Below the pieces are notes generated by a model. It worked only from the letters and a program-made list of their open reading frames with translations. It was not told where the DNA came from and searched no databases. Positions 1 through 64,000 of a stretch of 64,000 nucleotides of DNA are shown in pieces. Where the stretch lies: the NCBI GenBank assembly GCA_900696645.1, contig CAADGV010000033.1, positions 1 to 64,000 on the forward strand, read 5' to 3'. A program made the translations under genes and the position numbers. The stretch's first letter is position 1; each line of letters begins with the position of its first letter. The stretch comes from an uncultured Chlorobiota bacterium. GTDB taxonomy: Bacteria; Bacteroidota; Ignavibacteria; UBA10030; UBA6906.

Positions 1-126
1 AATCAGAAATCAGAAATCAGAAATCAGAAATCAGAAATCAGAAATCAGAAATCAGAAATCAGAAATCAGAAATCAGAAATCAGAAATCAGAAATCAGAAA
101 TCAGAAATCAGAAATCAGAAATCAGA
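1..126. repeat. Perfect heptanucleotide tandem array (AATCAGA x18)
   Basis: Eighteen uninterrupted copies of the 7-base unit AATCAGA fill the window from its first base to the base before the ATG of the aminotransferase gene. The array may continue leftward beyond the window. On the plus strand it has no stop in any frame, because 7 is not a multiple of 3 and every frame cycles through the same heptapeptide IRNQKSE. It is also in frame with the downstream ATG. It could be a hypervariable 5' leader, a spacer within a promoter, or an N-terminal coding repeat if translation starts further upstream. No Shine-Dalgarno-like GGAGG is present in it. Confidence 0.97.
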
Positions 127-1332
127 ATGTCCGCACCTCCTGAACAAATTGTGATCGAACGAATGAAACAGCGACAAACCTTTCTGCCGTTTGCTCTTCC
201 TGATATCGATGGAAGCGAACTACAGCAGGTAAAGGAGGCGTTGGAATCTGGATGGATAACCACGGGCCCGAAGGTAAAGCAGTTTGAATCGGAATTTGCA
301 GCGGCTGTCGGAACGAAACATGCTGTTGCCGTCAACTCCTGTACAGCCGCAATGCATCTTGCCCTCGAAGCAATCGGGCTTCAGAGTGGGGACGAAGTGA
401 TCACGACGCCCTACACGTTTGCAGCAACCGCCGAAGTCATCCGCTATTTTGATGCGAAACCGGTGTTCGTTGATATTGATCCGGCAACATTTAACATCAA
501 CGCTGATCGTATTGAAGAAGCGCTTTCACCATTAACCAAGGCAATCCTTCCGGTTCATATCGCGGGATATCCTGCCGACATGAAACACATCAGGGACATT
601 GCAGCGAGGCGAGGCATAGCAGTGATTGAGGATGCGGCACACGCTGATCCGGGAACGTTCAGAAAATGGAACGCAGGGGGATCGGATTCGGCTGCTGTAT
701 GCTTCAGCTTCTACGCCACAAAGACGATCACTACCGGCGAAGGCGGAATGGTTTGCACGAACGATGACGCGATTGCCGACCGTTGCCGTATTATGGCATT
801 GCACGGCATCAGTCGCGATGCGTGGAAGCGCTACACAGCCGAAGGCAATTGGTTCTACGAAATCACAGCGCCGGGCTACAAGTACAATATGACGGATGTC
901 GCAGCGGCAATGGGGCTGGCCCAACTCCGCAAGTCAGACCGGATGTTGGCGCGCCGAAGAGAAATTGCCGGGGCATACAATGCCGCGTTTGGCGGGAATT
1001 CCAGACTCCAAATTCCAAATTCCCATATGTTGCACGGGTGGCATTTGTACATGTTGAGAATCAATGCAGCGGGAAGTCGGTCGGCTGTCGGCGATGTCAG
1101 GGCAAGATTTGTGGAGGGACTGAAGTCCCGCAACATTGGAACGAGTGTTCATTTTATTCCGTTACACATTCATCCCTACTATCGGGAGATGTACGGCTAC
1201 ACGCCGGAGGATTATCCGGTTGCCTATTCTGAATATCTGCGGGAGATATCGCTGCCGATTTACTCGAAGATGTCCGAAAGGGATGTGCAGGATGTTGTGG
1301 ATGCTGTTCTGGATGTTGCCGACAATCGGTAA
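127..1332 (+). CDS. DegT/DnrJ/EryC1/StrS-family PLP-dependent sugar aminotransferase
   Basis: This 401-residue protein is a full-length nucleotide-sugar aminotransferase of the DegT/DnrJ/EryC1/StrS family, which transfers an amino group to a keto-sugar nucleotide such as UDP-4-keto-6-deoxy-GlcNAc. Visible hallmarks are SGWITTGPKV near residues 41-50, the PLP-contacting EDAAH at 168-172, and FYATKTITTGEGG, whose Lys199 is the expected Schiff-base lysine. The ATG at 127 directly follows the heptamer array and lacks a clear ribosome binding site. Met13 (position 163) begins the conserved part and is an alternative start, and the frame is open back to base 1. A PglC-type transferase and PglF-type dehydratase lie downstream, so it may act like PglE, but the exact sugar is inference. 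Confidence 0.93.
   Translation: MSAPPEQIVIERMKQRQTFLPFALPDIDGSELQQVKEALESGWITTGPKVKQFESEFAAAVGTKHAVAVNSCTAAMHLALEAIGLQSGDEVITTPYTFAATAEVIRYFDAKPVFVDIDPATFNINADRIEEALSPLTKAILPVHIAGYPADMKHIRDIAARRGIAVIEDAAHADPGTFRKWNAGGSDSAAVCFSFYATKTITTGEGGMVCTNDDAIADRCRIMALHGISRDAWKRYTAEGNWFYEITAPGYKYNMTDVAAAMGLAQLRKSDRMLARRREIAGAYNAAFGGNSRLQIPNSHMLHGWHLYMLRINAAGSRSAVGDVRARFVEGLKSRNIGTSVHFIPLHIHPYYREMYGYTPEDYPVAYSEYLREISLPIYSKMSERDVQDVVDAVLDVADNR
997..1024 (+). repeat. Degenerate heptamer repeat inside the aminotransferase gene
   Basis: Four consecutive 7-base units (aattcca, gactcca, aattcca, aattccc) lie inside the coding region. They encode the stretch NSRLQIPNS in the loop before the conserved HxWHLY-like segment. 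The reading frame stays open. It is a different heptamer from the one at the 5' end of the same gene. Confidence 0.7.
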
Positions 1333-1352
1333 TTGTCACAATACTGAGCGCC

Positions 1353-1907
1353 GTGTACCATCATCTCAAAGATACTGTAACATCGGAAATCAGACTTGTC
1401 CTTGATGCCGTCGAAGAGGAAAGAATACGTCAACTGATGCAGTCCATTCTATCGGCGCGGACTGTTGTCGTTCACGGCGCCGGAAGGGTTGGACTGGCAT
1501 GTAAAGCCTTCTCCATGCGGTTGGGGCATTTAGGTAGAACCGCGTATGCGGCCTCAGACTCAACTGTTCCGCCGGTCGGTACGGGTGATCTCGTCATTGT
1601 TGCATCGAGTTCCGGCGAAACCCAAACGTCATTCGATGTGGGATATCTGGCAAAGAAGAACGGGGCGAAGATTGCAGTGATTACAGCTGCAACACACTCG
1701 CGCATCGGCGGACTTGCGGATGTTCTCATCGAATTGAAGACGCAAACGAAGTTCGGCCCGACGGAAGATCGGGCGTCGATCCAACCGATGGCGACACTGT
1801 TTGAGCAGTCTCTGCAGATTCTCTTTGATGTACTTGTTCTCATGCTGATGTCCGAAACGCGCCAGTCGCACGCAGATTTGTGGTCGCGCCATTCTAATCT
1901 CGACTGA
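1353..1907 (+). CDS. SIS-domain sugar-phosphate isomerase, 6-phospho-3-hexuloisomerase-like
   Basis: The 184-residue product is a single SIS domain, matching the usual length of the 6-phospho-3-hexuloisomerase (HxlB/PHI) family, which interconverts 3-hexulose 6-phosphate and fructose 6-phosphate. VVHGAGRVGLACKAFSMRLGH is the phosphosugar-binding entrance, VIVASSSGET carries the SIS serine cluster, and EDRASIQPMATLFEQSLQI is characteristic of the hexuloisomerase branch. The start is a GTG 20 bases after the aminotransferase stop with no strong ribosome binding site. No hexulose-phosphate synthase partner (HxlA) is seen nearby. Its place between an aminotransferase and a phosphoglycosyl transferase suggests a role in making a sugar precursor for a surface glycan rather than formaldehyde assimilation; that is inference. 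Confidence 0.8.
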   Translation: MYHHLKDTVTSEIRLVLDAVEEERIRQLMQSILSARTVVVHGAGRVGLACKAFSMRLGHLGRTAYAASDSTVPPVGTGDLVIVASSSGETQTSFDVGYLAKKNGAKIAVITAATHSRIGGLADVLIELKTQTKFGPTEDRASIQPMATLFEQSLQILFDVLVLMLMSETRQSHADLWSRHSNLD

Positions 1908-2016
1908 GCATAAAATTCAGGACGAATTGCGTATGTTATTCGCAGGAACAATGCTATACGCTTGCGCTACATCACGTAACTTTAGTATTGCTTAGCGTTA
2001 CTTGAGTCTGTTCTGA

Positions 2017-2601
2017 ATGCCGAGAATACTTGAGGGGATGTTCGCGGGGATAGGTCTTCTGGCTCTATTCCCGCTTTTTATTCTCATAGCAGTACTCGTC
2101 AAAATTCACGATGGTGGTACGGTCTTCTATCGTGCGACGAGAGTCGGAAAAGATGGCAGTCTGTTTGGCGTGTTGAAATTCCGGACGATGGTGCCGGATG
2201 CGGAGAAGTTGGGAGCGGCCATCACAGCTTCAAGGGATTCACGAATCACACCCGTTGGAGCGTTCCTCAGAAAACACAAACTTGATGAGTTACCCCAACT
2301 GATCAATGTTGTGAAAGGGGAGATGAGTCTCGTCGGTGCTCGTCCCGAAGACCCGCGCTATGTGGCACTGTACAATGATGAACAACGGAGTATTCTCGCG
2401 TTCCGGCCGGGCATAACAAGTCCGGCGTCGCTTCGATATCGCAACGAAGAAGCGTTACTGGCCGGTCCCGACTGGCATGAACGCTATATTCGTGATGTGC
2501 TTCCGCAAAAACTCGATCTGGATCTCGCGTACTTGCGGAGGAGAAGTCTGGCTGGCGATATCAGGATCATACTGAAAACTCTTGGGGGGATTCTTACATG
2601 A
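2017..2601 (+). CDS. Monotopic phosphoglycosyl transferase (bacterial sugar transferase, PglC/WcaJ type)
   Basis: This 194-residue protein is the minimal catalytic form of the bacterial sugar transferase family, which moves a sugar-1-phosphate from a UDP-sugar to undecaprenyl phosphate at the inner membrane. A single hydrophobic re-entrant helix (about residues 7-30) is followed by KFRTM, the KLDELPQL motif holding the Asp-Glu catalytic pair, and VGARPED. It lacks the large N-terminal membrane domain of WcaJ and WbaP and so resembles PglC. The gene ends in an ATGA overlap with the next gene, which indicates translational coupling with the dehydratase. The ATG at 2017 fits the family start, although no good ribosome binding site precedes it. 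Confidence 0.92.
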   Translation: MPRILEGMFAGIGLLALFPLFILIAVLVKIHDGGTVFYRATRVGKDGSLFGVLKFRTMVPDAEKLGAAITASRDSRITPVGAFLRKHKLDELPQLINVVKGEMSLVGARPEDPRYVALYNDEQRSILAFRPGITSPASLRYRNEEALLAGPDWHERYIRDVLPQKLDLDLAYLRRRSLAGDIRIILKTLGGILT

Positions 2602-4631
2602 AAAAGCGGTTGTATTTCTTTGCTGAGGGGATCCGCAATAGACACGTATTCGGGTTCGACCTGTTGCTGTTCTTCCTCATCCCATCGATTGCCTTGCTGT
2701 TGCGTGTCGACACGGTAGCATTGGCAGGAACATACCTTCTCCCCATCGCCATCTACACCGGCATATCCATTGTCTGGAAGTTGTTGGTATTCTTTCCCGC
2801 AGGCATGTATAACCGCTACTGGCGCTATGCAAGCGTTGATGAGCTCGGGACAGTGATTGTTGCCAACGTCGCCTCAATGATTCTCGGCCTCATCGTGTTC
2901 GTTGCTATCCTTCGTCCTGCCGGTTTTATCCAACCCGATTTTCCCCGTTCTATTCCCGTCATGGATGGACTGTTGACGATGATTGCAACCGGCGGATTCC
3001 GTTTCCTCCTTCGTATGGGACTCGAGTATCGAGAAGCAACGCAACACGCTCCGGGACAGAAGAAACGAACTCTCATCGTTGGCGCCGGTGTTGCCGGTAC
3101 ACTCATCCTCAAAGAACTCAAAATGAATCCGCATATTCCGCTTGAGCCGGTGGGTTTTCTGGATGATGATGCAAGAAAACTGCATGTCCGCATTCACGGT
3201 GTGCCGGTTATCGGATCGTTGAATGAACTTCCGCGAGTCGTGAAGGAGTTGAATGTTCAGGAAGTAATCATTGCCATGCCGACTGCGCCCGGCAAGACAA
3301 TCCGGAATGTGGTACATCTCTGCAAAGATGCAAATGTTCCCAGCAAGACTATTCCGGGAATTTTCGAGATGCTCAGCGGAGCGGCAAAGGTGACACAGTT
3401 ACGTGACGTGCAGATTGAAGATCTGTTGCGGCGAGGCATTGTGGAAACCGATACCGAGGAAGTGGCACGGATGCTGAAAGGCTCATGCGTGATGGTAACA
3501 GGTGCCGGAGGATCAATCGGGGCCGAACTGTGCAGGCAAATTGCTGCATTCAGTCCCGCTGAGTTGATTCTCATCGGGCACGGAGAGAATTCCATTTTTG
3601 ATATCACCGGTGAGTTGCGACGCCATTCGAACGGAACATTGCCGGCAACACGGTTTCAATCCGTTATCGGTGACATTCGTGACAAGGCCCGTATGAGGCA
3701 GATATTCGCTTTGTACAGGCCCGATGTTGTGTTTCACGCTGCGGCCCACAAACATGTCGGCTTAATGGAGACCAACATCTCTGAAGCGATAACGAACAAT
3801 GTTCTCGGGACACAGGTTCTTGTGGAGCTTGCCGATCAGTATGATGTTGACAGATTCCTGATGATTTCTTCAGACAAAGCTGTCAATCCGACTTGCGTGA
3901 TGGGGGTGACGAAACGGATTGCAGAGTTGATCGTTCATGAAGCTGCCGAGCGCACCGGACGGCCTTTCGTGAGTGTCCGGTTTGGGAATGTGTTGGGAAG
4001 CAGCGGCAGCGTCATTCCCATCTTCCGTCAACAAATCGCGGAGGGTGGACCTGTACTCGTCACAGATGCAAAAGCGACACGCTATTTCATGACTATTCCC
4101 GAGGCCGTTCAGCTTGTGCTGCAAGCTGCAACAATGGGCGAGGGAGGAGAAGTATTCGTTCTCGATATGGGTGAACCGATCAAGATCGTGGATCTCGCAC
4201 GTGACCTGATCAGGCTGAGCGGTTACGAAGAAGGAAAAGATATCGACATTTCGTTTATCGGTTTGCGGAAGGGTGAGAAACTCTCCGAAGAATTGTTCTT
4301 TGCATCGGAGCGTGTGGAACGTTCACAGCACGACAAAATTCTTGTCTGCCGAAACGGATTCAGCTCGGTGTTGCGTGAAGGAACAACACGAATTGCCTCC
4401 ACGAAACTGACGTTTGTCAACAGGCATTTCCAGAGCCTTTTGGAGAAATTGGTGCAGCAGGCACACACGGATTCCGAGTCAAGTCTCGAAAAGGCATTCA
4501 AAGATCTCGTTCCCGAATACAATCCGGTCCGAAAACCTGCCGTTACCATGCACGAAGATCACAACGCCCCGCACAACAAGCACACTCTTATTCATGAAAA
4601 AGGAGTTCAAAGCCAAGTCGCAGCCCGGTGA
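2598..4631 (+). CDS. Membrane-bound nucleotide-sugar 4,6-dehydratase, PglF/CapD/WbpM family
   Basis: The 677-residue protein has the full architecture of the long-form polysaccharide dehydratases: about four N-terminal TM helices (residues 18-130), a first Rossmann fold (VGAGVAG at 161-167) and a C-terminal SDR domain with TGAGGSIGAE from 301. The SDR active site has SSDKAVNP and then Met435-x3-Lys439 (MGVTK), the Met-for-Tyr variant typical of PglF/FlaA1-type UDP-GlcNAc 4,6-dehydratases. It would make the 4-keto-6-deoxy sugar used by the upstream aminotransferase. The start overlaps the previous stop by four bases. A hairpin with a T-rich tail follows the stop. Substrate identity is inferred from family and context. 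Confidence 0.93.
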   Translation: MKKRLYFFAEGIRNRHVFGFDLLLFFLIPSIALLLRVDTVALAGTYLLPIAIYTGISIVWKLLVFFPAGMYNRYWRYASVDELGTVIVANVASMILGLIVFVAILRPAGFIQPDFPRSIPVMDGLLTMIATGGFRFLLRMGLEYREATQHAPGQKKRTLIVGAGVAGTLILKELKMNPHIPLEPVGFLDDDARKLHVRIHGVPVIGSLNELPRVVKELNVQEVIIAMPTAPGKTIRNVVHLCKDANVPSKTIPGIFEMLSGAAKVTQLRDVQIEDLLRRGIVETDTEEVARMLKGSCVMVTGAGGSIGAELCRQIAAFSPAELILIGHGENSIFDITGELRRHSNGTLPATRFQSVIGDIRDKARMRQIFALYRPDVVFHAAAHKHVGLMETNISEAITNNVLGTQVLVELADQYDVDRFLMISSDKAVNPTCVMGVTKRIAELIVHEAAERTGRPFVSVRFGNVLGSSGSVIPIFRQQIAEGGPVLVTDAKATRYFMTIPEAVQLVLQAATMGEGGEVFVLDMGEPIKIVDLARDLIRLSGYEEGKDIDISFIGLRKGEKLSEELFFASERVERSQHDKILVCRNGFSSVLREGTTRIASTKLTFVNRHFQSLLEKLVQQAHTDSESSLEKAFKDLVPEYNPVRKPAVTMHEDHNAPHNKHTLIHEKGVQSQVAAR

Positions 4632-4656
4632 AAATGTTGCTATTCGACTATTGTTC

Positions 4657-4685
4657 AAGCCCGCTCTATGCGGGCTTTGTTGTTT
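4657..4685. terminator. Hairpin terminator between convergent glycan genes
   Basis: Perfect 8-base arms AAGCCCGC and GCGGGCTT flank the loop TCTAT and are followed on the plus strand by TGTTGTTT. It lies 25 bases after the dehydratase stop. The stop codon of the convergent O-antigen ligase gene lies within the hairpin, so the last codons of that gene form part of the structure. Confidence 0.8.
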
Positions 4686-6126
4686 CAGGGGGCTCTGCGT
4701 GGACGGGGCTATGCAGGGATACGTTGCTCGGGCTGATCAGATTGCGGACTTTGGCAGCCACTGGCGCAAGAACGGCTAACTTGATCGGCGTTCCGTGAAA
4801 GCCGACAAACAGCCAGAGCATCTTTTCGAAGTGAGTATCTGCTGTTACGCCTCTGAATAGTGCCATCAGCGAAACGGTCAACCACATGGCGGCAAATTGG
4901 CGTCGTGCCGGACTCTCTTCCTTGAACAGCCGGAACAACGACGCGAACGACGTAGTGATCATCAGCATAAACAGCATCGTTCCGACAAACCCTGTCTCAG
5001 TCATAAGTGCCAGAACGATATTGTGTGCCCCGTATCCGAGTCCGTAGAATGGAACAAACTGCTCCCCGTAAAACACCACGGCATATCTGAATTGGCCTAT
5101 GCCCACTCCGGCCCAGGGATTGTCTTTCCACATACTCAGTGCGGCTTCCCACTGCATGTACCTGAAGCCGATGGAGTCTGTTCCCGTGAGAATGGAAGTG
5201 AGAATACCCGAGGCTATCTGCCAAAAGCCCTGCGGTATGCAGATTATCGAAACGAGAACAAAGAGGATGAGGAATTGCAGCTTCTGTTTCTTCATCCTTT
5301 GAAAATCTGTAAAGAAAAGGAACAGCAATCCGAGAATCAGGGCTATCAGCGCCGTTCGGGAAACTGTAGATGCAAGCCCGGCAAACAATACAACGGAACA
5401 CACTATTGCCCCAAGCCGGACAAAGAATTTGTCGGTGATTGTCGCGAGATGGAACAGAAAAACAACGCCAATGCCGTACACGGCTCCGGTAATGTTAGGT
5501 CCGCCTGTAAGCCCTCCGGCCCGGAATGATGATGCAGAGTCAATTCCAAACTGTACCTGAGGAAGAGCCCACAATGCGGAAAGTACCGCTGATCCGGTGA
5601 ATGCGGAAAGTATGAGCATGCGCTCCCGCTCAGTCCGGATGAGTTGTGTTGTAAGCCAGAGGAAGATCGTCAGTTGCAGGAATGTCATGAACCAGAGATA
5701 GCCCCCGCGGGTAAATGCGGCTGCGGGGTTGCTAACCGATATCCAGAAGAGGAATAGGACGGCAAAGAGATGCGGCCAGGTGAAGGAGGGGTGTTCTTTT
5801 TTTATGATGAGATGGTGAACAACATATCCTGCCAATGTAGCCCCGCCCATTACAGGATACATGGACGTGGCAAACTTCACCGGCGGAAGCAACATCTCGA
5901 CCGGAAGCGTTCCTGCCAGAATCACAATGCCCCACTGCGGCCGCTGAAATGCAATCCAACCGACTACACTAAACGAGACAATCCTCAATATCAAAGCAAC
6001 GGAGTGATGGCCGAAGTCGGCGGTGATTTTGGCTAGCAGTAGCGTAGCGAGGGCGCCCAAAACCCAATAGGCTATTACTCTGTTACGCGCCCGAGCAGGC
6101 CATGCCTCCCGCAACATATCAGTCAT
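4666..6126 (-). CDS. O-antigen ligase / polymerase family (Wzy/WaaL-like) membrane protein
   Basis: This 486-residue polytopic protein has around eleven to twelve predicted TM helices and the O-antigen ligase signature: SRTALIAL in the middle, then DNPWAGVGIGQF leading to a periplasmic loop containing YGAHNIVL. The AHN histidine matches the conserved position in WaaL and Wzy family proteins. It could ligate polymer to lipid A-core, polymerise repeat units, or transfer glycan to protein; sequence alone does not separate these. It converges with the glycan biosynthesis genes. T9SS in Bacteroidota attaches cargo to an anionic LPS, so a WaaL-type ligase near T9SS cargo genes is plausible context, but this link is inference. 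Confidence 0.85.
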   Translation of the reverse strand: MTDMLREAWPARARNRVIAYWVLGALATLLLAKITADFGHHSVALILRIVSFSVVGWIAFQRPQWGIVILAGTLPVEMLLPPVKFATSMYPVMGGATLAGYVVHHLIIKKEHPSFTWPHLFAVLFLFWISVSNPAAAFTRGGYLWFMTFLQLTIFLWLTTQLIRTERERMLILSAFTGSAVLSALWALPQVQFGIDSASSFRAGGLTGGPNITGAVYGIGVVFLFHLATITDKFFVRLGAIVCSVVLFAGLASTVSRTALIALILGLLFLFFTDFQRMKKQKLQFLILFVLVSIICIPQGFWQIASGILTSILTGTDSIGFRYMQWEAALSMWKDNPWAGVGIGQFRYAVVFYGEQFVPFYGLGYGAHNIVLALMTETGFVGTMLFMLMITTSFASLFRLFKEESPARRQFAAMWLTVSLMALFRGVTADTHFEKMLWLFVGFHGTPIKLAVLAPVAAKVRNLISPSNVSLHSPVHAEPPETTKPA

Positions 6127-6246
6127 GGAATGGTGTAATAAGGAAGAGATTCCGTAGAATGTGCGAGAATGTCGGTGTGGAAATCTTCAACGCAGTCAAT
6201 TGTTCGCTCTTTGTGTAGGCCGGCGTGCATCCCAAAAAACCATGAT

Positions 6247-6275
6247 AATATACTCCTTTTAGGCTGATGCTGCAA
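6247..6275 (-). promoter_or_regulatory. Putative promoter of the O-antigen ligase gene
   Basis: Read on the minus strand, TTGCAG (6275-6270), a 17-base spacer and TATATT (6252-6247) form a sigma70-type promoter. The predicted transcript start is near 6240, about 115 bases before the ATG. The rest of the 259-base gap 6127-6385 shows no convincing gene; the minus-strand open frame at 6119-6364 has no recognisable features. Confidence 0.5.
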
Positions 6276-6385
6276 TAATTCGACATCGGTGCCGGACAAC
6301 CGGATTTCGGCGTAACCTCAGTGCCTGCTTTTCGTAGTACAAGTTGAACTATTCCTAACTCCATTCACAAAGCAAGAATCCAAAC

Positions 6386-7303
6386 ATGAAACCATCTCGT
6401 GCATTCTGGGGAATCTTTCTGGTGGCGTTCGGCGTACTGTTCCTCGTCGGCCGCAACACGGACATCAACCTCGGCTGGTCGTATATCTGGAGGTTCTGGC
6501 CAATGGTCTTTGTTCTCATCGGACTTGCCGTAATGCTCAAAGACAGGCGGGTGAAATGGGTGTTTTCAGGGTTTGCCGGAATCGTGGCGGCGGTGTTTCT
6601 GTATGGTGCCGTCAGTTTCTCGTGGATCGATTCCATTCATGCCGAATTCGACGATGATGCGGTTGATGTTCAGTTGCAGGAGTTCTCTGAACCGCTATCT
6701 CCCGGATTGAAGAGGGCTTCGTTTTCCCTCGATGCGGCAGCAGGAAGATACACTATCGATACTGCATCAGACGATCTTTTCCGCGCCAAAGTCAAGACAA
6801 CGATCGGAAGGTTTGTTCTCGACCGTGAAGCATCAGGTGATGATATTCACCTTCGTTTCAAGCCGGAAGGGAAGGTGCATGTGAAGAGTTGGAGATTCAA
6901 CCGCGTGCCGAACGCGGCCGACATTCAACTCAATCCGGGAGTTGTGTGGGATATTGATCTCGACGCGGGCGCCGCTGAAGTTGATTTCGACTTGAGTCCG
7001 TTCAGGATTTCGCGCTTGAATGTTGACGCGGGCGCCGCTTCGTTGCGGCTCAAACTCGGCATGCCGGCGGAGGAGGATCTGCAATGCCGGATCGAGTCGG
7101 GGGCGTCATCGGTCAGGATTGCCATTCCCGAGGATGCGGCATGCGAAATCACTGTCGAATCAGGACTTTCGAGCAAGAGTTTTCAGGGGTTTGAGAAAGC
7201 GGGAAGCAATCGCTATCGTACAGAGAACTTCGATGCCGCAGACAAGAAAATCTACATCAGAGCCGAAACCGGGGTCTCGAGCATCCGCGTAAGGAAGTAC
7301 TGA
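6386..7303 (+). CDS. LiaF/toastrack-type membrane protein
   Basis: The 305-residue protein starts with a LiaI/LiaF-like transmembrane module (three hydrophobic helices within residues 5-78, including FWPMVFVLIGLAVML). A beta-rich extracytoplasmic region follows with recurring short repeats such as DAGAAEVDFDLS, DAGAASLRLKLG and ESGASSVRIAIP, typical of the toastrack/DUF4097 beta-helix fold. Such proteins take part in envelope stress sensing or membrane organisation in LiaFSR-type and related systems. No kinase or regulator is adjacent, and the function here is unknown. The ATG follows a purine-poor leader, but the hydrophobic N-terminus fits this start. Confidence 0.75.
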   Translation: MKPSRAFWGIFLVAFGVLFLVGRNTDINLGWSYIWRFWPMVFVLIGLAVMLKDRRVKWVFSGFAGIVAAVFLYGAVSFSWIDSIHAEFDDDAVDVQLQEFSEPLSPGLKRASFSLDAAAGRYTIDTASDDLFRAKVKTTIGRFVLDREASGDDIHLRFKPEGKVHVKSWRFNRVPNAADIQLNPGVVWDIDLDAGAAEVDFDLSPFRISRLNVDAGAASLRLKLGMPAEEDLQCRIESGASSVRIAIPEDAACEITVESGLSSKSFQGFEKAGSNRYRTENFDAADKKIYIRAETGVSSIRVRKY

Positions 7304-7314
7304 ACAAATCTGCA

Positions 7315-7363
7315 AAGGCGGGTTGTATTACGACTCTTTGAGTTCCCGAAATAGACCCGCCTT
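7315..7363. terminator. Long-loop inverted repeat between convergent genes
   Basis: Nine-base arms AAGGCGGGT (7315-7323) and ACCCGCCTT (7355-7363) are perfectly complementary around a 31-base loop that contains the last codons of the asparaginase gene. It sits just after the LiaF-like gene. T-richness is modest on both sides, so a terminator role is only tentative. Confidence 0.45.
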
Positions 7364-7825
7364 CTTATCCTTCCTCACATTATCCCACCTGAAGCACCTG
7401 CCATTCATGGCGATGTACACTCCTGCCGGCAGTGACTGAACAAAAGCGAGTGCGCTTCCCAGGTTGAATAACCCGTCCGAACTTCCGAATTTGTACGGAA
7501 TCATTGCCCCCGTCAGGACGATAGTTTTCCCTTCAATAGCCGCCATGCCGAGTGCTTTGGCAGTGTGTTCCATCGTGTCGGTTCCGTGAGTAATGATGAC
7601 GGCGTTCTCCTTTACAGTGCGGCAACGATCGAGGATAGTCTTCCGGTGTTTGTCCGTCATATCCAGACTGTCGATCATCATGAGAGTCTCAATCTGATAC
7701 GGCACATTGCAGCGGCCGAGCCTCAGCATCTCAGGCAAATGCGTGTCCTTGAAGTAGAGCGTGCCGTCAAGCTCGTTGTACTCTTTGTCGAATGTTCCGC
7801 CTGTTATGAGGATTCGAATTGCCAT
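7328..7825 (-). CDS. Half-length asparaginase-domain protein
   Basis: The product (165 residues from the ATG at 7825) matches only the N-terminal catalytic domain of type I/II L-asparaginases, which normally run 320-350 residues. ITGGTFDK carries the first nucleophilic threonine motif and HGTDTMEHTA carries the second Thr and Asp. The C-terminal dimer-lid domain is absent, and the gene ends cleanly at a stop followed by a convergent gene, so it is a short-form family member rather than visible decay. An upstream in-frame extension to 7921 runs across the promoter of the divergent peptidase gene and is unlikely to be translated. Substrate (asparagine, glutamine or another amide) cannot be told from sequence. 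Confidence 0.85.
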   Translation of the reverse strand: MAIRILITGGTFDKEYNELDGTLYFKDTHLPEMLRLGRCNVPYQIETLMMIDSLDMTDKHRKTILDRCRTVKENAVIITHGTDTMEHTAKALGMAAIEGKTIVLTGAMIPYKFGSSDGLFNLGSALAFVQSLPAGVYIAMNGRCFRWDNVRKDKKAGLFRELKES

Positions 7826-7906
7826 AGAGACTCTCTTGTTCAGATGTTTTTGGTCGTCCAAATGTAAGAATTGTTTCTGAAGAATTCCTGAACCTCCCGT
7901 TTTTTG

Positions 7907-7935
7907 TTGAGAGTGAGCCACTTGTTGCGTATCTT
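7907..7935 (+). promoter_or_regulatory. Putative promoter of the DPP-IV-like peptidase gene
   Basis: TTGAGA (7907-7912), a 17-base spacer and TATCTT (7930-7935) precede a purine-rich ribosome binding site (GGAGAG just before 7961). The promoter lies where an extended reading frame would begin at 7904, which supports the ATG at 7961 as the true start. Confidence 0.6.
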
Positions 7936-7960
7936 AAGCAAAATTCTGAGAGATGGAGAG

Positions 7961-10183
7961 ATGGTTATTCGTGTTGCGATGCTCGTGGTTGCAGGTTTCG
8001 TCTTTGCCGGAACGTCTCACGCACAGGAGCGGGAGCGGCTCTCTGTTGAGAGGATATTTGCCTCGCCCTCATTGTCGGGCGTCAGCGTTAGTGCCATTAA
8101 ATGGTCTCCCGACAGCAAGAAGATCGCCTATTTGCGTGCCGATGCATCCGCCGGACAGAAGGAACTCTGGGTTTTTGATCCGGGGCAGAAGAGGTCGTCA
8201 TTGCTGTTGAAGGCAACCGACCTGATTCCAGGCGAGCAGCAATTGTCCCCCGAAGAAGAAAGTGCCCGTGAACGACGAAGGGAATCGGGTTCCGGAATCA
8301 TGCACTATTTATGGTCGCCGGATTCCAAGAAGATGATTATCCCGTTGAACGGCGATATGTTTTCTGTAGATCTGAACAGCAGGCACATTACCCGCCTTAC
8401 AGAAACTCCGGAGCCGGAGATCGATCCGAAAGTATCACCCGACGGAACATATCTCGCGTACGTTCGCAGAGGTGAAATTTATCTTCTGGATTTGCTGACG
8501 AAGTCGGAGAGAAAGCTGACCTCAGGCGCAACGGCAAAAATCAAGAACGGCGTGAGTGAGTTTGTTGCGCAGGAAGAGATGGGCCGCCATACCGGGTACT
8601 GGTGGTCGCCCGACAGCAAAAATATCGCGTTTCTTCAAATCGACAACACCAATGTACGTGAATTTCATATCGTCAACTATCTGACGGACTATTCCGACGT
8701 GACTGTACAGGAATATCCGAAGGCAGGAGAGGCGAATACCGTTGTCCGAGTGGGTATTGTGCCGGTGTTTCCCGGAAAGACAACGTGGCTGAATCTCGGA
8801 GTAAATACGGATGTGTACGTGCCGCGGGTAGAATGGTTCCCCGACGGCCGACGGCTTGCTGTACAAATCCAATCCCGCGATCAGGATACGCTCAGTCTGA
8901 TGCTGTTCGATCCGCAGCGCGGCACCTCGAGTTTGTTGCTTCGGGAAATTGATCCGTATTGGGTTCGCTTGCATGATGGATTGAAATTTCTCAATGAGGG
9001 AAAGGAATTCATCTGGCTGTCCGAACGGGATGGCTACAAACACATTTACTACTACACAACGATTGGAGGAGGACGGCCTGAATCGTCAACCCTCATTCAC
9101 CAAATTACTCAAGGCAAATGGGATGTTGATGAAGTTGTTGGAGTGGATGAAAAAGCCGGAGTTGTGTACTTCACGGCATTCGAAAAAACTCCCCTCGAAC
9201 GCCACCTCTACAGTGCCAAATTGGATGGTTTGGGGATGAGCCGGGTTTCAGTTTCAGATGGAACACATAGTATCGTCATGTCGCCGGACGAGCAAGCGTT
9301 CGTGGATACTTACTCAAGTACGGGACGTCCGCCGCTGGTTGCGTATATGACGGTGTCAAAATCAGCGGCAACGATGATTGAGGAGAATCCGGTTGATGAG
9401 TTGGAACGCTATGACCTGCCGAAACCGGAATTTCTGACAATCAAATCCGCCGACGGGAAACACGATCTTCACGCATACATCATCAAGCCTTCCAACATAA
9501 TCGAGCAAAAACAGTATCCCGTGATCATGTACCAGTACAACGGGCCCACATCCCGTGTTGTTGAAAACGCATGGCAGGGAGTGCGGATGCTTTGGCACCG
9601 ATCAATGGCGGCACAGGGGTATATTGTGTTTGCCGTTGACGGAAGGGGAACGCCCGGTCGGGGACGCGGGTTTCAGAATATGCTGCACAAGCAGCTCGGC
9701 ACAATTGAACTGGAAGATCAGCTTGCAGGTGCCGCGTACGTGAAGTCGTTGCCGTATGTCGACTCGACGCGTGTCATGATGTGGGGGAAGAGCTACGGCG
9801 GGTTCATCACCTGTCTGGCGATGTTCACGACAACAGCATTCAAGCTCGGCATCGCCGTTGCACCGGTGACTGATTGGAAAAACTACGACACGCATTATAC
9901 CGAACGCTACATGGAACGCCCGCAGGAAAATCCCGACGGCTATCGCAACAGTTCGCCTGTGAATCATGCATCAGGCCTTAATGGAAAATTCCTGTTGCTT
10001 CACGGCGTTGTTGACGACAATGTTCATTTTCAGGATTCGATGATATTGGTGGATGCCCTGCAGAAGGCAAACAAACAGTTTGATTTTATGGCGTATCCGG
10101 CAAGCACGCACAGTTTTTCGGGGCAGGTTGCCGGTACGCATTGGTACAATCTTATGACTCGCTACATTCACGATAACTTGTAA
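7961..10183 (+). CDS. Exported S9 family dipeptidyl-peptidase IV-like serine peptidase
   Basis: This 740-residue enzyme begins with a signal peptide (hydrophobic core VAMLVVAGFVFAG, probable cleavage after SHA). An eight-bladed DPP-IV N-terminal beta-propeller follows, with repeated WSPDSKK motifs. FVAQEEMGRHTGYWWSPD holds the paired glutamates that bind a substrate N-terminus in DPP-IV. The alpha/beta hydrolase domain has GKSYGGF with Ser611, DDNVHF with Asp685 and STHSF with His717 as the expected triad. It probably removes dipeptides from exported or imported peptides in the periplasm. The ATG at 7961 is chosen because it has a GGAGAG ribosome binding site and a signal peptide immediately follows. 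Confidence 0.93.
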   Translation: MVIRVAMLVVAGFVFAGTSHAQERERLSVERIFASPSLSGVSVSAIKWSPDSKKIAYLRADASAGQKELWVFDPGQKRSSLLLKATDLIPGEQQLSPEEESARERRRESGSGIMHYLWSPDSKKMIIPLNGDMFSVDLNSRHITRLTETPEPEIDPKVSPDGTYLAYVRRGEIYLLDLLTKSERKLTSGATAKIKNGVSEFVAQEEMGRHTGYWWSPDSKNIAFLQIDNTNVREFHIVNYLTDYSDVTVQEYPKAGEANTVVRVGIVPVFPGKTTWLNLGVNTDVYVPRVEWFPDGRRLAVQIQSRDQDTLSLMLFDPQRGTSSLLLREIDPYWVRLHDGLKFLNEGKEFIWLSERDGYKHIYYYTTIGGGRPESSTLIHQITQGKWDVDEVVGVDEKAGVVYFTAFEKTPLERHLYSAKLDGLGMSRVSVSDGTHSIVMSPDEQAFVDTYSSTGRPPLVAYMTVSKSAATMIEENPVDELERYDLPKPEFLTIKSADGKHDLHAYIIKPSNIIEQKQYPVIMYQYNGPTSRVVENAWQGVRMLWHRSMAAQGYIVFAVDGRGTPGRGRGFQNMLHKQLGTIELEDQLAGAAYVKSLPYVDSTRVMMWGKSYGGFITCLAMFTTTAFKLGIAVAPVTDWKNYDTHYTERYMERPQENPDGYRNSSPVNHASGLNGKFLLLHGVVDDNVHFQDSMILVDALQKANKQFDFMAYPASTHSFSGQVAGTHWYNLMTRYIHDNL

Positions 10184-10211
10184 TACTTACCGCTGCAAGG
10201 AGAACGCTTTT

Positions 10212-11498
10212 ATGCCCGATACGCTGACGATCATTGACAATCGAACCGGAAAGAAGTATGAAATGCCAATCACGCACGATACCATCAGGGCGATGGATCT
10301 TCGCCAGATCAAGGTGAAGGATGATGACTTCGGGATGATGACATACGACCCGGCGTTCATGAACACCGCCTCGTGCATCAGCAAGATCACCTACATCGAT
10401 GGCGACAAGGGAATTCTGCGCTACCGCGGATATCCCATCGAACAGTTGGCAGAGAAAAGCAGTTTCCTTGAAACGGCGTGGCTGTTGCTGCACGGGGAAT
10501 TGCCGACGAAAGCAGAATATGAACAGTGGACGCATGACATCACGATTCATACGATGATTCATGAGAACATCAAGAAGTTGATGGACGGATTCCACTACGA
10601 CGCCCACCCGATGGGAATGCTCATCAGTACCATCGGGGCTCTCTCCACATTCTATCGTGACGGCCGCGACGTACGAAATCCTGAATCGCGCCAGAAACAG
10701 ATTTTCCGCCTGATCAGCAAGATGCCGACAATTGCCGCGTTTGCGTACCGGCATAGTCAGGGAAAGCCGTACGTCTATCCCGATAACTCGCTCAGCTATA
10801 TCAGCAACTTCATGAGCATGTTGTGGAAGATGACCGAGCCGAAATACGAGCCGCATCCGACGCTGGTGAAAGCACTCGACATTCTCTTTATTCTTCACGC
10901 CGATCATGAACAGAATTGCAGTGCCAACGCAATGCGTAGTATCGGCAGTTCAGAAATCGACCCGTATTCGGCAATGGCCGGAGCGGCAGCCGCATTGTAC
11001 GGCCCGCTGCACGGTGGCGCAAACGAAGCCGTACTCCACATGCTCGATGAAATCGGGACGAAAGAGAATGTTCCCGACTTCATTACCAAAGTGAAGGGCG
11101 GCAGCGGTCGCCTGATGGGCTTCGGCCACAGGGTGTACAAGAATTACGACCCGCGGGCAAAAGTCATTAAACGCCTTGCAGACGAGGTGTTTGAAGTTAC
11201 CGGCCGCAACCCCAAGTTGGATATTGCACTGGAGCTTGAAAAGATTGCCCTTGAAGATGAGTATTTCATCAAGCGGAAGCTGTATCCGAATGTTGATTTT
11301 TATTCGGGACTTATTTATCAAGCAATGGGATTTCCTGTTGAGATGTTTGCCGTGCTCTTTTCGATCCCGCGTACGGTGGGTTGGCTCGCCCAGTGGAATG
11401 AGATGCTGAACGACAACGAGCAGAAAATCGCCCGCCCGCGCCAGATTTATCTCGGCCACGACACACGGGACTATGTTGTGATGAGCAAGAGGGGATGA
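10212..11498 (+). CDS. gltA: Citrate synthase
   Basis: The 428-residue protein is a type II (Gram-negative, hexameric-type) citrate synthase, condensing acetyl-CoA with oxaloacetate in the TCA cycle. Its length and residue numbering match the E. coli enzyme closely: LHADHEQ at 228-234, GPLHGGANE with His267, and NVDFYSG with Asp362, the last two being catalytic. The N-terminal beta domain typical of this type is present (DNRTGKKYE). An AAGGAG ribosome binding site lies about 10 bases before the ATG. It follows the peptidase by 28 bases and may be cotranscribed. A terminator-like hairpin lies downstream. Confidence 0.98.
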   Translation: MPDTLTIIDNRTGKKYEMPITHDTIRAMDLRQIKVKDDDFGMMTYDPAFMNTASCISKITYIDGDKGILRYRGYPIEQLAEKSSFLETAWLLLHGELPTKAEYEQWTHDITIHTMIHENIKKLMDGFHYDAHPMGMLISTIGALSTFYRDGRDVRNPESRQKQIFRLISKMPTIAAFAYRHSQGKPYVYPDNSLSYISNFMSMLWKMTEPKYEPHPTLVKALDILFILHADHEQNCSANAMRSIGSSEIDPYSAMAGAAAALYGPLHGGANEAVLHMLDEIGTKENVPDFITKVKGGSGRLMGFGHRVYKNYDPRAKVIKRLADEVFEVTGRNPKLDIALELEKIALEDEYFIKRKLYPNVDFYSGLIYQAMGFPVEMFAVLFSIPRTVGWLAQWNEMLNDNEQKIARPRQIYLGHDTRDYVVMSKRG

Positions 11499-11552
11499 GT
11501 TTTCGGCAGAGAGTTCTGCCGCAGTCAAGTTGTAGAAGCAACGTTCTTTTTC

Positions 11553-11602
11553 AAAGCCTGTTCTTCTTTTTTCTTCACATCGAAGAGGAACAGGCTTTTT
11601 CT
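11553..11602 (+). terminator. Terminator after citrate synthase gene
   Basis: AAAGCCTGTTCTTC (11553-11566) pairs with GAAGAGGAACAGGCTTT downstream, giving a stem of about 14 bases with one G-U pair, and ends in a T tract. A second small hairpin (CGGCAGA / TCTGCCG, 11504-11521) sits just after the gltA stop without a T tract. Confidence 0.75.
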
Positions 11603-11633
11603 ATTTCCCCCAAATAACATGAGGAGTTATCAC

Positions 11634-12881
11634 ATGAACGGAACAACCAATCATGTTCTGAACCACAACGATCTGTACCGTTTGCCCTGGACCCTTCCGG
11701 ACAATGCCATCAGTTGGCTTGAGCCGACGAGTGCCTGTAATTTGTACTGCGACGGATGTTACCGGAAGAACGAATCGAACGCACACAAATCGCTGGAGCA
11801 AGTCCGAAGAGAGCTGGATATCTTCAAAAGTCTGCGCAAAACAGACGGCATCTCGATTGCGGGCGGCGACCCGTTAGTTCATCCGCAGATCGAGAAGATA
11901 GTCGAGATGATTGCGAAAGACGGACAGAAGCCGATCATCAATACGAACGGACTTGCGCTGACGAAGGAGAAGTTGCGAGCGTTAAAAGACGCGGGTATCG
12001 AGGGATTCACGTTCCATATCGACAGCGGCCAGCAGCGCCCGCACATGAAAGGGAAGACGGAACTTGAACTGAACGATCTCCGACTCCATTATGCCAGGAT
12101 GCTTGCGGAAGTTGGCGGAATTTCCTGCGCGTTCAACGCAACAGTGTACGAACACACTTTGCAATACGTCCCTGACATTGTCGAGTGGGGACAGAAACAC
12201 ATCGACATTGTGAACATCCTTGTTTTCATAGCCTATCGTGCCGCTCCCGTACACAAAGGCTACGACTATCTTGTCGGCGGGCAGAAGGTGGATATGTCGC
12301 CGATTATGTATGCTATCGACAAGGATCGACAAATCTCCATCATGTCGACCGATATTGTTCAAAAGATTCGGACAAAATATCCCGATTTCCAACCCTGCGC
12401 GTATCTGAACGGCACCGAACGTCCCGATCACTTCAAGTGGCTTCTGACGCTTCGCATCGGAACGAAGGACAAGATATTCGGGTATGCCGGTCCGAAATTC
12501 ATGGAACTCTCGCAATCTCTCCACCATTTCGTGAACGGTTCGTATCTTGCATACACAAAGCCGAAGGTCCTCGGTCGGGCCAAATCAATGCTGGCGCTTT
12601 CGCCGCTGGACAAGGGGCTTTCGCGTACGACATCGGCATATTTGCATGACGCATATCGCAATCCATCCCTCTTCTTCAAGAAACTGCATATGCAATCCAT
12701 CATGATCATTCAACCGGCGGATTTCATGCAAAACGGCGCCCTCAGTATGTGTGACGGATGCCCGGATATTACGGTGTTCGATGACAAGCTGGTTTGGTCG
12801 TGCCGCATGGAAGAGTTGACGAACTTTGGCGATTGGGTGAGGGCAGTTCCGCAATCTCCGCAACCAACTTCACAAGCTTAA
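11634..12881 (+). CDS. Radical SAM protein with extra C-terminal cysteine motif
   Basis: This 415-residue protein has the radical SAM CxxxCxxC motif as CNLYCDGC (Cys35, Cys39, Cys42), preceded by WLEPTSA and followed by the GGDPLVHP glycine motif and an NTNGLAL segment. The C-terminal part carries MCDGCPDITVF and then WSCRMEE, three cysteines that could ligate an auxiliary iron-sulfur cluster as in SPASM-like proteins. The ATG at 11634 is preferred over one at 11619 because GAGGAG ends 7 bases before it. It is a single-gene unit flanked by terminators, with no precursor peptide or partner enzyme adjacent. The substrate is unknown. Confidence 0.85.
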   Translation: MNGTTNHVLNHNDLYRLPWTLPDNAISWLEPTSACNLYCDGCYRKNESNAHKSLEQVRRELDIFKSLRKTDGISIAGGDPLVHPQIEKIVEMIAKDGQKPIINTNGLALTKEKLRALKDAGIEGFTFHIDSGQQRPHMKGKTELELNDLRLHYARMLAEVGGISCAFNATVYEHTLQYVPDIVEWGQKHIDIVNILVFIAYRAAPVHKGYDYLVGGQKVDMSPIMYAIDKDRQISIMSTDIVQKIRTKYPDFQPCAYLNGTERPDHFKWLLTLRIGTKDKIFGYAGPKFMELSQSLHHFVNGSYLAYTKPKVLGRAKSMLALSPLDKGLSRTTSAYLHDAYRNPSLFFKKLHMQSIMIIQPADFMQNGALSMCDGCPDITVFDDKLVWSCRMEELTNFGDWVRAVPQSPQPTSQA

Positions 12882-12892
12882 CCTTCAGAAAG

Positions 12893-12941
12893 GGGGAGTG
12901 AAGCAGTAGCAGGCTGTCGCACTCTTGCTTCACTTTCCCCT
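12893..12941 (+). terminator. Hairpin after radical SAM gene
   Basis: GGGGAGTGAAGCA and TGCTTCACTTTCCCC form a long stem with a small bulge starting 12 bases after the stop codon. The downstream sequence is not T-rich, so it may be a transcript-stabilising hairpin or weak terminator. Confidence 0.5.
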
Positions 12942-13021
12942 GAGTGTTGCGTTGATTCTCTGCTCAGAAATGTGAATCTTCCATCCGGCACTCCGAACAT
13001 CCGTACTCCCATGACTTCTCC

Positions 13022-14023
13022 ATGGTAACGATCTACCATTTTCTTGACAATGAAATAAAGCGGCTCACAATCAAGGAGCTTGCGCATTCCTTGCCGCGGC
13101 AGCAGGGGGTGTATTGGATTGATATGGAGAATCCATCGGACGCCGAGGAGGAGACGCTGCTCGTGGGGTTGCTGGATATTCATCCGCTTGCGATAGAGGA
13201 TGCGCAAGGAGGGATGGAGGAGGAGGGGCATCTCCCCAAAGTCGAGAGTTTCGGCGGCTACTTGTTTGTGATTTTCAATCCCGTTGAGGGATCATATAAT
13301 AGCGAAAAGGAGGATCTCGCTGGCGGAATCGAAATCCGGACAACGCAACTCAGTACATTCCTGATGAAGAACGTGCTTGTAACGCATCACTACAAGCCGT
13401 TGCGCTCGATCACTAACGTGGCGCAATTGTGTGCCAAGAATCCCGCAACCCTCGGCCGCGGGCCTGACTATCTCTTTCATCTCATCATCGACGATGTCGT
13501 CGATAATTATACCCCGCTTCTCGACGCACTCGACAGCGCCACCGACAGCATGGAAGACGAGGTGTTCAAAGATCCGTCGCAACATACAATGCAGCGCATT
13601 CTTCAGTTGAAGAAGAATATCATGACCATCCGACGTATTGCCATGTACCAGCGCGAAATGCTGAACCGATTGTCACGGGGGGAGTTCGAACTGATTACAC
13701 GTGACGAGATGGTGTATTATCGGAATGTGTACGATCATCTTGTCCGCATGGCTGACCTGACGGATTCCTATCGTGACGTAATGTCGGGGCTGCTGGATGC
13801 ATATCTCTCGGTTACATCAAACAAACTTTCGCAAGTGATGAAAGTGCTCACGATCATCTCCACAATCTTCCTTCCTTTGAGCGTTATTACCGGTTTCTTC
13901 GGAATGAACTTTGAATTTCTCCCGTGGCTCCACCTCGAACATGGCCATATGCTGGCAACAATTTTCATGATTGTTGTCGCGGGAGGCATGTTGATTTGGT
14001 TCAGAAAGAAGAAATGGATCTGA
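13022..14023 (+). CDS. corA: CorA-type magnesium/divalent cation channel
   Basis: The 333-residue protein is a full-length CorA family transporter. It has a cytoplasmic alpha/beta N-terminal domain, a long helical region (IDDVVDNYTPLLDALDSATDSM onward), and two C-terminal TM helices. The signature GMN (Gly294-Asn296) closes the first TM helix and is followed by the acidic/aromatic loop EFLPWLHLEHG. It mediates Mg2+ (or Co2+/Ni2+) passage across the inner membrane as a pentamer. The gene stands alone between the radical SAM gene and the respiratory operon. The ATG at 13022 fits the normal CorA length; its ribosome binding site is weak. Confidence 0.95.
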   Translation: MVTIYHFLDNEIKRLTIKELAHSLPRQQGVYWIDMENPSDAEEETLLVGLLDIHPLAIEDAQGGMEEEGHLPKVESFGGYLFVIFNPVEGSYNSEKEDLAGGIEIRTTQLSTFLMKNVLVTHHYKPLRSITNVAQLCAKNPATLGRGPDYLFHLIIDDVVDNYTPLLDALDSATDSMEDEVFKDPSQHTMQRILQLKKNIMTIRRIAMYQREMLNRLSRGEFELITRDEMVYYRNVYDHLVRMADLTDSYRDVMSGLLDAYLSVTSNKLSQVMKVLTIISTIFLPLSVITGFFGMNFEFLPWLHLEHGHMLATIFMIVVAGGMLIWFRKKKWI

Positions 14024-14125
14024 CTCGCCGTATTCTTCAACTTGTCGCAGGCACACTTCTGTTAAAGTGCTGTGTGTATTTTCAACAGTGATTGCGAGTT
14101 GCTGAAAAAAAATCCACCGGTTTTC

Positions 14126-14154
14126 TTGACACTCAAACGCATGTAGCGTATATT
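14126..14154 (+). promoter_or_regulatory. Strong sigma70-like promoter of the respiratory operon
   Basis: TTGACA (14126-14131), a spacer of exactly 17 bases and TATATT (14149-14154) lie 138 bases before actA. The -10 element reads on as TATATTTG, which also fits the TAnnTTTG element of Bacteroidota promoters. The rest of the 268-base gap 14024-14291 shows no coding feature. Confidence 0.75.
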
Positions 14155-14291
14155 TGAAGCCATTGCAAGTCGATTTCCTGCTGGCCAGACGCATTCTTTT
14201 CCTCGAAGTACCCGTCAGTTACAGCGTTGTGAATCTCCGCTTGCGCCGAAGTGTTTGTTCTCTATCATTAAGTCAAGGACATTAGGTTTCG

Positions 14292-14948
14292 ATGGCCCAG
14301 ATTTTTCACCCCAGCATGAGAGTCGTCTCGCGGGCCAGCATTCTTGCGTCGCTTATTGTCATTGGCTTCATCGGCTGGGTTGGTTGGGATTGGTACCGCT
14401 CAGGATATTTCACAGGCGTAAATGTACCCGTTGAGCAACCCGTACCCTTCAGCCACGAACATCACGTAAACGGACTCGGCATCAGTTGCGGATATTGCCA
14501 CACCTCAGTTGAAAAAGCGGCCTTCGCCGGAATTCCCCCGACACATACGTGCATGACCTGTCATTCGCAGATCTGGACAGGCGCGCCAATGTTGGAACCG
14601 GTGCGGGCAAGCTACAGAACGCAAAAACCTCTGGAGTGGGTGAGAGTTCACGACCTTCCTGATTTTGCATACTTCAATCACAGCATTCATGTCAACAAAG
14701 GGATGGCATGCCAGGTGTGCCACGGCGATGTGAATATCATGCCGCTGACCTGGAAGAGCAGCACGCTGCAAATGGCGTGGTGCCTTGACTGCCACCGCGC
14801 TCCGGAGAAGTACATTCGCCCCGTCGAAGAGATTTACAATTTTGATTACAAACCACCTGCCGACCAGATTGCATTCGGAAAGGAACTGGTGAAGAAATAC
14901 AACGTGCAAGTGAAACAGCTTACCGACTGTTCCATCTGCCACAGATGA
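14292..14948 (+). CDS. actA: Alternative Complex III pentaheme cytochrome c subunit ActA
   Basis: ActA is the periplasm-facing multiheme cytochrome of Alternative Complex III, the quinol:cytochrome c (or oxidase) oxidoreductase that replaces the bc1 complex. The 218-residue protein has one N-terminal TM helix (about residues 15-33) and exactly five CxxCH haem c sites: residues 66-70, 87-91, 140-144, 164-168 and 213-217, the count expected for ActA. It is the first gene behind the strong promoter at 14126. The ATG is preceded by a purine stretch (AAGGAC, AGG). It receives electrons from quinol oxidation in the complex and passes them to cytochrome c or the oxidase. Confidence 0.95.
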   Translation: MAQIFHPSMRVVSRASILASLIVIGFIGWVGWDWYRSGYFTGVNVPVEQPVPFSHEHHVNGLGISCGYCHTSVEKAAFAGIPPTHTCMTCHSQIWTGAPMLEPVRASYRTQKPLEWVRVHDLPDFAYFNHSIHVNKGMACQVCHGDVNIMPLTWKSSTLQMAWCLDCHRAPEKYIRPVEEIYNFDYKPPADQIAFGKELVKKYNVQVKQLTDCSICHR

Positions 14949-14964
14949 GTATCTGAATTGTTGA

Positions 14965-17961
14965 ATGAACGAGAACAAGATCTTTGACATAGAAGAAATA
15001 AGGGCAAAGCTCTCCGGTAAAGAGGGAAGAGAGTATTGGCGGAGCCTCGATGAAATTGCCGAAACTGATGAGTTCAGGCAATTCCTCGAAAAGGAATTTC
15101 CGCGGGAAGCTTCATCGTTGCCGGAAGGGTACAGCCGCAGAGATTTCCTCAAAGTGATGGGGGCGTCGCTTTCAATGGCAGGCCTGACGGCTTGCATTCA
15201 GCAACCTGAAGAGAGGATCGTTCCTTATGTCAAAGCTCCCGAGATGCTTGTTCCCGGCAAGCCTTTGTATTATGCGACAGCATTCGTTCTTGGAGGCTAC
15301 TCAACGGGCGTTCTCGCAAAAAGCCACATGGGTCGTCCCACAGGTATTGAAGGAAACCCCGACCACCCGGCCAGCCTTGGCGCCGCAGACATTTTTGCGA
15401 CTGCATCACTTCTCAATCTTTACGATCCCGACCGTTCACAAGTCGTAACAAACAAGGGAACCATCAGCAGTTGGGATAGATTCGTTCAGTCTGCCCGTCT
15501 GCAACTTGACGCGCAGCGGGCTTTGAAGGGTGCCGGATTACGCATCCTTACCCAGAACATTACATCACCGACATTGGGCTGGCAGATTCAGTCAATTCTT
15601 GCCGGGTTCCCCGAAGCGCGTTGGCATCAGTACGAGCCGTGCGGACTTGATAATGTCCGGGAAGGAACAGCTCAACTTTTCGGTGAATATCTCAATCCCA
15701 GATACAAGTTCGACAAAGCTGATATCGTCGTATCTCTCGACGCAGATTTCCTCGGAACGGGTCCGGCGAATGTACGTCATGCCCATGATTTTGCCAACCG
15801 CCGTCGCGTGAGCGGAACGAATGCCGCCATGAACCGTCTGTATTGTGCCGAAAGCACGCCGACGATTACCGGCGGGATGGCAGATCATCGCTTCCGCATG
15901 AAGGCAAGCGAAGTTGAAGCGTTTGCACGCACGCTCGCTGCTCGTTTTGGTGTAGCCGGTGTCTCGCCTGCAGCCACGTCGGTTGACGAGAAAGTCATTG
16001 GGGCGGTAGTGAGTGATTTGCAGAAGCATCGGGGATCAGCAATTGTTGTTGCGGGAAACCATCAGCCTGCTGTTGTTCACGCCCTTGCTCATGCGATGAA
16101 TGCAGCGCTCGGTAACATCGGGAACACGGTGGAATACACGCAACCTGTCGAAGTGCAGGCAATCAATCATGGTGAATCGTTGAAATCTCTTGCCGACGAT
16201 ATTGCCAAAGGTTCTGTTGACATGCTGCTGATTCTCGGCGGCAATCCTGTATATGATGCCCCGGCAGATGTGAAGTTCGGCGACCTCCTGTCGAAAGTGA
16301 AGTTCAGCGTTCATCTCAGCCCGTTTAATGACGAGACAAGCGAACTGTGTCAATGGCATGTTCCTGAATCTCATTATCTCGAAACCTGGAGTGACGCGCG
16401 GGCATTCGACGGAACCGCAACCATCATGCAACCGCTTATTCTTCCTTTGTACGGAACGAAATCCGCACATGAGTTGCTCGACGAGTTGTTCGAAGCGGGA
16501 CGTTCAGGTGAGGATGTTGTGAAATCGTACTGGAAGACAAAGAACGCCGGCGCCGCATTTGATATGTGGTGGAGAAAATGTCTGAACGACGGCGTTGTGG
16601 GTGGTACGGCATTGCAGCCGAAGCAGGTTGCTGCAAGAAGTGTTGATTGGAAATTCACGGCCCCCGCCGCATCAGGAATGGAAGTGATGTTGCGTCCCGA
16701 TCCGTCTGTATATGACGGACGGTTTGCGAACAACGGATGGCTTCAGGAACTTCCAAAACAAATTTCACGCCTGACGTGGGAGAATGTCGCGTTGATGAGT
16801 CCGACTACCATTCAGAAGCTCGGAGTGAAGAATGGCGACTTGGTCGAAATCTCTCGCAACGGCGCAACGGTGAAGGTGCCGGCCTGGACACTGCCGGGTC
16901 ACCCTGATGAATCCGTCACGCTTCATCTCGGATACGGTCGAACAAAAGCCGGACGCGTTGGTGACGGGATTGGCGTGAATGCATTTGCGTTGCGGACTTC
17001 AGCGAATCCCTGGTTTGCCGGTGGAGTCGAAATCCGGAAGACAGGGGAATGGCGCAAAGTGGCTTCCACACAAGATCATTGGAGTATGGAAGGCCGGCCG
17101 ATTGTTCGTGAAACGACAGTCGATGACTATCTTGCACATCCCGAATTTGCCAAACACATGGCACACGTGCCGACGGACAAGGAATCGTTCTATCCGCCTT
17201 TTGAATACGACGGCTACGCGTGGGGGATGACGATAGATTTGAATGCGTGTACGGGCTGTAATGCCTGCATGATTGCATGCCAATCGGAGAATAACATTCC
17301 GGTTGTCGGTAAGGCTCAAGTTGAGAACGGACGCGAGATGCATTGGATCCGGGTTGACCGCTATTATGTCGGGAACGACCTTGATAATCCTGAGCTCGCG
17401 GCAATGCCTGTTGCGTGCCAGCATTGCGAAAATGCGCCATGCGAGCCTGTATGCCCCGTCGCCGCAACGACACACGACCACGAAGGACTGAACGTGATGA
17501 CGTACAACCGCTGCGTCGGCACGCGTTATTGTTCCAACAACTGTCCGTACAAAGTCCGCCGCTACAACTATTTCCAATACTCCGACACGAAAACGAAGTC
17601 GTTGCAACTCATGCATAACCCCGACGTTACGGTGCGCAACCGCGGTGTAATGGAGAAATGTACATATTGTGTACAACGCATCAGTGCTGCACGAATCGAG
17701 GCGAAGAAAGAGAATCGTCTTATTCGGGAGGGCGAGGTTGTGACGGCGTGCCAATCGGCATGTCCGGCTCAGGCGATTACATTCGGCGACATCAACGACA
17801 AGAACAGCAAAGTGTCTAAAATGAAAGCCGAGCCGCGGGACTACGGCCTGCTCTCGGAACTCAACACAAAGCCGAGAACATCGTATCTCGCAAAACTCAG
17901 AAATCCCAATCCGGAACTTCAATCTCTTCGCCCGAAAGCAACAACAGATCACCACGGATAG
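14965..17961 (+). CDS. actB: Alternative Complex III iron-sulfur/molybdopterin-like subunit ActB
   Basis: This 998-residue subunit fuses a molybdopterin oxidoreductase-like domain with a C-terminal ferredoxin domain. The Tat-like motif SRRDFLK sits unusually deep, at Arg58-Arg59, followed by a hydrophobic segment ending in a cysteine (Cys77). This internal position is a known trait of ACIII ActB proteins. From about residue 760 come four cysteine clusters: CTGCNACMIAC (from Cys762), CQHCENAPCEPVC, CVGTRYCSNNC and CTYC...CQSAC, giving several [4Fe-4S]/[3Fe-4S] centres. The molybdopterin-like part in this family has no known cofactor. It lies between actA and actC with 4-16 base gaps. Confidence 0.95.
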   Translation: MNENKIFDIEEIRAKLSGKEGREYWRSLDEIAETDEFRQFLEKEFPREASSLPEGYSRRDFLKVMGASLSMAGLTACIQQPEERIVPYVKAPEMLVPGKPLYYATAFVLGGYSTGVLAKSHMGRPTGIEGNPDHPASLGAADIFATASLLNLYDPDRSQVVTNKGTISSWDRFVQSARLQLDAQRALKGAGLRILTQNITSPTLGWQIQSILAGFPEARWHQYEPCGLDNVREGTAQLFGEYLNPRYKFDKADIVVSLDADFLGTGPANVRHAHDFANRRRVSGTNAAMNRLYCAESTPTITGGMADHRFRMKASEVEAFARTLAARFGVAGVSPAATSVDEKVIGAVVSDLQKHRGSAIVVAGNHQPAVVHALAHAMNAALGNIGNTVEYTQPVEVQAINHGESLKSLADDIAKGSVDMLLILGGNPVYDAPADVKFGDLLSKVKFSVHLSPFNDETSELCQWHVPESHYLETWSDARAFDGTATIMQPLILPLYGTKSAHELLDELFEAGRSGEDVVKSYWKTKNAGAAFDMWWRKCLNDGVVGGTALQPKQVAARSVDWKFTAPAASGMEVMLRPDPSVYDGRFANNGWLQELPKQISRLTWENVALMSPTTIQKLGVKNGDLVEISRNGATVKVPAWTLPGHPDESVTLHLGYGRTKAGRVGDGIGVNAFALRTSANPWFAGGVEIRKTGEWRKVASTQDHWSMEGRPIVRETTVDDYLAHPEFAKHMAHVPTDKESFYPPFEYDGYAWGMTIDLNACTGCNACMIACQSENNIPVVGKAQVENGREMHWIRVDRYYVGNDLDNPELAAMPVACQHCENAPCEPVCPVAATTHDHEGLNVMTYNRCVGTRYCSNNCPYKVRRYNYFQYSDTKTKSLQLMHNPDVTVRNRGVMEKCTYCVQRISAARIEAKKENRLIREGEVVTACQSACPAQAITFGDINDKNSKVSKMKAEPRDYGLLSELNTKPRTSYLAKLRNPNPELQSLRPKATTDHHG

Positions 17962-17965
17962 CAAC

Positions 17966-19360
17966 TTGGCAAACCATCACCATACTGACACATTGGAGCG
18001 TCCCGAGCCGCTTGTCGCGCCGAAGGAAACTTACGGCACGATTACCGACAAGATAGCCGGCGACGTTCTTCACACAAAGACGCCGAAGGCAATGATGGTG
18101 ACGCTGGCGATCACCTCGGGACTTCTGCTCGTGTTTGTTCTGTCGATTGGGGCGGTGTTGTTGTTCGGCCCGGGAGTCTGGGGAAACAACAATCCCGTCG
18201 GCTGGGCTTTTGAAATAACAAACTTCGTCTGGTGGGTCGGTATAGGTCACGCGGGAACGCTGATCTCGGCAATTTTGCTTCTGCTTCACCAGCATTGGCG
18301 CAACGCCATCAACCGTTTCGCAGAAGCGATGACGTTATTTGCCGTTATGTGTGCGGGACTTTTTCCGGCGCTGCACACAGGCCGCCAGTGGCTCGACTAT
18401 TGGCTGATTCCGTACCCGAACACGATGGGCATGTGGGTGAACTTCCGCAGCCCGCTCATCTGGGACGTGTTTGCTGTGACAACGTATCTCACGGTCTCCT
18501 TCATGTTCTGGTTTGTGGGATTGATTCCCGACCTTGCGGCAATGCGCGATAAATCAACCAAGCATTGGCAGAAAGTCATCTACGGAATTCTGGCGATGGG
18601 CTGGCGAGGTTCGGCACACCATTGGCATCGCTATGAAATGTCGTACTTGTTGCTTGCGGGACTTGCAACGCCGTTGGTTGTTTCCGTTCACTCCGTTGTG
18701 AGTTTTGACTTTGCGGTGAGTTTGCTTCCGGGCTGGCATGCGACGATCTTCCCGCCGTACTTCGTTGCAGGCGCAATCTATTCGGGCTTCGCGATGGTTA
18801 TCACACTGATGATTCCCGCCCGAAAATGGTACAAGCTCGAATCGTTCATCACCGACCGCCATCTTGACTATATGGCGAAGATCATGCTTGCGACGGGGCT
18901 GATTGTGTTCTACGGATACTTGTGTGAACTATTCTTCGCCTATTACAGCGGAAGCTTGTACGAACATTTCATGATGAAGAACAGAATCTTCGGCCCGTAC
19001 TGGTGGTCGTACTGGCTGCTGATTTTCTGCAACGGATTGACGCCGCAGTTGTTGTGGTTCAAGAAAGTCCGGACGAACATTGTTCTCCTTTTCATCATTT
19101 CCATTGTCGTGAACGTCGGTATGTGGCTGGAGAGATTTGTGATTGTTGTGACGAGTTTGCATCGCGATTTTCTTCCATCGTCATGGGATATGTTCCACCC
19201 CACGATCTGGGATTGGGGATTGTACCTCGGCACAATCGGCTTTTTCGTATGGCTGATCTACATGTTTGTACGTGTCATGCCGATGATCTCCATCTTTGAA
19301 ATCAAGCACTTGCTCCCGTGGCGCGGGCGCATCATCGACACCAGTGCGGACGCGAATTGA
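17966..19360 (+). CDS. actC: Alternative Complex III NrfD-like membrane subunit ActC
   Basis: ActC is the ten-TM NrfD/PsrC-like integral membrane subunit thought to carry the quinol-binding site of ACIII. The 464-residue protein has a polar N-terminal tail (NHHHTDTLERPEPLVAPKE) and about ten hydrophobic helices, with FVWWVGIGHAGTLISAILLL matching the conserved NrfD region and SVHSVVSFDFAVS in the middle. The start is a TTG four bases after the actB stop; no in-frame ATG fits the N-terminus. It pairs with the second NrfD-like protein ActF encoded downstream. Confidence 0.94.
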   Translation: MANHHHTDTLERPEPLVAPKETYGTITDKIAGDVLHTKTPKAMMVTLAITSGLLLVFVLSIGAVLLFGPGVWGNNNPVGWAFEITNFVWWVGIGHAGTLISAILLLLHQHWRNAINRFAEAMTLFAVMCAGLFPALHTGRQWLDYWLIPYPNTMGMWVNFRSPLIWDVFAVTTYLTVSFMFWFVGLIPDLAAMRDKSTKHWQKVIYGILAMGWRGSAHHWHRYEMSYLLLAGLATPLVVSVHSVVSFDFAVSLLPGWHATIFPPYFVAGAIYSGFAMVITLMIPARKWYKLESFITDRHLDYMAKIMLATGLIVFYGYLCELFFAYYSGSLYEHFMMKNRIFGPYWWSYWLLIFCNGLTPQLLWFKKVRTNIVLLFIISIVVNVGMWLERFVIVVTSLHRDFLPSSWDMFHPTIWDWGLYLGTIGFFVWLIYMFVRVMPMISIFEIKHLLPWRGRIIDTSADAN

Positions 19361-19361
19361 T

Positions 19362-19946
19362 ATGACCTTCTTCGTCAAACGACCCGACATATACGGCTTG
19401 ATGGCCGAGTTCGACGCACCGGAGAAAATTCTGGCCGCCGCCGAACGGGCAAAGCAGGAGGGCTACCACGACATGGATGCTTTCACGCCCTTCCCGATGG
19501 AAGAACTGACTGATGCACTCGGCATCCGGCACTCGAAGTTGTCGTTGTTTGTGTTATGCTGCGGATTGTTCGGCATGTTGTTCGGCTTCTTCTTTCAGTA
19601 TTGGGTGTCGGTGATAGATTATCCGTTGAATATCGGCGGGCGGCCGCTGAACAGTTGGCCGCAATGGATTCCGGTGACGTTCGAGTTGACGATTCTCTTT
19701 TCGGCGTTCGGGGCTGTGATTGGCATGATCTTCCGTAACGGATTGCCGCGGCCCGTTCATCCGGTATTCAATGTCGACCGGTTCGAGTTGGCGACGAAGG
19801 ACAAATTCTTCCTCTGTATCGAAGCTGTCGATCCGAAATTCGACAAGGAAAAAACACGCAAATTTCTTGAAAGTCTGAAACCCGATTACATTACGGTTGT
19901 TGACCACGTTCATACTAAAGATCCATATCATCAGGACGATGAATAG
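19362..19946 (+). CDS. actD: Alternative Complex III subunit ActD (DUF3341)
   Basis: This 194-residue protein is the DUF3341/ActD membrane subunit of ACIII. It has a soluble N-terminal part (YGLMAEFDAPEKILAAAERAK and DAFTPFPMEEL, conserved in the family) followed by two TM helices around residues 60-80 and 100-120. The frame extends upstream to 19296 inside actC, but the ATG at 19362, one base after the actC stop, gives the normal ActD N-terminus (MTFFVKRPDIYG). It is structural in the complex and has no known cofactor. Confidence 0.93.
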   Translation: MTFFVKRPDIYGLMAEFDAPEKILAAAERAKQEGYHDMDAFTPFPMEELTDALGIRHSKLSLFVLCCGLFGMLFGFFFQYWVSVIDYPLNIGGRPLNSWPQWIPVTFELTILFSAFGAVIGMIFRNGLPRPVHPVFNVDRFELATKDKFFLCIEAVDPKFDKEKTRKFLESLKPDYITVVDHVHTKDPYHQDDE

Positions 19947-19949
19947 GCT

Positions 19950-20516
19950 GTGAGATCCGCTATTCGACATATCGGGGCGTTGTCCGTTGCGGCACTGTTG
20001 CTTACAAGTTGCAACGACATGTATGACGGTGCCAGAATCAAACCGCTGGAGCGGAGTAACTTCTTCGCGGATGGCTCGTCGTCCCGGCCGCTTCCCGAAG
20101 GAACGGTGGCACGGGGTCATGCTGTCAATAACGATTTGCTTAGCACCGGCAAGCTCGACGGCACGTTGGCCGACGCGTTTCCGTTTGCAATTACCGACAG
20201 CGTTATTGCACGTGGGCAGGATCGGTACACAACCTTCTGCACACCGTGCCACGGCAGGTTGGGAGATGGAAACGGAATGATCGTGCAACGCGGATTTCCG
20301 CGGCCGAATTCGTTTCATACGGATAGTCTCAGGGCGCGCCCTGCAGGATATTTCTTTGATGTGATGACAAACGGCTTCGGGCGTATGTACAGCTATGCTG
20401 CAAGCGTTCCCGTGCACGATCGATGGGCGATTGTTGCGTATATCCGCGCATTGCAGCTCAGCCAGCGTGCGACTGTAACCATGCTTCCCGACAACGACAA
20501 GAAACAGCTTCCTTAA
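19950..20516 (+). CDS. actE: Alternative Complex III monohaem cytochrome c lipoprotein ActE
   Basis: ActE is the monohaem cytochrome c of ACIII, here 188 residues. A lipoprotein signal peptide with the lipobox LLTSC (Cys21) would anchor it in the membrane. The single haem site is CTPCH at residues 97-101, followed by GRLGDGNG as in class I cytochromes c. The axial methionine could be within the GFGRMYSYA stretch. The start is a GTG three bases after actD. It probably accepts electrons from ActA/ActB and passes them toward the caa3 oxidase encoded downstream. Confidence 0.93.
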   Translation: MRSAIRHIGALSVAALLLTSCNDMYDGARIKPLERSNFFADGSSSRPLPEGTVARGHAVNNDLLSTGKLDGTLADAFPFAITDSVIARGQDRYTTFCTPCHGRLGDGNGMIVQRGFPRPNSFHTDSLRARPAGYFFDVMTNGFGRMYSYAASVPVHDRWAIVAYIRALQLSQRATVTMLPDNDKKQLP

Positions 20517-20525
20517 CGGTAAGTA

Positions 20526-21695
20526 ATGAATACGAACGAAGAACTTCTTCCGCAATTCAACCTGTTCAGGCAGCGCGCTATGATGGTAGGCGTTGTCGGG
20601 GTTGCAGCTCTTGCTGCTGGGGCGTTGATGTCGGAGGCGGATTTCTTCCAATCGTATCTCTACGGCTATCTTTTCTGGATGGGACTTACACTGGGATGTC
20701 TCGGTATTCTAATTCTTCATCATCTCGTGTCGGGCTCATGGGGTCACGTTGTACAGCGATATGTTGAGTCAGGCGCAAGAACGCTTCCCTATATGGCGTT
20801 GCTGTTTATTCCCATCATCATCGGGATGAACCAACTGTATCCCTGGACGAATCACGAAGGGCTTGAGCATGTTGTTGAGAAGAAACTCGGTTACTTGAAC
20901 GTGCCGTTCTTTCTTGTGAGACAAGTGATCTACTTCGGATTCTGGTCGCTTGTGGCGTACTGGTTATCGAAGAATTCACGTTTGCAGGATCAGAGCGGCG
21001 ATGTACATCTGACTCGCAAAATGAAAATTTTCAGCGGCCCGTCAATGGTGTTCTTTGTTATTACAGTCACTCTCGCTTCAGTTGACTGGATGATGTCACT
21101 TGAGCCGGAGTGGTATTCGACAATGTACGGAGTAGGAAGGATTGTCGGTGCTGTGCTGACGGCGCTCGCGTTCTGCATCGTGCTTGTCCGATGGCTCGGC
21201 GACAAGAAACCGCTGGCAGACATTCTCACGACCCGGCACATCCACCATCTCGGCAATTTGCTGATGGCGTTCACGGTGTTGTGGGCGTATATTGCATTTT
21301 CGGAGTTCCTGATTATCTGGTCTGGAAATCTGCCGGAAGATAACATGTGGCATATCCGCAGGATGAACTCGGAATGGAGTGTTTTTGCTGTTGTGCTTAT
21401 TGTCGGACATTTCGCGGTACCGTTTGCGCTATTGCTTTCAAGAGGATTGAAGCGCCACATTGAACCGCTATCGCGCATTGCTGTGGGAGTTCTCGTCATG
21501 CGGTTGGTAGATCTGTACTGGCTTGTGTATCCCGCATTCAATAATCATGAATTGCACTTTCATTGGCTTTCGCTTGCCGCACCGGCCGCAATTGGCGGCA
21601 TCTGGTTGTGGTTGTTCATAGGGCAGCTGAAGAGCCAGCCTCTTTTGCCGCTTAACGATCCACGATTCCACAACGGCATGGCGGAGCAACACTGA
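20526..21695 (+). CDS. actF: Alternative Complex III NrfD-like membrane subunit ActF
   Basis: ActF is the second large polytopic subunit, here 389 residues with about ten TM helices. It carries ACIII ActF-like segments such as YPWTNHEGLEHVVEKK, LASVDWMMSLEPEWYSTMYG and FSEFLIIWSGNLPE. It is distantly NrfD-like and pairs with ActC in the membrane domain. The ATG lies 9 bases after the actE stop. The gene order actABCDEF matches the canonical ACIII cluster. Confidence 0.94.
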   Translation: MNTNEELLPQFNLFRQRAMMVGVVGVAALAAGALMSEADFFQSYLYGYLFWMGLTLGCLGILILHHLVSGSWGHVVQRYVESGARTLPYMALLFIPIIIGMNQLYPWTNHEGLEHVVEKKLGYLNVPFFLVRQVIYFGFWSLVAYWLSKNSRLQDQSGDVHLTRKMKIFSGPSMVFFVITVTLASVDWMMSLEPEWYSTMYGVGRIVGAVLTALAFCIVLVRWLGDKKPLADILTTRHIHHLGNLLMAFTVLWAYIAFSEFLIIWSGNLPEDNMWHIRRMNSEWSVFAVVLIVGHFAVPFALLLSRGLKRHIEPLSRIAVGVLVMRLVDLYWLVYPAFNNHELHFHWLSLAAPAAIGGIWLWLFIGQLKSQPLLPLNDPRFHNGMAEQH

Positions 21696-21698
21696 GTT

Positions 21699-22103
21699 AT
21701 GGCACACAAGCACGAAAATCACGCCAACGATTCAGTCACCCGCGGTCACGAGACGAGTGATGTGGATGTCAAAAGCGTTGCGATCAGCGGCATTCTGTTG
21801 TCAGCAGGGCTGATGGTTGCGGGAATCCTCTTCTCGTGGTGGGTGTACAGCATTTTCCAATCGCATACGGCCGTCCCCGAGGCTCCGGCGATAACGTTTG
21901 CGGTTCCTGATTCGGCAAAACTTCCGTCTGAGCCCCGTCTGCAAGCCGATCCGAAGGTAATACTGGTGCCGTTTGTCATGTCGCAGGATTCGATTCTTGC
22001 CAGTTACGGATGGGTGAGCAAAGATTCCGGCATTGCGAGAATTCCCATTGAGCGGGCGATGGAATTAGTAGTGAAGAACGGATTGCCCGTTCACAGCAAA
22101 TAG
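21699..22103 (+). CDS. Small single-TM protein associated with ACIII
   Basis: This 134-residue protein has a histidine-rich, polar N-terminus (MAHKHENHANDS), one TM helix at about residues 28-50, and a periplasmic tail. The tail ends in a conserved-looking segment, YGWVSKDSGIARIPIERAMEL, preceded by LPSEPRLQADP. It starts three bases after actF and sits before the SCO gene, so it is cotranscribed with ACIII. I recall similar small proteins after actF in other ACIII clusters, but I cannot name a characterised one. It could be an accessory subunit (ActG/ActH-like) or an assembly factor linking ACIII with the oxidase. The histidines might bind metal; this is speculation. Confidence 0.75.
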   Translation: MAHKHENHANDSVTRGHETSDVDVKSVAISGILLSAGLMVAGILFSWWVYSIFQSHTAVPEAPAITFAVPDSAKLPSEPRLQADPKVILVPFVMSQDSILASYGWVSKDSGIARIPIERAMELVVKNGLPVHSK

Positions 22104-22165
22104 GGATGATGTTATTTGGTTGATCAGACGAAAATCCTCCAAGAGCATATGAAGAAAGAAGACGA

Positions 22166-22996
22166 ATGAAATTACTGGCACTTACGCTTATCACTGTTGT
22201 TCTTGTGTCGTCGGCTTCATCGCAGATGATGGATCCGACGAAGGCAGCGGCGCGGGCGTTTACGGAAGTCGGCATAGACCAGAAACTGAATGATCAGATT
22301 CCGCTTGATCTCAAATTCAGGAATGAAGAAGGAGATACGGTCGAACTCGGTTCGCTCTTTCACAAGAAGCCCGTTATCATTTCGCTCGTTTACTACAATT
22401 GTCCGATGCTCTGCACGCAAGTGCTGAATGGTATGGTTCAAACCTTCAGAACGTTGAAGTTCACAGCGGGGCAAGAGTTCGATATCATTACGGTTAGTAT
22501 CGACCACGCCGAGTCACCGGAAATGGCAGCAGACAAGAAGGACACGTACGTCACTGAATACGCCCGGGCGGGAGTTGATAAAGGCTGGCATTTTCTGGTT
22601 GGCGATTCCCTTTCCATCAAGAAACTGGCTGATGCCGTCGGATTCTATTTTGTGTATGATCCGCCGACGAAGCAATTTGCTCATGCCAGCGGTATCATGG
22701 TGGCAACGCCGCAAGGGAAGCTTGCCCGGTATTTGTACGGCATTGAATACGGCGCAAAAGATTTGACGTTCTCGCTGATGGAAGCGGCGCAGGAAAAGAT
22801 CGGATCTCCGGTCGACAAGCTGTTGTTGCTGTGCTATCACTACGATCCCACAACGGGTAAGTACGGAATGGTGGTAGCAAACCTCCTGAGGGGTGGCGGG
22901 GCCCTGATGATTCTGATTCTTGGCGGATACATGTTCTTCAGTTTCCGTCGTGACAAAAAGAAAGCGCTTTCCATCTCCAAAGCGCAATTGAACTGA
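22166..22996 (+). CDS. SCO1/SenC family copper chaperone
   Basis: The 276-residue protein is an SCO family thioredoxin-fold copper chaperone used to assemble the CuA site of cytochrome oxidase subunit II. A signal peptide (residues 1-20) precedes the SCO domain with the copper ligands CPMLC (Cys79, Cys83) and His173 in FAHASG. A C-terminal TM helix (about residues 240-262, LLRGGGALMILILGGYMFF) anchors it, an arrangement common in ACIII-linked SCO proteins. It lies directly upstream of coxB, which carries the CuA site. The ATG is preceded by AAGAAGAC, a weak ribosome binding site. Confidence 0.93.
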   Translation: MKLLALTLITVVLVSSASSQMMDPTKAAARAFTEVGIDQKLNDQIPLDLKFRNEEGDTVELGSLFHKKPVIISLVYYNCPMLCTQVLNGMVQTFRTLKFTAGQEFDIITVSIDHAESPEMAADKKDTYVTEYARAGVDKGWHFLVGDSLSIKKLADAVGFYFVYDPPTKQFAHASGIMVATPQGKLARYLYGIEYGAKDLTFSLMEAAQEKIGSPVDKLLLLCYHYDPTTGKYGMVVANLLRGGGALMILILGGYMFFSFRRDKKKALSISKAQLN

Positions 22997-23017
22997 TTAT
23001 CAATATCAATCTTGACG

Positions 23018-23974
23018 ATGTCGAGTTTTCCCTTATTGCCGGATAGCGCTTCAACCATTTCAGACCAGATCGATGCATTGTTCTTCTTTCTGGTTGCCGT
23101 CAGCGTGTTCTTCAGTCTGATCATTACTATTGCGCTGGCATTTTCGGCAGCGCGATACAGAAAAGGCTCGACGGCAAGCCGCAAAGGAGCATTGAGCGAC
23201 TATCTTCCGCTTGAACTTGCGTGGTCGATCATTCCGTTGATTATTGCCATGTTTATTTTCGGCTGGTCGGCGAAACTGTATCTCGACATGCACGTTGCGC
23301 CGGCGAATGCTATGGAAGTGTACGTCGTCGGCAAGCAATGGATGTGGAAGATTCAACATCCCGGCGGCAACCGGGAGATCAATGAGCTGCATGTTCCCGT
23401 AGGCCGGCCGGTGAAACTCATCATGACTTCGCAGGATGTGATTCACAGTTTTTATATTCCCGCGTTTCGTGTGAAGCAGGACGTGCTGCCCGGCAAGTAC
23501 ACGACGCAGTGGTTTGAAGCAACGAAACCGGGCGAATATCATTTGTTCTGTGCCGAGTACTGCGGTACGTCCCATTCAGGAATGATCGGGAAGGTGATCG
23601 CCATGGAGCCTGCCGATTACGAGAAGTGGCTGTCGGGAACCAGCAGCGCCGGTATTGCAATGGCATCAAGCGGAGCAGAGGTGTTCGAACGTTTCGGCTG
23701 CAAAACGTGTCACCGGCAGGATACAGGGCTGCGCGGACCCGCACTCGACGGACTCTGGGGCAAACAGGTGAAACTCGCTGACGGGAAAACGATAGTTGCC
23801 GATCAGGAGTATATCCGTGAGTCGATTCTCAATCCGGGAGCAAAAACTGTTGCGGGCTACCAGCAACTGATGCCGACGTACAAAAACCAATTGACCAACG
23901 AGCAGGTAAACCAGTTAATTGAATATGTCCGGTCGCTTTCCGCGACCCAAGAAAATCAAGGAAACAACCAATGA
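23018..23974 (+). CDS. coxB: Cytochrome c oxidase subunit II with fused cytochrome c (caa3 type)
   Basis: This 318-residue subunit II has two TM helices, a CuA cupredoxin domain and a C-terminal cytochrome c domain, the fusion that defines caa3 oxidases. CuA ligands are His143 (VIHSFYIP) and the cluster [12 protein letters not shown] (Cys178, Glu180, Cys182, His186, Met189). The haem c site is CKTCH at 228-232. The fused haem would accept electrons directly from ACIII. The ATG at 23018 is chosen; a TTG two codons earlier (23012) is possible. The stop overlaps coxA by four bases (ATGA). Confidence 0.95.
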
Positions 23975-25599
23975 GCAACACCGTCCATCACAGCGTTGTT
24001 GACCGCGAGAATGACTACATCCACGCCGGCTACGGCCTCAAATCGTGGTTGCTGACGGTTGACCATAAGCGCATTGCGATTCTCTACCTCATCTCTATCA
24101 CCATCTTTTTCTTCGTGGGCGGGTTCTTTGCCTTTCTTCTGCGCCTCGAACTGATGACGCCGGCAGGGGATATCGTCTCGGCGGAAACGTACAACAAGCT
24201 GTTCACGATGCACGGTGTCGTGATGATTTTCTTCTTCCTGATTCCGTCAATACCGGCTGTGCTCGGCAACTTCCTCGTTCCATTGATGATCGGGGCAAAG
24301 GATCTTGCGTTCCCGAAGCTTAACCTCATGAGCTGGTATGTGTACAACATCGGGGGAATTTTTGCGCTGTATGCCCTTGTGAACGGCGGCGTTGATACGG
24401 GCTGGACATTCTACACGCCGTACAGTTCAACTTACTCGCTGTCGAATGTTGTGCCTGTGGTGATCGGGGCGTTTATTCTCGGATTCTCATCCATTCTTAC
24501 GGCGTTGAATTTTATCGTCACGATTCACAAAATGCGGGCGCCGGGACTTACATGGTTTAAGCTGCCGTTGTTTATCTGGGCGAGTTACGCAACGAGCATC
24601 ATCACCGTACTCGCGACTCCCGTTATTGCTATTACCCTCTGTCTGTTGTTGTTTGAACGTTTGATGGGTGTCGGAATTTTTGACCCCGCGCTTGGCGGCG
24701 ATCCGATTCTGTTTCAGCATCTGTTCTGGTTCTACTCGCATCCCGCCGTCTATATCATGATCATCCCGTCGATGGGGGTAATCAGCGAAGTGGTAACGTG
24801 CTTTGCGCGAAAGCGAATTTTCGGGTACAAGTTTATGGCGTACGCTATCATGGCAATCGCCATCTTCGGATTCCTTGTGTGGGGGCACCACATGTTCATC
24901 AGCGGGCAGTCGGTGTATGCAGGATTCGTATTCTCGGCGTTGAGTTTCATGGTTGCCATCCCCTCCGCAATCAAGGTTTTCAACTGGACAGCCACGTTGT
25001 ACAAGGGACATATCGAATTCAGGACGCCAATTCTGTACGCGTTCGGTTTCATCGGCTTATTCACGATCGGGGGATTGACGGGTCTGTTCCTCGCGTCGCT
25101 GGCAACGGACGTTCATCTTACCGATACCTACTTTGTTGTTGCCCACTTCCATTACATCATGGTCGGCGGAGCAGTGATGGGCTATCTTGGCGGTATTCAT
25201 TTCTGGTGGCCGAAGATGACGGGGAGGATGTACAACGAAGCGTGGGCGAAGTTCTCGGCACTGATTCTCTTTGTGGGTTTCAATCTGACATTCTTTCCCC
25301 AATTTGTTCTGGGCTATCTCGGCATGCCGCGTCGCTACTACATTTATCCCGACGAATTTCAGGTGCTGAACGTCCTGTCGACCGCCGGAGCAACGATTCT
25401 CGGCCTCGGCTACATCATTCCGATGGTATATCTGCTCTGGTCGCTGCGTAAGGAAAAGAACGTTGGCACAAACCCATGGGGCGCAACCGGATTGGAATGG
25501 ACAACACAGTCGCCGCCGATAACGCACAATTTTGAGAAAACGCCGGTTGTTACCGGCGAGCCGTATGTTTATCAGGAGGAGGAAAAGGTTGTCGAATAA
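23971..25599 (+). CDS. coxA: Cytochrome c oxidase subunit I, A2-type haem-copper oxidase
   Basis: Subunit I (542 residues, about 12-13 TM helices) holds haem a and the haem a3-CuB site where oxygen is reduced. The key motif reads YSHPAVY (Tyr255-Tyr261). The YS pair replaces the PE-type HPEVY glutamate, which places the enzyme in subfamily A2 like the caa3 oxidases of Rhodothermus and Thermus. His257 (CuB ligand) and Tyr261 form the expected cross-linked pair. WGHHMF holds the other CuB histidines and [12 protein letters not shown] the haem ligands. The start overlaps coxB; the stop overlaps coxC. Confidence 0.96.
25574..25591 (+). promoter_or_regulatory. Ribosome binding site fixing a TTG start for coxC inside coxA
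   Basis: AGGAGGAGG lies inside the last codons of coxA, followed by a short A-rich spacer and TTG at 25589. This is the best ribosome binding site near the junction. It marks TTG as the coxC start, 11 bases upstream of the end of coxA. Confidence 0.7.
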
Positions 25600-26242
25600 T
25601 TCCGACAGCGCCGTGGGACATGCCCACCATTTCACCGACATGGATCAGCAGCGTGAGGCAAGCACGCTGGGCATGTGGACGTTTCTCGTTACCGAAATCA
25701 TGTTTTTCGGCGGATTGTTCGTTGCCTATGCGCTGTATCGCTCGATGTACCCCGAGGCATTTGCCGAAGCAAGTCTCCGCCTCAATCTCCTATTAGGCGC
25801 TATCAACACAGGCGTACTGATTTGCAGCAGTCTCACAATGGTACTCGCTGTGCGCGATGCACAGTCAGGAAAGGTAAAGGGACTTGTCCGGTACCTTATT
25901 GCAACGATTGTGCTTGGATCGGCATTTCTCGTCATCAAGGCGTTCGAGTATTCGCACAAGATTCATGAGCATCTGATTCCCGGTTCGTCGTTCCAGTTTG
26001 CCGGGCCGTTCGGGCAGCAAGCAGAGATGTTTTTCTCCCTCTATTTCATGATGACCGGTTTGCACGCAATTCACATGATTATCGGCATCGGCGTGCTGTC
26101 GGTTCTTCTCTATCAGGCAAAAAGGGGACGCTTCACAGCGGAGTATTATTCACCGATTGATGTTGCCGGCTTGTACTGGCATTTTGTTGATGTTGTATGG
26201 ATTTATCTCTTTCCATTATTGTATTTAGTCAGCAGGCATTGA
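25589..26242 (+). CDS. coxC: Cytochrome c oxidase subunit III
   Basis: The 217-residue protein is a five-TM subunit III of haem-copper oxidases, which stabilises subunit I and its proton uptake. Family hallmarks are [20 protein letters not shown] near the N-terminus, [16 protein letters not shown] and [17 protein letters not shown] near the C-terminus. The chosen start is the TTG at 25589, overlapping the end of coxA by 11 bases, because an AGGAGGAGG site precedes it and the frame has no well-placed ATG except one (Met17) that would trim the polar N-terminus. Confidence 0.93.
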
Positions 26243-26244
26243 GC

Positions 26245-26520
26245 ATGTCACAACACGTTATCCCTCAGAAAGTGTATTACCTCGTCTTCGTGACGCTGAT
26301 TCTTCTGACGCTTGTCACGGTTGATGTTGCGTTCTACAATTTCGGCTTTTTGAATATCTACATCGCAATGGGTATTGCAACAGTCAAAGCAACGATTGTT
26401 GCGTTGTACTTCATGCACTTGCGGTACAATCCGCGTCTCACATGGCTGTTTGCGGGAGCCGGAATTCTCTGGCTCTTCATCATGTTCGTCCTCACGATCG
26501 CCGACTACATTACTCGCTGA
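26245..26520 (+). CDS. coxD: Cytochrome c oxidase subunit IV (caa3/bo3 type)
   Basis: This 91-residue protein has three TM helices and matches the small subunit IV (COX4_pro/CyoD-like) found last in caa3 and quinol oxidase operons. Typical segments are VYYLVFVTLILLTLVTVDVAF and VKATIVALYFMHLRYN, the YFMHL motif being characteristic. It starts two bases after coxC and its stop overlaps the start of the next gene by one base. The longer reading frame beginning at 26197 lies inside coxC and is not needed. Confidence 0.92.
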   Translation: MSQHVIPQKVYYLVFVTLILLTLVTVDVAFYNFGFLNIYIAMGIATVKATIVALYFMHLRYNPRLTWLFAGAGILWLFIMFVLTIADYITR

Positions 26521-27314
26521 TGGGAATGAAACTGTTCTTCGGAGCAACGTTGGGGGCCCTTCTACTGTCCGGTTGCTACAAGGAACAGCCGCATCTTGCC
26601 GACCGCACGATCATCGATCTCACGTATCCCTTCGACAGCACAACCATTTATTGGCCGACTGAAAAGGGCTTCCGGTTTGAGAAAGGATTTGAAGGAATAA
26701 CGCCCAACGGGTTCTTCTATTCGGCCAACACATTTTCGGCGCCGGAACATGGCGGCACACATCTCGATGCCCCGATCCATTTTGCAGAAGGGAAGAATAC
26801 CGCCGATGAGATTCCAATCGAGAGGTTTGTGGGGATCGGTGTAGTCGTTGATGTGTCGGAGAAATGCGCTGCTGACAGGGACTATCAGGTTTTGATCGAG
26901 GATTTTGTGGAATGGGAGAGACAGCACGGAGAGCTTCCGAACAATTGCATCGTTCTGCTGCGAACAGGTTTCGGCAAGTACTGGCCTGATCGCGTGCAAT
27001 ATATGGGAACGGCTGAACGTGGTCCCGAAGCTGTTGCGAAGCAGCGATTTCCCGGGTTGCATGCTGAGACGGCGAAGTGGCTTGTCAGTAGCCGCCCGAT
27101 CAAGGCAATCGGCATCGATACGCCGAGCATCGACTACGGTAAGTCTGTGTATTTCGAGAGCCATGTTGCACTCTTTACTGCAAATATCCCGGCCTTTGAA
27201 AATGTTGCCAATCTCGACCAATTGCCCGAGGCCGGTTTTTCCGTCATTGCCCTTCCTATGAAGATCAAAGGAGGAAGCGGCGGACCGTTGCGGATTATTG
27301 CGCTGCTCGATTGA
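26520..27314 (+). CDS. Cyclase/kynurenine formamidase-family lipoprotein
   Basis: The product (264 residues) has a lipoprotein signal with Cys19 (LLSGC) and a cyclase-family (PF04199) metal hydrolase domain. HGGTHLDAPIHF (His77, His81, Asp83, His87) is the characteristic metal-binding motif. Relatives hydrolyse N-formylkynurenine or act on polyketide or cyclic substrates; an exported lipoprotein version is less usual and its substrate is unknown. The start overlaps the coxD stop (TGATG), so it is translated with the oxidase genes, though no functional link is evident. Met at 26526 is an alternative start. Confidence 0.82.
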   Translation: MGMKLFFGATLGALLLSGCYKEQPHLADRTIIDLTYPFDSTTIYWPTEKGFRFEKGFEGITPNGFFYSANTFSAPEHGGTHLDAPIHFAEGKNTADEIPIERFVGIGVVVDVSEKCAADRDYQVLIEDFVEWERQHGELPNNCIVLLRTGFGKYWPDRVQYMGTAERGPEAVAKQRFPGLHAETAKWLVSSRPIKAIGIDTPSIDYGKSVYFESHVALFTANIPAFENVANLDQLPEAGFSVIALPMKIKGGSGGPLRIIALLD

Positions 27315-27370
27315 ATCGGGTCTTCGATCAACTACCAATTAACTTCTTCCTTTCGTACATTTAAATCACG

Positions 27371-27395
27371 CGTGCCGGGCTGCAGAACTGGCACG
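27371..27395 (+). other. Short inverted repeat upstream of aspartate kinase
   Basis: CGTGCC (27371-27376) and GGCACG (27390-27395) can form a 6-bp hairpin about 40 bases before the aspartate kinase ATG. There is no T tract and the sequence is too short for a lysine riboswitch. The rest of the 27315-27436 gap shows no clear promoter or terminator. Confidence 0.35.
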
Positions 27396-27436
27396 GGGGC
27401 TTGTACGATTCCTTCACTCTCTTCTCGATCAACAAC

Positions 27437-28840
27437 ATGATCGTTATGAAATTCGGCGGCACTTCCAACGAAGATGCCGCTGCAATGCGCAATGTGATTC
27501 GTCTTGTCAAAAACCATATTGACGAGCAACCGGTTGTTGTCATTTCCGCGATCGCCAAGGCGACGAACGAATTGGAGCTGACTGCACGCACTGCGGCCCT
27601 CGGCAAGGAAGACGAGGCTATTGCCATAGTCACACGATTGTTCGAGCGTCATAACACAATTATTGACAATCTTCTCGTCTCTCGATCTGTCGCGTCAGAG
27701 TTGGAGGGAATCTTCTTTCATCATCTTGCAGAGATCAAGGCACTCGTCAAAGGCATAGCGATCTTGAGAGAACTGACACCGCGAATGCTGGATGCGATCT
27801 GCTCGTACGGCGAACGCCTCTCAAGCCGGATCATCGCCGCCGGGTTGCTTGAAGCAGGAGTGGAGTCCGAATGGGTTGATGCGAGAGATTTCATGTTGAC
27901 CGACGATAACTTTGGCCGTGCGCAGCCCGTCCTGACCGCAGTTGAAGTTAATCTGGAAAAAGAGATTCGTCCGCTTGTGGCACAGCGGAAAGTCCCAGTC
28001 ACACAAGGATTTATAGGAATAACCCGTTCAGGTGAGTACACAACAATGGGGCGGGAGAGTTCGGATTACTCGGCTTCGATCATCGGCGGGGCAATGAATG
28101 CTGCGAAAGTCCAGATTTGGACCGATGTTGACGGGATTCTTACCGCCGACCCGCGTGTCGTGAAATCCGTGAAGAAGTTAAAGCGACTGTCGTTCGAGGA
28201 GGCGTTTGAACTTTCGTACTTCGGGGCAAAAGTGCTGCACCCGCGCACGATGCTGCCGGTGATCGAGAAAAACATTCCTGTTCAGATTCTGAATTCGAAG
28301 AGAGATGGAACCGGAACGATGGTGGATTTTCACTTCGACGGCAATGAAGAACAACCCGATGCTGTTCGCATCAAATCAATAGCGCACAAGAATGACATTG
28401 CTGTCGTCAGCATTTTTCCCCGCAAACGCTTCAGTCCGTATATGTTCTGGGAGGAAATTTTCAACGTGCTGACTGCATACGGCATCACGACGGGAATGAC
28501 GGCAACTTCGGAGTTCAAGATCGCTTTTGCAGTTGATGAAACAACTGTGAGTGAAGGTCTTGTGCACGAACTGGAGAAGTTCGGCAGCCTAGAAGTCCTG
28601 CACAAAAAAGGAAGCATCTGCCTTGTCGGGAAAGGAATGCGCGGTGCCGGAGGAATATTGCCGCGCATCTTTCAAACGCTGCCGGACTTTCAGGTGTACA
28701 TGATTTCATTCGGAGCGTCGGATGCGAATATTACACTGGTGATTGATGACGAATGCCTGCATGAGGCTGTGAACAACTTGCACGCCGCGTTGTTCGAACA
28801 CGATGAGCTTCCCGGCATGTTCGAGGAACTCCCGCATTGA
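27437..28840 (+). CDS. lysC: Aspartate kinase
   Basis: Aspartate kinase phosphorylates aspartate in the first step of lysine, threonine and methionine synthesis. The 467-residue protein begins MIVMKFGGTS, with the KFGGTS nucleotide-binding motif at the expected N-terminal place. It has YGERLSSRIIAA, GFIGITRSGEYTTMGRESSDYSA in the catalytic domain and two ACT domains from about residue 320 (AVVSIFPRK, SICLVGKGMRG). It is monofunctional, with no homoserine dehydrogenase domain. The ATG at 27437 or the Met three codons later gives the normal N-terminus. The stop overlaps the next gene by four bases. Confidence 0.95.
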   Translation: MIVMKFGGTSNEDAAAMRNVIRLVKNHIDEQPVVVISAIAKATNELELTARTAALGKEDEAIAIVTRLFERHNTIIDNLLVSRSVASELEGIFFHHLAEIKALVKGIAILRELTPRMLDAICSYGERLSSRIIAAGLLEAGVESEWVDARDFMLTDDNFGRAQPVLTAVEVNLEKEIRPLVAQRKVPVTQGFIGITRSGEYTTMGRESSDYSASIIGGAMNAAKVQIWTDVDGILTADPRVVKSVKKLKRLSFEEAFELSYFGAKVLHPRTMLPVIEKNIPVQILNSKRDGTGTMVDFHFDGNEEQPDAVRIKSIAHKNDIAVVSIFPRKRFSPYMFWEEIFNVLTAYGITTGMTATSEFKIAFAVDETTVSEGLVHELEKFGSLEVLHKKGSICLVGKGMRGAGGILPRIFQTLPDFQVYMISFGASDANITLVIDDECLHEAVNNLHAALFEHDELPGMFEELPH

Positions 28841-29577
28841 CACGTGACCGACATCTGCGAGTAAAAACGCTGCGGGTTGCTAAGACACTTGAGAAATTGC
28901 TCGGCATTCCCCGACAGACGTCGTCGCTTCCTCCACCCCTTGATATGTTGATTGCAACAATCCTCTCACAAAATACAAACGACAAGAACAGTCACCGGGC
29001 GTACACAACTCTACGTGCAAAGTTCCCGCGATGGGATGACGTCGCCAATGCTTCGATGCGCAGCGTGATTGCAGCCATTCGATCGGGCGGAATGGCAAAC
29101 CAAAAGGCGGCAAGAATCAAAGAAACGCTTCGTGCCGTTAACAATCGTTATGGAACGCATACGCTCTCAGCGTTGAAGCGAAAACCAAATGATGCAGTGT
29201 TGGAGGAACTCACATCGTTGAACGGCGTCGGATTCAAGACAGCTTCTTGTGTTCTTCTCTTTTCAATGGGAAGGGATGTGTTTCCCGTTGATACGCATGT
29301 GCATCGCATCTGCAACCGACTGGGGCTGGCAAACGGCAGCACGCCCGAAAAGACATTCGAGCAAATGAAAACACTGGTACCGAAAGGGAGGGGCTATTCA
29401 TTTCATACGAATCTGATTCGTTTTGGCAGAATGATGTGCAAGTCGTCAAATCCCTCATGCGGCGAATGCCCGCTTTTTGATGAATGTCTGTATGAAGGAA
29501 AGAAAGAGCGGCAAGGGCGTACCCGAATTCGTTCCACGGCGGATCATAGTTTTATGCTTCTTGATAATGTGCGATGA
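28837..29577 (+). CDS. Endonuclease III-like HhH-GPD DNA glycosylase with 4Fe-4S cluster
   Basis: This 246-residue protein is an endonuclease III (Nth) relative for base excision repair of oxidised pyrimidines. The helix-hairpin-helix reads SLNGVGFKTASCV with Lys134 as the likely catalytic lysine, and Asp152 in PVDTHVHR is the conserved aspartate. Four cysteines with Cx6Cx2Cx5C spacing (201, 208, 211, 217) bind the [4Fe-4S] cluster. It is slightly longer than E. coli Nth, with a basic C-terminal tail. The start is a TTG overlapping the lysC stop by four bases, so its expression is coupled to lysC. Confidence 0.9.
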   Translation: MTRDRHLRVKTLRVAKTLEKLLGIPRQTSSLPPPLDMLIATILSQNTNDKNSHRAYTTLRAKFPRWDDVANASMRSVIAAIRSGGMANQKAARIKETLRAVNNRYGTHTLSALKRKPNDAVLEELTSLNGVGFKTASCVLLFSMGRDVFPVDTHVHRICNRLGLANGSTPEKTFEQMKTLVPKGRGYSFHTNLIRFGRMMCKSSNPSCGECPLFDECLYEGKKERQGRTRIRSTADHSFMLLDNVR

Positions 29578-30602
29578 CCGTCGATCGTAATGCTGTGCGG
29601 AGAATTCTTGTCATCAAGCTGCGGGCGATTGGAGATGTGTTGCTTTCGACAATCGTGACAAAGAATCTCAGGCTTGCATTTCCGCAGGCGCATATCGATT
29701 TCCTGACTGAGCCACCGAGTGTTGATGTCCTGAAAGGCAATCCGCACATCAATGGAACGATGGTTTTTAAGAAGTCAGAGACGGGGAGTATTGAGTTGAT
29801 CACGCGCGTGCGTCGTGCGAAATACGACATGATTATTGACCTTTTCGGCAATCCGCGTACCGCGTTGGTGACATGCTTGAGCGGCGCCCGGTATCGTGTC
29901 GGATACAGGTTCAGAGGGCGAACGTACGCGTACAACATTGTTGCGGAACCGCGAGGCGGTGAGGTTCACAACACTCAATTCAACCTCGATGCCCTAAATG
30001 CAATCGGAATTCCTATTCAGGATCGCAGTATCTATTTTCAGTTCGACAACGAGGAAGCCGCGTATGTTGCCCGATTTCTTGCTTCGGCAGGATTGAACGA
30101 CAAGTTTCTTGTCTGCCTTAACACGGGTGGCGGCTGGTACACAAAGCGTTGGCGGCTTGAGCAGTTTGCCGCGCTGGGCGATCGTCTTGTTGCACAATAC
30201 GGCGTGCATGTCGTTCTTTCGTGGGGTCGGGGACAGCTCGAGGAGGTTGAAAAGCTCAGGTCGCTTATGAAGCAACCCGCCTTCATTCCTCCCGAAACAA
30301 CATTGCCTCAACTCGGAGCATTGTTGAAACGATGCTCGCTGGTTGTGACGAACGATTCGGGTCCGATGCATATTGCGGCGGCGTTGGGCGTTCCTGTTGT
30401 GGGGATTTATGGCCCGACAAATCCCGTTTTGCAGGGACCTTATGGAACGCAGCATGTTGTTGTCAGGAACGAAAAACTCGATTGCCTTGGCTGCAATCTC
30501 ACCAAGTGTCCGATCGGGAACCCGTGCATGGTTGACTTGAGTGTCAATGATGTGTTGCGCGGAGTTGAAGAAGTGATAAAGAAAAACAATCTCACACCAT
30601 GA
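29574..30602 (+). CDS. GT9 family glycosyltransferase (heptosyltransferase-like)
   Basis: The 342-residue protein is a GT-B fold family 9 transferase, the family that adds heptose or other sugars to the LPS core from the cytoplasmic side. ILVIKLRAIGDVLLSTIV is the classical N-terminal heptosyltransferase motif, and VVTNDSGPMHIAAALGVPVVGIYGPT is the donor-binding C-terminal motif. A CLGCNLTKCPIGNPCM cysteine segment near the end is common in the family. It overlaps the nth-like gene and the next GT9 gene by four bases each. Confidence 0.92.
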   Translation: MTVDRNAVRRILVIKLRAIGDVLLSTIVTKNLRLAFPQAHIDFLTEPPSVDVLKGNPHINGTMVFKKSETGSIELITRVRRAKYDMIIDLFGNPRTALVTCLSGARYRVGYRFRGRTYAYNIVAEPRGGEVHNTQFNLDALNAIGIPIQDRSIYFQFDNEEAAYVARFLASAGLNDKFLVCLNTGGGWYTKRWRLEQFAALGDRLVAQYGVHVVLSWGRGQLEEVEKLRSLMKQPAFIPPETTLPQLGALLKRCSLVVTNDSGPMHIAAALGVPVVGIYGPTNPVLQGPYGTQHVVVRNEKLDCLGCNLTKCPIGNPCMVDLSVNDVLRGVEEVIKKNNLTP

Positions 30603-31792
30603 AAAAAAAGACCCTGCGATCAAAATCTCATCCTAAGAAACCCTCCCGGCGAAGCGTGCCGCGCATTCCGGACTGCAAGCACTTTACCGGCTACAAGCCG
30701 TGTTTCCCCAACACACAATGCTACATTGAATGTGTCGAGAACGAGCCGATCGGGACGCGCATTCTCATCGTCAATCTTGATGCGATGGGTAACGTTCTCG
30801 TGACGACGAGCCTTCTCCCTGCCATCAAACGAAAATACCCGAAGAGCCATATTTCATGGATCACGCTGAAGAATGCATATCCTCTTCTTCGTAACAATCC
30901 CTATATCGACAGGATCTATCAGTGGGAACCCGAGAACTGGATGATCCTGCAACATATCAAGTTCGATCTTGTATTCAGTGTCGATAAATCCCAGCGGTCA
31001 GGGGCATTTGTCGCGGGCTTGCAGGCGAAGGAGAAACTCGGGTTCGGCATCAATACCCGCGGACAAATTATTCCGCTGAACAAAGAGGCGAACGAGAACT
31101 ACATGCTCGGATTGGATGACCACCTGAAGTTCCGTGTGAATCAGAAGACTGTACAGCAGATCCAATGTGAGCAGTTCAAGCTGAAATACGTTCGTGACGA
31201 GTACATACTCCAGCTTTTGGAAGATGAGAAGAATTTCTGCTCGTCATATAAGGAAAGCGTCGGCATAAAGAATGATGAATTAGTTGTCGGGTTCAATACC
31301 GGCTGTTCGGAGCTTTATCCCAACAAGAAAATGACAATCGAACAGCATGTGCAACTCATTGAGAGCTTGCACTCGCTCGAGCGTGTCAAGCTCGTGCTTG
31401 TGGGGGGGCCGGAAGATACTGAACGCAATGCGGAGATCGTGCGCCGGGTTGGGGAGAAAGTGATCAGCACGCCGACGACTGAAGGAGTCAGGCGGGGACT
31501 TTGCTATGAGAATATCTGCGATCTGATTATCTCGGGTGATTCGTTTGGTATGCACGCGGCAGTTGCGTTAAAGAAACACGTTCTCGTCTGGTTCGGAGTC
31601 AGTTGCTGGACGGAGATTGATTTGTATGAGAGAGGGGAGAAGTTCATCCCTCACGGACTGGAATGTTCGCCATGCTGGAAACGTTCGTGTCCGTACAATC
31701 TTGAATGCATTCAGATGATCAATCTGGACGGAATTGTTGCTGCTGTGAAGCGATTTCACGCTTCGTGGAATGAGAAGGAGGCAAGCGTTTAA
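30599..31792 (+). CDS. GT9 family glycosyltransferase with cysteine-rich N-terminal extension
   Basis: This 397-residue protein is a second GT9 enzyme: RILIVNLDAMGNVLVTTSLLPAI is the N-terminal motif and IISGDSFGMHAAVALKKHVLVWFG the C-terminal donor region. Compared with its neighbour it has an added basic then cysteine-rich N-terminus with four cysteines within about residues 25-45 (DCKHFTGYKPC, then QCYIEC). The C-terminus has another cysteine group, ECSPCWKRSCPYNLEC. These could bind a metal or Fe-S cluster, which is not shown by any residue context beyond spacing. The start overlaps the previous gene (ATGA), so the pair probably acts on the same LPS or glycan. Confidence 0.88.
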   Translation: MKKKTLRSKSHPKKPSRRSVPRIPDCKHFTGYKPCFPNTQCYIECVENEPIGTRILIVNLDAMGNVLVTTSLLPAIKRKYPKSHISWITLKNAYPLLRNNPYIDRIYQWEPENWMILQHIKFDLVFSVDKSQRSGAFVAGLQAKEKLGFGINTRGQIIPLNKEANENYMLGLDDHLKFRVNQKTVQQIQCEQFKLKYVRDEYILQLLEDEKNFCSSYKESVGIKNDELVVGFNTGCSELYPNKKMTIEQHVQLIESLHSLERVKLVLVGGPEDTERNAEIVRRVGEKVISTPTTEGVRRGLCYENICDLIISGDSFGMHAAVALKKHVLVWFGVSCWTEIDLYERGEKFIPHGLECSPCWKRSCPYNLECIQMINLDGIVAAVKRFHASWNEKEASV

Positions 31793-31797
31793 CCAAT

Positions 31798-32316
31798 TCA
31801 CTTCCCGACCACGTAGTCTTCGAACTTCTTCGTGAGATAGTGGTCTTCCGCGATGAAAGAAATGATCTGCTTGAACTTCTGCGCGTCGGCAAATCCGGGA
31901 TAGATCGTAATCGGTTCGGAGTCGGATTTCAGGAAGAGTGTGCTGGGATAGCCGTTAATGCCGAACGCCGCCGCAAGTTCACGCTCGGTGTATTGCTGGT
32001 TCTTGTAGTTGATCTTCCTTGACGATTCGGCGTTGAGCTTGATAACAACGTAACTTTTGGTCAAGTAATTAGCGACATCTTTGTTCGCGTATACCTGCGA
32101 ATCCATTTTCTTGCACCAACTGCACCAATCGGTGTACACATCAACCAAAACCTTCTTGTTCGATTTTTGTGCTTCTGCTATTCCCTCGTCAAACGATCTC
32201 CACTTCAGAAGAGATGTCTCATTGGCCGTTGCCGACTTGAATTGAAAACCGACAAGAGCTGTGAACACAGCTATGACAACGCCGGTGAGAATTCGTGTTC
32301 GGGTGGTTTTGGTCAT
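31798..32316 (-). CDS. Exported thioredoxin-like protein
   Basis: The product (172 residues) has an N-terminal signal/anchor segment (about residues 9-25) and a thioredoxin-fold domain with the active site DWCSWCKKM (Cys65, Cys68). This is similar to the DsbD C-terminal or SoxW-like thioredoxin_7 group. The cis-proline loop GINGYPSTLFL is present. It probably reduces or oxidises disulfides in periplasmic proteins. AGGAGA lies 6 bases upstream of the ATG at 32316, which decides this start over an upstream in-frame Met at 32376. It is convergent with the GT9 gene. Confidence 0.88.
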   Translation of the reverse strand: MTKTTRTRILTGVVIAVFTALVGFQFKSATANETSLLKWRSFDEGIAEAQKSNKKVLVDVYTDWCSWCKKMDSQVYANKDVANYLTKSYVVIKLNAESSRKINYKNQQYTERELAAAFGINGYPSTLFLKSDSEPITIYPGFADAQKFKQIISFIAEDHYLTKKFEDYVVGK

Positions 32317-32394
32317 GAGACTCTCCTGAAATGAGATAATGTACTGATCTGCCTGTTTGATGCAGGGACGGCACAAAGGGGTCAGTCCTTCGGA

Positions 32395-33318
32395 CTACAA
32401 TTTCAAACCCAATGAAAACGTGTTTCCGCTTCCAAGGTCAGAAGAGAGGGGGGCGAACCCGTAATCAAGACTGAACATTCCGTATTCAACGCCGATTCCG
32501 GTGCTGAAGCCGCGGGCATTCGAGCCAAGTTGATAGCCCGCGCGAGCCGCTACAATTCCGTTGAAGAGCCACTCGCCGCCGATGTTTACGTAGGTCTTCT
32601 TCTCGGGGAAGATGTGCAGCAAATCGGTCGCAAGAGTAAGTTGCGATGTCATGCTTTCCAGTTCGGTAACGTACGCCGGACCAAAACGAAGAAGTGAAGG
32701 GAGGGTGATTTTTTCGTTCCGTAGAGTGTTTGTACTGCCGAGATTTGCCAGTGCCAATCCGACGCTCAGGTTTTCAATCGGGGTTTTGTATTGGACGCCA
32801 ATGTCGAATGCGAAGCCGTTGGCTTCATCTACAAAAATCTTCTCGTACAAAAACTTTGCTGTAATTCCGATTGCCAGTTCGTCTGAGAAGTAGCGTGCAT
32901 ACGACACACCGAGCGAGTAATCTCTCGACGAGAACGTGCCCTGCAGAGTGCCCGGTCGTGTCCGGATTTCGATGTCCGAGACTGTTGCCGTATTAACCGA
33001 TATTCCCAATGCGCTTTCATCGTTCAGATTCACTGTTGCGCCGAGGAACTGCGACCGTACATCCTGAATCCACTCCTTGTGCATAAACAGGATGTGGGCA
33101 TTTGCCTCACCGGCAACCATCAAGCCGGCAGGATTGTAGTGGGTAGCCGCAGCGCCTGAGATTGTAGCGCTCATTGCATCGCCCATCGAGACTCCGCGGC
33201 CCGACACTCCAAGCTTGAGAAATGAAAGACCGGATTTTCCGGCTTGTGCGTGTGCAGCGTGCGGCGCCATCAACAACACGAACACAAGTGAGGTAAGGAA
33301 GGTGTGTGGATATTTCAT
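32395..33318 (-). CDS. PorV/PorQ-like outer membrane beta-barrel protein
   Basis: This 307-residue protein has a signal peptide (cleavage after AHA) and the PorV/PorQ (UPF0164) N-terminal signature: FLKLGVSGRGVSMGDAMSA followed by ATHYNPAGL. Many amphipathic beta strands with aromatic ends follow, finishing in SLGLKL. PorV is the outer-membrane shuttle that brings T9SS cargo to the sortase PorU, and paralogues often accompany cargo genes. It is the last gene of the four-gene unit beginning at 36690 and lies 10 bases after the previous gene. Confidence 0.85.
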   Translation of the reverse strand: MKYPHTFLTSLVFVLLMAPHAAHAQAGKSGLSFLKLGVSGRGVSMGDAMSATISGAAATHYNPAGLMVAGEANAHILFMHKEWIQDVRSQFLGATVNLNDESALGISVNTATVSDIEIRTRPGTLQGTFSSRDYSLGVSYARYFSDELAIGITAKFLYEKIFVDEANGFAFDIGVQYKTPIENLSVGLALANLGSTNTLRNEKITLPSLLRFGPAYVTELESMTSQLTLATDLLHIFPEKKTYVNIGGEWLFNGIVAARAGYQLGSNARGFSTGIGVEYGMFSLDYGFAPLSSDLGSGNTFSLGLKL

Positions 33319-33328
33319 CGTATTCTCG

Positions 33329-34309
33329 TTAGAAGATAACAGAAATCGAAATCATGTGCATGCCCGACGTGGCAAACGGTTCGACGACAAATGCGTAGTT
33401 GATGGCCGGAGTCCAATCATCAAAACTCTTGCGGGCGGAGAATCCGAACGCCGGCCTGACGCCGTTACCCTTCTCCTTCAAGTCAACTCTGTCAATCCCC
33501 GCCCTGACGCTGACTTCGGGAATGATCGGCACTTCAACCCCGACCTTGAGCATAACGGTTGATTGATTGGTGAACTCGACATCAACCGCTACAATGCCAA
33601 GACTGTCCGGCAACTTGTACGCCGCTCCGAATGTGTAGAGACGCGGAAATTTGTCATCGGTTTGCGTTCCGTTCTGGCCATAGAGGGCATTCGTGTTCCA
33701 CGAATATTTCGAGAGGAGATCGCGAATTGTTCCGCCAAGAGTGATGCTGCCGCTCAGCGGAAACAACGCGCCAATATCAATTCCGAATGTGCTGGAGTTG
33801 ACGTCGGTGTAGAGGTGATGGTAAAGATATTTGACGTTGAAGCCGATTGCGAGTCCGTTTTTCAGTTGCGTTCCGAATCCGAGAAAGACCTGATTCTCCG
33901 ATGTTTTCAACGGCCCGGTCGGTTCACCGTCCGAATCACGACCGTCGATGTTGCTGACTCCGGAATTGATGATGCCCGCCGAGATGCCTGCGTTGCCTTT
34001 CAGCGGCTGGGCATAGCTGAGGAAGTTCAGCCGGCGGTCGAACGCGAGAATGCCGAATGATGCGGAGATGTTCCGATACCCGGCAAACGGAAGCGCCGCC
34101 GGATTGTAGTAGCCAACTGCGTCGCCGCCGGTGACTGCAGTGAGGGCATTTCCCATGCCCATTCCCCGTGCACCAAAACCCATACGACTGTAAGTCCCTG
34201 CAGTTCCGCCAATTTGGGCCATAGCAGATGACGCAAATGTGCAACAAAACAAGACGGCTAAAACAGGGCGGGTAAACATCGTTCTTGAATAATGATGGTA
34301 CAGTTTCAT
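33329..34309 (-). CDS. Second PorV/PorQ-like outer membrane beta-barrel protein
   Basis: The 326-residue product is a paralogue of the preceding barrel: GTYSRMGFGARGMGMGNALTA and VGYYNPAALPF are the same family signatures, then barrel strands to the C-terminal phenylalanine (ISISVIF). The ATG at 34309 overlaps the stop of the T9SS cargo gene by four bases, indicating coupled translation; the internal Met at 34279 would also give a signal peptide. Its direct coupling with a sorting-domain protein suggests the barrel and cargo act together. Confidence 0.82.
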   Translation of the reverse strand: MKLYHHYSRTMFTRPVLAVLFCCTFASSAMAQIGGTAGTYSRMGFGARGMGMGNALTAVTGGDAVGYYNPAALPFAGYRNISASFGILAFDRRLNFLSYAQPLKGNAGISAGIINSGVSNIDGRDSDGEPTGPLKTSENQVFLGFGTQLKNGLAIGFNVKYLYHHLYTDVNSSTFGIDIGALFPLSGSITLGGTIRDLLSKYSWNTNALYGQNGTQTDDKFPRLYTFGAAYKLPDSLGIVAVDVEFTNQSTVMLKVGVEVPIIPEVSVRAGIDRVDLKEKGNGVRPAFGFSARKSFDDWTPAINYAFVVEPFATSGMHMISISVIF

Positions 34310-35850
34310 TGCAGCACCATCACCTTTCCCCACAACGGGTCGGCCCCGTCGAGCGTGACGCGGTAGAAATACACTCCGTTGGCAACAATCCGCTTGGTAT
34401 CATCCCGCCCGTCCCAAATTTCGTCATGCTCGCTTGTTCCCGACCGGGAAGCGTCCTTGATGATGGTTCGTACGCGGTTCATTCCGAAATCGAATACCTC
34501 TACAGTAACGTTGGCGGTTCGGCCACCAGTGCTGTAGTGCACGCGGGCAACTTCTTGCCGTGGAGAAAACGGATTCGGGTAGATGTATGTTGTCGATGTG
34601 TTGCCGACGGGACGAAATGCCCGCAGTACATGCCACGACTGCCCGAACGGATTTGTGGCATTATCAGTTGTCTTGACGAGTCCGTCGCCGCTGCCGCCAT
34701 ACACCGTATCGCCCGACACGCCGACGCTGAAGAATGCTCTTGATGTAATTCTGAACCCTGTCGCTTTGTCGATGATCGTGCCGGACTGAGTCCATGAAAG
34801 TCCGCCATCGTCTGTCCGGAAAATGCCCTCATCGGTTGCGACATACGCGATCGAATCCTTGAACGCAATATCGTATGCCTTCACGCCGTGAAGGAAGTTC
34901 TTCCAGATACGGCCGCCGTCATCGGTGTAGCTGACTCCGAATTGCTCGGTTTGACCCTCTGCCTTCCAATTCGTACACCATATTCGTTTTCGTGTTCCGA
35001 GTTGTTGGCCGTTGATAGCAATAACCCAATTGCCGAGTATGGGGGCGGCCTGATTCTGTGCTGAAAACTTCGTCCAGCTTATGCCTGCGTCGGTAGATTT
35101 GTTAATGCCTCCCGCTGTACCGCACCACACGGTTGTGTCATCTTCGAGGTAGACTGAGAAGGCGAGAAAGTTGTTGTTGCGTCGAGGATCAACAACATAT
35201 CCGCCAAGAGGATCGTTCGGCGAAATTGAGTTTCTGAGGTCGGAAGGGAGTACAGTCCGCAGCCACGTTTGCCCCCGATTTGTTGACCTGCGCAATCCGC
35301 TTGACCAACTTGCAATCCAGACGGCATTGTCATCAAACGCAAGGTCGAAAGTCACGTTCTGTTCCGGAACGATAATGGGCAGAAAATTGATTTGATTCGA
35401 TCCGTATGTTACGATACTGTCGTTAGCTGCGTCGAGTGTCTGCGGAAGTTGAGTCCAACTGACACCATTATCAAGTGAATAAGTATATCCGGAACCAGTT
35501 TGAACCCGTGAATTTGCATCGGTAGGTGAAGGCTTTGAGAAGCCGGTTGCCGTCCAGATTGTGCTCCCTTTGACAGCGAGGGAGAAGATACCCGGATTTG
35601 CGAACTGCGGAACGGAGCGGAAACTTTCCCACGACAATCCGCCGGTATTCGTCCGTGCAAGTCCCTTGCTCGTACCGATGAAAACAGCCGGAGTTTCTGT
35701 TGCTATATGAGAAACTGAATTGCTGGGAAGGGCGCTCAAGATTTCTGACTGCCGGGCATCAAGTCCGAATGAGTTCATGTTCATGACTTGTGCCGATGAT
35801 GGCGACACGCCGAGCAGAAGCATCAGACTCGGAAGAAAAAGTAGCTTCAT
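34306..35850 (-). CDS. Secreted beta-propeller-like protein with T9SS C-terminal sorting domain
   Basis: This 514-residue protein begins with a signal peptide and carries repeated BNR/sortilin-type motifs with SWTQ, SWTKF and WTQSG near DGG/DAG/DNG turns (for example STDAGISWTKF and RTDDGGLSWTQSG), consistent with a beta-propeller. The C-terminal 90 residues are a sorting/FlgD-like Ig domain: YIYPNPFSPRQEVARV, then WDGRDDTKRIVANGVYFYRVTL, ending KVMVLQ. It should cross the outer membrane by T9SS. Its enzymatic or adhesive role is unknown. It is followed by two PorV-like genes and preceded by a lipoprotein gene with a 3-base gap. Confidence 0.85.
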   Translation of the reverse strand: MKLLFLPSLMLLLGVSPSSAQVMNMNSFGLDARQSEILSALPSNSVSHIATETPAVFIGTSKGLARTNTGGLSWESFRSVPQFANPGIFSLAVKGSTIWTATGFSKPSPTDANSRVQTGSGYTYSLDNGVSWTQLPQTLDAANDSIVTYGSNQINFLPIIVPEQNVTFDLAFDDNAVWIASWSSGLRRSTNRGQTWLRTVLPSDLRNSISPNDPLGGYVVDPRRNNNFLAFSVYLEDDTTVWCGTAGGINKSTDAGISWTKFSAQNQAAPILGNWVIAINGQQLGTRKRIWCTNWKAEGQTEQFGVSYTDDGGRIWKNFLHGVKAYDIAFKDSIAYVATDEGIFRTDDGGLSWTQSGTIIDKATGFRITSRAFFSVGVSGDTVYGGSGDGLVKTTDNATNPFGQSWHVLRAFRPVGNTSTTYIYPNPFSPRQEVARVHYSTGGRTANVTVEVFDFGMNRVRTIIKDASRSGTSEHDEIWDGRDDTKRIVANGVYFYRVTLDGADPLWGKVMVLQ

Positions 35851-35853
35851 GAT

Positions 35854-36690
35854 TTATCGAATAGTGAAGAATCGTTGGATTGTATTGCTTGTATCGCCGA
35901 ACGAGTCAATCGCCTGAAAGGTAATGAGTCGTGTAGCCCGTGTGTTTGTCGGCGTTACCGGCAGAAGGATGGAGAACTTGCCATCGCCTGCTATGTCATC
36001 GCCGGTTGAAAGGGGAGTAGGAAACCCTTCAAACGTATTGCGTCCGACGCCGCCATCATCTTTCAGGAAGAACTTGGTTGTCAGTGTATCCCGCAGGAAG
36101 AACACTTCTGCAATATCGGCCAACCCGTCGGAGTCGGAGGCTGTTGCGGTGAACTGCACCGTGATGAATCCGGTTGTCGGCAGATCAACTGTATCGGGCG
36201 AGGTTGCGCTTAACAATTGTGGCGCCGAGTTTCTCCGGGTGAGAGCGAGTCGTCGTTCGATGATGTTGCTGACAAGGCCATCCTGTGAAGTTGACCAGAA
36301 CTTGATGCGGTAGCGCCCGGCAAGAGTCCGCGGAATAGCGAACTCGAACCTTCCAGTGAAGACGCCATCGTTGGCTGTCAGATCCGGGGCAGAGCCGTCA
36401 TCCCGCAGTGAGATTCGTGCCACTTCCTCGGTTGTTGTTGGCCGGAGAACCGTTGCAACAACTTCGTGTGCCCCTCCGGTGGCAGCGGCTCTAACACTTA
36501 CGATTGTGCTGATTTGGTAAAGATTGCCGACAGGAACAAGATTATCGAGGTAGATGCTGTCGGGGGTTGCCGATGCAATACTCAGAAACGGAGTCTTCGT
36601 TGGCACATCAATCGTACCGAGGCTGTTCTTCTCGCAAGCCATGAGAAGAATTGCGAGCATCGGTACGAGAAGGTAAGGGATGTATTTCAT
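35854..36690 (-). CDS. Lipoprotein with Ig-like domains, first gene of a T9SS-linked operon
   Basis: The 278-residue product has a lipoprotein signal peptide with Cys19 (LLMAC) and two probable Ig-like or cadherin-like beta domains. The segments SLRDDGSAPDLTANDGVFTG and FLKDDGGVGRNTFEG resemble the DDG loops of choice-of-anchor or calcium-binding Ig folds. I do not recognise a named family. The Met at 36690 is preferred over an upstream in-frame Met at 36816 because a normal lipoprotein signal begins there. It precedes the T9SS cargo gene by three bases. Confidence 0.75.
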   Translation of the reverse strand: MKYIPYLLVPMLAILLMACEKNSLGTIDVPTKTPFLSIASATPDSIYLDNLVPVGNLYQISTIVSVRAAATGGAHEVVATVLRPTTTEEVARISLRDDGSAPDLTANDGVFTGRFEFAIPRTLAGRYRIKFWSTSQDGLVSNIIERRLALTRRNSAPQLLSATSPDTVDLPTTGFITVQFTATASDSDGLADIAEVFFLRDTLTTKFFLKDDGGVGRNTFEGFPTPLSTGDDIAGDGKFSILLPVTPTNTRATRLITFQAIDSFGDTSNTIQRFFTIR

Positions 36691-36905
36691 GAAGGTGTTG
36701 TCTTGATTCTTCGTAACAAAAAAGCCGTGCATCCGTTGTCTGTTCGTCCGAAAAAAGAATTTCGGGCATTGACAATGAAAGCGCGGCCTGTAGTTGCTGT
36801 TTCTACGTGAATGCATGTGTTGGTAATATCCTGCCTGTTAATCCTAAAAGCGTACCAACACTGCGATAGTTTTTTCCGTATTCGTAATTGCTATGAACTG
36901 AAGAA

Positions 36906-36934
36906 AAGTTATTCAATTGCGATCCGAATGTCAA
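36906..36934 (-). promoter_or_regulatory. Putative promoter of the lipoprotein/T9SS operon
   Basis: On the minus strand, TTGACA (36934-36929), a 17-base spacer and TAACTT (36911-36906) lie just past the stop of the M50 protease gene. Predicted transcription would begin near 36899, giving a leader of about 200 bases before the ATG at 36690. The 36691-36905 stretch holds no supported gene. Confidence 0.5.
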
Positions 36935-36946
36935 GCTGATTTTCCA

Positions 36947-37924
36947 TCACATGATATAGGAAATAGGTACAAGGGAGATACACCCGAAGAAAATGACTGC
37001 ACACAACCAGCCCAATGCCCTGCGAGTCGGATCGAGCGGCGTATCGTCTTCAATAGGTGGCCTGTGCATTTTCCCTCTCCGAATCATGAAGATGAGAATC
37101 ATCGCCCAGATGAACCACCCAAACCACCCGTACTCAAAATCGATTCCTATCTCTCGCAACATTCCTGAAAGTCCGAGAACCACCAGTATGACAAGAAACG
37201 CCTGCGCAATGGTGTGGTATCGGTTTCCGAACATCGAATAGGAAATATGTCCGCCATCGAGTTGCCCGACGGGAATGAGATTCATCGCCGTTACCAACAT
37301 GCCGAACCATCCGACACAGAGAAAAGGATAGTGGTAGATTTCGTTCATGGGCGGAATAAATGTGCCGGACGGAGCAAACACATCGCGAAACAAGGAAAGA
37401 AACAATGTGTTGCCGAAATGAAGCCCACCATCCGGAATTGAGGGAAGAAGTGCATACTCCGGGTGGATGGAATAAAGATACTCCTTGGATGGCAGCGTCT
37501 GAAATCCAACCGCAAGTATAACAGCAGTTGCAACAAATCCCGCCAGCGGTCCGGCTACGCCAATATCAAACAATACCTTTCTGGAAGGAATGGCAGATCG
37601 CAGCCTTATTACCGCTCCCATCGTTCCAAATGGGTTAAGCAGAAGGAAGGGAGGAAAGGGAATATAGAACGGGAGCGTTGCTTCAACGTTGTGGTACCTT
37701 GCGGCGAAGTAGTGGCCAAACTCGTGCGCGCTGAGCATGATGAGAATCAAAACGGAGTATGTCAACCCGGACGAGAAATTTGTGAGCTCCAGTGAATCTT
37801 TGGCAAGCCAATCGACGCCGGCGAGAGTTGTTGTGAAGAAGGTGAGGCCAAACAGTATGATGTGAACGGCGTAGCGTTTCCATTGACTGGGTTCGGATTG
37901 TGTTTCACGAAAACCTTGATCCAT
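36947..37924 (-). CDS. Site-2-protease-like M50 family membrane metallopeptidase
   Basis: This 325-residue protein has about eight TM helices and the zinc motif HEFGH (His67-His71) in the third hydrophobic segment. NLIPVGQLDGGH supplies the third ligand Asp, and GVAGPLAGF is a typical M50 segment. It probably performs intramembrane proteolysis of a membrane-bound regulator or clears signal peptides. No anti-sigma factor is adjacent. The Met at 37924 is used because the open frame further upstream crosses the putative promoter region. Confidence 0.9.
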   Translation of the reverse strand: MDQGFRETQSEPSQWKRYAVHIILFGLTFFTTTLAGVDWLAKDSLELTNFSSGLTYSVLILIMLSAHEFGHYFAARYHNVEATLPFYIPFPPFLLLNPFGTMGAVIRLRSAIPSRKVLFDIGVAGPLAGFVATAVILAVGFQTLPSKEYLYSIHPEYALLPSIPDGGLHFGNTLFLSLFRDVFAPSGTFIPPMNEIYHYPFLCVGWFGMLVTAMNLIPVGQLDGGHISYSMFGNRYHTIAQAFLVILVVLGLSGMLREIGIDFEYGWFGWFIWAMILIFMIRRGKMHRPPIEDDTPLDPTRRALGWLCAVIFFGCISLVPISYIM

Positions 37925-37972
37925 GCGCGTTAAGAGTAAATCGTTCAGAATGCGAGAGTAATCTGCAGAGAA

Positions 37973-38001
37973 AATATACAGAAAAGCAGGGAATAATCTA
38001 A
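37973..38001 (-). promoter_or_regulatory. Putative promoter of the M50 protease gene
   Basis: TTAGAT (38001-37996), a 17-base spacer and TATATT (37978-37973) on the minus strand place a start near 37966, about 42 bases before the ATG. It lies just downstream of the terminator of the repeat-peptide gene, consistent with separate transcription units. Confidence 0.45.
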
Positions 38002-38013
38002 GCGCCAAGACCT

Positions 38014-38051
38014 GTAAACAAAAAGGCCACCCGGCAAACGCCGCGTGGCCT
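38014..38051 (-). terminator. Rho-independent terminator of the repeat-peptide gene
   Basis: On the minus strand AGGCCAC and GTGGCCT (outer arms) plus GCCG and CGGC (inner arms) form an 11-bp hairpin with one mismatch and a four-base loop. It is followed by a T-rich run (TTTTTGTTT). It starts 23 bases after the stop of the small gene at 38075. Confidence 0.85.
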
Positions 38052-38074
38052 GCGAATTTCTTGTTCAGACCAAC

Positions 38075-38323
38075 TTACGGTCTGGGTGGATCCGGGATGT
38101 TCATGACGCCGCTCTTTGGACGGGGTGGATCCGGGATGTTCATAACGCCGCTCTTTGGACGGGGTGGATCCGGGATGTTCATAACGCCGCTCTTTGGACG
38201 AGGTGGATCAGGAATGTTCATTACACCGCTCTTGCTCAACGCATTTGAGATAGCGATGTTTGAGAGTGCTACGATTGCAAGCGTCACCAGAAGTGACCGA
38301 AAGCGCTTTGTTGTTTTTGACAT
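38075..38323 (-). CDS. Small exported protein of four identical 13-residue proline-rich repeats
   Basis: This 82-residue protein has a typical signal peptide (basic MSKTTKRFR, hydrophobic SLLVTLAIVALSNIAIS, cleavage expected near NALS). Four consecutive copies of KSGVMNIPDPPRP follow and the protein ends after the fourth. The four copies are 39 bases each (38195-38233, 38156-38194, 38117-38155, 38078-38116). The middle two are identical. The outer two differ from them at nine bases in total, all synonymous, which indicates selection on the peptide and fixes the coding strand. AGGGGAG lies 6 bases before the ATG. It has its own promoter (38575-38603) and terminator. I recognise no family; the mature part would be about 52 residues, net positive to neutral, and rich in Pro. 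Confidence 0.88.
   Translation of the reverse strand: MSKTTKRFRSLLVTLAIVALSNIAISNALSKSGVMNIPDPPRPKSGVMNIPDPPRPKSGVMNIPDPPRPKSGVMNIPDPPRP
38078..38233 (-). repeat. Four 39-base coding repeats
   Basis: Direct tandem repeats of 39 bases within the small exported protein gene. Copies two and three are identical. Copy one differs from copy two at five third-codon positions. Copy four differs from copy three at four bases (Val, Arg and Pro codons). None of these changes alters the peptide. Confidence 0.95.
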
Positions 38324-38448
38324 GGACAGCTCCCCTTTGTTTGGTTGTATGTTGGTTAGGTTATCGGTTTCCTTTTGGAAATCTTGATAGGTTGTTTCAG
38401 ATATTTTCTATGCAAGGATTGGAAAATGAACGGCTGGCAAGACAGGCA

Positions 38449-38531
38449 GGGGGAAACACGGGACACACCGGGAGTGATGTCAGTACAGAAGGAAAACTCC
38501 GCTTGTCATACACACTACAGAAGTTTCCCCC
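38449..38531 (-). promoter_or_regulatory. Structured 5' leader of the repeat-peptide gene
   Basis: The stretch 38324-38754 (431 bases) has no supported gene. Its minus-strand promoter predicts a leader of about 245 bases for the repeat-peptide gene. Within it GGGGGAAAC (38523-38531 read on the minus strand) pairs with GTTTCCCCC (38449-38457), and an inner GGAGT/ACTCC pair (38496-38500 with 38471-38475) can form. It does not match a riboswitch class that I know. Small open frames on both strands here lack ribosome binding sites and are not called. Confidence 0.45.
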
Positions 38532-38574
38532 ATTCTTCTTAAGCGTATCAATACTCAAGCTTTTTGCCTGCACC

Positions 38575-38603
38575 AATATATTGAAGATACATCGTACTGT
38601 CAA
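38575..38603 (-). promoter_or_regulatory. Promoter of the repeat-peptide gene
   Basis: On the minus strand, a perfect TTGACA (38603-38598), a 17-base spacer and TATATT (38580-38575). The transcript would start near 38568. It points away from the promoter at 38695-38723, with 91 bases between the two -35 elements. Confidence 0.7.
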
Positions 38604-38694
38604 TCAGAACTTAGAAAATACCTATTGTAACCTATGTTTATAGCAATATCCTCACAAAGAATAACGGAAATTTTGAAATAAATAGCGTTTGCTA

Positions 38695-38723
38695 TTGACT
38701 TGCAGTACGACGTTCGATATATT
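38695..38723 (+). promoter_or_regulatory. Promoter of the eight-TM protein gene
   Basis: TTGACT (38695-38700), a 17-base spacer and TATATT (38718-38723), followed by AGGGGA at 38741 and the ATG at 38755. The very short leader of about 25 bases contrasts with the long leader of the divergent gene. Confidence 0.7.
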
Positions 38724-38754
38724 TTTACCGTTACTCCCATAGGGGATCTTGCCA

Positions 38755-39891
38755 ATGAGTTTTGCGAAAAAGATACTGGTACTATGGCTTGCAGTGATTG
38801 CGGTCGTGGGAATATCATATTCCTTGCCCCATTTTGAAGTAACAGCAATCCAGTTTCTAGGGAACTCGCTTCAATTCTTACTCCTCATTCTCTCCATTGT
38901 GTTGGTTCGCTATGAAACAGTGCGCAAGACGAAGTTCATCTTCGTCAACTTCGCTGCACTGTTTGCAATGGCCATTTTCTTTCACGTGTACAACTTCGTT
39001 GGAACTGCATTCTTTGTCGGCGATCCCAAGGCACGATTGTATTATTTCCAGTATGTATCCCATGCGCTGTACTTCTTCCTGCTTGCGTTCGCGATTTGTT
39101 ATGTGACAATCGACTTACTCTTCCGGGATTTCAAGATCATCCAGAAGTACCTTCTCACCATCGCAATCGTTGGTGGATTCTTCGCATACTACTACTATCC
39201 GCAACTTGCGGATTCGCAATATCTCTACAAGACACACGAGATTGCCGAGTGGAAAGAACTCGACAAGGCTTCGGCCCAGTTTGCCCGGGAGTTCAAGACA
39301 ATCCCTGCTCACACCGAACTTGCTTCATACATGAAAAATGTTGAAGCGCCGTCCTTGAATGCATTGCCTGAAGCCGATCGGGTTCAGAGAGTCGAGGAAC
39401 TGTACCCGTACCTCTCCGGATCCAACTACAAGAACTTGTTGCTGAAGCCGATCTATCTCAGTTCCATTTACATGTGCGTCCTGACGGTTGGATTGATTCT
39501 TCTCTTCTTCGGATACCAGTACAAGAAAGATCCGCCGCAAGGGGCATACATTGAAAAGATGATGTTCTTCTTCCTGATGTTCTGCACGCTGGAAGTATTT
39601 CACGCGTGGACATTCATCAAGACTATTGAGTGGCAGAACGCTTTGCAGATTTTTGAAATAGGGCAGTTCTTGTCTGCTGCTGTTCTTGGTATTATTGCTG
39701 TATTCTTCGCCCTTCGCCTGCGCTTCATTCGCTCGGCGTACGGCGAGTTCTACGAACATGAAATTGTCGAAAGTCCGTCAACCATCACGCGCTGGAGAGA
39801 TTCACTGGACAACTTGGTCATTGCCCATTTCTTCAAGCGCAACACGCTCGTCGGACGAATGCTGGTCGATCCCCAATTGAAAACCAAGTAA
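38755..39891 (+). CDS. Eight-TM membrane protein of unknown function
   Basis: The 378-residue protein has about five TM helices in residues 5-158, a soluble loop of about 70 residues (DSQYLYKTHEIAEWKELDKA to VEELYPYLSGS), then three more TM helices and a charged cytoplasmic tail. I do not recognise a family. The ATG at 38755 has an AGGGGA ribosome binding site 8 bases upstream and a consensus-like promoter. The AAA+ regulator follows after 84 bases with no terminator between, so the two may form a sensor and regulator pair. The arrangement of a 5-plus-3 helix bundle with a central loop is compatible with a membrane sensor; that is inference. Confidence 0.85.
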   Translation: MSFAKKILVLWLAVIAVVGISYSLPHFEVTAIQFLGNSLQFLLLILSIVLVRYETVRKTKFIFVNFAALFAMAIFFHVYNFVGTAFFVGDPKARLYYFQYVSHALYFFLLAFAICYVTIDLLFRDFKIIQKYLLTIAIVGGFFAYYYYPQLADSQYLYKTHEIAEWKELDKASAQFAREFKTIPAHTELASYMKNVEAPSLNALPEADRVQRVEELYPYLSGSNYKNLLLKPIYLSSIYMCVLTVGLILLFFGYQYKKDPPQGAYIEKMMFFFLMFCTLEVFHAWTFIKTIEWQNALQIFEIGQFLSAAVLGIIAVFFALRLRFIRSAYGEFYEHEIVESPSTITRWRDSLDNLVIAHFFKRNTLVGRMLVDPQLKTK

Positions 39892-39975
39892 ACGCGAACC
39901 AAGCACCTCTGTCCAGGTCCCCTGCGCAATCAAGCAGAGTGTGCCGTTCCAACCATCATCAGTAAGGAAGGTTCT

Positions 39976-41010
39976 ATGGAATCAAAAACAGTACTGGGAG
40001 ACAAGAAGGCAGGGGGTGCCTTCGAATATCCTATCGTCGGCAAGAGCAAATCCACCGAACAGTTGATTCGCTCGATTCAGAAACTTGCCAAGAGCCGGCG
40101 CGACGTCGTTATTGTCGGCGAAGCGGGAGTTGGCAAGGGAGCTGTGGCGAAGAATATCTATCACATGGGCAAGGCCGAGTTGAAGAACGGCAGTACCGAA
40201 CAACCCTTCATGTCGATCAACCTTTCGGTGGTAGACGACAGAGAGTTGGAGGCTATGTTGTTCGGATTCGACCGTGGAGTCGAGGGATTGCCGTACACAT
40301 CGAAGCGCGGGTTGTTCGAACAGGCGAATGGTGGTACCGTTCTGATTGAGGAGATTGAAGAAGCAAGCTTCCGCAATCAGATGAAGATCCTCAACTTCAT
40401 CAACGAACGCAAAACACGCCGGATTGGCGGTGAGGCGAAGGAGAACGTCGATATTCGCCTGATCATCACCATGAAAGATGATCCTGCACAGCTTGTTGAG
40501 AAGCGGAAACTGCTGGAAGACTTGTACTCCCGCGTTCTGGAATTCGAGAAGGTCGAAATCCAGCCGCTGCGTCAGCGCGCAGAAGATATCCCGCTTCTCG
40601 TAAAACACTTCACAAGTGAAATCTGCCGTGAACTCGGGCTTGGTGAACTGGTTATCGACATCAATGCGATTGATGTGCTGGTTCGCCAGCCGTGGAAAGA
40701 AAACATCCGTGAGCTCAAAGCTGTTGTCGACAAGTCCGTACTCTTCTCCAATGACGGACGATTCTCCTTGCCGCCTGAACTGGTTGATGAAAAGACTGAA
40801 GTGGTGAAGATGATCAACAACATTATGGCGGGTCAGGAATTCGTTCTCGATAAGTCACTCGATGTTATTGAGAAGGGAATAATCGAGAGGTCGCTTGACA
40901 GATTTGGCTTCAACCAATCGAAGGCTGCGCAGTTTCTCGGGATGACGGAACAAACATTCCGTTACAAATTGAAACGGCTCGGTATTGCAAGCGCACGGTC
41001 GAGAGGGTAG
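39976..41010 (+). CDS. Sigma-54-type AAA+ regulator lacking receiver domain and GAFTGA loop
   Basis: This 344-residue protein has the AAA+ domain and Fis-type HTH of NtrC-like activators. Walker A is GEAGVGKG (48-55), the Walker B region reads GGTVLIEEIEE (Glu where Asp is usual), and LRQRAEDIPLLVKHF is the family sensor region. The C-terminal helix-turn-helix is SKAAQFLGMTEQTFRYKLKRLGI. Where activators have GAFTGA, this one has GVEGLP, so contact with sigma-54 is doubtful. No N-terminal receiver or GAF domain is present; only about 20 residues precede the AAA+ domain. It may be a regulator that acts with sigma70 or is controlled by the upstream membrane protein. Confidence 0.88.
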   Translation: MESKTVLGDKKAGGAFEYPIVGKSKSTEQLIRSIQKLAKSRRDVVIVGEAGVGKGAVAKNIYHMGKAELKNGSTEQPFMSINLSVVDDRELEAMLFGFDRGVEGLPYTSKRGLFEQANGGTVLIEEIEEASFRNQMKILNFINERKTRRIGGEAKENVDIRLIITMKDDPAQLVEKRKLLEDLYSRVLEFEKVEIQPLRQRAEDIPLLVKHFTSEICRELGLGELVIDINAIDVLVRQPWKENIRELKAVVDKSVLFSNDGRFSLPPELVDEKTEVVKMINNIMAGQEFVLDKSLDVIEKGIIERSLDRFGFNQSKAAQFLGMTEQTFRYKLKRLGIASARSRG

Positions 41011-41034
41011 TTCACAGATACATGTGTGACCACG

Positions 41035-41073
41035 AAACGCCTTCCGGATTAACCGGAGGGCGTTTTCTTTTTG
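41035..41073 (+). terminator. Terminator after the AAA+ regulator gene
   Basis: AACGCCTTCCGG (41036-41047) pairs with CCGGAGGGCGTT (41053-41064), one G-U pair, loop ATTAA, followed by TTCTTTTT. The stop codon of the convergent GT2 gene lies just past it. Confidence 0.88.
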
Positions 41074-41074
41074 G

Positions 41075-42178
41075 CTAACGGAATTGCCTATTTTTCCAGG
41101 ACACTCTTCTGTTGAGCAAGACTACGGGTGGAAAAAGTACAACATAGATGATGTAGTACAATTCGAAGGGGACAAAATACTGGATCAATCTCATCTGCTT
41201 GAAAGTGGTCAAGGCGGGCCGGACGAGCAAGAAATCTGAAATTACTTTGACAGCGAAGGCCGCCAGAACCGGGATGAAATTTCCGGCTAAGAGATTGATG
41301 ACCAGAAGCATTTTGAACAGAAACCCTGTGGCAAACAACGCGATGCTCTTCAAGTCCATATCCGCGCCACCGATGAACCAACGTTTTTTCTGACGATACA
41401 GGCTTGCCCAATCCTCGCACGGCAGGCTTTGTACCAGCGTTGATGCATCAACGGGGAATTTCGCTTTGTATGTGCCTGTTGACGTAACCGCATGGAAAAG
41501 GGCATAGTCTTCAGTTATGCTGAATGGAATGTTCCGGTAGCCGCCGACAGCTTCGTATGCTTTCCTTCTCACGGAAAGGTTATTGCCGACAGCCGTAACC
41601 GGAAAATGCAGCCGGATTGTTGCTGCTGCAATCGAGAACAGAACAAACCAATCCAATGCCTGAATTGCCTCAAACAGTTTTCCGGCCCGAAGGGAAGTGA
41701 AACCAGCAACTACACCAACGAGCCGCTCGTCATAGTACTTCACGGTTTCCTCAACCCACCGTTCCGGTACGATGCAGTCAGCGTCCGTGAAGAAGATGAA
41801 CTCGCCCGTGGTTCTGTCGATGCCCTGCGCAACAGCGTTGGTTTTTCCTCTGAGATGTCCATCCGGGTCAGGAGTTGATGTGTGAGATAGTATGAAAGGG
41901 AACCTGCTGGCAAACTCCTCGATAATCTCGGCCGTTTTGTCTGTCGAGCGGTCGTTGACAACGAGTACTTCAAGAAGTTCTTTCGGATATGATAGCCGGG
42001 AAATGGATTCGAGACAGGGGCGAATATTCTCATCTTCGTTCCGTGCTGCAATGATGATGGAGACTGTCGGTCTGAACGTATTATCATGGGAGTATCGGGC
42101 CCGATGGGCACCGACTGCGAATATACAAATTTGAATCGCGTAGAGAATTCCGAAAAGAACAAGCAGTTCTACAAGCAT
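41075..42178 (-). CDS. Membrane-associated family 2 glycosyltransferase
   Basis: This 367-residue GT-A enzyme has an N-terminal TM helix, a GT2 domain (VSIIIAARNEDENI, VVNDRSTDKT, the DxD as FTDADC, catalytic-base ITEDY and QKKRW matching QxxRW) and about four C-terminal TM helices. QxxRW suggests a processive or chitin synthase/IcaA-like enzyme or a ceramide-glucosyltransferase-like one. The sugar and acceptor are unknown. The minus-strand promoter candidate at 42221-42249 would give a leader of about 36 bases. Confidence 0.9.
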   Translation of the reverse strand: MLVELLVLFGILYAIQICIFAVGAHRARYSHDNTFRPTVSIIIAARNEDENIRPCLESISRLSYPKELLEVLVVNDRSTDKTAEIIEEFASRFPFILSHTSTPDPDGHLRGKTNAVAQGIDRTTGEFIFFTDADCIVPERWVEETVKYYDERLVGVVAGFTSLRAGKLFEAIQALDWFVLFSIAAATIRLHFPVTAVGNNLSVRRKAYEAVGGYRNIPFSITEDYALFHAVTSTGTYKAKFPVDASTLVQSLPCEDWASLYRQKKRWFIGGADMDLKSIALFATGFLFKMLLVINLLAGNFIPVLAAFAVKVISDFLLVRPALTTFKQMRLIQYFVPFELYYIIYVVLFPPVVLLNRRVSWKNRQFR

Positions 42179-42220
42179 GAATGAAGGAAAATGGTGACGA
42201 AGGGGCTACTCATAAAAATC

Positions 42221-42249
42221 AAATTACTCAAAATGCACCCGTCACGCAA
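42221..42249 (-). promoter_or_regulatory. Putative promoter of the GT2 gene
   Basis: TTGCGT (42249-42244), 17-base spacer, TAATTT (42226-42221) on the minus strand, 43 bases before the ATG. Confidence 0.4.
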
Positions 42250-42281
42250 TCCCGGTGTATCGTGTGAATGATGTCCGGTTA

Positions 42282-42310
42282 TTGCATTTCAATCAGCAGT
42301 TGAATATGTT
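42282..42310 (+). promoter_or_regulatory. Putative promoter of the lipoprotein/TonB receptor pair
   Basis: TTGCAT (42282-42287), 17-base spacer, TATGTT (42305-42310), 29 bases before the lipoprotein ATG. It is divergent from the GT2 promoter candidate. Confidence 0.45.
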
Positions 42311-42339
42311 GTTGCAGTCAAACAATTGTTCTCCCCTAT

Positions 42340-42906
42340 ATGAAGCGCAAGCATATTGCCGCGGTTATTCTTTCTGCGTTCCTTCTGCATTCCCCGGGTT
42401 GCGATAAGGGAATCGCCCCTCTCAACATTCCTCCTATTGATCCTAATGCACCTACCGGATTCGGCGGGATCATCTACTTCACGAATTGGCCGACCGACAG
42501 TGTTGACATCAAAGTGCAGGAACTTCGCATTGCCGCGTTCAAAGAAGCTCCCGTCGACACCACGGGTCTCTTTTTCGAGTTCTTGAGAGGGAACGTCATC
42601 ATCTACCCTCCCGTGGGAACGACTGCGTACAGCAAGCGTGATAGTACCGGTAGACTCCGTGATTCGATTCATTATGAGATTTTTCTAAGGCCGGGGGTTG
42701 ACTCGCTTCCGGCAACGTACACGTATATAGCAATGGCGTGGCGGGATGGTCCTAACGTTTTCGCTGATTGGCGTCCGGCAGGACTCTACACAACCCAGCC
42801 GGGAACGTTCAATCCAGGTTCCATTACAGTCACCCGCGGAAGATTCCTTCGGAACATTGATATTCATTGCGACTTCCGCAATCCACCACCGAGGCCGTGG
42901 CAATGA
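42340..42906 (+). CDS. Putative lipoprotein encoded with a TonB-dependent receptor
   Basis: The 188-residue protein has a signal peptide ending at Cys21 (HSPGC, an imperfect lipobox) and a mainly beta C-terminal region (GGIIYFTNWPTDSVDIKVQEL, YEIFLRPGVDSLPATYTYIAMAW). I recognise no family. It ends in an ATGA overlap with the TonB-dependent receptor, so the two are translationally coupled. A surface or periplasmic lipoprotein coupled to a receptor often binds the same substrate (a SusD-like logic), but this protein is far too small to be SusD and the link is inference. Confidence 0.75.
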   Translation: MKRKHIAAVILSAFLLHSPGCDKGIAPLNIPPIDPNAPTGFGGIIYFTNWPTDSVDIKVQELRIAAFKEAPVDTTGLFFEFLRGNVIIYPPVGTTAYSKRDSTGRLRDSIHYEIFLRPGVDSLPATYTYIAMAWRDGPNVFADWRPAGLYTTQPGTFNPGSITVTRGRFLRNIDIHCDFRNPPPRPWQ

Positions 42907-45170
42907 AAACCACTTTAGGATTTCTGATAGGGCTCAGTCTCACGGCATCAGCTCTGGCGGCGAGCGGTTCAATTGTCGGCACAGTTGTTGGCAAAGACGA
43001 AAATGACCACCTCATCGGCGTGAATGTACTGGTTCAAGGCTCTGTACGCGGTGCCTCGACAAACGCGGAAGGCAAATATCGCATAGCCGATGTAGCTCCC
43101 GGAACCTATACCCTCATTTTTTCGCTTATCGGATATCAGCGTGAAATCGTGGCAGGCGTCGTCGTTCAGGATGGACAGGAAACCGTCGTGAACGTATCAT
43201 TGCGTGTGCGACCCGTCCAAACTGATCAAGTAGTAGTCACGGCAAACAAACGGGAACAATCATTGCAGGACGTTCCTGTGAGTATTTCCGTGATGGATGC
43301 GGCAGAAATGCAATCGCGCAATCCTCAGACAATCGAGGATGTTATGCGTTATATCCCCGGCGTGAATATCACCGGTGGTCAGGTCAATATCCGGGGATCG
43401 AGCGGATACACCAAGGGGGCGGGCAGCCGCATCGTTATGCTTCTTGATGGAATCCCGTTCATTGCCGGCGATACGGGAGAACTCATCTTCGAGCAAATAC
43501 CCATCGGTCAGATCGACCGGATTGAAGTGGTGAAGGGAGCAAGTTCGGCGCTATACGGCTCCAGCGCGCTGGGTGGAGTCATCAACATAATTACAAAAAC
43601 CATCCCGGAGAATCCGGAGACCTTTGTCAGGACATACGCCGGTCTTTACAACAAGCCATCATATGATAGGTGGAAATGGACAGACCGACGACTGGGGTTT
43701 GCCGGAGTGTCACTTGGTCAAACCGTCAAAGTGGGTGATTTTGGTCTCGCCCTTTCGCTCAGCAGGCAAGTTAACGACAGTTATCGTGCGAATGACTATT
43801 CGCGGCGATACAACGTATATGTCAAAGCACGCCAAGACCTCCCTTCCGAGAATTCGCTGACTTTGAACTTCGGTTTTCTCTCGCAGTATCGAGGTCAGCA
43901 CAATTGGTGGCGTAATATCGATTCCGCTCTCCTCACGCCCTATGTGCAGCGTGACGACGATGTGAATTCGAGCCGTTACTTTGTGAGCAGTCTTTACAGT
44001 GATGCTTTATCCGACAATCTTCTCTTGTCAGTAAAAGGATTGTGGTATCACAATGACTGGAAATCCACAACGTGGCACGATACTCCCCAACCTCGCTGGA
44101 TAGACATCCAGCAGTCGATTTCCAACGATTATCGCGCCGAGATTGGAACGACTGCAATTCTGGGGGGGAACCATACTATCACGAGTGGCGTGAGTGGTCA
44201 GCTTTTCAACGTGGATTCACCCGGTTCACTCTTTGGCAAGCACTCGGGGTGGTCCGCCGCTTTCTTCTCTCAGGATGAGTGGAGCATTACTGACCGGTTC
44301 CTGCTGACTTTTGGGGCTCGGCTCGATATTCAAGAAATTGGACTTATCGATGCCAAGCCTCAGGTAAATCCCAAGGTTGCGCTCTCTTACAAGCTGGACG
44401 AAGGAACTACGCTTCGGGCTTCTTTTGGCAGGGGTTTCAGGGTTCCCTCTATCGGCGAGGTGTTTATTGCACTTGATCTTGGTGGAGGCATCAACACGTT
44501 GCCAAACCCCGACCTGAAAGCTGAGAGAAGTTCTTCCTACGAATTGGGCATCGTTCATGAGCTAAGTGGATTGGGAAAGGTGGATTTTGCTCTGTTCAGG
44601 ACCGATTACAGCAATCTGATAGAACCCACACCGTTTCAGGATGCTGGCGGTAGTTACAAAGTTCAGTGGCAGAACACGCCCAAAGCCCGAGTTCAGGGAT
44701 TTGAAACGGCATGGAGAATCGGGTTCTTCGAAGGCGATCTTCTGTGGAATCTCGGTTACACGTATGCGTATGCTGAAGACCTCACACCCCGGAGGTTCGT
44801 CGGGTTGGACAGTCTCGTGAACGCCCGACCGAACAACGTTCTACCCTACCGTCCCAAGCATGTACTCACAACAGGAGTTCAGGGGCGGTTCGGAATCCTT
44901 AGGGCAAATGTTGATTTCCGGTATATGAGCAAGGTTGATCGAGTATTTGATCTGTTTGTGAACACCAAAGATTTCTTTATTCCCAATGCCGACGCGAGAG
45001 AAAAGATCCTTGTTACCGACTTCAGACTCGGTGCAGACTTTTCCTCTCTCGGAGTTCCTCTTTCGGCAACCGTTCATGTCAATAACGCATTCCAGTATAA
45101 CTACCTCGAACTGACGGCAAACATGTCGCCGCCACGGAATTTTGTTCTCGTGATCGAGGCGCGGTTGTAG
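42903..45170 (+). CDS. TonB-dependent outer membrane receptor with carboxypeptidase-regulatory-like domain
   Basis: This 755-residue receptor has a signal peptide and an N-terminal carboxypeptidase D regulatory-like domain (GSIVGTVVGKDENDHLIGVNV to NVSLRVR). A TonB-box-like VVVTANKR is followed by a plug domain (DVPVSISVMDAAEM, RYIPGVNITGGQVNIRGSSGY, RIEVVKGASSALYGSSALGGVINII) and a 22-strand barrel to the C-terminus (NFVLVIEARL). It imports an unknown substrate (siderophore, vitamin or oligosaccharide) using TonB energy. The ATG at 42903 is chosen for the signal peptide and overlap with the upstream lipoprotein stop. Confidence 0.94.
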   Translation: MKTTLGFLIGLSLTASALAASGSIVGTVVGKDENDHLIGVNVLVQGSVRGASTNAEGKYRIADVAPGTYTLIFSLIGYQREIVAGVVVQDGQETVVNVSLRVRPVQTDQVVVTANKREQSLQDVPVSISVMDAAEMQSRNPQTIEDVMRYIPGVNITGGQVNIRGSSGYTKGAGSRIVMLLDGIPFIAGDTGELIFEQIPIGQIDRIEVVKGASSALYGSSALGGVINIITKTIPENPETFVRTYAGLYNKPSYDRWKWTDRRLGFAGVSLGQTVKVGDFGLALSLSRQVNDSYRANDYSRRYNVYVKARQDLPSENSLTLNFGFLSQYRGQHNWWRNIDSALLTPYVQRDDDVNSSRYFVSSLYSDALSDNLLLSVKGLWYHNDWKSTTWHDTPQPRWIDIQQSISNDYRAEIGTTAILGGNHTITSGVSGQLFNVDSPGSLFGKHSGWSAAFFSQDEWSITDRFLLTFGARLDIQEIGLIDAKPQVNPKVALSYKLDEGTTLRASFGRGFRVPSIGEVFIALDLGGGINTLPNPDLKAERSSSYELGIVHELSGLGKVDFALFRTDYSNLIEPTPFQDAGGSYKVQWQNTPKARVQGFETAWRIGFFEGDLLWNLGYTYAYAEDLTPRRFVGLDSLVNARPNNVLPYRPKHVLTTGVQGRFGILRANVDFRYMSKVDRVFDLFVNTKDFFIPNADAREKILVTDFRLGADFSSLGVPLSATVHVNNAFQYNYLELTANMSPPRNFVLVIEARL

Positions 45171-45249
45171 TATTCAACCAAAATCTTTGACAGTGCTGTG
45201 TGTGAACGACGGATTTCAACAACAAAAACACCAACAATGAGGAGGTAGA

Positions 45250-46359
45250 ATGAAATCTCTGATACGATACACAAAGGCAGGATTTCTATGCGCAGTTCTT
45301 TTCGTGTCTGCCGAAGCGCAGATCACAATATCCCAGGCCGACGTAAACCGCATATTTACGCCGGGGAACCAGGTTGTCAACCGGAACGACAATGTTACCA
45401 CAACGTTCAATGTTGGATCGCCCGGCTCTAACTTTTGGGACTTTAGCGGACTTCAAACAACCACGTTCCAAGTATACACGAGTGTTGCTGCGGCAGGCAC
45501 ACCGCATATTGCAAACTTTCCCGGTGCAACTCACGCAGCCAGAGTCGATACGAACTTGCAGGGCATCTCCGGAACGGTTTATCATTACCTGCAACTTAAC
45601 GCAACCGGCTTACGTAATCTCGGCAACATGGCACGGGCCACACCATTTCCCTTCAGCACAATCGAGTTGAGAACCACGGTAACGCCCTCTGAAATTGTGT
45701 ATGGACTCCCGGCAACTCTTGGAACGATATGGAACACTGCATTCACCAACAATGTGCGGATTACTCTTAACGGACAGGAATTGTCGAACACGACAACCGG
45801 GCATAACGCAACCTACACTGTCGATGGCTATGGAACCATGCTTCTGCCGGGGAGTACGCAACCAATCTATGCTTTGCGCGTTCGTAAATTTAATCTCTAC
45901 ACAAACTCACAGGGCAGCACCGGACCGGCTGTGAGCTTTGTGTTTCTTTCGCGAGGTGGTGCCGTAGTTCAATGTGAGGCAATAGATACCTCCGCGATGA
46001 GTGGCACAATAGCTGTCCGGCAGGGTACAGTCGTGTGGAACAATTCCATTGTATCCGATTCGGTTCTGAGTGTGCCGGGACGTGAAGGAATTCCCGGCGA
46101 CTTTGCGTTGAACCAAAACTATCCCAATCCCTTCAATCCCTCAACTATCATCGGCTATGAGGTAGCAACCGCAGGATTCGTCTCTTTGAAGGTGTTCAAC
46201 ATGTTGGGCGAAGAAGTGGCAACGCTGGTCAGCGAGATGAAATCTCCCGGAATGTATGAAACAAGCTGGAGTGCCGACGGCCTGCCAAGCGGTGTGTACT
46301 TCTATCGCATGACTGCCGGCTCGTTCACCGAGACCCGCCGTATGATGGTATTGAAATGA
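45250..46359 (+). CDS. Secreted protein with T9SS type A sorting domain
   Basis: The 369-residue protein begins with a signal peptide (LCAVLFVSAEAQ) after a strong GAGGAGG ribosome binding site. The middle part is beta-rich and of unknown function. The last 85 residues form the classic sorting domain: LNQNYPNPFNPSTIIGYEV, VFNMLGEEVATLVSE, GVYFYRMTAGSFTETRRM and MVLK. It is a T9SS cargo likely attached to the cell surface. It may be cotranscribed with the TonB receptor (79-base gap); a hairpin terminator follows. Confidence 0.9.
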   Translation: MKSLIRYTKAGFLCAVLFVSAEAQITISQADVNRIFTPGNQVVNRNDNVTTTFNVGSPGSNFWDFSGLQTTTFQVYTSVAAAGTPHIANFPGATHAARVDTNLQGISGTVYHYLQLNATGLRNLGNMARATPFPFSTIELRTTVTPSEIVYGLPATLGTIWNTAFTNNVRITLNGQELSNTTTGHNATYTVDGYGTMLLPGSTQPIYALRVRKFNLYTNSQGSTGPAVSFVFLSRGGAVVQCEAIDTSAMSGTIAVRQGTVVWNNSIVSDSVLSVPGREGIPGDFALNQNYPNPFNPSTIIGYEVATAGFVSLKVFNMLGEEVATLVSEMKSPGMYETSWSADGLPSGVYFYRMTAGSFTETRRMMVLK

Positions 46360-46416
46360 TCGTGAGCTTGATGAGCTGAGTCTTTTGCATTTCAGGCTAT
46401 TGTTTCCGTTATTTCA

Positions 46417-46450
46417 AGGGGCACAAAGTGATTTGTGCCCCTCGCTATTT
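46417..46450 (+). terminator. Terminator after the T9SS cargo gene
   Basis: AGGGGCACAAA and TTTGTGCCCCT are perfect 11-base arms around a GTGA loop, followed by a moderately T-rich stretch. Downstream is the TatD-radical SAM gene. Confidence 0.8.
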
Positions 46451-46466
46451 CTATCAGTAGGATTTC

Positions 46467-47873
46467 ATGTTTATTGATTCTCATTGTCATCTCACGTCTG
46501 AACAATTCAATGCCGACCGCGATGCCGTTATCCGCAGGGCAGAGGACGCAGGCGTTCATGCCATCATCAATCCCGGCACCGACCTTGAAGACAGCAAGAG
46601 AGCAATCGAAGTTGCCGAGAAATATCCCAACATCTATGCATGTGTCGGGTTTCATCCCCACGATGCAAAGAAAGCCAAAGACAAGTCGCTTCAGGAAATT
46701 GAGGAACTAAGCCGCCACCCAAAAGTCGTCGCCATCGGCGAGATCGGATTGGATTTTCACTACGATTTTTCTCCGCGTGACGTTCAGGAATCGGTTTTTC
46801 GGGAGCAGATTGCGCTTGCGCAGCGGCGCAACCTTCCCATTGTTATACACACACGCGAATCCAATTCAGAGACGATCGCCATTGTTGAGGAAGCTGTTTC
46901 GTCGGCGGCAGGATGGCGAAGCGACAAGGTGGTGCCGCATAGCCGATATCCCGCGCCGAAGGGAGTGTTTCATTGTTTCTCGGGTGATGTCGCGATGGCG
47001 TGGCGGGTTATCAACATGGGCTTCTACGTGTCATTGCCCGGCGTTGTAACGTTCAAGAAAGCCGATCTTGCGGTTGAGGTGGCATCGAATGTCTCTGCCG
47101 AACATTTTTTGCTGGAAACAGACAGTCCGTATCTCGCGCCGGTTCCGTTTCGGGGCAAGAGGAATGAGCCCGCGTACATTCCGCTGATTGCGGAGAAAAT
47201 CGCTGCTCTGCAACACTTAAGTGTCGAAGACATCTCCCGTATTACCAACTACAGCGCGTTCAGACTTTTTGGTATTGGAGAAGAAGATGCGGCGAGATTT
47301 ACGTATCAACTCCGGAATTCCCTCTACATCAACCTCACAATTCGATGCAATGCAGATTGTGTTTTTTGTGATAGAAAAGGAGAGGCCGTAATTAAGGGCC
47401 ACAATCTTCGCATCGATCGTGAACCGACTGCGGAAGAAGTGATTGCCGAAATTGGTGACCCGAAGAAATACGAAGAAATCGTCTTCTGCGGTTATGGCGA
47501 ACCGACGATTCGTTTGGATGCCATCAAGGAAATCTCAAAGTGGGTCAAAGCGAACGGAGGCAGGACAAGGCTTAATACTGACGGGCACGGAAATGTCATA
47601 AACAAGCGGAATATTGTTCCTGAACTTGTCGGCCTCATTGATGCCGTTTCGATAAGCCTGAATACAACGGATCCGCATCAATATGGCGAACTGATGAGAA
47701 TTGATGGCGAGAAGTTTTTTCCGGCGATGATTGATTTTGCAAAGGAATCTGTCCGGTTGCTCGGCAAGGTCACGATGACCATTGTTGACCTTGATGATGT
47801 GGATAAGGAACAAGCGCGCCTCCTTGTTGAGAATGAGATTGGGGCAACGTTTCAGACACGCCCGTTTTTCTAA
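46467..47873 (+). CDS. TatD-family metal hydrolase fused to a radical SAM domain
   Basis: The 468-residue protein joins two enzymes. Residues 1-268 are a TatD nuclease: MFIDSHCHL metal ligands, GEIGLDFHYD, VIHTRES, FHCFSG and ETDSPYLAPVPFRGKRNEP, with the standard 260-residue length. Residues 280-468 are a short radical SAM domain with CNADCVFC (Cys294, Cys298, Cys301) after YINLTIR, then VFCGYGEPTIR. TatD-linked radical SAM proteins are a named group found next to or fused to TatD; their reaction is unknown. No frameshift is visible; the frame is continuous across the junction. AGTAGGA lies before the ATG. Confidence 0.92.
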   Translation: MFIDSHCHLTSEQFNADRDAVIRRAEDAGVHAIINPGTDLEDSKRAIEVAEKYPNIYACVGFHPHDAKKAKDKSLQEIEELSRHPKVVAIGEIGLDFHYDFSPRDVQESVFREQIALAQRRNLPIVIHTRESNSETIAIVEEAVSSAAGWRSDKVVPHSRYPAPKGVFHCFSGDVAMAWRVINMGFYVSLPGVVTFKKADLAVEVASNVSAEHFLLETDSPYLAPVPFRGKRNEPAYIPLIAEKIAALQHLSVEDISRITNYSAFRLFGIGEEDAARFTYQLRNSLYINLTIRCNADCVFCDRKGEAVIKGHNLRIDREPTAEEVIAEIGDPKKYEEIVFCGYGEPTIRLDAIKEISKWVKANGGRTRLNTDGHGNVINKRNIVPELVGLIDAVSISLNTTDPHQYGELMRIDGEKFFPAMIDFAKESVRLLGKVTMTIVDLDDVDKEQARLLVENEIGATFQTRPFF

Positions 47874-47885
47874 AGAACTATCGTC

Positions 47886-49022
47886 TTGTCTCCTCGATCA
47901 ATAATACCGGAACGTATTCTCTTTCTTGCCGAAGGCCAGTTGGGCGACTTGCTGTTGCTAACGCCGGCGTTGCGGGCAACGAAGGAATCTTTCCCGCAAT
48001 CACATGTCAGTGTGCTGGTTGTTGAGCGGCGCAGTTCCGATGATGCGAAACCGAATCGCTTCAGTGATTTACGCGCAACAGAAAAAGAGAGAGAAGCCTC
48101 CGCACTCTCAACCAACATGAATGTTGATGAGCTTCTCGTTCTAAGCCGTCAAGCCCTTCGGGAGGAAAAAGGATTTGCGAGAGCCGGAGCCGAGTTGTCC
48201 ATTATCAGATTTCTTCGAGACCGGAAGTTCGACACTGTCATCTGTACTTTTCCTGAAGATCGATTTACCCAATGGGCGTTTCTCTCCGGTGCACGTGTGC
48301 GCATTGGTCAGCGAAAACAAGGTTTGTACTGGCTTTTGACGGACAAACCGGATATCGAGAAACAGGTGCGTGGCGTTCTTGAATACTATTGTGACCTGGT
48401 TCGAGTGCTTGGTGCCAGCGTAGGGTCTGTTCATACCGAATACATTGCGCCGCAATCATCCGAGCAGTGGGCTGAGGATTTCTTGCAGAACGAACATATT
48501 GAACCCGGAAGGAAAATCGTGTGCGTCCATCCGGGCGCGAGCGGCAACTACAAGATTTGGCCGCCGGAAAGATATGCCGGTTTAATGAATCGGCTCTATG
48601 ACATGAATACAGCGGTATTGCTGTACAGCCAGTCCTTCGACGAGCCGATTCTCGGTGCCATTCGACAGCTTGTGAAACGTCCGTATATTGAAGTACGAAC
48701 GGGAAAATGTGTCGGCAACCTTGCTGCAATTATCCGGCGATGCGCCCTTTGCATTACGAACGATTCCGGTCCCCGTCATCTCGCTGTTGCAGTCGGGACG
48801 CCCTCGCTCGCTTTTTTCCGCCAGCATTGCGATAGGGAATGGGGTGTGTATCCTGAAACGGAATACTGCAAAACGTTGACGGGAACACAACAGTGTCAGG
48901 CCTGTCCGCCGGGCGTGTGTCATGATCGAGTGCCGGATGGCCAGCAGTTTGCCTCATACTGTGTCCGCATGATCGGTGTTGACGAAGCCGTTGAGCAAGC
49001 ATGGAAAATGCTTCAAACCTAA
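47886..49022 (+). CDS. GT9 family glycosyltransferase (third in window)
   Basis: This 378-residue GT9 protein has the heptosyltransferase-like N-terminus ERILFLAEGQLGDLLLLTPALRA and C-terminal ITNDSGPRHLAVAVGTPSLAFF. It carries a cysteine group CQACPPGVC near the end, as in many GT9 enzymes. An insertion of about 40 charged residues (ERRSSDDAKPNRFSDLRATE onward) follows the first strands. The start is a TTG 13 bases after the TatD fusion stop. It is unlinked to the two GT9 genes at 29574-31792. Confidence 0.88.
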   Translation: MSPRSIIPERILFLAEGQLGDLLLLTPALRATKESFPQSHVSVLVVERRSSDDAKPNRFSDLRATEKEREASALSTNMNVDELLVLSRQALREEKGFARAGAELSIIRFLRDRKFDTVICTFPEDRFTQWAFLSGARVRIGQRKQGLYWLLTDKPDIEKQVRGVLEYYCDLVRVLGASVGSVHTEYIAPQSSEQWAEDFLQNEHIEPGRKIVCVHPGASGNYKIWPPERYAGLMNRLYDMNTAVLLYSQSFDEPILGAIRQLVKRPYIEVRTGKCVGNLAAIIRRCALCITNDSGPRHLAVAVGTPSLAFFRQHCDREWGVYPETEYCKTLTGTQQCQACPPGVCHDRVPDGQQFASYCVRMIGVDEAVEQAWKMLQT

Positions 49023-49030
49023 AATTCTGC

Positions 49031-49059
49031 TTGCCAGTTTTCGCGGGATGCAGTATATT
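49031..49059 (+). promoter_or_regulatory. Putative promoter of the HEAT-cyclophilin gene
   Basis: TTGCCA (49031-49036), 17-base spacer, TATATT (49054-49059). A hairpin CTCCCC...GGGGGAG (about 49061-49082) lies at the predicted 5' end of the transcript, 65 bases before the ATG. Confidence 0.55.
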
Positions 49060-49144
49060 GCTCCCCACGCACGCGGGGGAGAGCATGCGTTGATTGTTCG
49101 TTGACGGTTTCGATTGATCCACATTCTACTTCCCCAATAAACGG

Positions 49145-51196
49145 ATGAAACCAACAATTGTTCTGGCCCTTCTCCTTGTTGCCGCAACATCGTCGCTGTT
49201 GTGCCAGAATTTACCTGAAGAAACAAAACGGCAAATTCTGATTGCACAGGATACGCGCAACGTAGATTCGATTTCACGCCTTCTCTCCGACACTAATCCT
49301 GACGTGCGGGCATTTGCGGCATTTGCCTGCGGTTCTGTTCAGGATACCTCGCACATTTTTATACTTTCCAAACTTTTGGCAGACAGTAACAGTTCAGTGC
49401 GTACAGCGGCTGCGTTTGCGCTCGGACAATACAACTACGTCGTCGATACCGTTCAACGGACGTTCATTTCCAAAGTGCTTCTGGGCCGACTCGGGTTCGA
49501 GCGGAGAATCGAGACGCTGATCCGGCTTGTTGAAGCGCTGGGAAAGGTCGGCGACGAGCAAAGCCTGAATGTACTTGTAGCTTCGGGGATGAATTTTCAG
49601 GCAAACAGCCTGAAATGTGAAACAGCCCTGTCGGTGGGGCGATACGCGTACCGCAATATCGCCAGCAAAACCGCGTCAGCCTTTGCAGCAGATATTCTTA
49701 CCGCAATCCGAAGCGGTGATGAGTGGAAAGCTGCGTACGCTCTGATGCGTATCAACGATACAACTCTTGTGTCGAACCACACCGGACAAATCGTCTCATC
49801 GGCTTCCCACCAAAGCGCAGATGTCAGAATGTTCGTTGCGTTGGCTCTTGGGAAATGTTCATCGTCTGTAATGGCGGTTAACGCGCTTGTTTCGCTTGTG
49901 ACGTCCGATCCGGACTGGCGAGTGAGAGTGAATGCCGTAAAAGCGATTGCCAAGATGGATACGGCGTTCCATACGCGAATACTCCCTTTGTTGTTTCAGA
50001 GTGCCACAGACTCGTCAGAGCATATATCCCTCAGTGTCATTTCATCGTTGCGTGATTTGCGGATTCGGCGCTCTCCGTTCTCAGCGGCGTGTAGAAAGAC
50101 GCTTGTTGACATTCTCTCAGACAAAAAATACACATCCCGACAAAGAAGAGAAGCAGCTATTGCGCTTGCGAAATTGTTCGGCGCAGACGCATATCCGATA
50201 CTTGCCGATAGATTCAGGACGGGTCTTCTCACAGAGAAGGAATATGTGCCCGCACTTGCGCACACGCCTGATCCCGATGCGCTATCTGCCTTGATCAACT
50301 TTGCGAAAGGAACAGATGCCGGACTTCAACGGGAAGCGCTTGAGGCAATTCAGACTCTTGCGGGAGCATCGCAACGCGATTCGGAATGGATACGAATAGC
50401 CATTCCCGTCTTTCTTGCCTCTTTGCAATCAGATAACATGACTGTCGTTGCAACGGCGGCCAACGGGCTTGCACGTTCTGTATTTTCCGATGCACGTTCC
50501 GGTCCGGCACTTGTCGAAACACTTGGACGGCTGAAGGTTCCCGATGATTCCGATGCCATACTTGCAGTGATTCAGGCTTTGGGTGCATTGAAGTCCTCAC
50601 ATGCGATTGCGCCATTGGAATCCGAGTTGAATAATCCCGACCGCCACATTGCCGTTGAGGCGGCTAAATCGTTGCAGGCGATAACGGGCACTTCATACGC
50701 GCACTTTCTCAAGTCTCATTCGACGCCTGTCTATACAAATCACGATTGGGAGTTGTGGAATAGAATCCGGAAAAACCCGGATGTTCGCGTGAAGACTTCA
50801 AAAGGTTTGTTCACGTTCAAGATGCTGCCCGATGAAGCGCCGTTCACGTGCATCAATTTCGCTTCCCTCATTACGAAAGGCTTCTTTGACGGCTTGTTGT
50901 TTCATCGTGTAGTTCCGAATTTTGTTATTCAAGGTGGAGATCCACGCGGAGATGGATGGGGCGGCCCAGGTTATGCTATCCGGTCGGAGTTCGGGTTTGA
51001 ACATTATGAACGAGGGATGGTGGGAGTCGCGAGCTCAGGAAAGGATACGGAAGGATCTCAGTGGTTTGTTACGCATTGCAACACTCCTCATCTTGACGGG
51101 CGGTACACGATCTTCGGCAAGGTAACGTCAGGGATGGATGTTGTGGATGCGATTCAAGCGGGTGACCGCATCGAAGAAATGCGATTTGCGGAATGA
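49145..51196 (+). CDS. HEAT-repeat protein fused to a cyclophilin-type peptidyl-prolyl isomerase
   Basis: The 683-residue exported protein has a signal peptide (LLLVAATSSLLC), then about 500 residues of HEAT repeats (for example NPDVRAFAAFACG, NSSVRTAAAFALGQ, DWRVRVNAVKAIAKM, NPDRHIAVEAAKSLQAI). A C-terminal cyclophilin domain follows from about residue 545: FHRVVPNFVIQGGDPRGDGWG holds the catalytic Arg, then EGSQWFVTH and LDGRYTIFGKV. It probably folds proline-rich or large envelope proteins in the periplasm, with the HEAT superhelix binding clients. Possible cleavage at or near Cys20 makes a lipoprotein conceivable. It converges with the PorD-like gene. Confidence 0.9.
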   Translation: MKPTIVLALLLVAATSSLLCQNLPEETKRQILIAQDTRNVDSISRLLSDTNPDVRAFAAFACGSVQDTSHIFILSKLLADSNSSVRTAAAFALGQYNYVVDTVQRTFISKVLLGRLGFERRIETLIRLVEALGKVGDEQSLNVLVASGMNFQANSLKCETALSVGRYAYRNIASKTASAFAADILTAIRSGDEWKAAYALMRINDTTLVSNHTGQIVSSASHQSADVRMFVALALGKCSSSVMAVNALVSLVTSDPDWRVRVNAVKAIAKMDTAFHTRILPLLFQSATDSSEHISLSVISSLRDLRIRRSPFSAACRKTLVDILSDKKYTSRQRREAAIALAKLFGADAYPILADRFRTGLLTEKEYVPALAHTPDPDALSALINFAKGTDAGLQREALEAIQTLAGASQRDSEWIRIAIPVFLASLQSDNMTVVATAANGLARSVFSDARSGPALVETLGRLKVPDDSDAILAVIQALGALKSSHAIAPLESELNNPDRHIAVEAAKSLQAITGTSYAHFLKSHSTPVYTNHDWELWNRIRKNPDVRVKTSKGLFTFKMLPDEAPFTCINFASLITKGFFDGLLFHRVVPNFVIQGGDPRGDGWGGPGYAIRSEFGFEHYERGMVGVASSGKDTEGSQWFVTHCNTPHLDGRYTIFGKVTSGMDVVDAIQAGDRIEEMRFAE

Positions 51197-51218
51197 TGGC
51201 TATGTCAGGAGGGAACAG

Positions 51219-52115
51219 CTATCTTCTTCTCCTCATATATTCATCGTAAATCGTCTGATGCGAGGGATCGATCTGAGCGAAATTGAGATAAATGTTGGGA
51301 TCGGAGTAATCGAGAAACAGTTCGGCTATTTCACGGAATTTCGTGTCAAAGAAAATTTTGATGAGTTGATTGCGCGGGTCGGCAGTTCGTTTCACATCAT
51401 CAATCAAAAAAATTGCATCGATTATATTCTGGAATGCCCTGTTGCGCGATGTTGCCATCGAATCAAGTCCCGTAAAATGGTACTTGAACGATGCCGTGCG
51501 AACCGGGGCGAATTTTGAATTCATAATCTCTTCAATCAACTGCAGACGACTGTAGCCGCTCTTTGCCTGTTGCCATCCCCTGCCACCAGTGGCGCGGGCA
51601 AGGTTTACAATATCTGCCGCCTTTTGGAAGAACGGTGTTCCGTTAAGGTTATCCCATGTGTCATAGTCGAATCCAAGAATCAGGTAAGCGTAGAAATCGA
51701 GGAAACTCGCAAGATCGTTGAACGAATACGGGCTGTGATTGATCGGTCGTCCTCTGACGTAGGTAAATTCCCATGCGTCATCAAACAGTCGAAGCACCGC
51801 ACTGTTTTGCGTGCCGTTGTAAATCGGGCGTGAGCTTCCGATAAACACCTGGGCGGAATATCGATCCTGCCCGACAACGCTCTGGATATTAATATCGAAT
51901 GTGCATGAAATCCGTTCGTCAAGATTATCGGATCCCCACCGGTAGTTGTTGACGTACTCACGAACTTCTGACTCGAAATTCATCAACAGATCTTTGTTGG
52001 CTGTCGGGATGGCTTCATAATTTACTCTGACCATACAATCCAACTCCTGTCCGCGGAGTTGGGGCGAGAAAAGAGCAAGCAGAAGAATACCGGTAATGAA
52101 ATTCAAATATCGCAT
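51219..52115 (-). CDS. porD: DUF4835 family, type IX secretion PorD-like protein
   Basis: This 298-residue exported protein matches the DUF4835/PorD family associated with T9SS. It begins MRYLNFITGILLLALFSPQLRGQELDC, whose QELDC start after the signal is typical. Family segments are FEVREYVNN-like ESEVREYVNNYRW, CTFDINIQS, YSFNDLASFLDFYAYLILGFDYDT, and the C-terminal DPSHQTIYDEYMR. The molecular role is not established. The ATG at 52115 has AAGG upstream; a TTG at 52121 is less likely. It is divergent from a PorQ-like barrel gene. Confidence 0.85.
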   Translation of the reverse strand: MRYLNFITGILLLALFSPQLRGQELDCMVRVNYEAIPTANKDLLMNFESEVREYVNNYRWGSDNLDERISCTFDINIQSVVGQDRYSAQVFIGSSRPIYNGTQNSAVLRLFDDAWEFTYVRGRPINHSPYSFNDLASFLDFYAYLILGFDYDTWDNLNGTPFFQKAADIVNLARATGGRGWQQAKSGYSRLQLIEEIMNSKFAPVRTASFKYHFTGLDSMATSRNRAFQNIIDAIFLIDDVKRTADPRNQLIKIFFDTKFREIAELFLDYSDPNIYLNFAQIDPSHQTIYDEYMRRRR

Positions 52116-52148
52116 CGACAAACCTTCACGTCAGTTGAACCTGCAATC

Positions 52149-52177
52149 AATATAATCGTTTCTCGAACCCTGTTCAA
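52149..52177 (-). promoter_or_regulatory. Putative promoter of the PorD-like gene
   Basis: TTGAAC (52177-52172), 17-base spacer, TATATT (52154-52149) on the minus strand; the start would be near 52142, about 27 bases before the ATG. An inverted repeat overlaps the -35 element. Confidence 0.55.
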
Positions 52178-52183
52178 GAACAG
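52170..52183. promoter_or_regulatory. Inverted repeat overlapping the porD -35 element
   Basis: CTGTTC AA GAACAG is a perfect 14-base inverted repeat covering the -35 hexamer and lying between two divergent genes. It is a good operator candidate. The CTGT-N6-ACAG spacing is not the E. coli LexA spacing. Confidence 0.4.
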
Positions 52184-52232
52184 TTTTGCATGATGCTCCA
52201 GAATCCGTTCAACAATATGCCCGGAGGGAATC

Positions 52233-53051
52233 GTGAAAACACCTGCAGCAATACTGTTTCTCTTCTGTTCAACGGTCAGCAACGCGGCTTTTGAACACCT
52301 TCCTCATGGAGGCCGTTCGACGGCGATGGGTAACGCACTGGTTGCCCTCGCCGGAAATGAGTGGTCGGCCTTTGTCAATCCCGCCCTGCTTCGTACATGC
52401 GACGAACGAATGATATCGCTGTCGTATGCACCGCAGCCGTTTCAACTCAACGAGCTGGCCCGGGCCGCTGCAAGTTTTATTGAACCGACATCAATAGGCA
52501 CATTCAGTTTCTCGGCATCACGATTCGGCTTCGAGTTGTACAAGGAAACCCGTCTTGCGCTTTCATACGCCACCGATCTGGCGGATATAGTAAGTGGCGG
52601 CGTGACTCTGAATTACTATTCCCTCGGCATTCAAAACTACGGAAGCGCTTCCTCGTTTGGAATCGACGTTGGATTGATGGTCGAGATTTCCGATGAACTG
52701 CGGTGGGGATTTTCTGCATTCAACATCAATGCGGCTGCGATTGGCGCGGCAAAGGAGAAACTGCCGCAAATATTCTCGACGGGAGTTGCATTTGAACCCG
52801 TCAGCAATGCTGTAATTGCCGCCAGTATCGTCAAAGATATTCGCTATGCAGCCGAACTGCATTTTGGCGTGGAGTATACCTTCATTGATGCCCTTGCGCT
52901 TCGGGCGGGCACTACCAGTGATCCAAATACGCTCAACGCCGGAGTAGGCATCGCATACGCATTTGCACGGTTTGACTATGCCTTTTCTTCCCACAGTGAG
53001 TTGGGGGTGACTCATCAATTTTCTATCTCATTGAAGTTGGGTGACCTGTGA
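52233..53051 (+). CDS. PorQ/PorV-like outer membrane beta-barrel protein
   Basis: The 272-residue protein is a third, shorter PorV/PorQ-family barrel: signal peptide, then GGRSTAMGNALVALAGNEWSAFVNPALL, followed by barrel strands such as FGIDVGLMVEISDELRWGFSAFNIN. It begins with GTG after a GGAGGG ribosome binding site 5 bases upstream. It lies 21 bases before an exported helix-hairpin-helix protein and divergently from the PorD-like gene, so the three form an envelope cluster. Confidence 0.82.
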   Translation: MKTPAAILFLFCSTVSNAAFEHLPHGGRSTAMGNALVALAGNEWSAFVNPALLRTCDERMISLSYAPQPFQLNELARAAASFIEPTSIGTFSFSASRFGFELYKETRLALSYATDLADIVSGGVTLNYYSLGIQNYGSASSFGIDVGLMVEISDELRWGFSAFNINAAAIGAAKEKLPQIFSTGVAFEPVSNAVIAASIVKDIRYAAELHFGVEYTFIDALALRAGTTSDPNTLNAGVGIAYAFARFDYAFSSHSELGVTHQFSISLKLGDL

Positions 53052-53072
53052 ACATTGCGAGGAGAGAACACT

Positions 53073-55109
53073 ATGTCCCTTACGCCCTGCGTTTTCTCGG
53101 CTATTCTTCTTTGTGCAGGAGGAACTGCATCAACCGTGAATGCTCAAATATTGCAGGATTCTCTCGGCATGTATCCAGCGGGAGATGTTGAAGAATTGTT
53201 GGAACAGATTGAGACGGAAGCTGAAAACTCCGAGCTTCTGGACCGCCTTGAGTGGCTGCAAGAACATCCGCTCGATCTGAATACCGCAAGCAGAGAAGAG
53301 CTTGCATCCTTACCGCTGCTCACGCCGGACGAGATTGAACGAATTATTAATCTGAGAGCAAGGCTCAAACGCTTCACCACTGTCGATCAGATAGGATTGG
53401 TTGAAGAGGAAGGTCAAGAGTTGCTTTCACGAATTCGGAAGTATGTAGCCGTCGCCAATCTTGAAAACAACATCAACAAGGGATTCTCTTCAACACTACG
53501 ATCACGTGTGGTGCGGGATGTGCAACAACGAAAAGGATTTCAAAATGGCAGCTTCGCCGGTTCACCCCTGAAGAGTTATTCCCGCCTTTCTGTGCGTCAA
53601 TCCGACAATCTTCAAGGCGGCGCATTATTTGAGAAGGATGCAGGAGAAAAGACCGGCAGTGGATTCATATCCGGATATCTTGCCTTCAGAGATGTATCGT
53701 TTGTCTCTCAAGCAATCCTTGGTGACTACATCGTTGAAGCAGGGCAGGGCTTGGTACTCTGGCGTGCGAGTGCATTCGGCAAGGGAAGCGAAGCTGTTTC
53801 GGTAGTCAAGAAGTCGGGAGCGGCCGCTCAGCCATATCGATCCTCCGATGAATTCAATTTCATGCGCGGCGTTGCTGTTGCATCGGGGATAGAATTGGGA
53901 GAGGATAAGCTGAATGTGACGGCGTTCTACTCGCGTCGAGCGCTGAGTGCAAGCGGTGACGATGTTGCGGTTTCGAGCTTCTACCGGGACGGCCTGTTTC
54001 GTACGGAGAGCGAGCTTCGCAGAAAGTCGAATGTTGATGAACGCATGATTGGGGGACGATTGAGATTCAGCACAGTTGAGAATCTCGCCGTCGGCGCCAC
54101 AGCGTATCAATCATCATTCAGTAAACCCGTTGTTGCCAACCGGTTGTTTGAGTTTGAGGGCACGTCTGCATCTGTGTTCGGGGTTGATGCAGAAATGCAT
54201 TTGGGCTGGCTTACGCCGAAGCTTTCTCAAATAACATTGTTCGGCGAACTCGCTCGATCTCAAAACTCAGCGTTCGCAGGGATTGTAGGCTCAATTTTGA
54301 ATTTGACCCGCGGAACCCGTGTTGCATTGATCTATCGGGATTATTCACCCCGCTTTCATTCTTTACATGCGTCCGGGTTCGGTGAACGAAGCGACACAAA
54401 AAACGAACGGGGCTTCTATTTCGGCGCCGAAATACGAGTCACCCCATCCATTTATGTTTCAGGATACATCGACCACTTCAAATCTCCGTGGCGAACCTTC
54501 GACAATCCGTTGCCTGCGAGCGGGCGGGATATTTTCGTGCAAGCAAATGTAAAACCACTGAACCGATTGGCGCTTTCCCTCCGTTACACAAATAAAACCA
54601 CGGAAAGCAGACAGGTTTCTGTTGACGAGTTTCTTCGCGAGACGCGGCTTCTCGTCGACCGGCAACAACAGAAGATTCGAGTGACTGCTTCGTTTCAAGC
54701 GAGCAAGCAGGTACGACTTAGGGGCAGAATTGAAACAACGATTATTGATTACGACCTGATCAAGCGGCATGAACGCGGATGGTTGTTCTTTCAGGACATA
54801 CAGTATCTGCCGCAACCTGCTTTCGCGGCAGAGGCAAGGCTTATCTTCTTTCATACCGACTCGTACGATTCGCGGCTCTACGAATATGAAAGCGACTTGC
54901 GAGGTGTCTTCTCGAATCCTGCGATGTTCGGGAAGGGGAGGAGATGGTATGTTCTGTTGCGATGGAATATTCTCCCCAAGATCCATTTCTCCGCGAAGTA
55001 TTCGGAAACGCAGAAAGAGGGCGTCAAGACGATTGGCTCCGGACTGACGGAGATTGACGGAAACCTGGACAATAGAATAAGTGTTCAAATGGAAGTAAGC
55101 TTGGACTGA
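53073..55109 (+). CDS. Exported ComEA-like helix-hairpin-helix protein with large beta-rich C-terminus
   Basis: This 678-residue protein has a signal peptide and a ComEA-type HhH region at about residues 65-125 (DLNTASREELASLPLLTPDEIERIINLRA, then FTTVDQIGLVEE). About 540 residues with alternating aromatic and polar patterns follow, suggestive of an outer membrane barrel (for example FFGELAR- and YRDYSPRF-like strands, ending ISVQMEVSLD). The combination occurs in Bacteroidota but its role is unknown; DNA binding at the cell surface is possible. GAGGAG precedes the ATG at 53073, preferred over the TTG at 53055. Confidence 0.85.
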   Translation: MSLTPCVFSAILLCAGGTASTVNAQILQDSLGMYPAGDVEELLEQIETEAENSELLDRLEWLQEHPLDLNTASREELASLPLLTPDEIERIINLRARLKRFTTVDQIGLVEEEGQELLSRIRKYVAVANLENNINKGFSSTLRSRVVRDVQQRKGFQNGSFAGSPLKSYSRLSVRQSDNLQGGALFEKDAGEKTGSGFISGYLAFRDVSFVSQAILGDYIVEAGQGLVLWRASAFGKGSEAVSVVKKSGAAAQPYRSSDEFNFMRGVAVASGIELGEDKLNVTAFYSRRALSASGDDVAVSSFYRDGLFRTESELRRKSNVDERMIGGRLRFSTVENLAVGATAYQSSFSKPVVANRLFEFEGTSASVFGVDAEMHLGWLTPKLSQITLFGELARSQNSAFAGIVGSILNLTRGTRVALIYRDYSPRFHSLHASGFGERSDTKNERGFYFGAEIRVTPSIYVSGYIDHFKSPWRTFDNPLPASGRDIFVQANVKPLNRLALSLRYTNKTTESRQVSVDEFLRETRLLVDRQQQKIRVTASFQASKQVRLRGRIETTIIDYDLIKRHERGWLFFQDIQYLPQPAFAAEARLIFFHTDSYDSRLYEYESDLRGVFSNPAMFGKGRRWYVLLRWNILPKIHFSAKYSETQKEGVKTIGSGLTEIDGNLDNRISVQMEVSLD

Positions 55110-55172
55110 GGAATCTCGCGGGGTTCATACCTGGTGGGTGGCGCTACCTGACGCAGAGCCTTTGAAAATAGA

Positions 55173-55192
55173 ATGATTTTGGCCAAAATCAT
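55173..55192. promoter_or_regulatory. Perfect 20-base palindrome in a divergent-free intergenic region
   Basis: ATGATTTTGG and CCAAAATCAT form an uninterrupted palindrome about 75 bases upstream of the histidine kinase -35 element. No T tract on either side suggests a protein binding site rather than a terminator, though transcript pairing is possible. The rest of the 55110-55377 gap holds the promoter at 55267 and nothing else I can support. Confidence 0.5.
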
Positions 55193-55266
55193 GCCGGTTG
55201 CTAAGTTGAATGACGTATGTCTGACGTGAAAGTTTACAAGAATGCTCCAACTGTTTACCGATCTTC

Positions 55267-55295
55267 TTGCTTATAACGAATTGTCTGTCTAAATT
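55267..55295 (+). promoter_or_regulatory. Putative promoter of the histidine kinase operon
   Basis: TTGCTT (55267-55272), 17-base spacer, TAAATT (55290-55295), which reads on as TAAATTTG and fits the TAnnTTTG Bacteroidota element. The leader is about 76 bases. Confidence 0.55.
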
Positions 55296-55377
55296 TGCGG
55301 AGGAGTTGAAGCTCTGCCCCAGGAAAGCAGGTCGGTGTTGACGTAACGAGTTCCTTCATGGAGAGGAAGTGTCTCAA

Positions 55378-56865
55378 ATGAAGCTTACGATCTACCACAA
55401 GATGTTAGTAGGATTTGGTATTGTCATCTTCCTGATGATCGTTACCAATTTCTATGTTCTCCTTCAAATGAATAAAGTCACGAAGGTGACCACAGAGGCG
55501 TTCTCCTACGATGTCCCGGGAATTGACTTTGCAAAGCAGTTGCAGGAAGTGCTGTATGTAGAAGAACCCTATGCAGCAAAGGCCGTGGCGTTTCACGACG
55601 CGGAATACTACAAAGGGTTTGAAGAACAAAGTAAAGTGTTCGACCGGTTGGTTGATTCGCTTGCCTCCACACGCCTTACCCCGAAGACCCGGGCAATCCT
55701 GGACAGAATTCGTGAGAGTCATGCTTGGTTTGCAGACGCGACGCGACGCGCAACGTTCGGCATCGGACGCAAGAACAACGATCCTGCCTTTGATGATGCG
55801 GCCCGCAGTGATAGCCTTGATGTGTTACTCTCAGAAATTCGCGGCTTCATTGAAATACACGAATCCGCAGTGAAGCAATCGATGTGGGAAGCAAGCCACC
55901 GGATGTCCAAGTCGACAAATGTTGCGTATGTACTTTCCGTCTGTACACTTCTGATTGCAGTCGGTGCGGCGGTGTTTATTGCCCGCACGATTACCAAGCC
56001 GCTTTCCGTGCTGATTGACGGAACGGAGAAGATTGCGGCCGGTAAATTCGCGCCGATCAATGTTTCTACACGGGATGAAATGTCGCTTCTGGCAAACGCG
56101 ATGAACGAGATGACTGCCAAGCTGCACTCTACCGACCGCATGAAAACCGAAATGATGCATCACATTTCGCATGAACTCCGCACACCGCTTCAAGCTATGA
56201 CCTCCGCCCTGAATCTCCTGGCCGATCAACGATACGGCACGTTGAATTCAGAGCAATTGCGTTTAACTTCGTTTTTGCGGGAAGGAATCAATAAGATTAC
56301 GTCCTTCAGCCATCAGTTCCTGGATATTTCGAAAATCGAATCCGGCGCTATGCAGTACAGCTTTGCACCGGCAGACCTTCTCACTGTCATGTTGCCGGTG
56401 ATAGAAGAAGCAAAGCTCATTGCCACGCGCAAGAGCATTACCGTGACCGTAAATGCAACTCCGATCCCGAAAGTAAAGGCCGATGTTGACAAACTTTCGC
56501 AGGTGTACAGCAATCTGCTCAGCAACGCAATAAAGTATACGCCGGAGAACGGCAGAATACAGATTGATGTCGGACAATCGAAATTCGGTGTGAGAGTATC
56601 GGTTACAGATTCAGGCATCGGCATTGCGCCGGAAGATCTGCCGAATGTTTTCACGAAATTCTATCAAGCGAAGAATTCGGACAAGGCGAGTAGCCGCGGA
56701 ACCGGTGTCGGGCTTGCATTGGTCAAGGCACTTGTTGAAGCGCACGGAGGTAGGGTCTTTGCTGAAAGCGCCGTTGGTGAAGGGACACGGTTCACGGTTG
56801 AATTGCCCGCTGTGAAGGAACCGGTGATACCGGCATTTGCGGCGATGCAGCAGTCCGTCAATTGA
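55378..56865 (+). CDS. Membrane-bound sensor histidine kinase with HAMP domain
   Basis: The product (495 residues from the ATG) has two TM helices (about 10-30 and 183-203) around a four-helix-like periplasmic sensor, then a HAMP domain. The kinase core has the phospho-acceptor His265 in HHISHELRTP, an N-box NLLSNAIKYT, a G1 box DSGIGI and GTGVGLALVK. No receiver domain is attached and no response regulator is adjacent. The ligand is unknown. The ATG at 55378 is 11 bases after GAGAGG; a GTG at 55369 is possible. It precedes a coiled-coil protein by 11 bases. Confidence 0.93.
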   Translation: MKLTIYHKMLVGFGIVIFLMIVTNFYVLLQMNKVTKVTTEAFSYDVPGIDFAKQLQEVLYVEEPYAAKAVAFHDAEYYKGFEEQSKVFDRLVDSLASTRLTPKTRAILDRIRESHAWFADATRRATFGIGRKNNDPAFDDAARSDSLDVLLSEIRGFIEIHESAVKQSMWEASHRMSKSTNVAYVLSVCTLLIAVGAAVFIARTITKPLSVLIDGTEKIAAGKFAPINVSTRDEMSLLANAMNEMTAKLHSTDRMKTEMMHHISHELRTPLQAMTSALNLLADQRYGTLNSEQLRLTSFLREGINKITSFSHQFLDISKIESGAMQYSFAPADLLTVMLPVIEEAKLIATRKSITVTVNATPIPKVKADVDKLSQVYSNLLSNAIKYTPENGRIQIDVGQSKFGVRVSVTDSGIGIAPEDLPNVFTKFYQAKNSDKASSRGTGVGLALVKALVEAHGGRVFAESAVGEGTRFTVELPAVKEPVIPAFAAMQQSVN

Positions 56866-56876
56866 GCGGAGGGTGT

Positions 56877-57599
56877 ATGATAAAAGTCTTGGCGTGTACA
56901 GTAGTGGCTTCTCTGGTGGGCTTTGCAAGCGTTGCCCAAGCACAAAGCGCAAAGAATCTGTCCGAGCGGGAGACAAAGGCGGAATATCACCTCTCATTTG
57001 CTGACAGTCTCGAGACTGCCGGAGCCTTCCAAGGGGCTTCCCTTGTTTACAAGATGGTTGTAGAGTTGTATCCGAATAGTGTGTACTATGCCGAAGCGGT
57101 TCGCAGCCTCGGTCACTTGTATATCAACCCGTTCAACACAGCGCGAAACGACAGCATTGCCCTTTACTGGTTCAAGAAGCATCTTGAGATTCCTTGGCTG
57201 CAACGCGGCGAGCGCTCGAGGTCGGTGATTGTTTCCTCTCTCGTACGCGAAAGACTGAAGTCCAATACCACCGACTCACGCCGAGCTGATGTTATTGATA
57301 GTCTCTCGCAGCTTGCCCGCATTCAAGCAGCAGAGATTGCAGCGCAATCGAAAAGAATTGCCGAGTTAAGGTCTGATCTCGAACAAACGGACACCGATCT
57401 GCATATCCTCCTCGAATTTCAGAAAAATCCGATTGTCACGAGAAGGGATTCTCTCGCTGCCAGCAGCACAACACTCCAACGGCTGGCTGAAGCGACAGAC
57501 TCCCAACAAGAACGTAAGAACGCCGAACAATCAAACGAACAACTCCGCAAGTTACGTGAGATTGACTTGCGAGCATTGCAGCGCCGCTCGAAACGATAG
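56877..57599 (+). CDS. Exported coiled-coil/TPR-like protein
   Basis: This 240-residue protein has a signal peptide (cleavage after AQA). An N-terminal TPR-like helical pair follows (SFADSLETAGAFQGASLVYKMVVELYPNS and YYAEAVRSLGHLYI). The C-terminal half is strongly coiled coil, rich in E, R, Q and A (AAEIAAQSKRIAELRSDLEQ through EQSNEQLRKLREIDL). I recognise no family. It begins after a GGAGGG ribosome binding site directly downstream of the kinase, so it may be an envelope component monitored by, or acting on, that kinase's sensor; inference only. Confidence 0.8.
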   Translation: MIKVLACTVVASLVGFASVAQAQSAKNLSERETKAEYHLSFADSLETAGAFQGASLVYKMVVELYPNSVYYAEAVRSLGHLYINPFNTARNDSIALYWFKKHLEIPWLQRGERSRSVIVSSLVRERLKSNTTDSRRADVIDSLSQLARIQAAEIAAQSKRIAELRSDLEQTDTDLHILLEFQKNPIVTRRDSLAASSTTLQRLAEATDSQQERKNAEQSNEQLRKLREIDLRALQRRSKR

Positions 57600-57724
57600 C
57601 AGGCTAGTTCAGTGGCTTAAGATGCCCGCGGGCGTTGCGTCGTTCACAAGATGGTGCGCACCCGTTCCTTTGCCGGCATCGATCACCTCTTTCCACTACC
57701 TTTTCAACAAATCCTGACAACCGT

Positions 57725-59851
57725 ATGAGACAGTCTCGATACGTCCTCGTTGCCCTTTTGTCTGCATTTACAGCGGAGGGTTTTGCTCAGCCTTTACAAT
57801 ATCCTTTGTCCGAGAAAGTTGATGTCACGGACTCTTATTTCGGGGTAACTGTTCCGGACCCTTACAGGTGGCTTGAAGACGACACATCACGCGCTGTTGC
57901 CGGATGGGTAGCCAGCCAAAATGAGGTGACGTTCGAGTATCTTTCCCGAATTCCATTCCGCGAGAAGTTGAAAAATCGTCTCGAGCAGATTTTCAACTAT
58001 CCAAAATACTCGACCCCTGTACGAAAAGGGAAGTACTATGTCTTTTCGAAGAACGATGGACTTCAAAACCAGGCGGTGTACTACATACAGGAAGGCCTCG
58101 GCGGCACGCCTACCGTTCTTCTCGATCCGAATACGTGGTCGGAAGATGGTACGATAAAACTGGCCTCTCTCGATCTGTCGAGAGATGGAAAGTATCTCGC
58201 GTACAGCATCTCACGCGCCGGATCGGATTGGCGCGAGTTCTTCATTATGGAGGTCGAGAGCCGCACACTTCTGCCCGATCACATCCAATGGGCAAAATTC
58301 TCTGGCGCTGCCTGGCATGAAGATGGGTTCTTCTACAGCAAATACGACCCGCCAGCTGACACATCAAAGGCGCTCTCTGCAAAGAACGAAAACCACAAAG
58401 TGTATTATCACAAAATCGGGACGCCTCAACGAGACGATATCCTGGTATTTGAGGACAAGGATAACCCCCTTCGGTTTCACGGCGTATCGGTGACAGAAGA
58501 CGGCCGCTTTGCGATTCTTTCCATTTCTGATCGTGGCCGAGGCAAGAATGGGAATGCGATTTTTGTGAGAGATGTGAAGAAAGGGGAGAAGTCGTTCAAG
58601 CCTCTTGTGAATCAATTCGATAATACAATTCGCGTTATCGACAATATCGACGGAAAGTTGCTTGTCAAGACGAATACCGGAGCACCGAACGAGCGGGTGG
58701 TGTTGATTGATCCGGCGAAGCCTGAGGAAAAGCATTGGAAAGTAATCTTGCCGGAGAAAGACCATCTGCTTGAAGGCGTTACGGCAGCGGGCGGAAAACT
58801 CCTTGCAACATATCTGAAAGATGTGAGCCATCGAGCGTACGTGTACTCTTTGAACGGGAAGTTGGAGCATGAACTGAGCTTGCCGACACTCGGCACAGTG
58901 AGTTTTTCCGGCGGACGGCGGGATGATAATGTCATCTTCTACACTTTCACATCTTTCACGTTCCCGACTTCCATCTACAAGTTTGATATCGGGAACAAGC
59001 AAGCCGAACTCTTCCGGCAATCGGAAGTGTCGTTTGTTCCGGAAGACTTTGAAACCAAGCAAGTGTTCTTTCCCAGCAAGGATGGCACCCGGGTACCGAT
59101 GTTCATCACCCACAAAAAGGGCGTGCAGCTTGACGGAAACAATCCGACCCTGTTGTACGGTTACGGCGGTTTCAATGTCAGTCAGCGACCGTCGTTCAAC
59201 TCTCTGGTGATAGCATTGCTTGAACAGGGGGTTGTGTATTGTGTCGTGAACCTACGCGGCGGTGGTGAGTATGGTAAATCGTGGCATCAGGCGGGAACGG
59301 TTCTCCAAAAACAGAATGTGTTCGATGATTTTATCGCCGCCGGGGAATGGCTGATAGCGAACAAGTACACAGCGGCGAACAAGCTCGCAATGCAGGGGGG
59401 AAGTAACGGTGGGTTGCTTGTCGGTGCAGTAATGTGCCAACGGCCTGATTTATTCAAAGTTGCGCTTCCCGCGGTCGGGGTTATGGATATGTTGCGGTAT
59501 CATACATTTACCATCGGCTGGAACTGGAAACCCGACTACGGCAGTAGCGAGGATTCTGTTCAGTTTCATGCACTGTACAAATACTCTCCGCTTCACAATC
59601 TCCGGGATGGCGTGAGTTATCCTGCGACGCTTGTAACAACAGCCAACCGTGACGATCGGGTAGTTCCCGCACATTCCTACAAGTTTGCCGCGACGCTGCA
59701 GGAGAAACACCGTGGCGATAATCCTGTTCTCATTCGCGTTGAAACGAAATCCGGCCATGGGGCCAGCAATACGACGAAACAAATAGCAACGACTGCGGAC
59801 ATCTATTCATTTCTCCTGTACAATCTGGGGGTGCAGGCACAATGGCCATAA
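57725..59851 (+). CDS. Exported prolyl oligopeptidase (S9A)
   Basis: The 708-residue enzyme has a signal peptide (VLVALLSAFTAEGFAQ), a seven-bladed propeller beginning with DSYFGVTVPDPYRWLEDD, and a C-terminal alpha/beta hydrolase domain. The S9A signature is NLRGGGEYGKSWHQAG, with the triad Ser560 (GGSNGG), Asp643 (RDDRVVP) and His678 (SGHG). It hydrolyses short proline-containing peptides, here in the periplasm. It is 125 bases after the coiled-coil gene without a visible promoter or terminator between, so cotranscription is possible. Confidence 0.95.
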   Translation: MRQSRYVLVALLSAFTAEGFAQPLQYPLSEKVDVTDSYFGVTVPDPYRWLEDDTSRAVAGWVASQNEVTFEYLSRIPFREKLKNRLEQIFNYPKYSTPVRKGKYYVFSKNDGLQNQAVYYIQEGLGGTPTVLLDPNTWSEDGTIKLASLDLSRDGKYLAYSISRAGSDWREFFIMEVESRTLLPDHIQWAKFSGAAWHEDGFFYSKYDPPADTSKALSAKNENHKVYYHKIGTPQRDDILVFEDKDNPLRFHGVSVTEDGRFAILSISDRGRGKNGNAIFVRDVKKGEKSFKPLVNQFDNTIRVIDNIDGKLLVKTNTGAPNERVVLIDPAKPEEKHWKVILPEKDHLLEGVTAAGGKLLATYLKDVSHRAYVYSLNGKLEHELSLPTLGTVSFSGGRRDDNVIFYTFTSFTFPTSIYKFDIGNKQAELFRQSEVSFVPEDFETKQVFFPSKDGTRVPMFITHKKGVQLDGNNPTLLYGYGGFNVSQRPSFNSLVIALLEQGVVYCVVNLRGGGEYGKSWHQAGTVLQKQNVFDDFIAAGEWLIANKYTAANKLAMQGGSNGGLLVGAVMCQRPDLFKVALPAVGVMDMLRYHTFTIGWNWKPDYGSSEDSVQFHALYKYSPLHNLRDGVSYPATLVTTANRDDRVVPAHSYKFAATLQEKHRGDNPVLIRVETKSGHGASNTTKQIATTADIYSFLLYNLGVQAQWP

Positions 59852-60399
59852 GTAGCGGACAGCTTTATCACCTCAATCTCACGGCAACCGAGGTGGAGAG
59901 AGCCCTCACACAGGAATATCTCCTCAAGTCGCAGATTATTCATCTCGCTCTACTAATGGGGGCATTGACGTTTCTGACGGCTGCTATTTTCTTCTATGCA
60001 CAGAACGAGCCGAATGTCGGCGTTGATCAATCTCTGCTGGATACGCTAAGCCTTGTCCATGTTATCTACGCCTTCGGTACATATAGTGCAGCCCCATTCA
60101 TATTTAAACGTCAACTCGCGGGTTCTGCTAAAGATGCGAATCCGGAAGAGAATCCGGCTCTGATGTTTCTTATCAGAGTGAGAACAGCTCAGATTATTCG
60201 ACTGGCGCTATTTGAGGGCACGGCCTTTCTCGGGTTGATTGTATTGATGCAGGGGGCAATCAATGGAATCCTGCACGTACACCCGGTTTATTGGTGGAAC
60301 GTGGCATCCACCGCGATACTTGCCGGCCTAATCATTCTAACATTCCCGACGAAAGCGAAGATAATGCAACTATTCAATGACCGGTACGGCCAATATTGA
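59842..60399 (+). CDS. Four-TM membrane protein of unknown function
   Basis: This 185-residue protein has four predicted TM helices (about residues 30-52, 65-88, 113-138 and 150-170) and a short polar N-terminus. The start ATG lies inside the last codons of the prolyl oligopeptidase gene (10-base overlap) and the frame overlaps that of the next gene start region, so it belongs to the operon. I recognise no family. Confidence 0.75.
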   Translation: MAISSGQLYHLNLTATEVERALTQEYLLKSQIIHLALLMGALTFLTAAIFFYAQNEPNVGVDQSLLDTLSLVHVIYAFGTYSAAPFIFKRQLAGSAKDANPEENPALMFLIRVRTAQIIRLALFEGTAFLGLIVLMQGAINGILHVHPVYWWNVASTAILAGLIILTFPTKAKIMQLFNDRYGQY

Positions 60400-60413
60400 A
60401 TGATGGAGAATAT

Positions 60414-60929
60414 GTGACTAAACGATTACCCCTTCTTCTTATCCTCGTGTTCCCGTTGTTTGTCTGCTTCATGGCGTGGTATGTTTGGTACAGCCCCGCA
60501 ACAACGGTTATTCTTGTGCGACATGCCGAGCGGCTGAACGATACGGACACTACGTCAATTTCGGAAGCCGGGCTGGAAAGAGCGGAGCAGTTGGCGCAGG
60601 CGCTACGTTCCTATCCGCTGAAGAGAATTTTCGTTTCTGAGAAACACAGGACTCTCCAAACTGCCGCAGCCACCGCCGTATTATTCAACCTTCAACCCGT
60701 ACAGATTAGAGCCAACGCCATTCGCGGCTTTGCGGATTCCGTGAAGGCACATCGAGGCGATGCCATTTTGATTGTCGGGCATTCCGATACTGTCCCGAAC
60801 ATCATTGCAAAGCTGGGGGTCTCATCTCCTCCCGCAATCGAAACATCAGACTTTGATGATCTGTTCGTAGTAACGGTGTTTCGGTTCCGCTCAACAATGG
60901 TGCATTTGAAATACGGAAATCCTTCCTGA
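60414..60929 (+). CDS. Membrane-anchored histidine phosphatase (phosphoglycerate mutase superfamily)
   Basis: The product (171 residues from the GTG) has an N-terminal signal anchor (LPLLLILVFPLFVCFMAW) followed by a histidine phosphatase domain with the catalytic VRHAER motif and a second His in VGHSDT. It lies on the outer side of the inner membrane if the anchor is uncleaved. Relatives include SixA-like phosphatases that act on phosphohistidine and broad-specificity phosphatases, so a link to the nearby kinase is conceivable but not shown. GGAG precedes the GTG at 60414; a TTG at 60396 is an alternative. Confidence 0.82.
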   Translation: MTKRLPLLLILVFPLFVCFMAWYVWYSPATTVILVRHAERLNDTDTTSISEAGLERAEQLAQALRSYPLKRIFVSEKHRTLQTAAATAVLFNLQPVQIRANAIRGFADSVKAHRGDAILIVGHSDTVPNIIAKLGVSSPPAIETSDFDDLFVVTVFRFRSTMVHLKYGNPS

Positions 60930-60940
60930 GAGAAGCAAAA

Positions 60941-60980
60941 TCCCTGTCGGCTTTGGGGACGAGCCGCACAGGGACTTTGT
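60941..60980. terminator. Bidirectional hairpin between convergent phosphatase and response regulator genes
   Basis: TCCCTGT / ACAGGGA outer arms and GGCT / AGCC inner arms form a long stem with a nine-base loop. T-rich sequence follows on the minus strand (TTTTGCTTCTCT), so it mainly terminates the response regulator transcript. Confidence 0.7.
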
Positions 60981-60993
60981 GTGACGAAGAGAA

Positions 60994-61461
60994 TTAGTAG
61001 CGCGCCGATCGATTTGCACTCCGCCGTGGGTCGTTCTGCAACAGATGATGCGATGTAGGCACGCCATCGACACTTGGGGGAGGAAGTTCCCGTTTGTCTT
61101 CCGGTGTTGTCAGGAATTTGACCCATGCAATGAGTTCAGTCAGGGGTCTTCCTTTCTTGAAGAAGCCTTCACGCTTCGGGTCCTTTACAGCTTCAGTGGT
61201 GAGTTTGTCGTTGTAGCCGGAGATAAAGAGTACCGGCATGTTCTGCTTGCCCGGGGTCTCGCGCACAACTTCGCGTAAACGAATGCCATCCATACGCGGC
61301 ATGTAAACATCTGTGATGAGCATGTCGAACGATGATTCGCTCAACTTCTTGAGAGCTTCTTCTCCGTCGGCAGCCGTGACAACCTGATAGCCCTCGGAGG
61401 TAAGCATTGTCCTCAGCAACATTCGAATGACAGAATCGTCATCTACTACAAGCAGGTTCAT
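60994..61461 (-). CDS. Single-domain response regulator
   Basis: This 155-residue protein is a CheY-like receiver domain with acidic residues Asp7-Asp9, phospho-acceptor Asp51 in ITDVYMPRMDG, Ser81 in FISGY and Lys102/Lys103. The last 30 residues are a basic, low-complexity tail (PPPSVDG...RRSANRSARY) with no output domain. No kinase is adjacent, although an orphan kinase lies at 55378. The Met at 61461 matches the receiver start; the open frame further upstream has no support. Confidence 0.9.
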   Translation of the reverse strand: MNLLVVDDDSVIRMLLRTMLTSEGYQVVTAADGEEALKKLSESSFDMLITDVYMPRMDGIRLREVVRETPGKQNMPVLFISGYNDKLTTEAVKDPKREGFFKKGRPLTELIAWVKFLTTPEDKRELPPPSVDGVPTSHHLLQNDPRRSANRSARY

Positions 61462-61658
61462 AGCTGCCTCAATGGATTTCTTTGATCTTTTGCCATAAAG
61501 ATTATCGGAGGGTGAGGGGAAAAAAGTAGCAACATCGAGGAACAAAGACATAACCGGTGACTGGTGACAAATGTTTTGCGCTTCTCTTTCGCGGATGTAC
61601 TTCCTCTGAATAAACGAAATGACGTATTTCAGGCCTTGGAAAGCCGTAGGAGACACAA

Positions 61659-61687
61659 TTGTTTGAGGTTGCGTTTTTCGTTATCTT
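61659..61687 (+). promoter_or_regulatory. Putative promoter of mnmA
   Basis: TTGTTT (61659-61664), 17-base spacer, TATCTT (61682-61687), 40 bases before the ATG. Confidence 0.5.
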
Positions 61688-61726
61688 GAACACTATGAAA
61701 ATGGTAGTTTCTTGAAGAATAGCGAA

Positions 61727-62833
61727 ATGGCTGACGAGAAGAAGAGAGTTGTTGTTGCTATGAGCGGAGGCGTGGATTCATCTGTTGTGGCCGGGATTCT
61801 CTCGGAGCAGGGATACGAGCTTATCGGGATAACAATTAAGACATACCGATACGAAGACGTTGGCGGGAATGTCGGCAGCGAGAGCAGTTGCTGCTCACTT
61901 GACGGGATCAATGATGCCCGAAGTGTGGCAGCGAAACTCGGATTTCCTCATTATGTTCTCGATTTCAGTGAGCGATTTGGCGCAGAGGTTATCGACAATT
62001 TTGTTGACGAGTACCTGAACGGCCGGACACCCAACCCGTGCGTTATCTGCAATCGCAAGATCAAGTGGGAAGAGTTAATACGAAAGTCTGATGCGCTCGA
62101 CGCAGACTATATCGCGACGGGGCACTATGCGAAAGTACAGTATGACGAGACGACACAGCGTTACTTTGTCTCGCGTGGCCGTGACGAGTCGAAGGACCAA
62201 TCATACGCTCTGTGGGGATTGACGCAGGAATCACTTAGCAAGACGCTGTTTCCGCTTGCTGAGATGACAAAGCCGGAGTCCCGCGCGCTCGGCGAGAAGT
62301 TCGGCCTTCCGAATATGCAGAAGGGCGAGAGCTACGAAATCTGCTTCATTCCAGACAACAATTATGAACGCTTCCTCAAGGAACGAATTCCACAGCTTGA
62401 GAAGCAGGTTTCTGACGGCGATATCGTTCTTGACGGAGAAGTGGTTGGAAAGCATCGCGGATTTCCCTTCTACACAATCGGACAGCGAAAGGGAATCGGC
62501 ATCGCCCGGCCTGAACCGCTGTACGTGACCTCTATAGACTCAACTGCAAATCGGATTGAAGTCGGGCTGGAGGACAAGTTGTACGCACGCGGTTTACTCG
62601 CCCGCAATGTCAATATGCAGAAGTATGCAGATTGCAGGCAGCCGTTGCGAGTGCACGCGAAAATCCGTTACAAAGACTCGGGCGGCATGGCAACCATCAA
62701 GCAGAACGATGACGGCAGAGTTGAAGTAATGTTTGATGAGAAACGTCGCGCCATTACGCCGGGGCAATCGGTTGTGTTCTACGAACAGGATGATATTGTT
62801 GGTGGCGGTATCATAGACGCCGTCATCACATAA
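61727..62833 (+). CDS. mnmA: tRNA-specific 2-thiouridylase MnmA
   Basis: MnmA adds sulfur to U34 of tRNA(Lys, Glu, Gln) as part of wobble-base modification. The 368-residue protein has the PP-loop SGGVDSS near residue 13, the catalytic pair Cys108 (CVICNRKIKW) and Cys206 (YEICFIPD), SKDQSY and GQRKGIGI, all at normal spacing. The ATG at 61727 gives the usual N-terminus; a TTG at 61712 is possible. A terminator follows. Confidence 0.97.
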   Translation: MADEKKRVVVAMSGGVDSSVVAGILSEQGYELIGITIKTYRYEDVGGNVGSESSCCSLDGINDARSVAAKLGFPHYVLDFSERFGAEVIDNFVDEYLNGRTPNPCVICNRKIKWEELIRKSDALDADYIATGHYAKVQYDETTQRYFVSRGRDESKDQSYALWGLTQESLSKTLFPLAEMTKPESRALGEKFGLPNMQKGESYEICFIPDNNYERFLKERIPQLEKQVSDGDIVLDGEVVGKHRGFPFYTIGQRKGIGIARPEPLYVTSIDSTANRIEVGLEDKLYARGLLARNVNMQKYADCRQPLRVHAKIRYKDSGGMATIKQNDDGRVEVMFDEKRRAITPGQSVVFYEQDDIVGGGIIDAVIT

Positions 62834-62884
62834 CAATTGAAAGGCAGGGCATGCTTCAAGTATGTGAGGCATGTCGTCTTAGTG

Positions 62885-62912
62885 AGTCACCTGAAGGAGG
62901 GTGACTTTTTTC
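62885..62912 (+). terminator. Terminator after mnmA
   Basis: AGTCACC (62885-62891) pairs with GGTGACT (62900-62906) around an 8-base loop, followed by a T run. It lies 21 bases before the transporter ATG. Confidence 0.85.
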
Positions 62913-62932
62913 ATTTCCTCAATTATTACACA

Positions 62933-64000
62933 ATGAACAATTCGATCAGGGAGTACCTCGGGGAATTTCGATTCCCGGAGATTGTCAAATTTGATTTCAC
63001 GCATATCAAAGGAGATTTGGTAGGCGGACTGACGTCTGCAATTGTGGCATTGCCGCTTGCGCTGGGCTTCGGCATTCTCGCATACAACGGAGACCCGCGA
63101 GGAGCTGTTGCCGGATTGTATGGCGCAATCTTTACCGGATTTTTTGCTTCGCTCTTCGGCGGAACTCCCCGGCAAATCACCGGTCCCACCGGCGGCATGA
63201 CGGTGATACTTACGCAATTGTACATCGAGTACGGCGGTGCCGATGCATTACTCGGCGCATGTCTGATTGCCGGCGTGTTGCAGGTTTTGTACGGATTCAT
63301 CAAGGCGGGTAGGTTTATCTCGTTCATCCCTTATCCTGTGATCGTTGGTTTCACGAACGGCATAGCTGTACTCATTTTTCTTCAGCAACTGAATCTCTTT
63401 GCCGGCGCGCCTGTTATCGGATTAGTTACCATTGCCGTTATTGTTGCCTCGCCCTACATTCACAAAAGCCTTCCGAAAGCATTGTTGGGTTTGATTGTAG
63501 GAACTGTAGCAGCTTCCTTTCTCTATTCCAATTGGGAATGGATGAGGCTGGCAGTCGATCCTCACACGTTTGAATTCTCAATCGCTGCAACGCTGAATGT
63601 TATTGGAGAAATCCCCCGCTCGTTTTCAGTGCCGAGTTTTCCTGACAACGACTGGAAAACGTGGTCGAAGCTCTTTCCTGCCGGACTCACGATTTCCCTC
63701 CTTGGCGCATTGGAGACATTGCTTGCCTCGGTTGTTGCCGACAGTGTTACAGGGGATCGCCACAACAGCAATCGTGAGCTTGTCGGGCAGGGAATCGGTA
63801 ATTTTGTCGCCGGATTGTTCGGCGGAATCGCCGGAACGGGAGCAATCGTACGCACGAATGTTAATATCCGTGCCGGCGGCGTAACAAAATTGTCGGGCAT
63901 GTTCCACGCTGTTGTGTTGGTTGTGGTGATGCTTCTTCTGGCATCTCTTGTCGCTACGGTTCCGCTTGTCGTCCTTGCGGGCGTTCTCATGATGACTGCT
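62933..64000 (+). CDS. SulP family anion transporter (partial, runs off window)
   Basis: The first 356 residues of a SulP-family inner membrane transporter are present (sulfate, bicarbonate or other anion). The N-terminal part reads FDFTHIKGDLVGGLTSAIVALPLALGFG, then GGTPRQITGPTGGMTVIL and FIPYPVIVGFTNGIAVLIF. GGIAGTGAIVRTNVNIRAGG is the conserved SulP segment after the central helices. The last TM helices and the C-terminal STAS domain, if present, lie beyond the window. No stop codon occurs before 64000. The ATG at 62933 follows the mnmA terminator. Confidence 0.92.
   Translation, partial: MNNSIREYLGEFRFPEIVKFDFTHIKGDLVGGLTSAIVALPLALGFGILAYNGDPRGAVAGLYGAIFTGFFASLFGGTPRQITGPTGGMTVILTQLYIEYGGADALLGACLIAGVLQVLYGFIKAGRFISFIPYPVIVGFTNGIAVLIFLQQLNLFAGAPVIGLVTIAVIVASPYIHKSLPKALLGLIVGTVAASFLYSNWEWMRLAVDPHTFEFSIAATLNVIGEIPRSFSVPSFPDNDWKTWSKLFPAGLTISLLGALETLLASVVADSVTGDRHNSNRELVGQGIGNFVAGLFGGIAGTGAIVRTNVNIRAGGVTKLSGMFHAVVLVVVMLLLASLVATVPLVVLAGVLMMTA

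Follow-up and report, generated by a model that had tools for sequence, protein, structure and literature searches.

A conserved locus of multi-copy short-peptide precursors, a predicted seven-helix membrane protein and an AAA+/HTH_8 regulator in Ignavibacteria

Results

A Four-Unit Precursor Gene and Its Expression Signals

The DNA under study, hereafter the window, is a stretch of 64,000 nucleotides of contig CAADGV010000033.1 from an uncultured Chlorobiota bacterium (assembly GCA_900696645.1). Its minus strand carries at 38075-38323 a precursor gene, REP, coding an 82-residue protein that consists of a leader and four copies of K-SGVMNIPDPPRP. The putative export leader MSKTTKRFRSLLVTLAIVALSNIAISNALS (residues 1-30; 38234-38323, minus strand) shows a pattern conserved in homologues and is followed on the same strand by unit 1 (KSGVMNIPDPPRP; 38195-38233), unit 2 (38156-38194), unit 3 (38117-38155) and unit 4 (38078-38116), which has the stop codon at its end; TRF reported the DNA as a 39-bp tandem array at 38084-38233. 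Nine bases vary among the four 12-residue units, all of them silent and none causing a replacement, whereas in the plus-strand open reading frames over the gene (38045-38248 and 38061-38387) residues change from repeat to repeat. The initial annotation, which had described a signal peptide with four identical KSGVMNIPDPPRP units and silent differences in the minus frame only, was thus borne out by the open reading frame and by comparison of the copies. Its consensus promoter, good ribosome binding site and terminator were likewise recovered, as a sigma70-type promoter matching 11 of 12 consensus positions (TTGACA-17-TATATT; 38575-38603, minus strand), an RBS-like AAAGGGGAG immediately 5' of the ATG, and an intrinsic terminator hairpin followed by a T-run (38024-38051, minus strand; -27.9 kcal/mol, z -4.5). 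The output of a simple terminator scan did not include this hairpin (38051-38024, minus strand). Matches of REP to Pfam Drf_FH1 and NCBIfam BimA were rejected, being due to proline composition and far under the cut-off. At the left edge of the window (1-127), the heptamer AATCAGA is repeated 18 times in a perfect array.

The Precursor Family in Related Genomes

A protein search of 60 related genomes, followed by a scan of named genomes with the divergent membrane protein (MEM, described below) and of further stretches, gave about 40 related precursors, nearly all in MAGs labelled Ignavibacteria/Bacteroidota, so that the absence of any homologue, which would have told against the gene, can be set aside. 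All share one architecture, with a conserved export leader (K/R-rich, hydrophobic, xNxAIS) and then one to nine units of 11-14 residues; the extremes are one copy (L107 and L109) and nine copies (L074). Units are near-identical inside one gene and different between species. A total of 41 distinct units were observed, for example SGVAHMPDSPRP, SGIPILPDSPKP, STVPLLPDSPRP, SGIALNPSGTPRP, DGGVEIPIPPRP, TAIGQSTGDVRP, ASGTTSNPLPPPP and SGGPIAPSDIPRP; 39 of them end in P and 32 in PRP or PKP, with a net charge between -2 and +2 (mean +0.24). Copies within 36 REP genes were found to differ by 341 silent and 10 replacement changes, whereas neutrality would predict about 97 silent ones; copies with more than three mismatches, such as one degenerate copy in L036, were omitted from this count. 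REP is not a chance reading frame, because about 40 relatives share its leader and architecture and its copies display this excess of silent changes. The repeat unit is the item under purifying selection.

The linkers between units vary. K is the commonest, and RT, IVSERA, DAEKT, AMH, TLQ, TRVRNLTA and TLVDS also occur, sometimes in combination (RT and IVSERA in L032, KT and DAEKT in L042, AMH and TLQ in L040, several in L074). An AxA-like signal-peptidase site stands directly before the first unit in L027, L032, L034, L035, L039 and L042, and in most genes of the family the last unit runs up to the stop codon. Since units are kept, linkers are free, and the AxA site and the stop codon mark the ends, the product appears to be the 11-14-residue peptide without linker. 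No single cleavage rule is visible from the variable linkers, and processing is inferred. The suggestion that peptides are released at Lys therefore stands only in part: Lys is the commonest linker, but unrelated residues take its place in several species. The view that the repeat unit itself is the functional item gained more support, given that units stay identical while linkers vary, that copy number ranges from one to nine, and that a phage-like contig has the bare unit once (see below). The same holds for the proposal of an undescribed system; no described family fits.

Several loci depart from the common form. One of the four units in L036 is degenerate (ANIHLLPSSSQP) and the remaining three are identical. 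L061 and L070 each have two tandem REP paralogues, and those of L061 bear different units (SGPTAPEPPRP and SGPTAPPPPIPAID). L060 (JAHFNN010000078.1), a contig assigned to a Candidatus Nomurabacteria MAG, has a locus of REP, MEM and regulator of the Ignavibacteria type and is probably mis-binned.

The Divergent Membrane Protein

Divergently from REP lies the MEM gene (38755-39891, plus strand; ATG at 38755, alternative TTG at 38749), behind a sigma70-type promoter (TTGACT-17-TATATT; 38695-38723, plus strand). MEM is predicted to have an N-terminal helix and seven transmembrane helices, and is the proposed receptor. Neither a Pfam match of note nor a PDB sequence match was found for it, and hence no sequence homology to eukaryotic GPCRs; the Pfam 7TM modules of 7TMR-DISM or LytS type were absent from 17 MEM proteins. 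AlphaFold2 models of two lead sequences, 33% identical to each other (pLDDT 85 and 82), both contained the N-terminal helix, a seven-helix bundle and a large outer insert. VIA-align matched the models to GPCRs with Z 13-15 over 200-240 residues at an rmsd of about 4, and the best 50 matches listed were all of GPCR-type 7TM. A Z of about 14 can be reached by chance for helical bundles, and Foldseek gave no match at E<=0.001 (E>0.1); the likeness is therefore one of arrangement and no proof of descent, and MEM is predicted to have a GPCR-like 7TM arrangement.

With the topology assigned from the model and from positive-inside charges, mean pairwise identity reached 86% in cytosolic loop 3 and 58% in the C-tail, against 20-36% in the outer loops. 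Such a pattern would be expected of a receptor whose ligand varies on the outside and whose partner within the cell stays the same. Of the 33 intergenic regions between REP and MEM, 25 contained the promoter -35 motif CTTGACA on either strand and 12 contained a GTGA-N6-TCAC dyad, both of which came out as enriched in an operator search. In many species a TTTGCGAA-like box is found about 12 bases before the MEM -35 hexamer (about 38690 in the window). Both the box and the dyad are possible operator sites.

The Regulator, the Conserved Locus and Its Neighbours

Adjoining MEM is the gene of the proposed output (39976-41010, plus strand), an AAA+/HTH_8 regulator of NtrC/PspF type without receiver domain. 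It matches sigma54 activators (bEBPs) over the AAA+ domain, with Walker A, and over HTH_8; the GAFTGA loop that contacts sigma54 is replaced in all 39 aligned sequences, in which Walker B is also changed, the arginine finger is degenerate and HTH_8 is highly conserved. RpoN is encoded in the host genome. Promoters of the sigma54 -24/-12 type 5' of REP were considered and rejected, with only 2 of 36 regions under a shuffle p of 0.02 and no consistent site. TyrR is a DNA-binding regulator that acts at ordinary promoters, and the present protein is probably of the same kind, with no target site established.

In essentially every complete locus, REP and the pair of MEM and regulator are divergently oriented, and these three genes constitute the conserved core. 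Among the 60 genomes, every genome with a REP match (E<1e-3) also encodes MEM and no MEM-less genome has REP at this threshold; the regulator occurs in 31 of 31 MEM genomes. In a sample of 395 genomes from the phylum, MEM was present in 9, and these all belong to the same order as the window; a few more genomes of the class have it, and none was found on plasmids. MEM paralogues keep the same company: 9 of 11 paralogue stretches have an adjacent regulator paralogue, the remaining two being at contig edges, and four paralogues face another small secreted protein, divergently encoded and with a Pro-rich end. Because of this, the trio of secreted Pro-rich peptide, MEM and regulator appears to extend beyond REP.

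Two syntenic neighbours flank this core. A gene for an M50 protease of site-2-protease type (36947-37924, minus strand) lies directly 3' of REP in nearly all loci, except that it is not adjacent in L028 and L031. Its link to the system is weak: M50 occurs in 46 of 60 genomes, and because many of them lack MEM we regard it as a neighbour and not as a dedicated part. As a dedicated partner it was rejected, since it occurs without the MEM/REP system and shows no association with unit divergence. A GT2-type glycosyltransferase gene (41075-42178, minus strand) is near most loci and missing beside some, and it is probably outside the system. Further 3' of M50 (32395-36816), genes for PorV-like outer-membrane proteins keep their order across many relatives, and one of these proteins has a T9SS-sorting-like end.

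Divergence of Units and of the Membrane Protein

Partial Mantel tests revealed that unit distance is associated with MEM distance when the regulator is controlled for (0.24, p = 0.005). By part of MEM, the association was found for the extracellular (0.26, p = 0.011) and transmembrane (0.23, p = 0.011) parts and not for the cytosolic parts (0.06, p = 0.27). With M50, the glycosyltransferase or the REP leader as further controls, MEM alone stayed associated (p = 0.008-0.024); unit divergence was not tracked by the regulator, M50 (-0.10, p = 0.82), the glycosyltransferase or REP's own leader. The effect is moderate and rests on about 30-36 loci.

A Precursor on a Phage-Like Contig

A 6.6-kb contig of the same assembly (C35) encodes an M15 endolysin, an XhlA-like protein and weaker matches to virion proteins. 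It also carries a precursor, MKRLLVLLAIVFAVNFLIDCALA-SGVMNIPDPPRP-GAVK, flanked by a gene for a YdjM-like membrane protein and by an unknown gene. The unit of this precursor is identical to the host unit at 12 of 12 residues with 6-9 base differences, all silent, and its leader is related (62% identity over residues 8-45). In GC content the contig is close to the host (0.499 vs 0.507), and its tetranucleotide profile lies beyond the range of window pieces, as for phage or other foreign DNA. Its phage neighbour proteins had no relative in 100 related genomes, and searches of IMG/VR and INPHARED with the neighbour proteins, the contig's own unit and a related precursor gave no relative of the contig and no further phage-borne copies. 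The pooled-unit search for phage copies is insensitive to single copies, having missed the known unit of this contig. Most simply, the contig copy would feed or mimic the host signal; this is a single case, its binning is unchecked, and use by a phage is inferred.

Discussion

In this study, we performed an analysis of a divergent three-gene locus, and we propose that REP gives rise, as a precursor, to a secreted peptide pheromone that is specific to the species. On this proposal, the inferred order of events would be as follows. First, the Sec-type leader would direct the export of REP, and cleavage would release several copies of the 12-residue SGVMNIPDPPRP. Second, the divergently encoded MEM would sense the peptide at the outer face of the inner membrane and relay its state, through the conserved cytosolic loop (KKDPPQGAYIEK) and the tail, to the adjoining AAA+/HTH_8 regulator. 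Third, the regulator may then change transcription at ordinary sigma70 promoters, its regulon being inferred as well. A phage of the host with one peptide copy and its own related leader would feed or mimic this signal. A secreted multi-copy species-specific peptide, with MEM as the likely receptor and the regulator as output, is in our judgement the best account and a likely one. Export, cleavage, MEM as receptor and its coupling to the regulator remain inferences in the absence of expression, peptide or binding data; the family, its selected unit, the conserved and co-occurring locus, the association of unit with MEM and the identical phage-borne unit were observed.

The alternative that survives best, itself unlikely, is a bacteriocin-like peptide toxin, with MEM as its immunity protein or target and a regulator that controls production only. 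Co-evolution of toxin and immunity could likewise account for species-specific units and for an outer face of MEM that changes fast, and the precursors of insect proline-rich antimicrobials can be multi-copy too. However, the units are short, near neutral and not amphipathic, without the strongly cationic charge of proline-rich antimicrobial peptides; the cytosolic face is the most conserved part of MEM, the regulator is always paired with it, in paralogues as well, and a single copy of a toxin made by its own host would be of little use to a phage. Among the functions first suggested for the unit, signalling fits best and an antimicrobial role is weakened by the mean net charge of +0.24 over 41 units. 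More doubtful still is an uncut REP acting as a multivalent secreted ligand or a surface or adhesive protein, with repeats for avidity. Although adhesive and surface proteins commonly contain proline-rich tandem repeats, single-copy REP genes exist, the linkers vary in length as well as sequence, the protein stops at its last unit without anchor or sorting domain, and the units diverge together with MEM.

Very improbable, in our view, is an envelope-stress circuit in which the M50 intramembrane protease has REP as its substrate or reporter: the protease gene does sit next to REP in nearly all loci, and M50 proteases in other bacteria act on signal-peptide-like helices, but the gene is found in many genomes without MEM and REP and is not adjacent in two loci, a terminator separates it from REP in the window, and unit divergence does not follow it. 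A housekeeping role of M50 in clearing the REP leader is possible. No better placed is a RiPP precursor whose repeated cores are modified by a neighbouring enzyme, for which the leader with repeated variable cores and the nearby glycosyltransferase might speak, since no RiPP-type modifying enzyme was recognised among the conserved core genes, the glycosyltransferase is missing beside some loci and does not track the units, and the leader looks like a plain secretion signal.

Read as a signalling system, the REP locus works like tandem RRNPPA propeptides or yeast alpha-factor but belongs to neither group. RRNPPA systems with tandemly duplicated propeptides (Phr, NprX, AimP) likewise export several copies of a short peptide, have the receptor/regulator adjoining the propeptide, as proposed here, and include phage-borne members (PMC11343458, PMC9765709). 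The definition of a short exported propeptide with at least one signal copy is met by REP, with its leader and one to nine units. In contrast, RRNPPA systems import the peptide and have cytoplasmic TPR proteins from Bacillota as receptors (PMC11343458, PMC9765709), whereas the REP system has a proposed 7TM receptor, an AAA+/HTH_8 regulator, Ignavibacteria hosts and units of 11-14 residues; Pfam/NCBIfam searches identified no TPR-containing cytoplasmic receptor beside REP, where the neighbours are M50, an unmatched membrane protein and the AAA+/HTH_8 protein. Fungal alpha-factor and other KEX2-processed repeat proteins also combine a secretory leader with tandem near-identical peptides and spacers (PMC6339444, PMC7329392), and alpha-factor shares species specificity and a 7TM pheromone receptor, matched here by a proposed one. 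They differ in that the REP system has no sequence relation to them, lacks a G protein and has a DNA-binding regulator as its proposed output, and dibasic KR/RR KEX2 sites are not found between REP repeats, the linkers being mostly single K, with RT, AMH, TLQ or TLVDS elsewhere.

Other bacterial systems are more distant. Agr-type systems and ComQXPA also join a peptide signal to a divergent or adjacent membrane sensor and a transcriptional output, but REP codes one unmodified-looking linear peptide in several copies, without AgrB or ComQ, and no histidine kinase with response regulator was found among the window neighbours (Pfam/NCBIfam) or in the conserved core. Bacterial 7TM sensors such as 7TMR-DISM and BtsS/LytS are seven-helix signalling proteins too (PMC6107284, PMC10653868); unlike them, MEM lacks a Pfam match, has no output domain fused to it and is partnered by a separate AAA+/HTH_8 protein. 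The agr genes of Clostridium phage phiCDHM1 (PMC7790227) provide a parallel for a phage with peptide-signal genes of its host's kind, whereas C35 is a short contig with a bare signal peptide gene only, identical in residues to the host unit. A search of the open-licence literature found no such system for Ignavibacteria or their phylum.

Whether the locus represents a third architecture of bacterial peptide communication, in which a GPCR-like 7TM receptor senses multi-copy species-specific linear peptides from outside and passes the signal directly to a DNA-binding AAA+/HTH_8 regulator, and in which a phage has captured the exact host signal peptide, is in our estimate evenly balanced. If this is right, Ignavibacteria, which are widespread and mostly uncultured, would possess a peptide language whose components are unrelated to those of known bacterial systems, in striking parallel to yeast alpha-factor and its 7TM receptor. 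About 40 natural peptide-partner pairs would then be at hand for specificity studies, with the exact peptides for synthesis predicted, and the phage-like contig would provide an example of a phage that uses the peptide signal of its own host.
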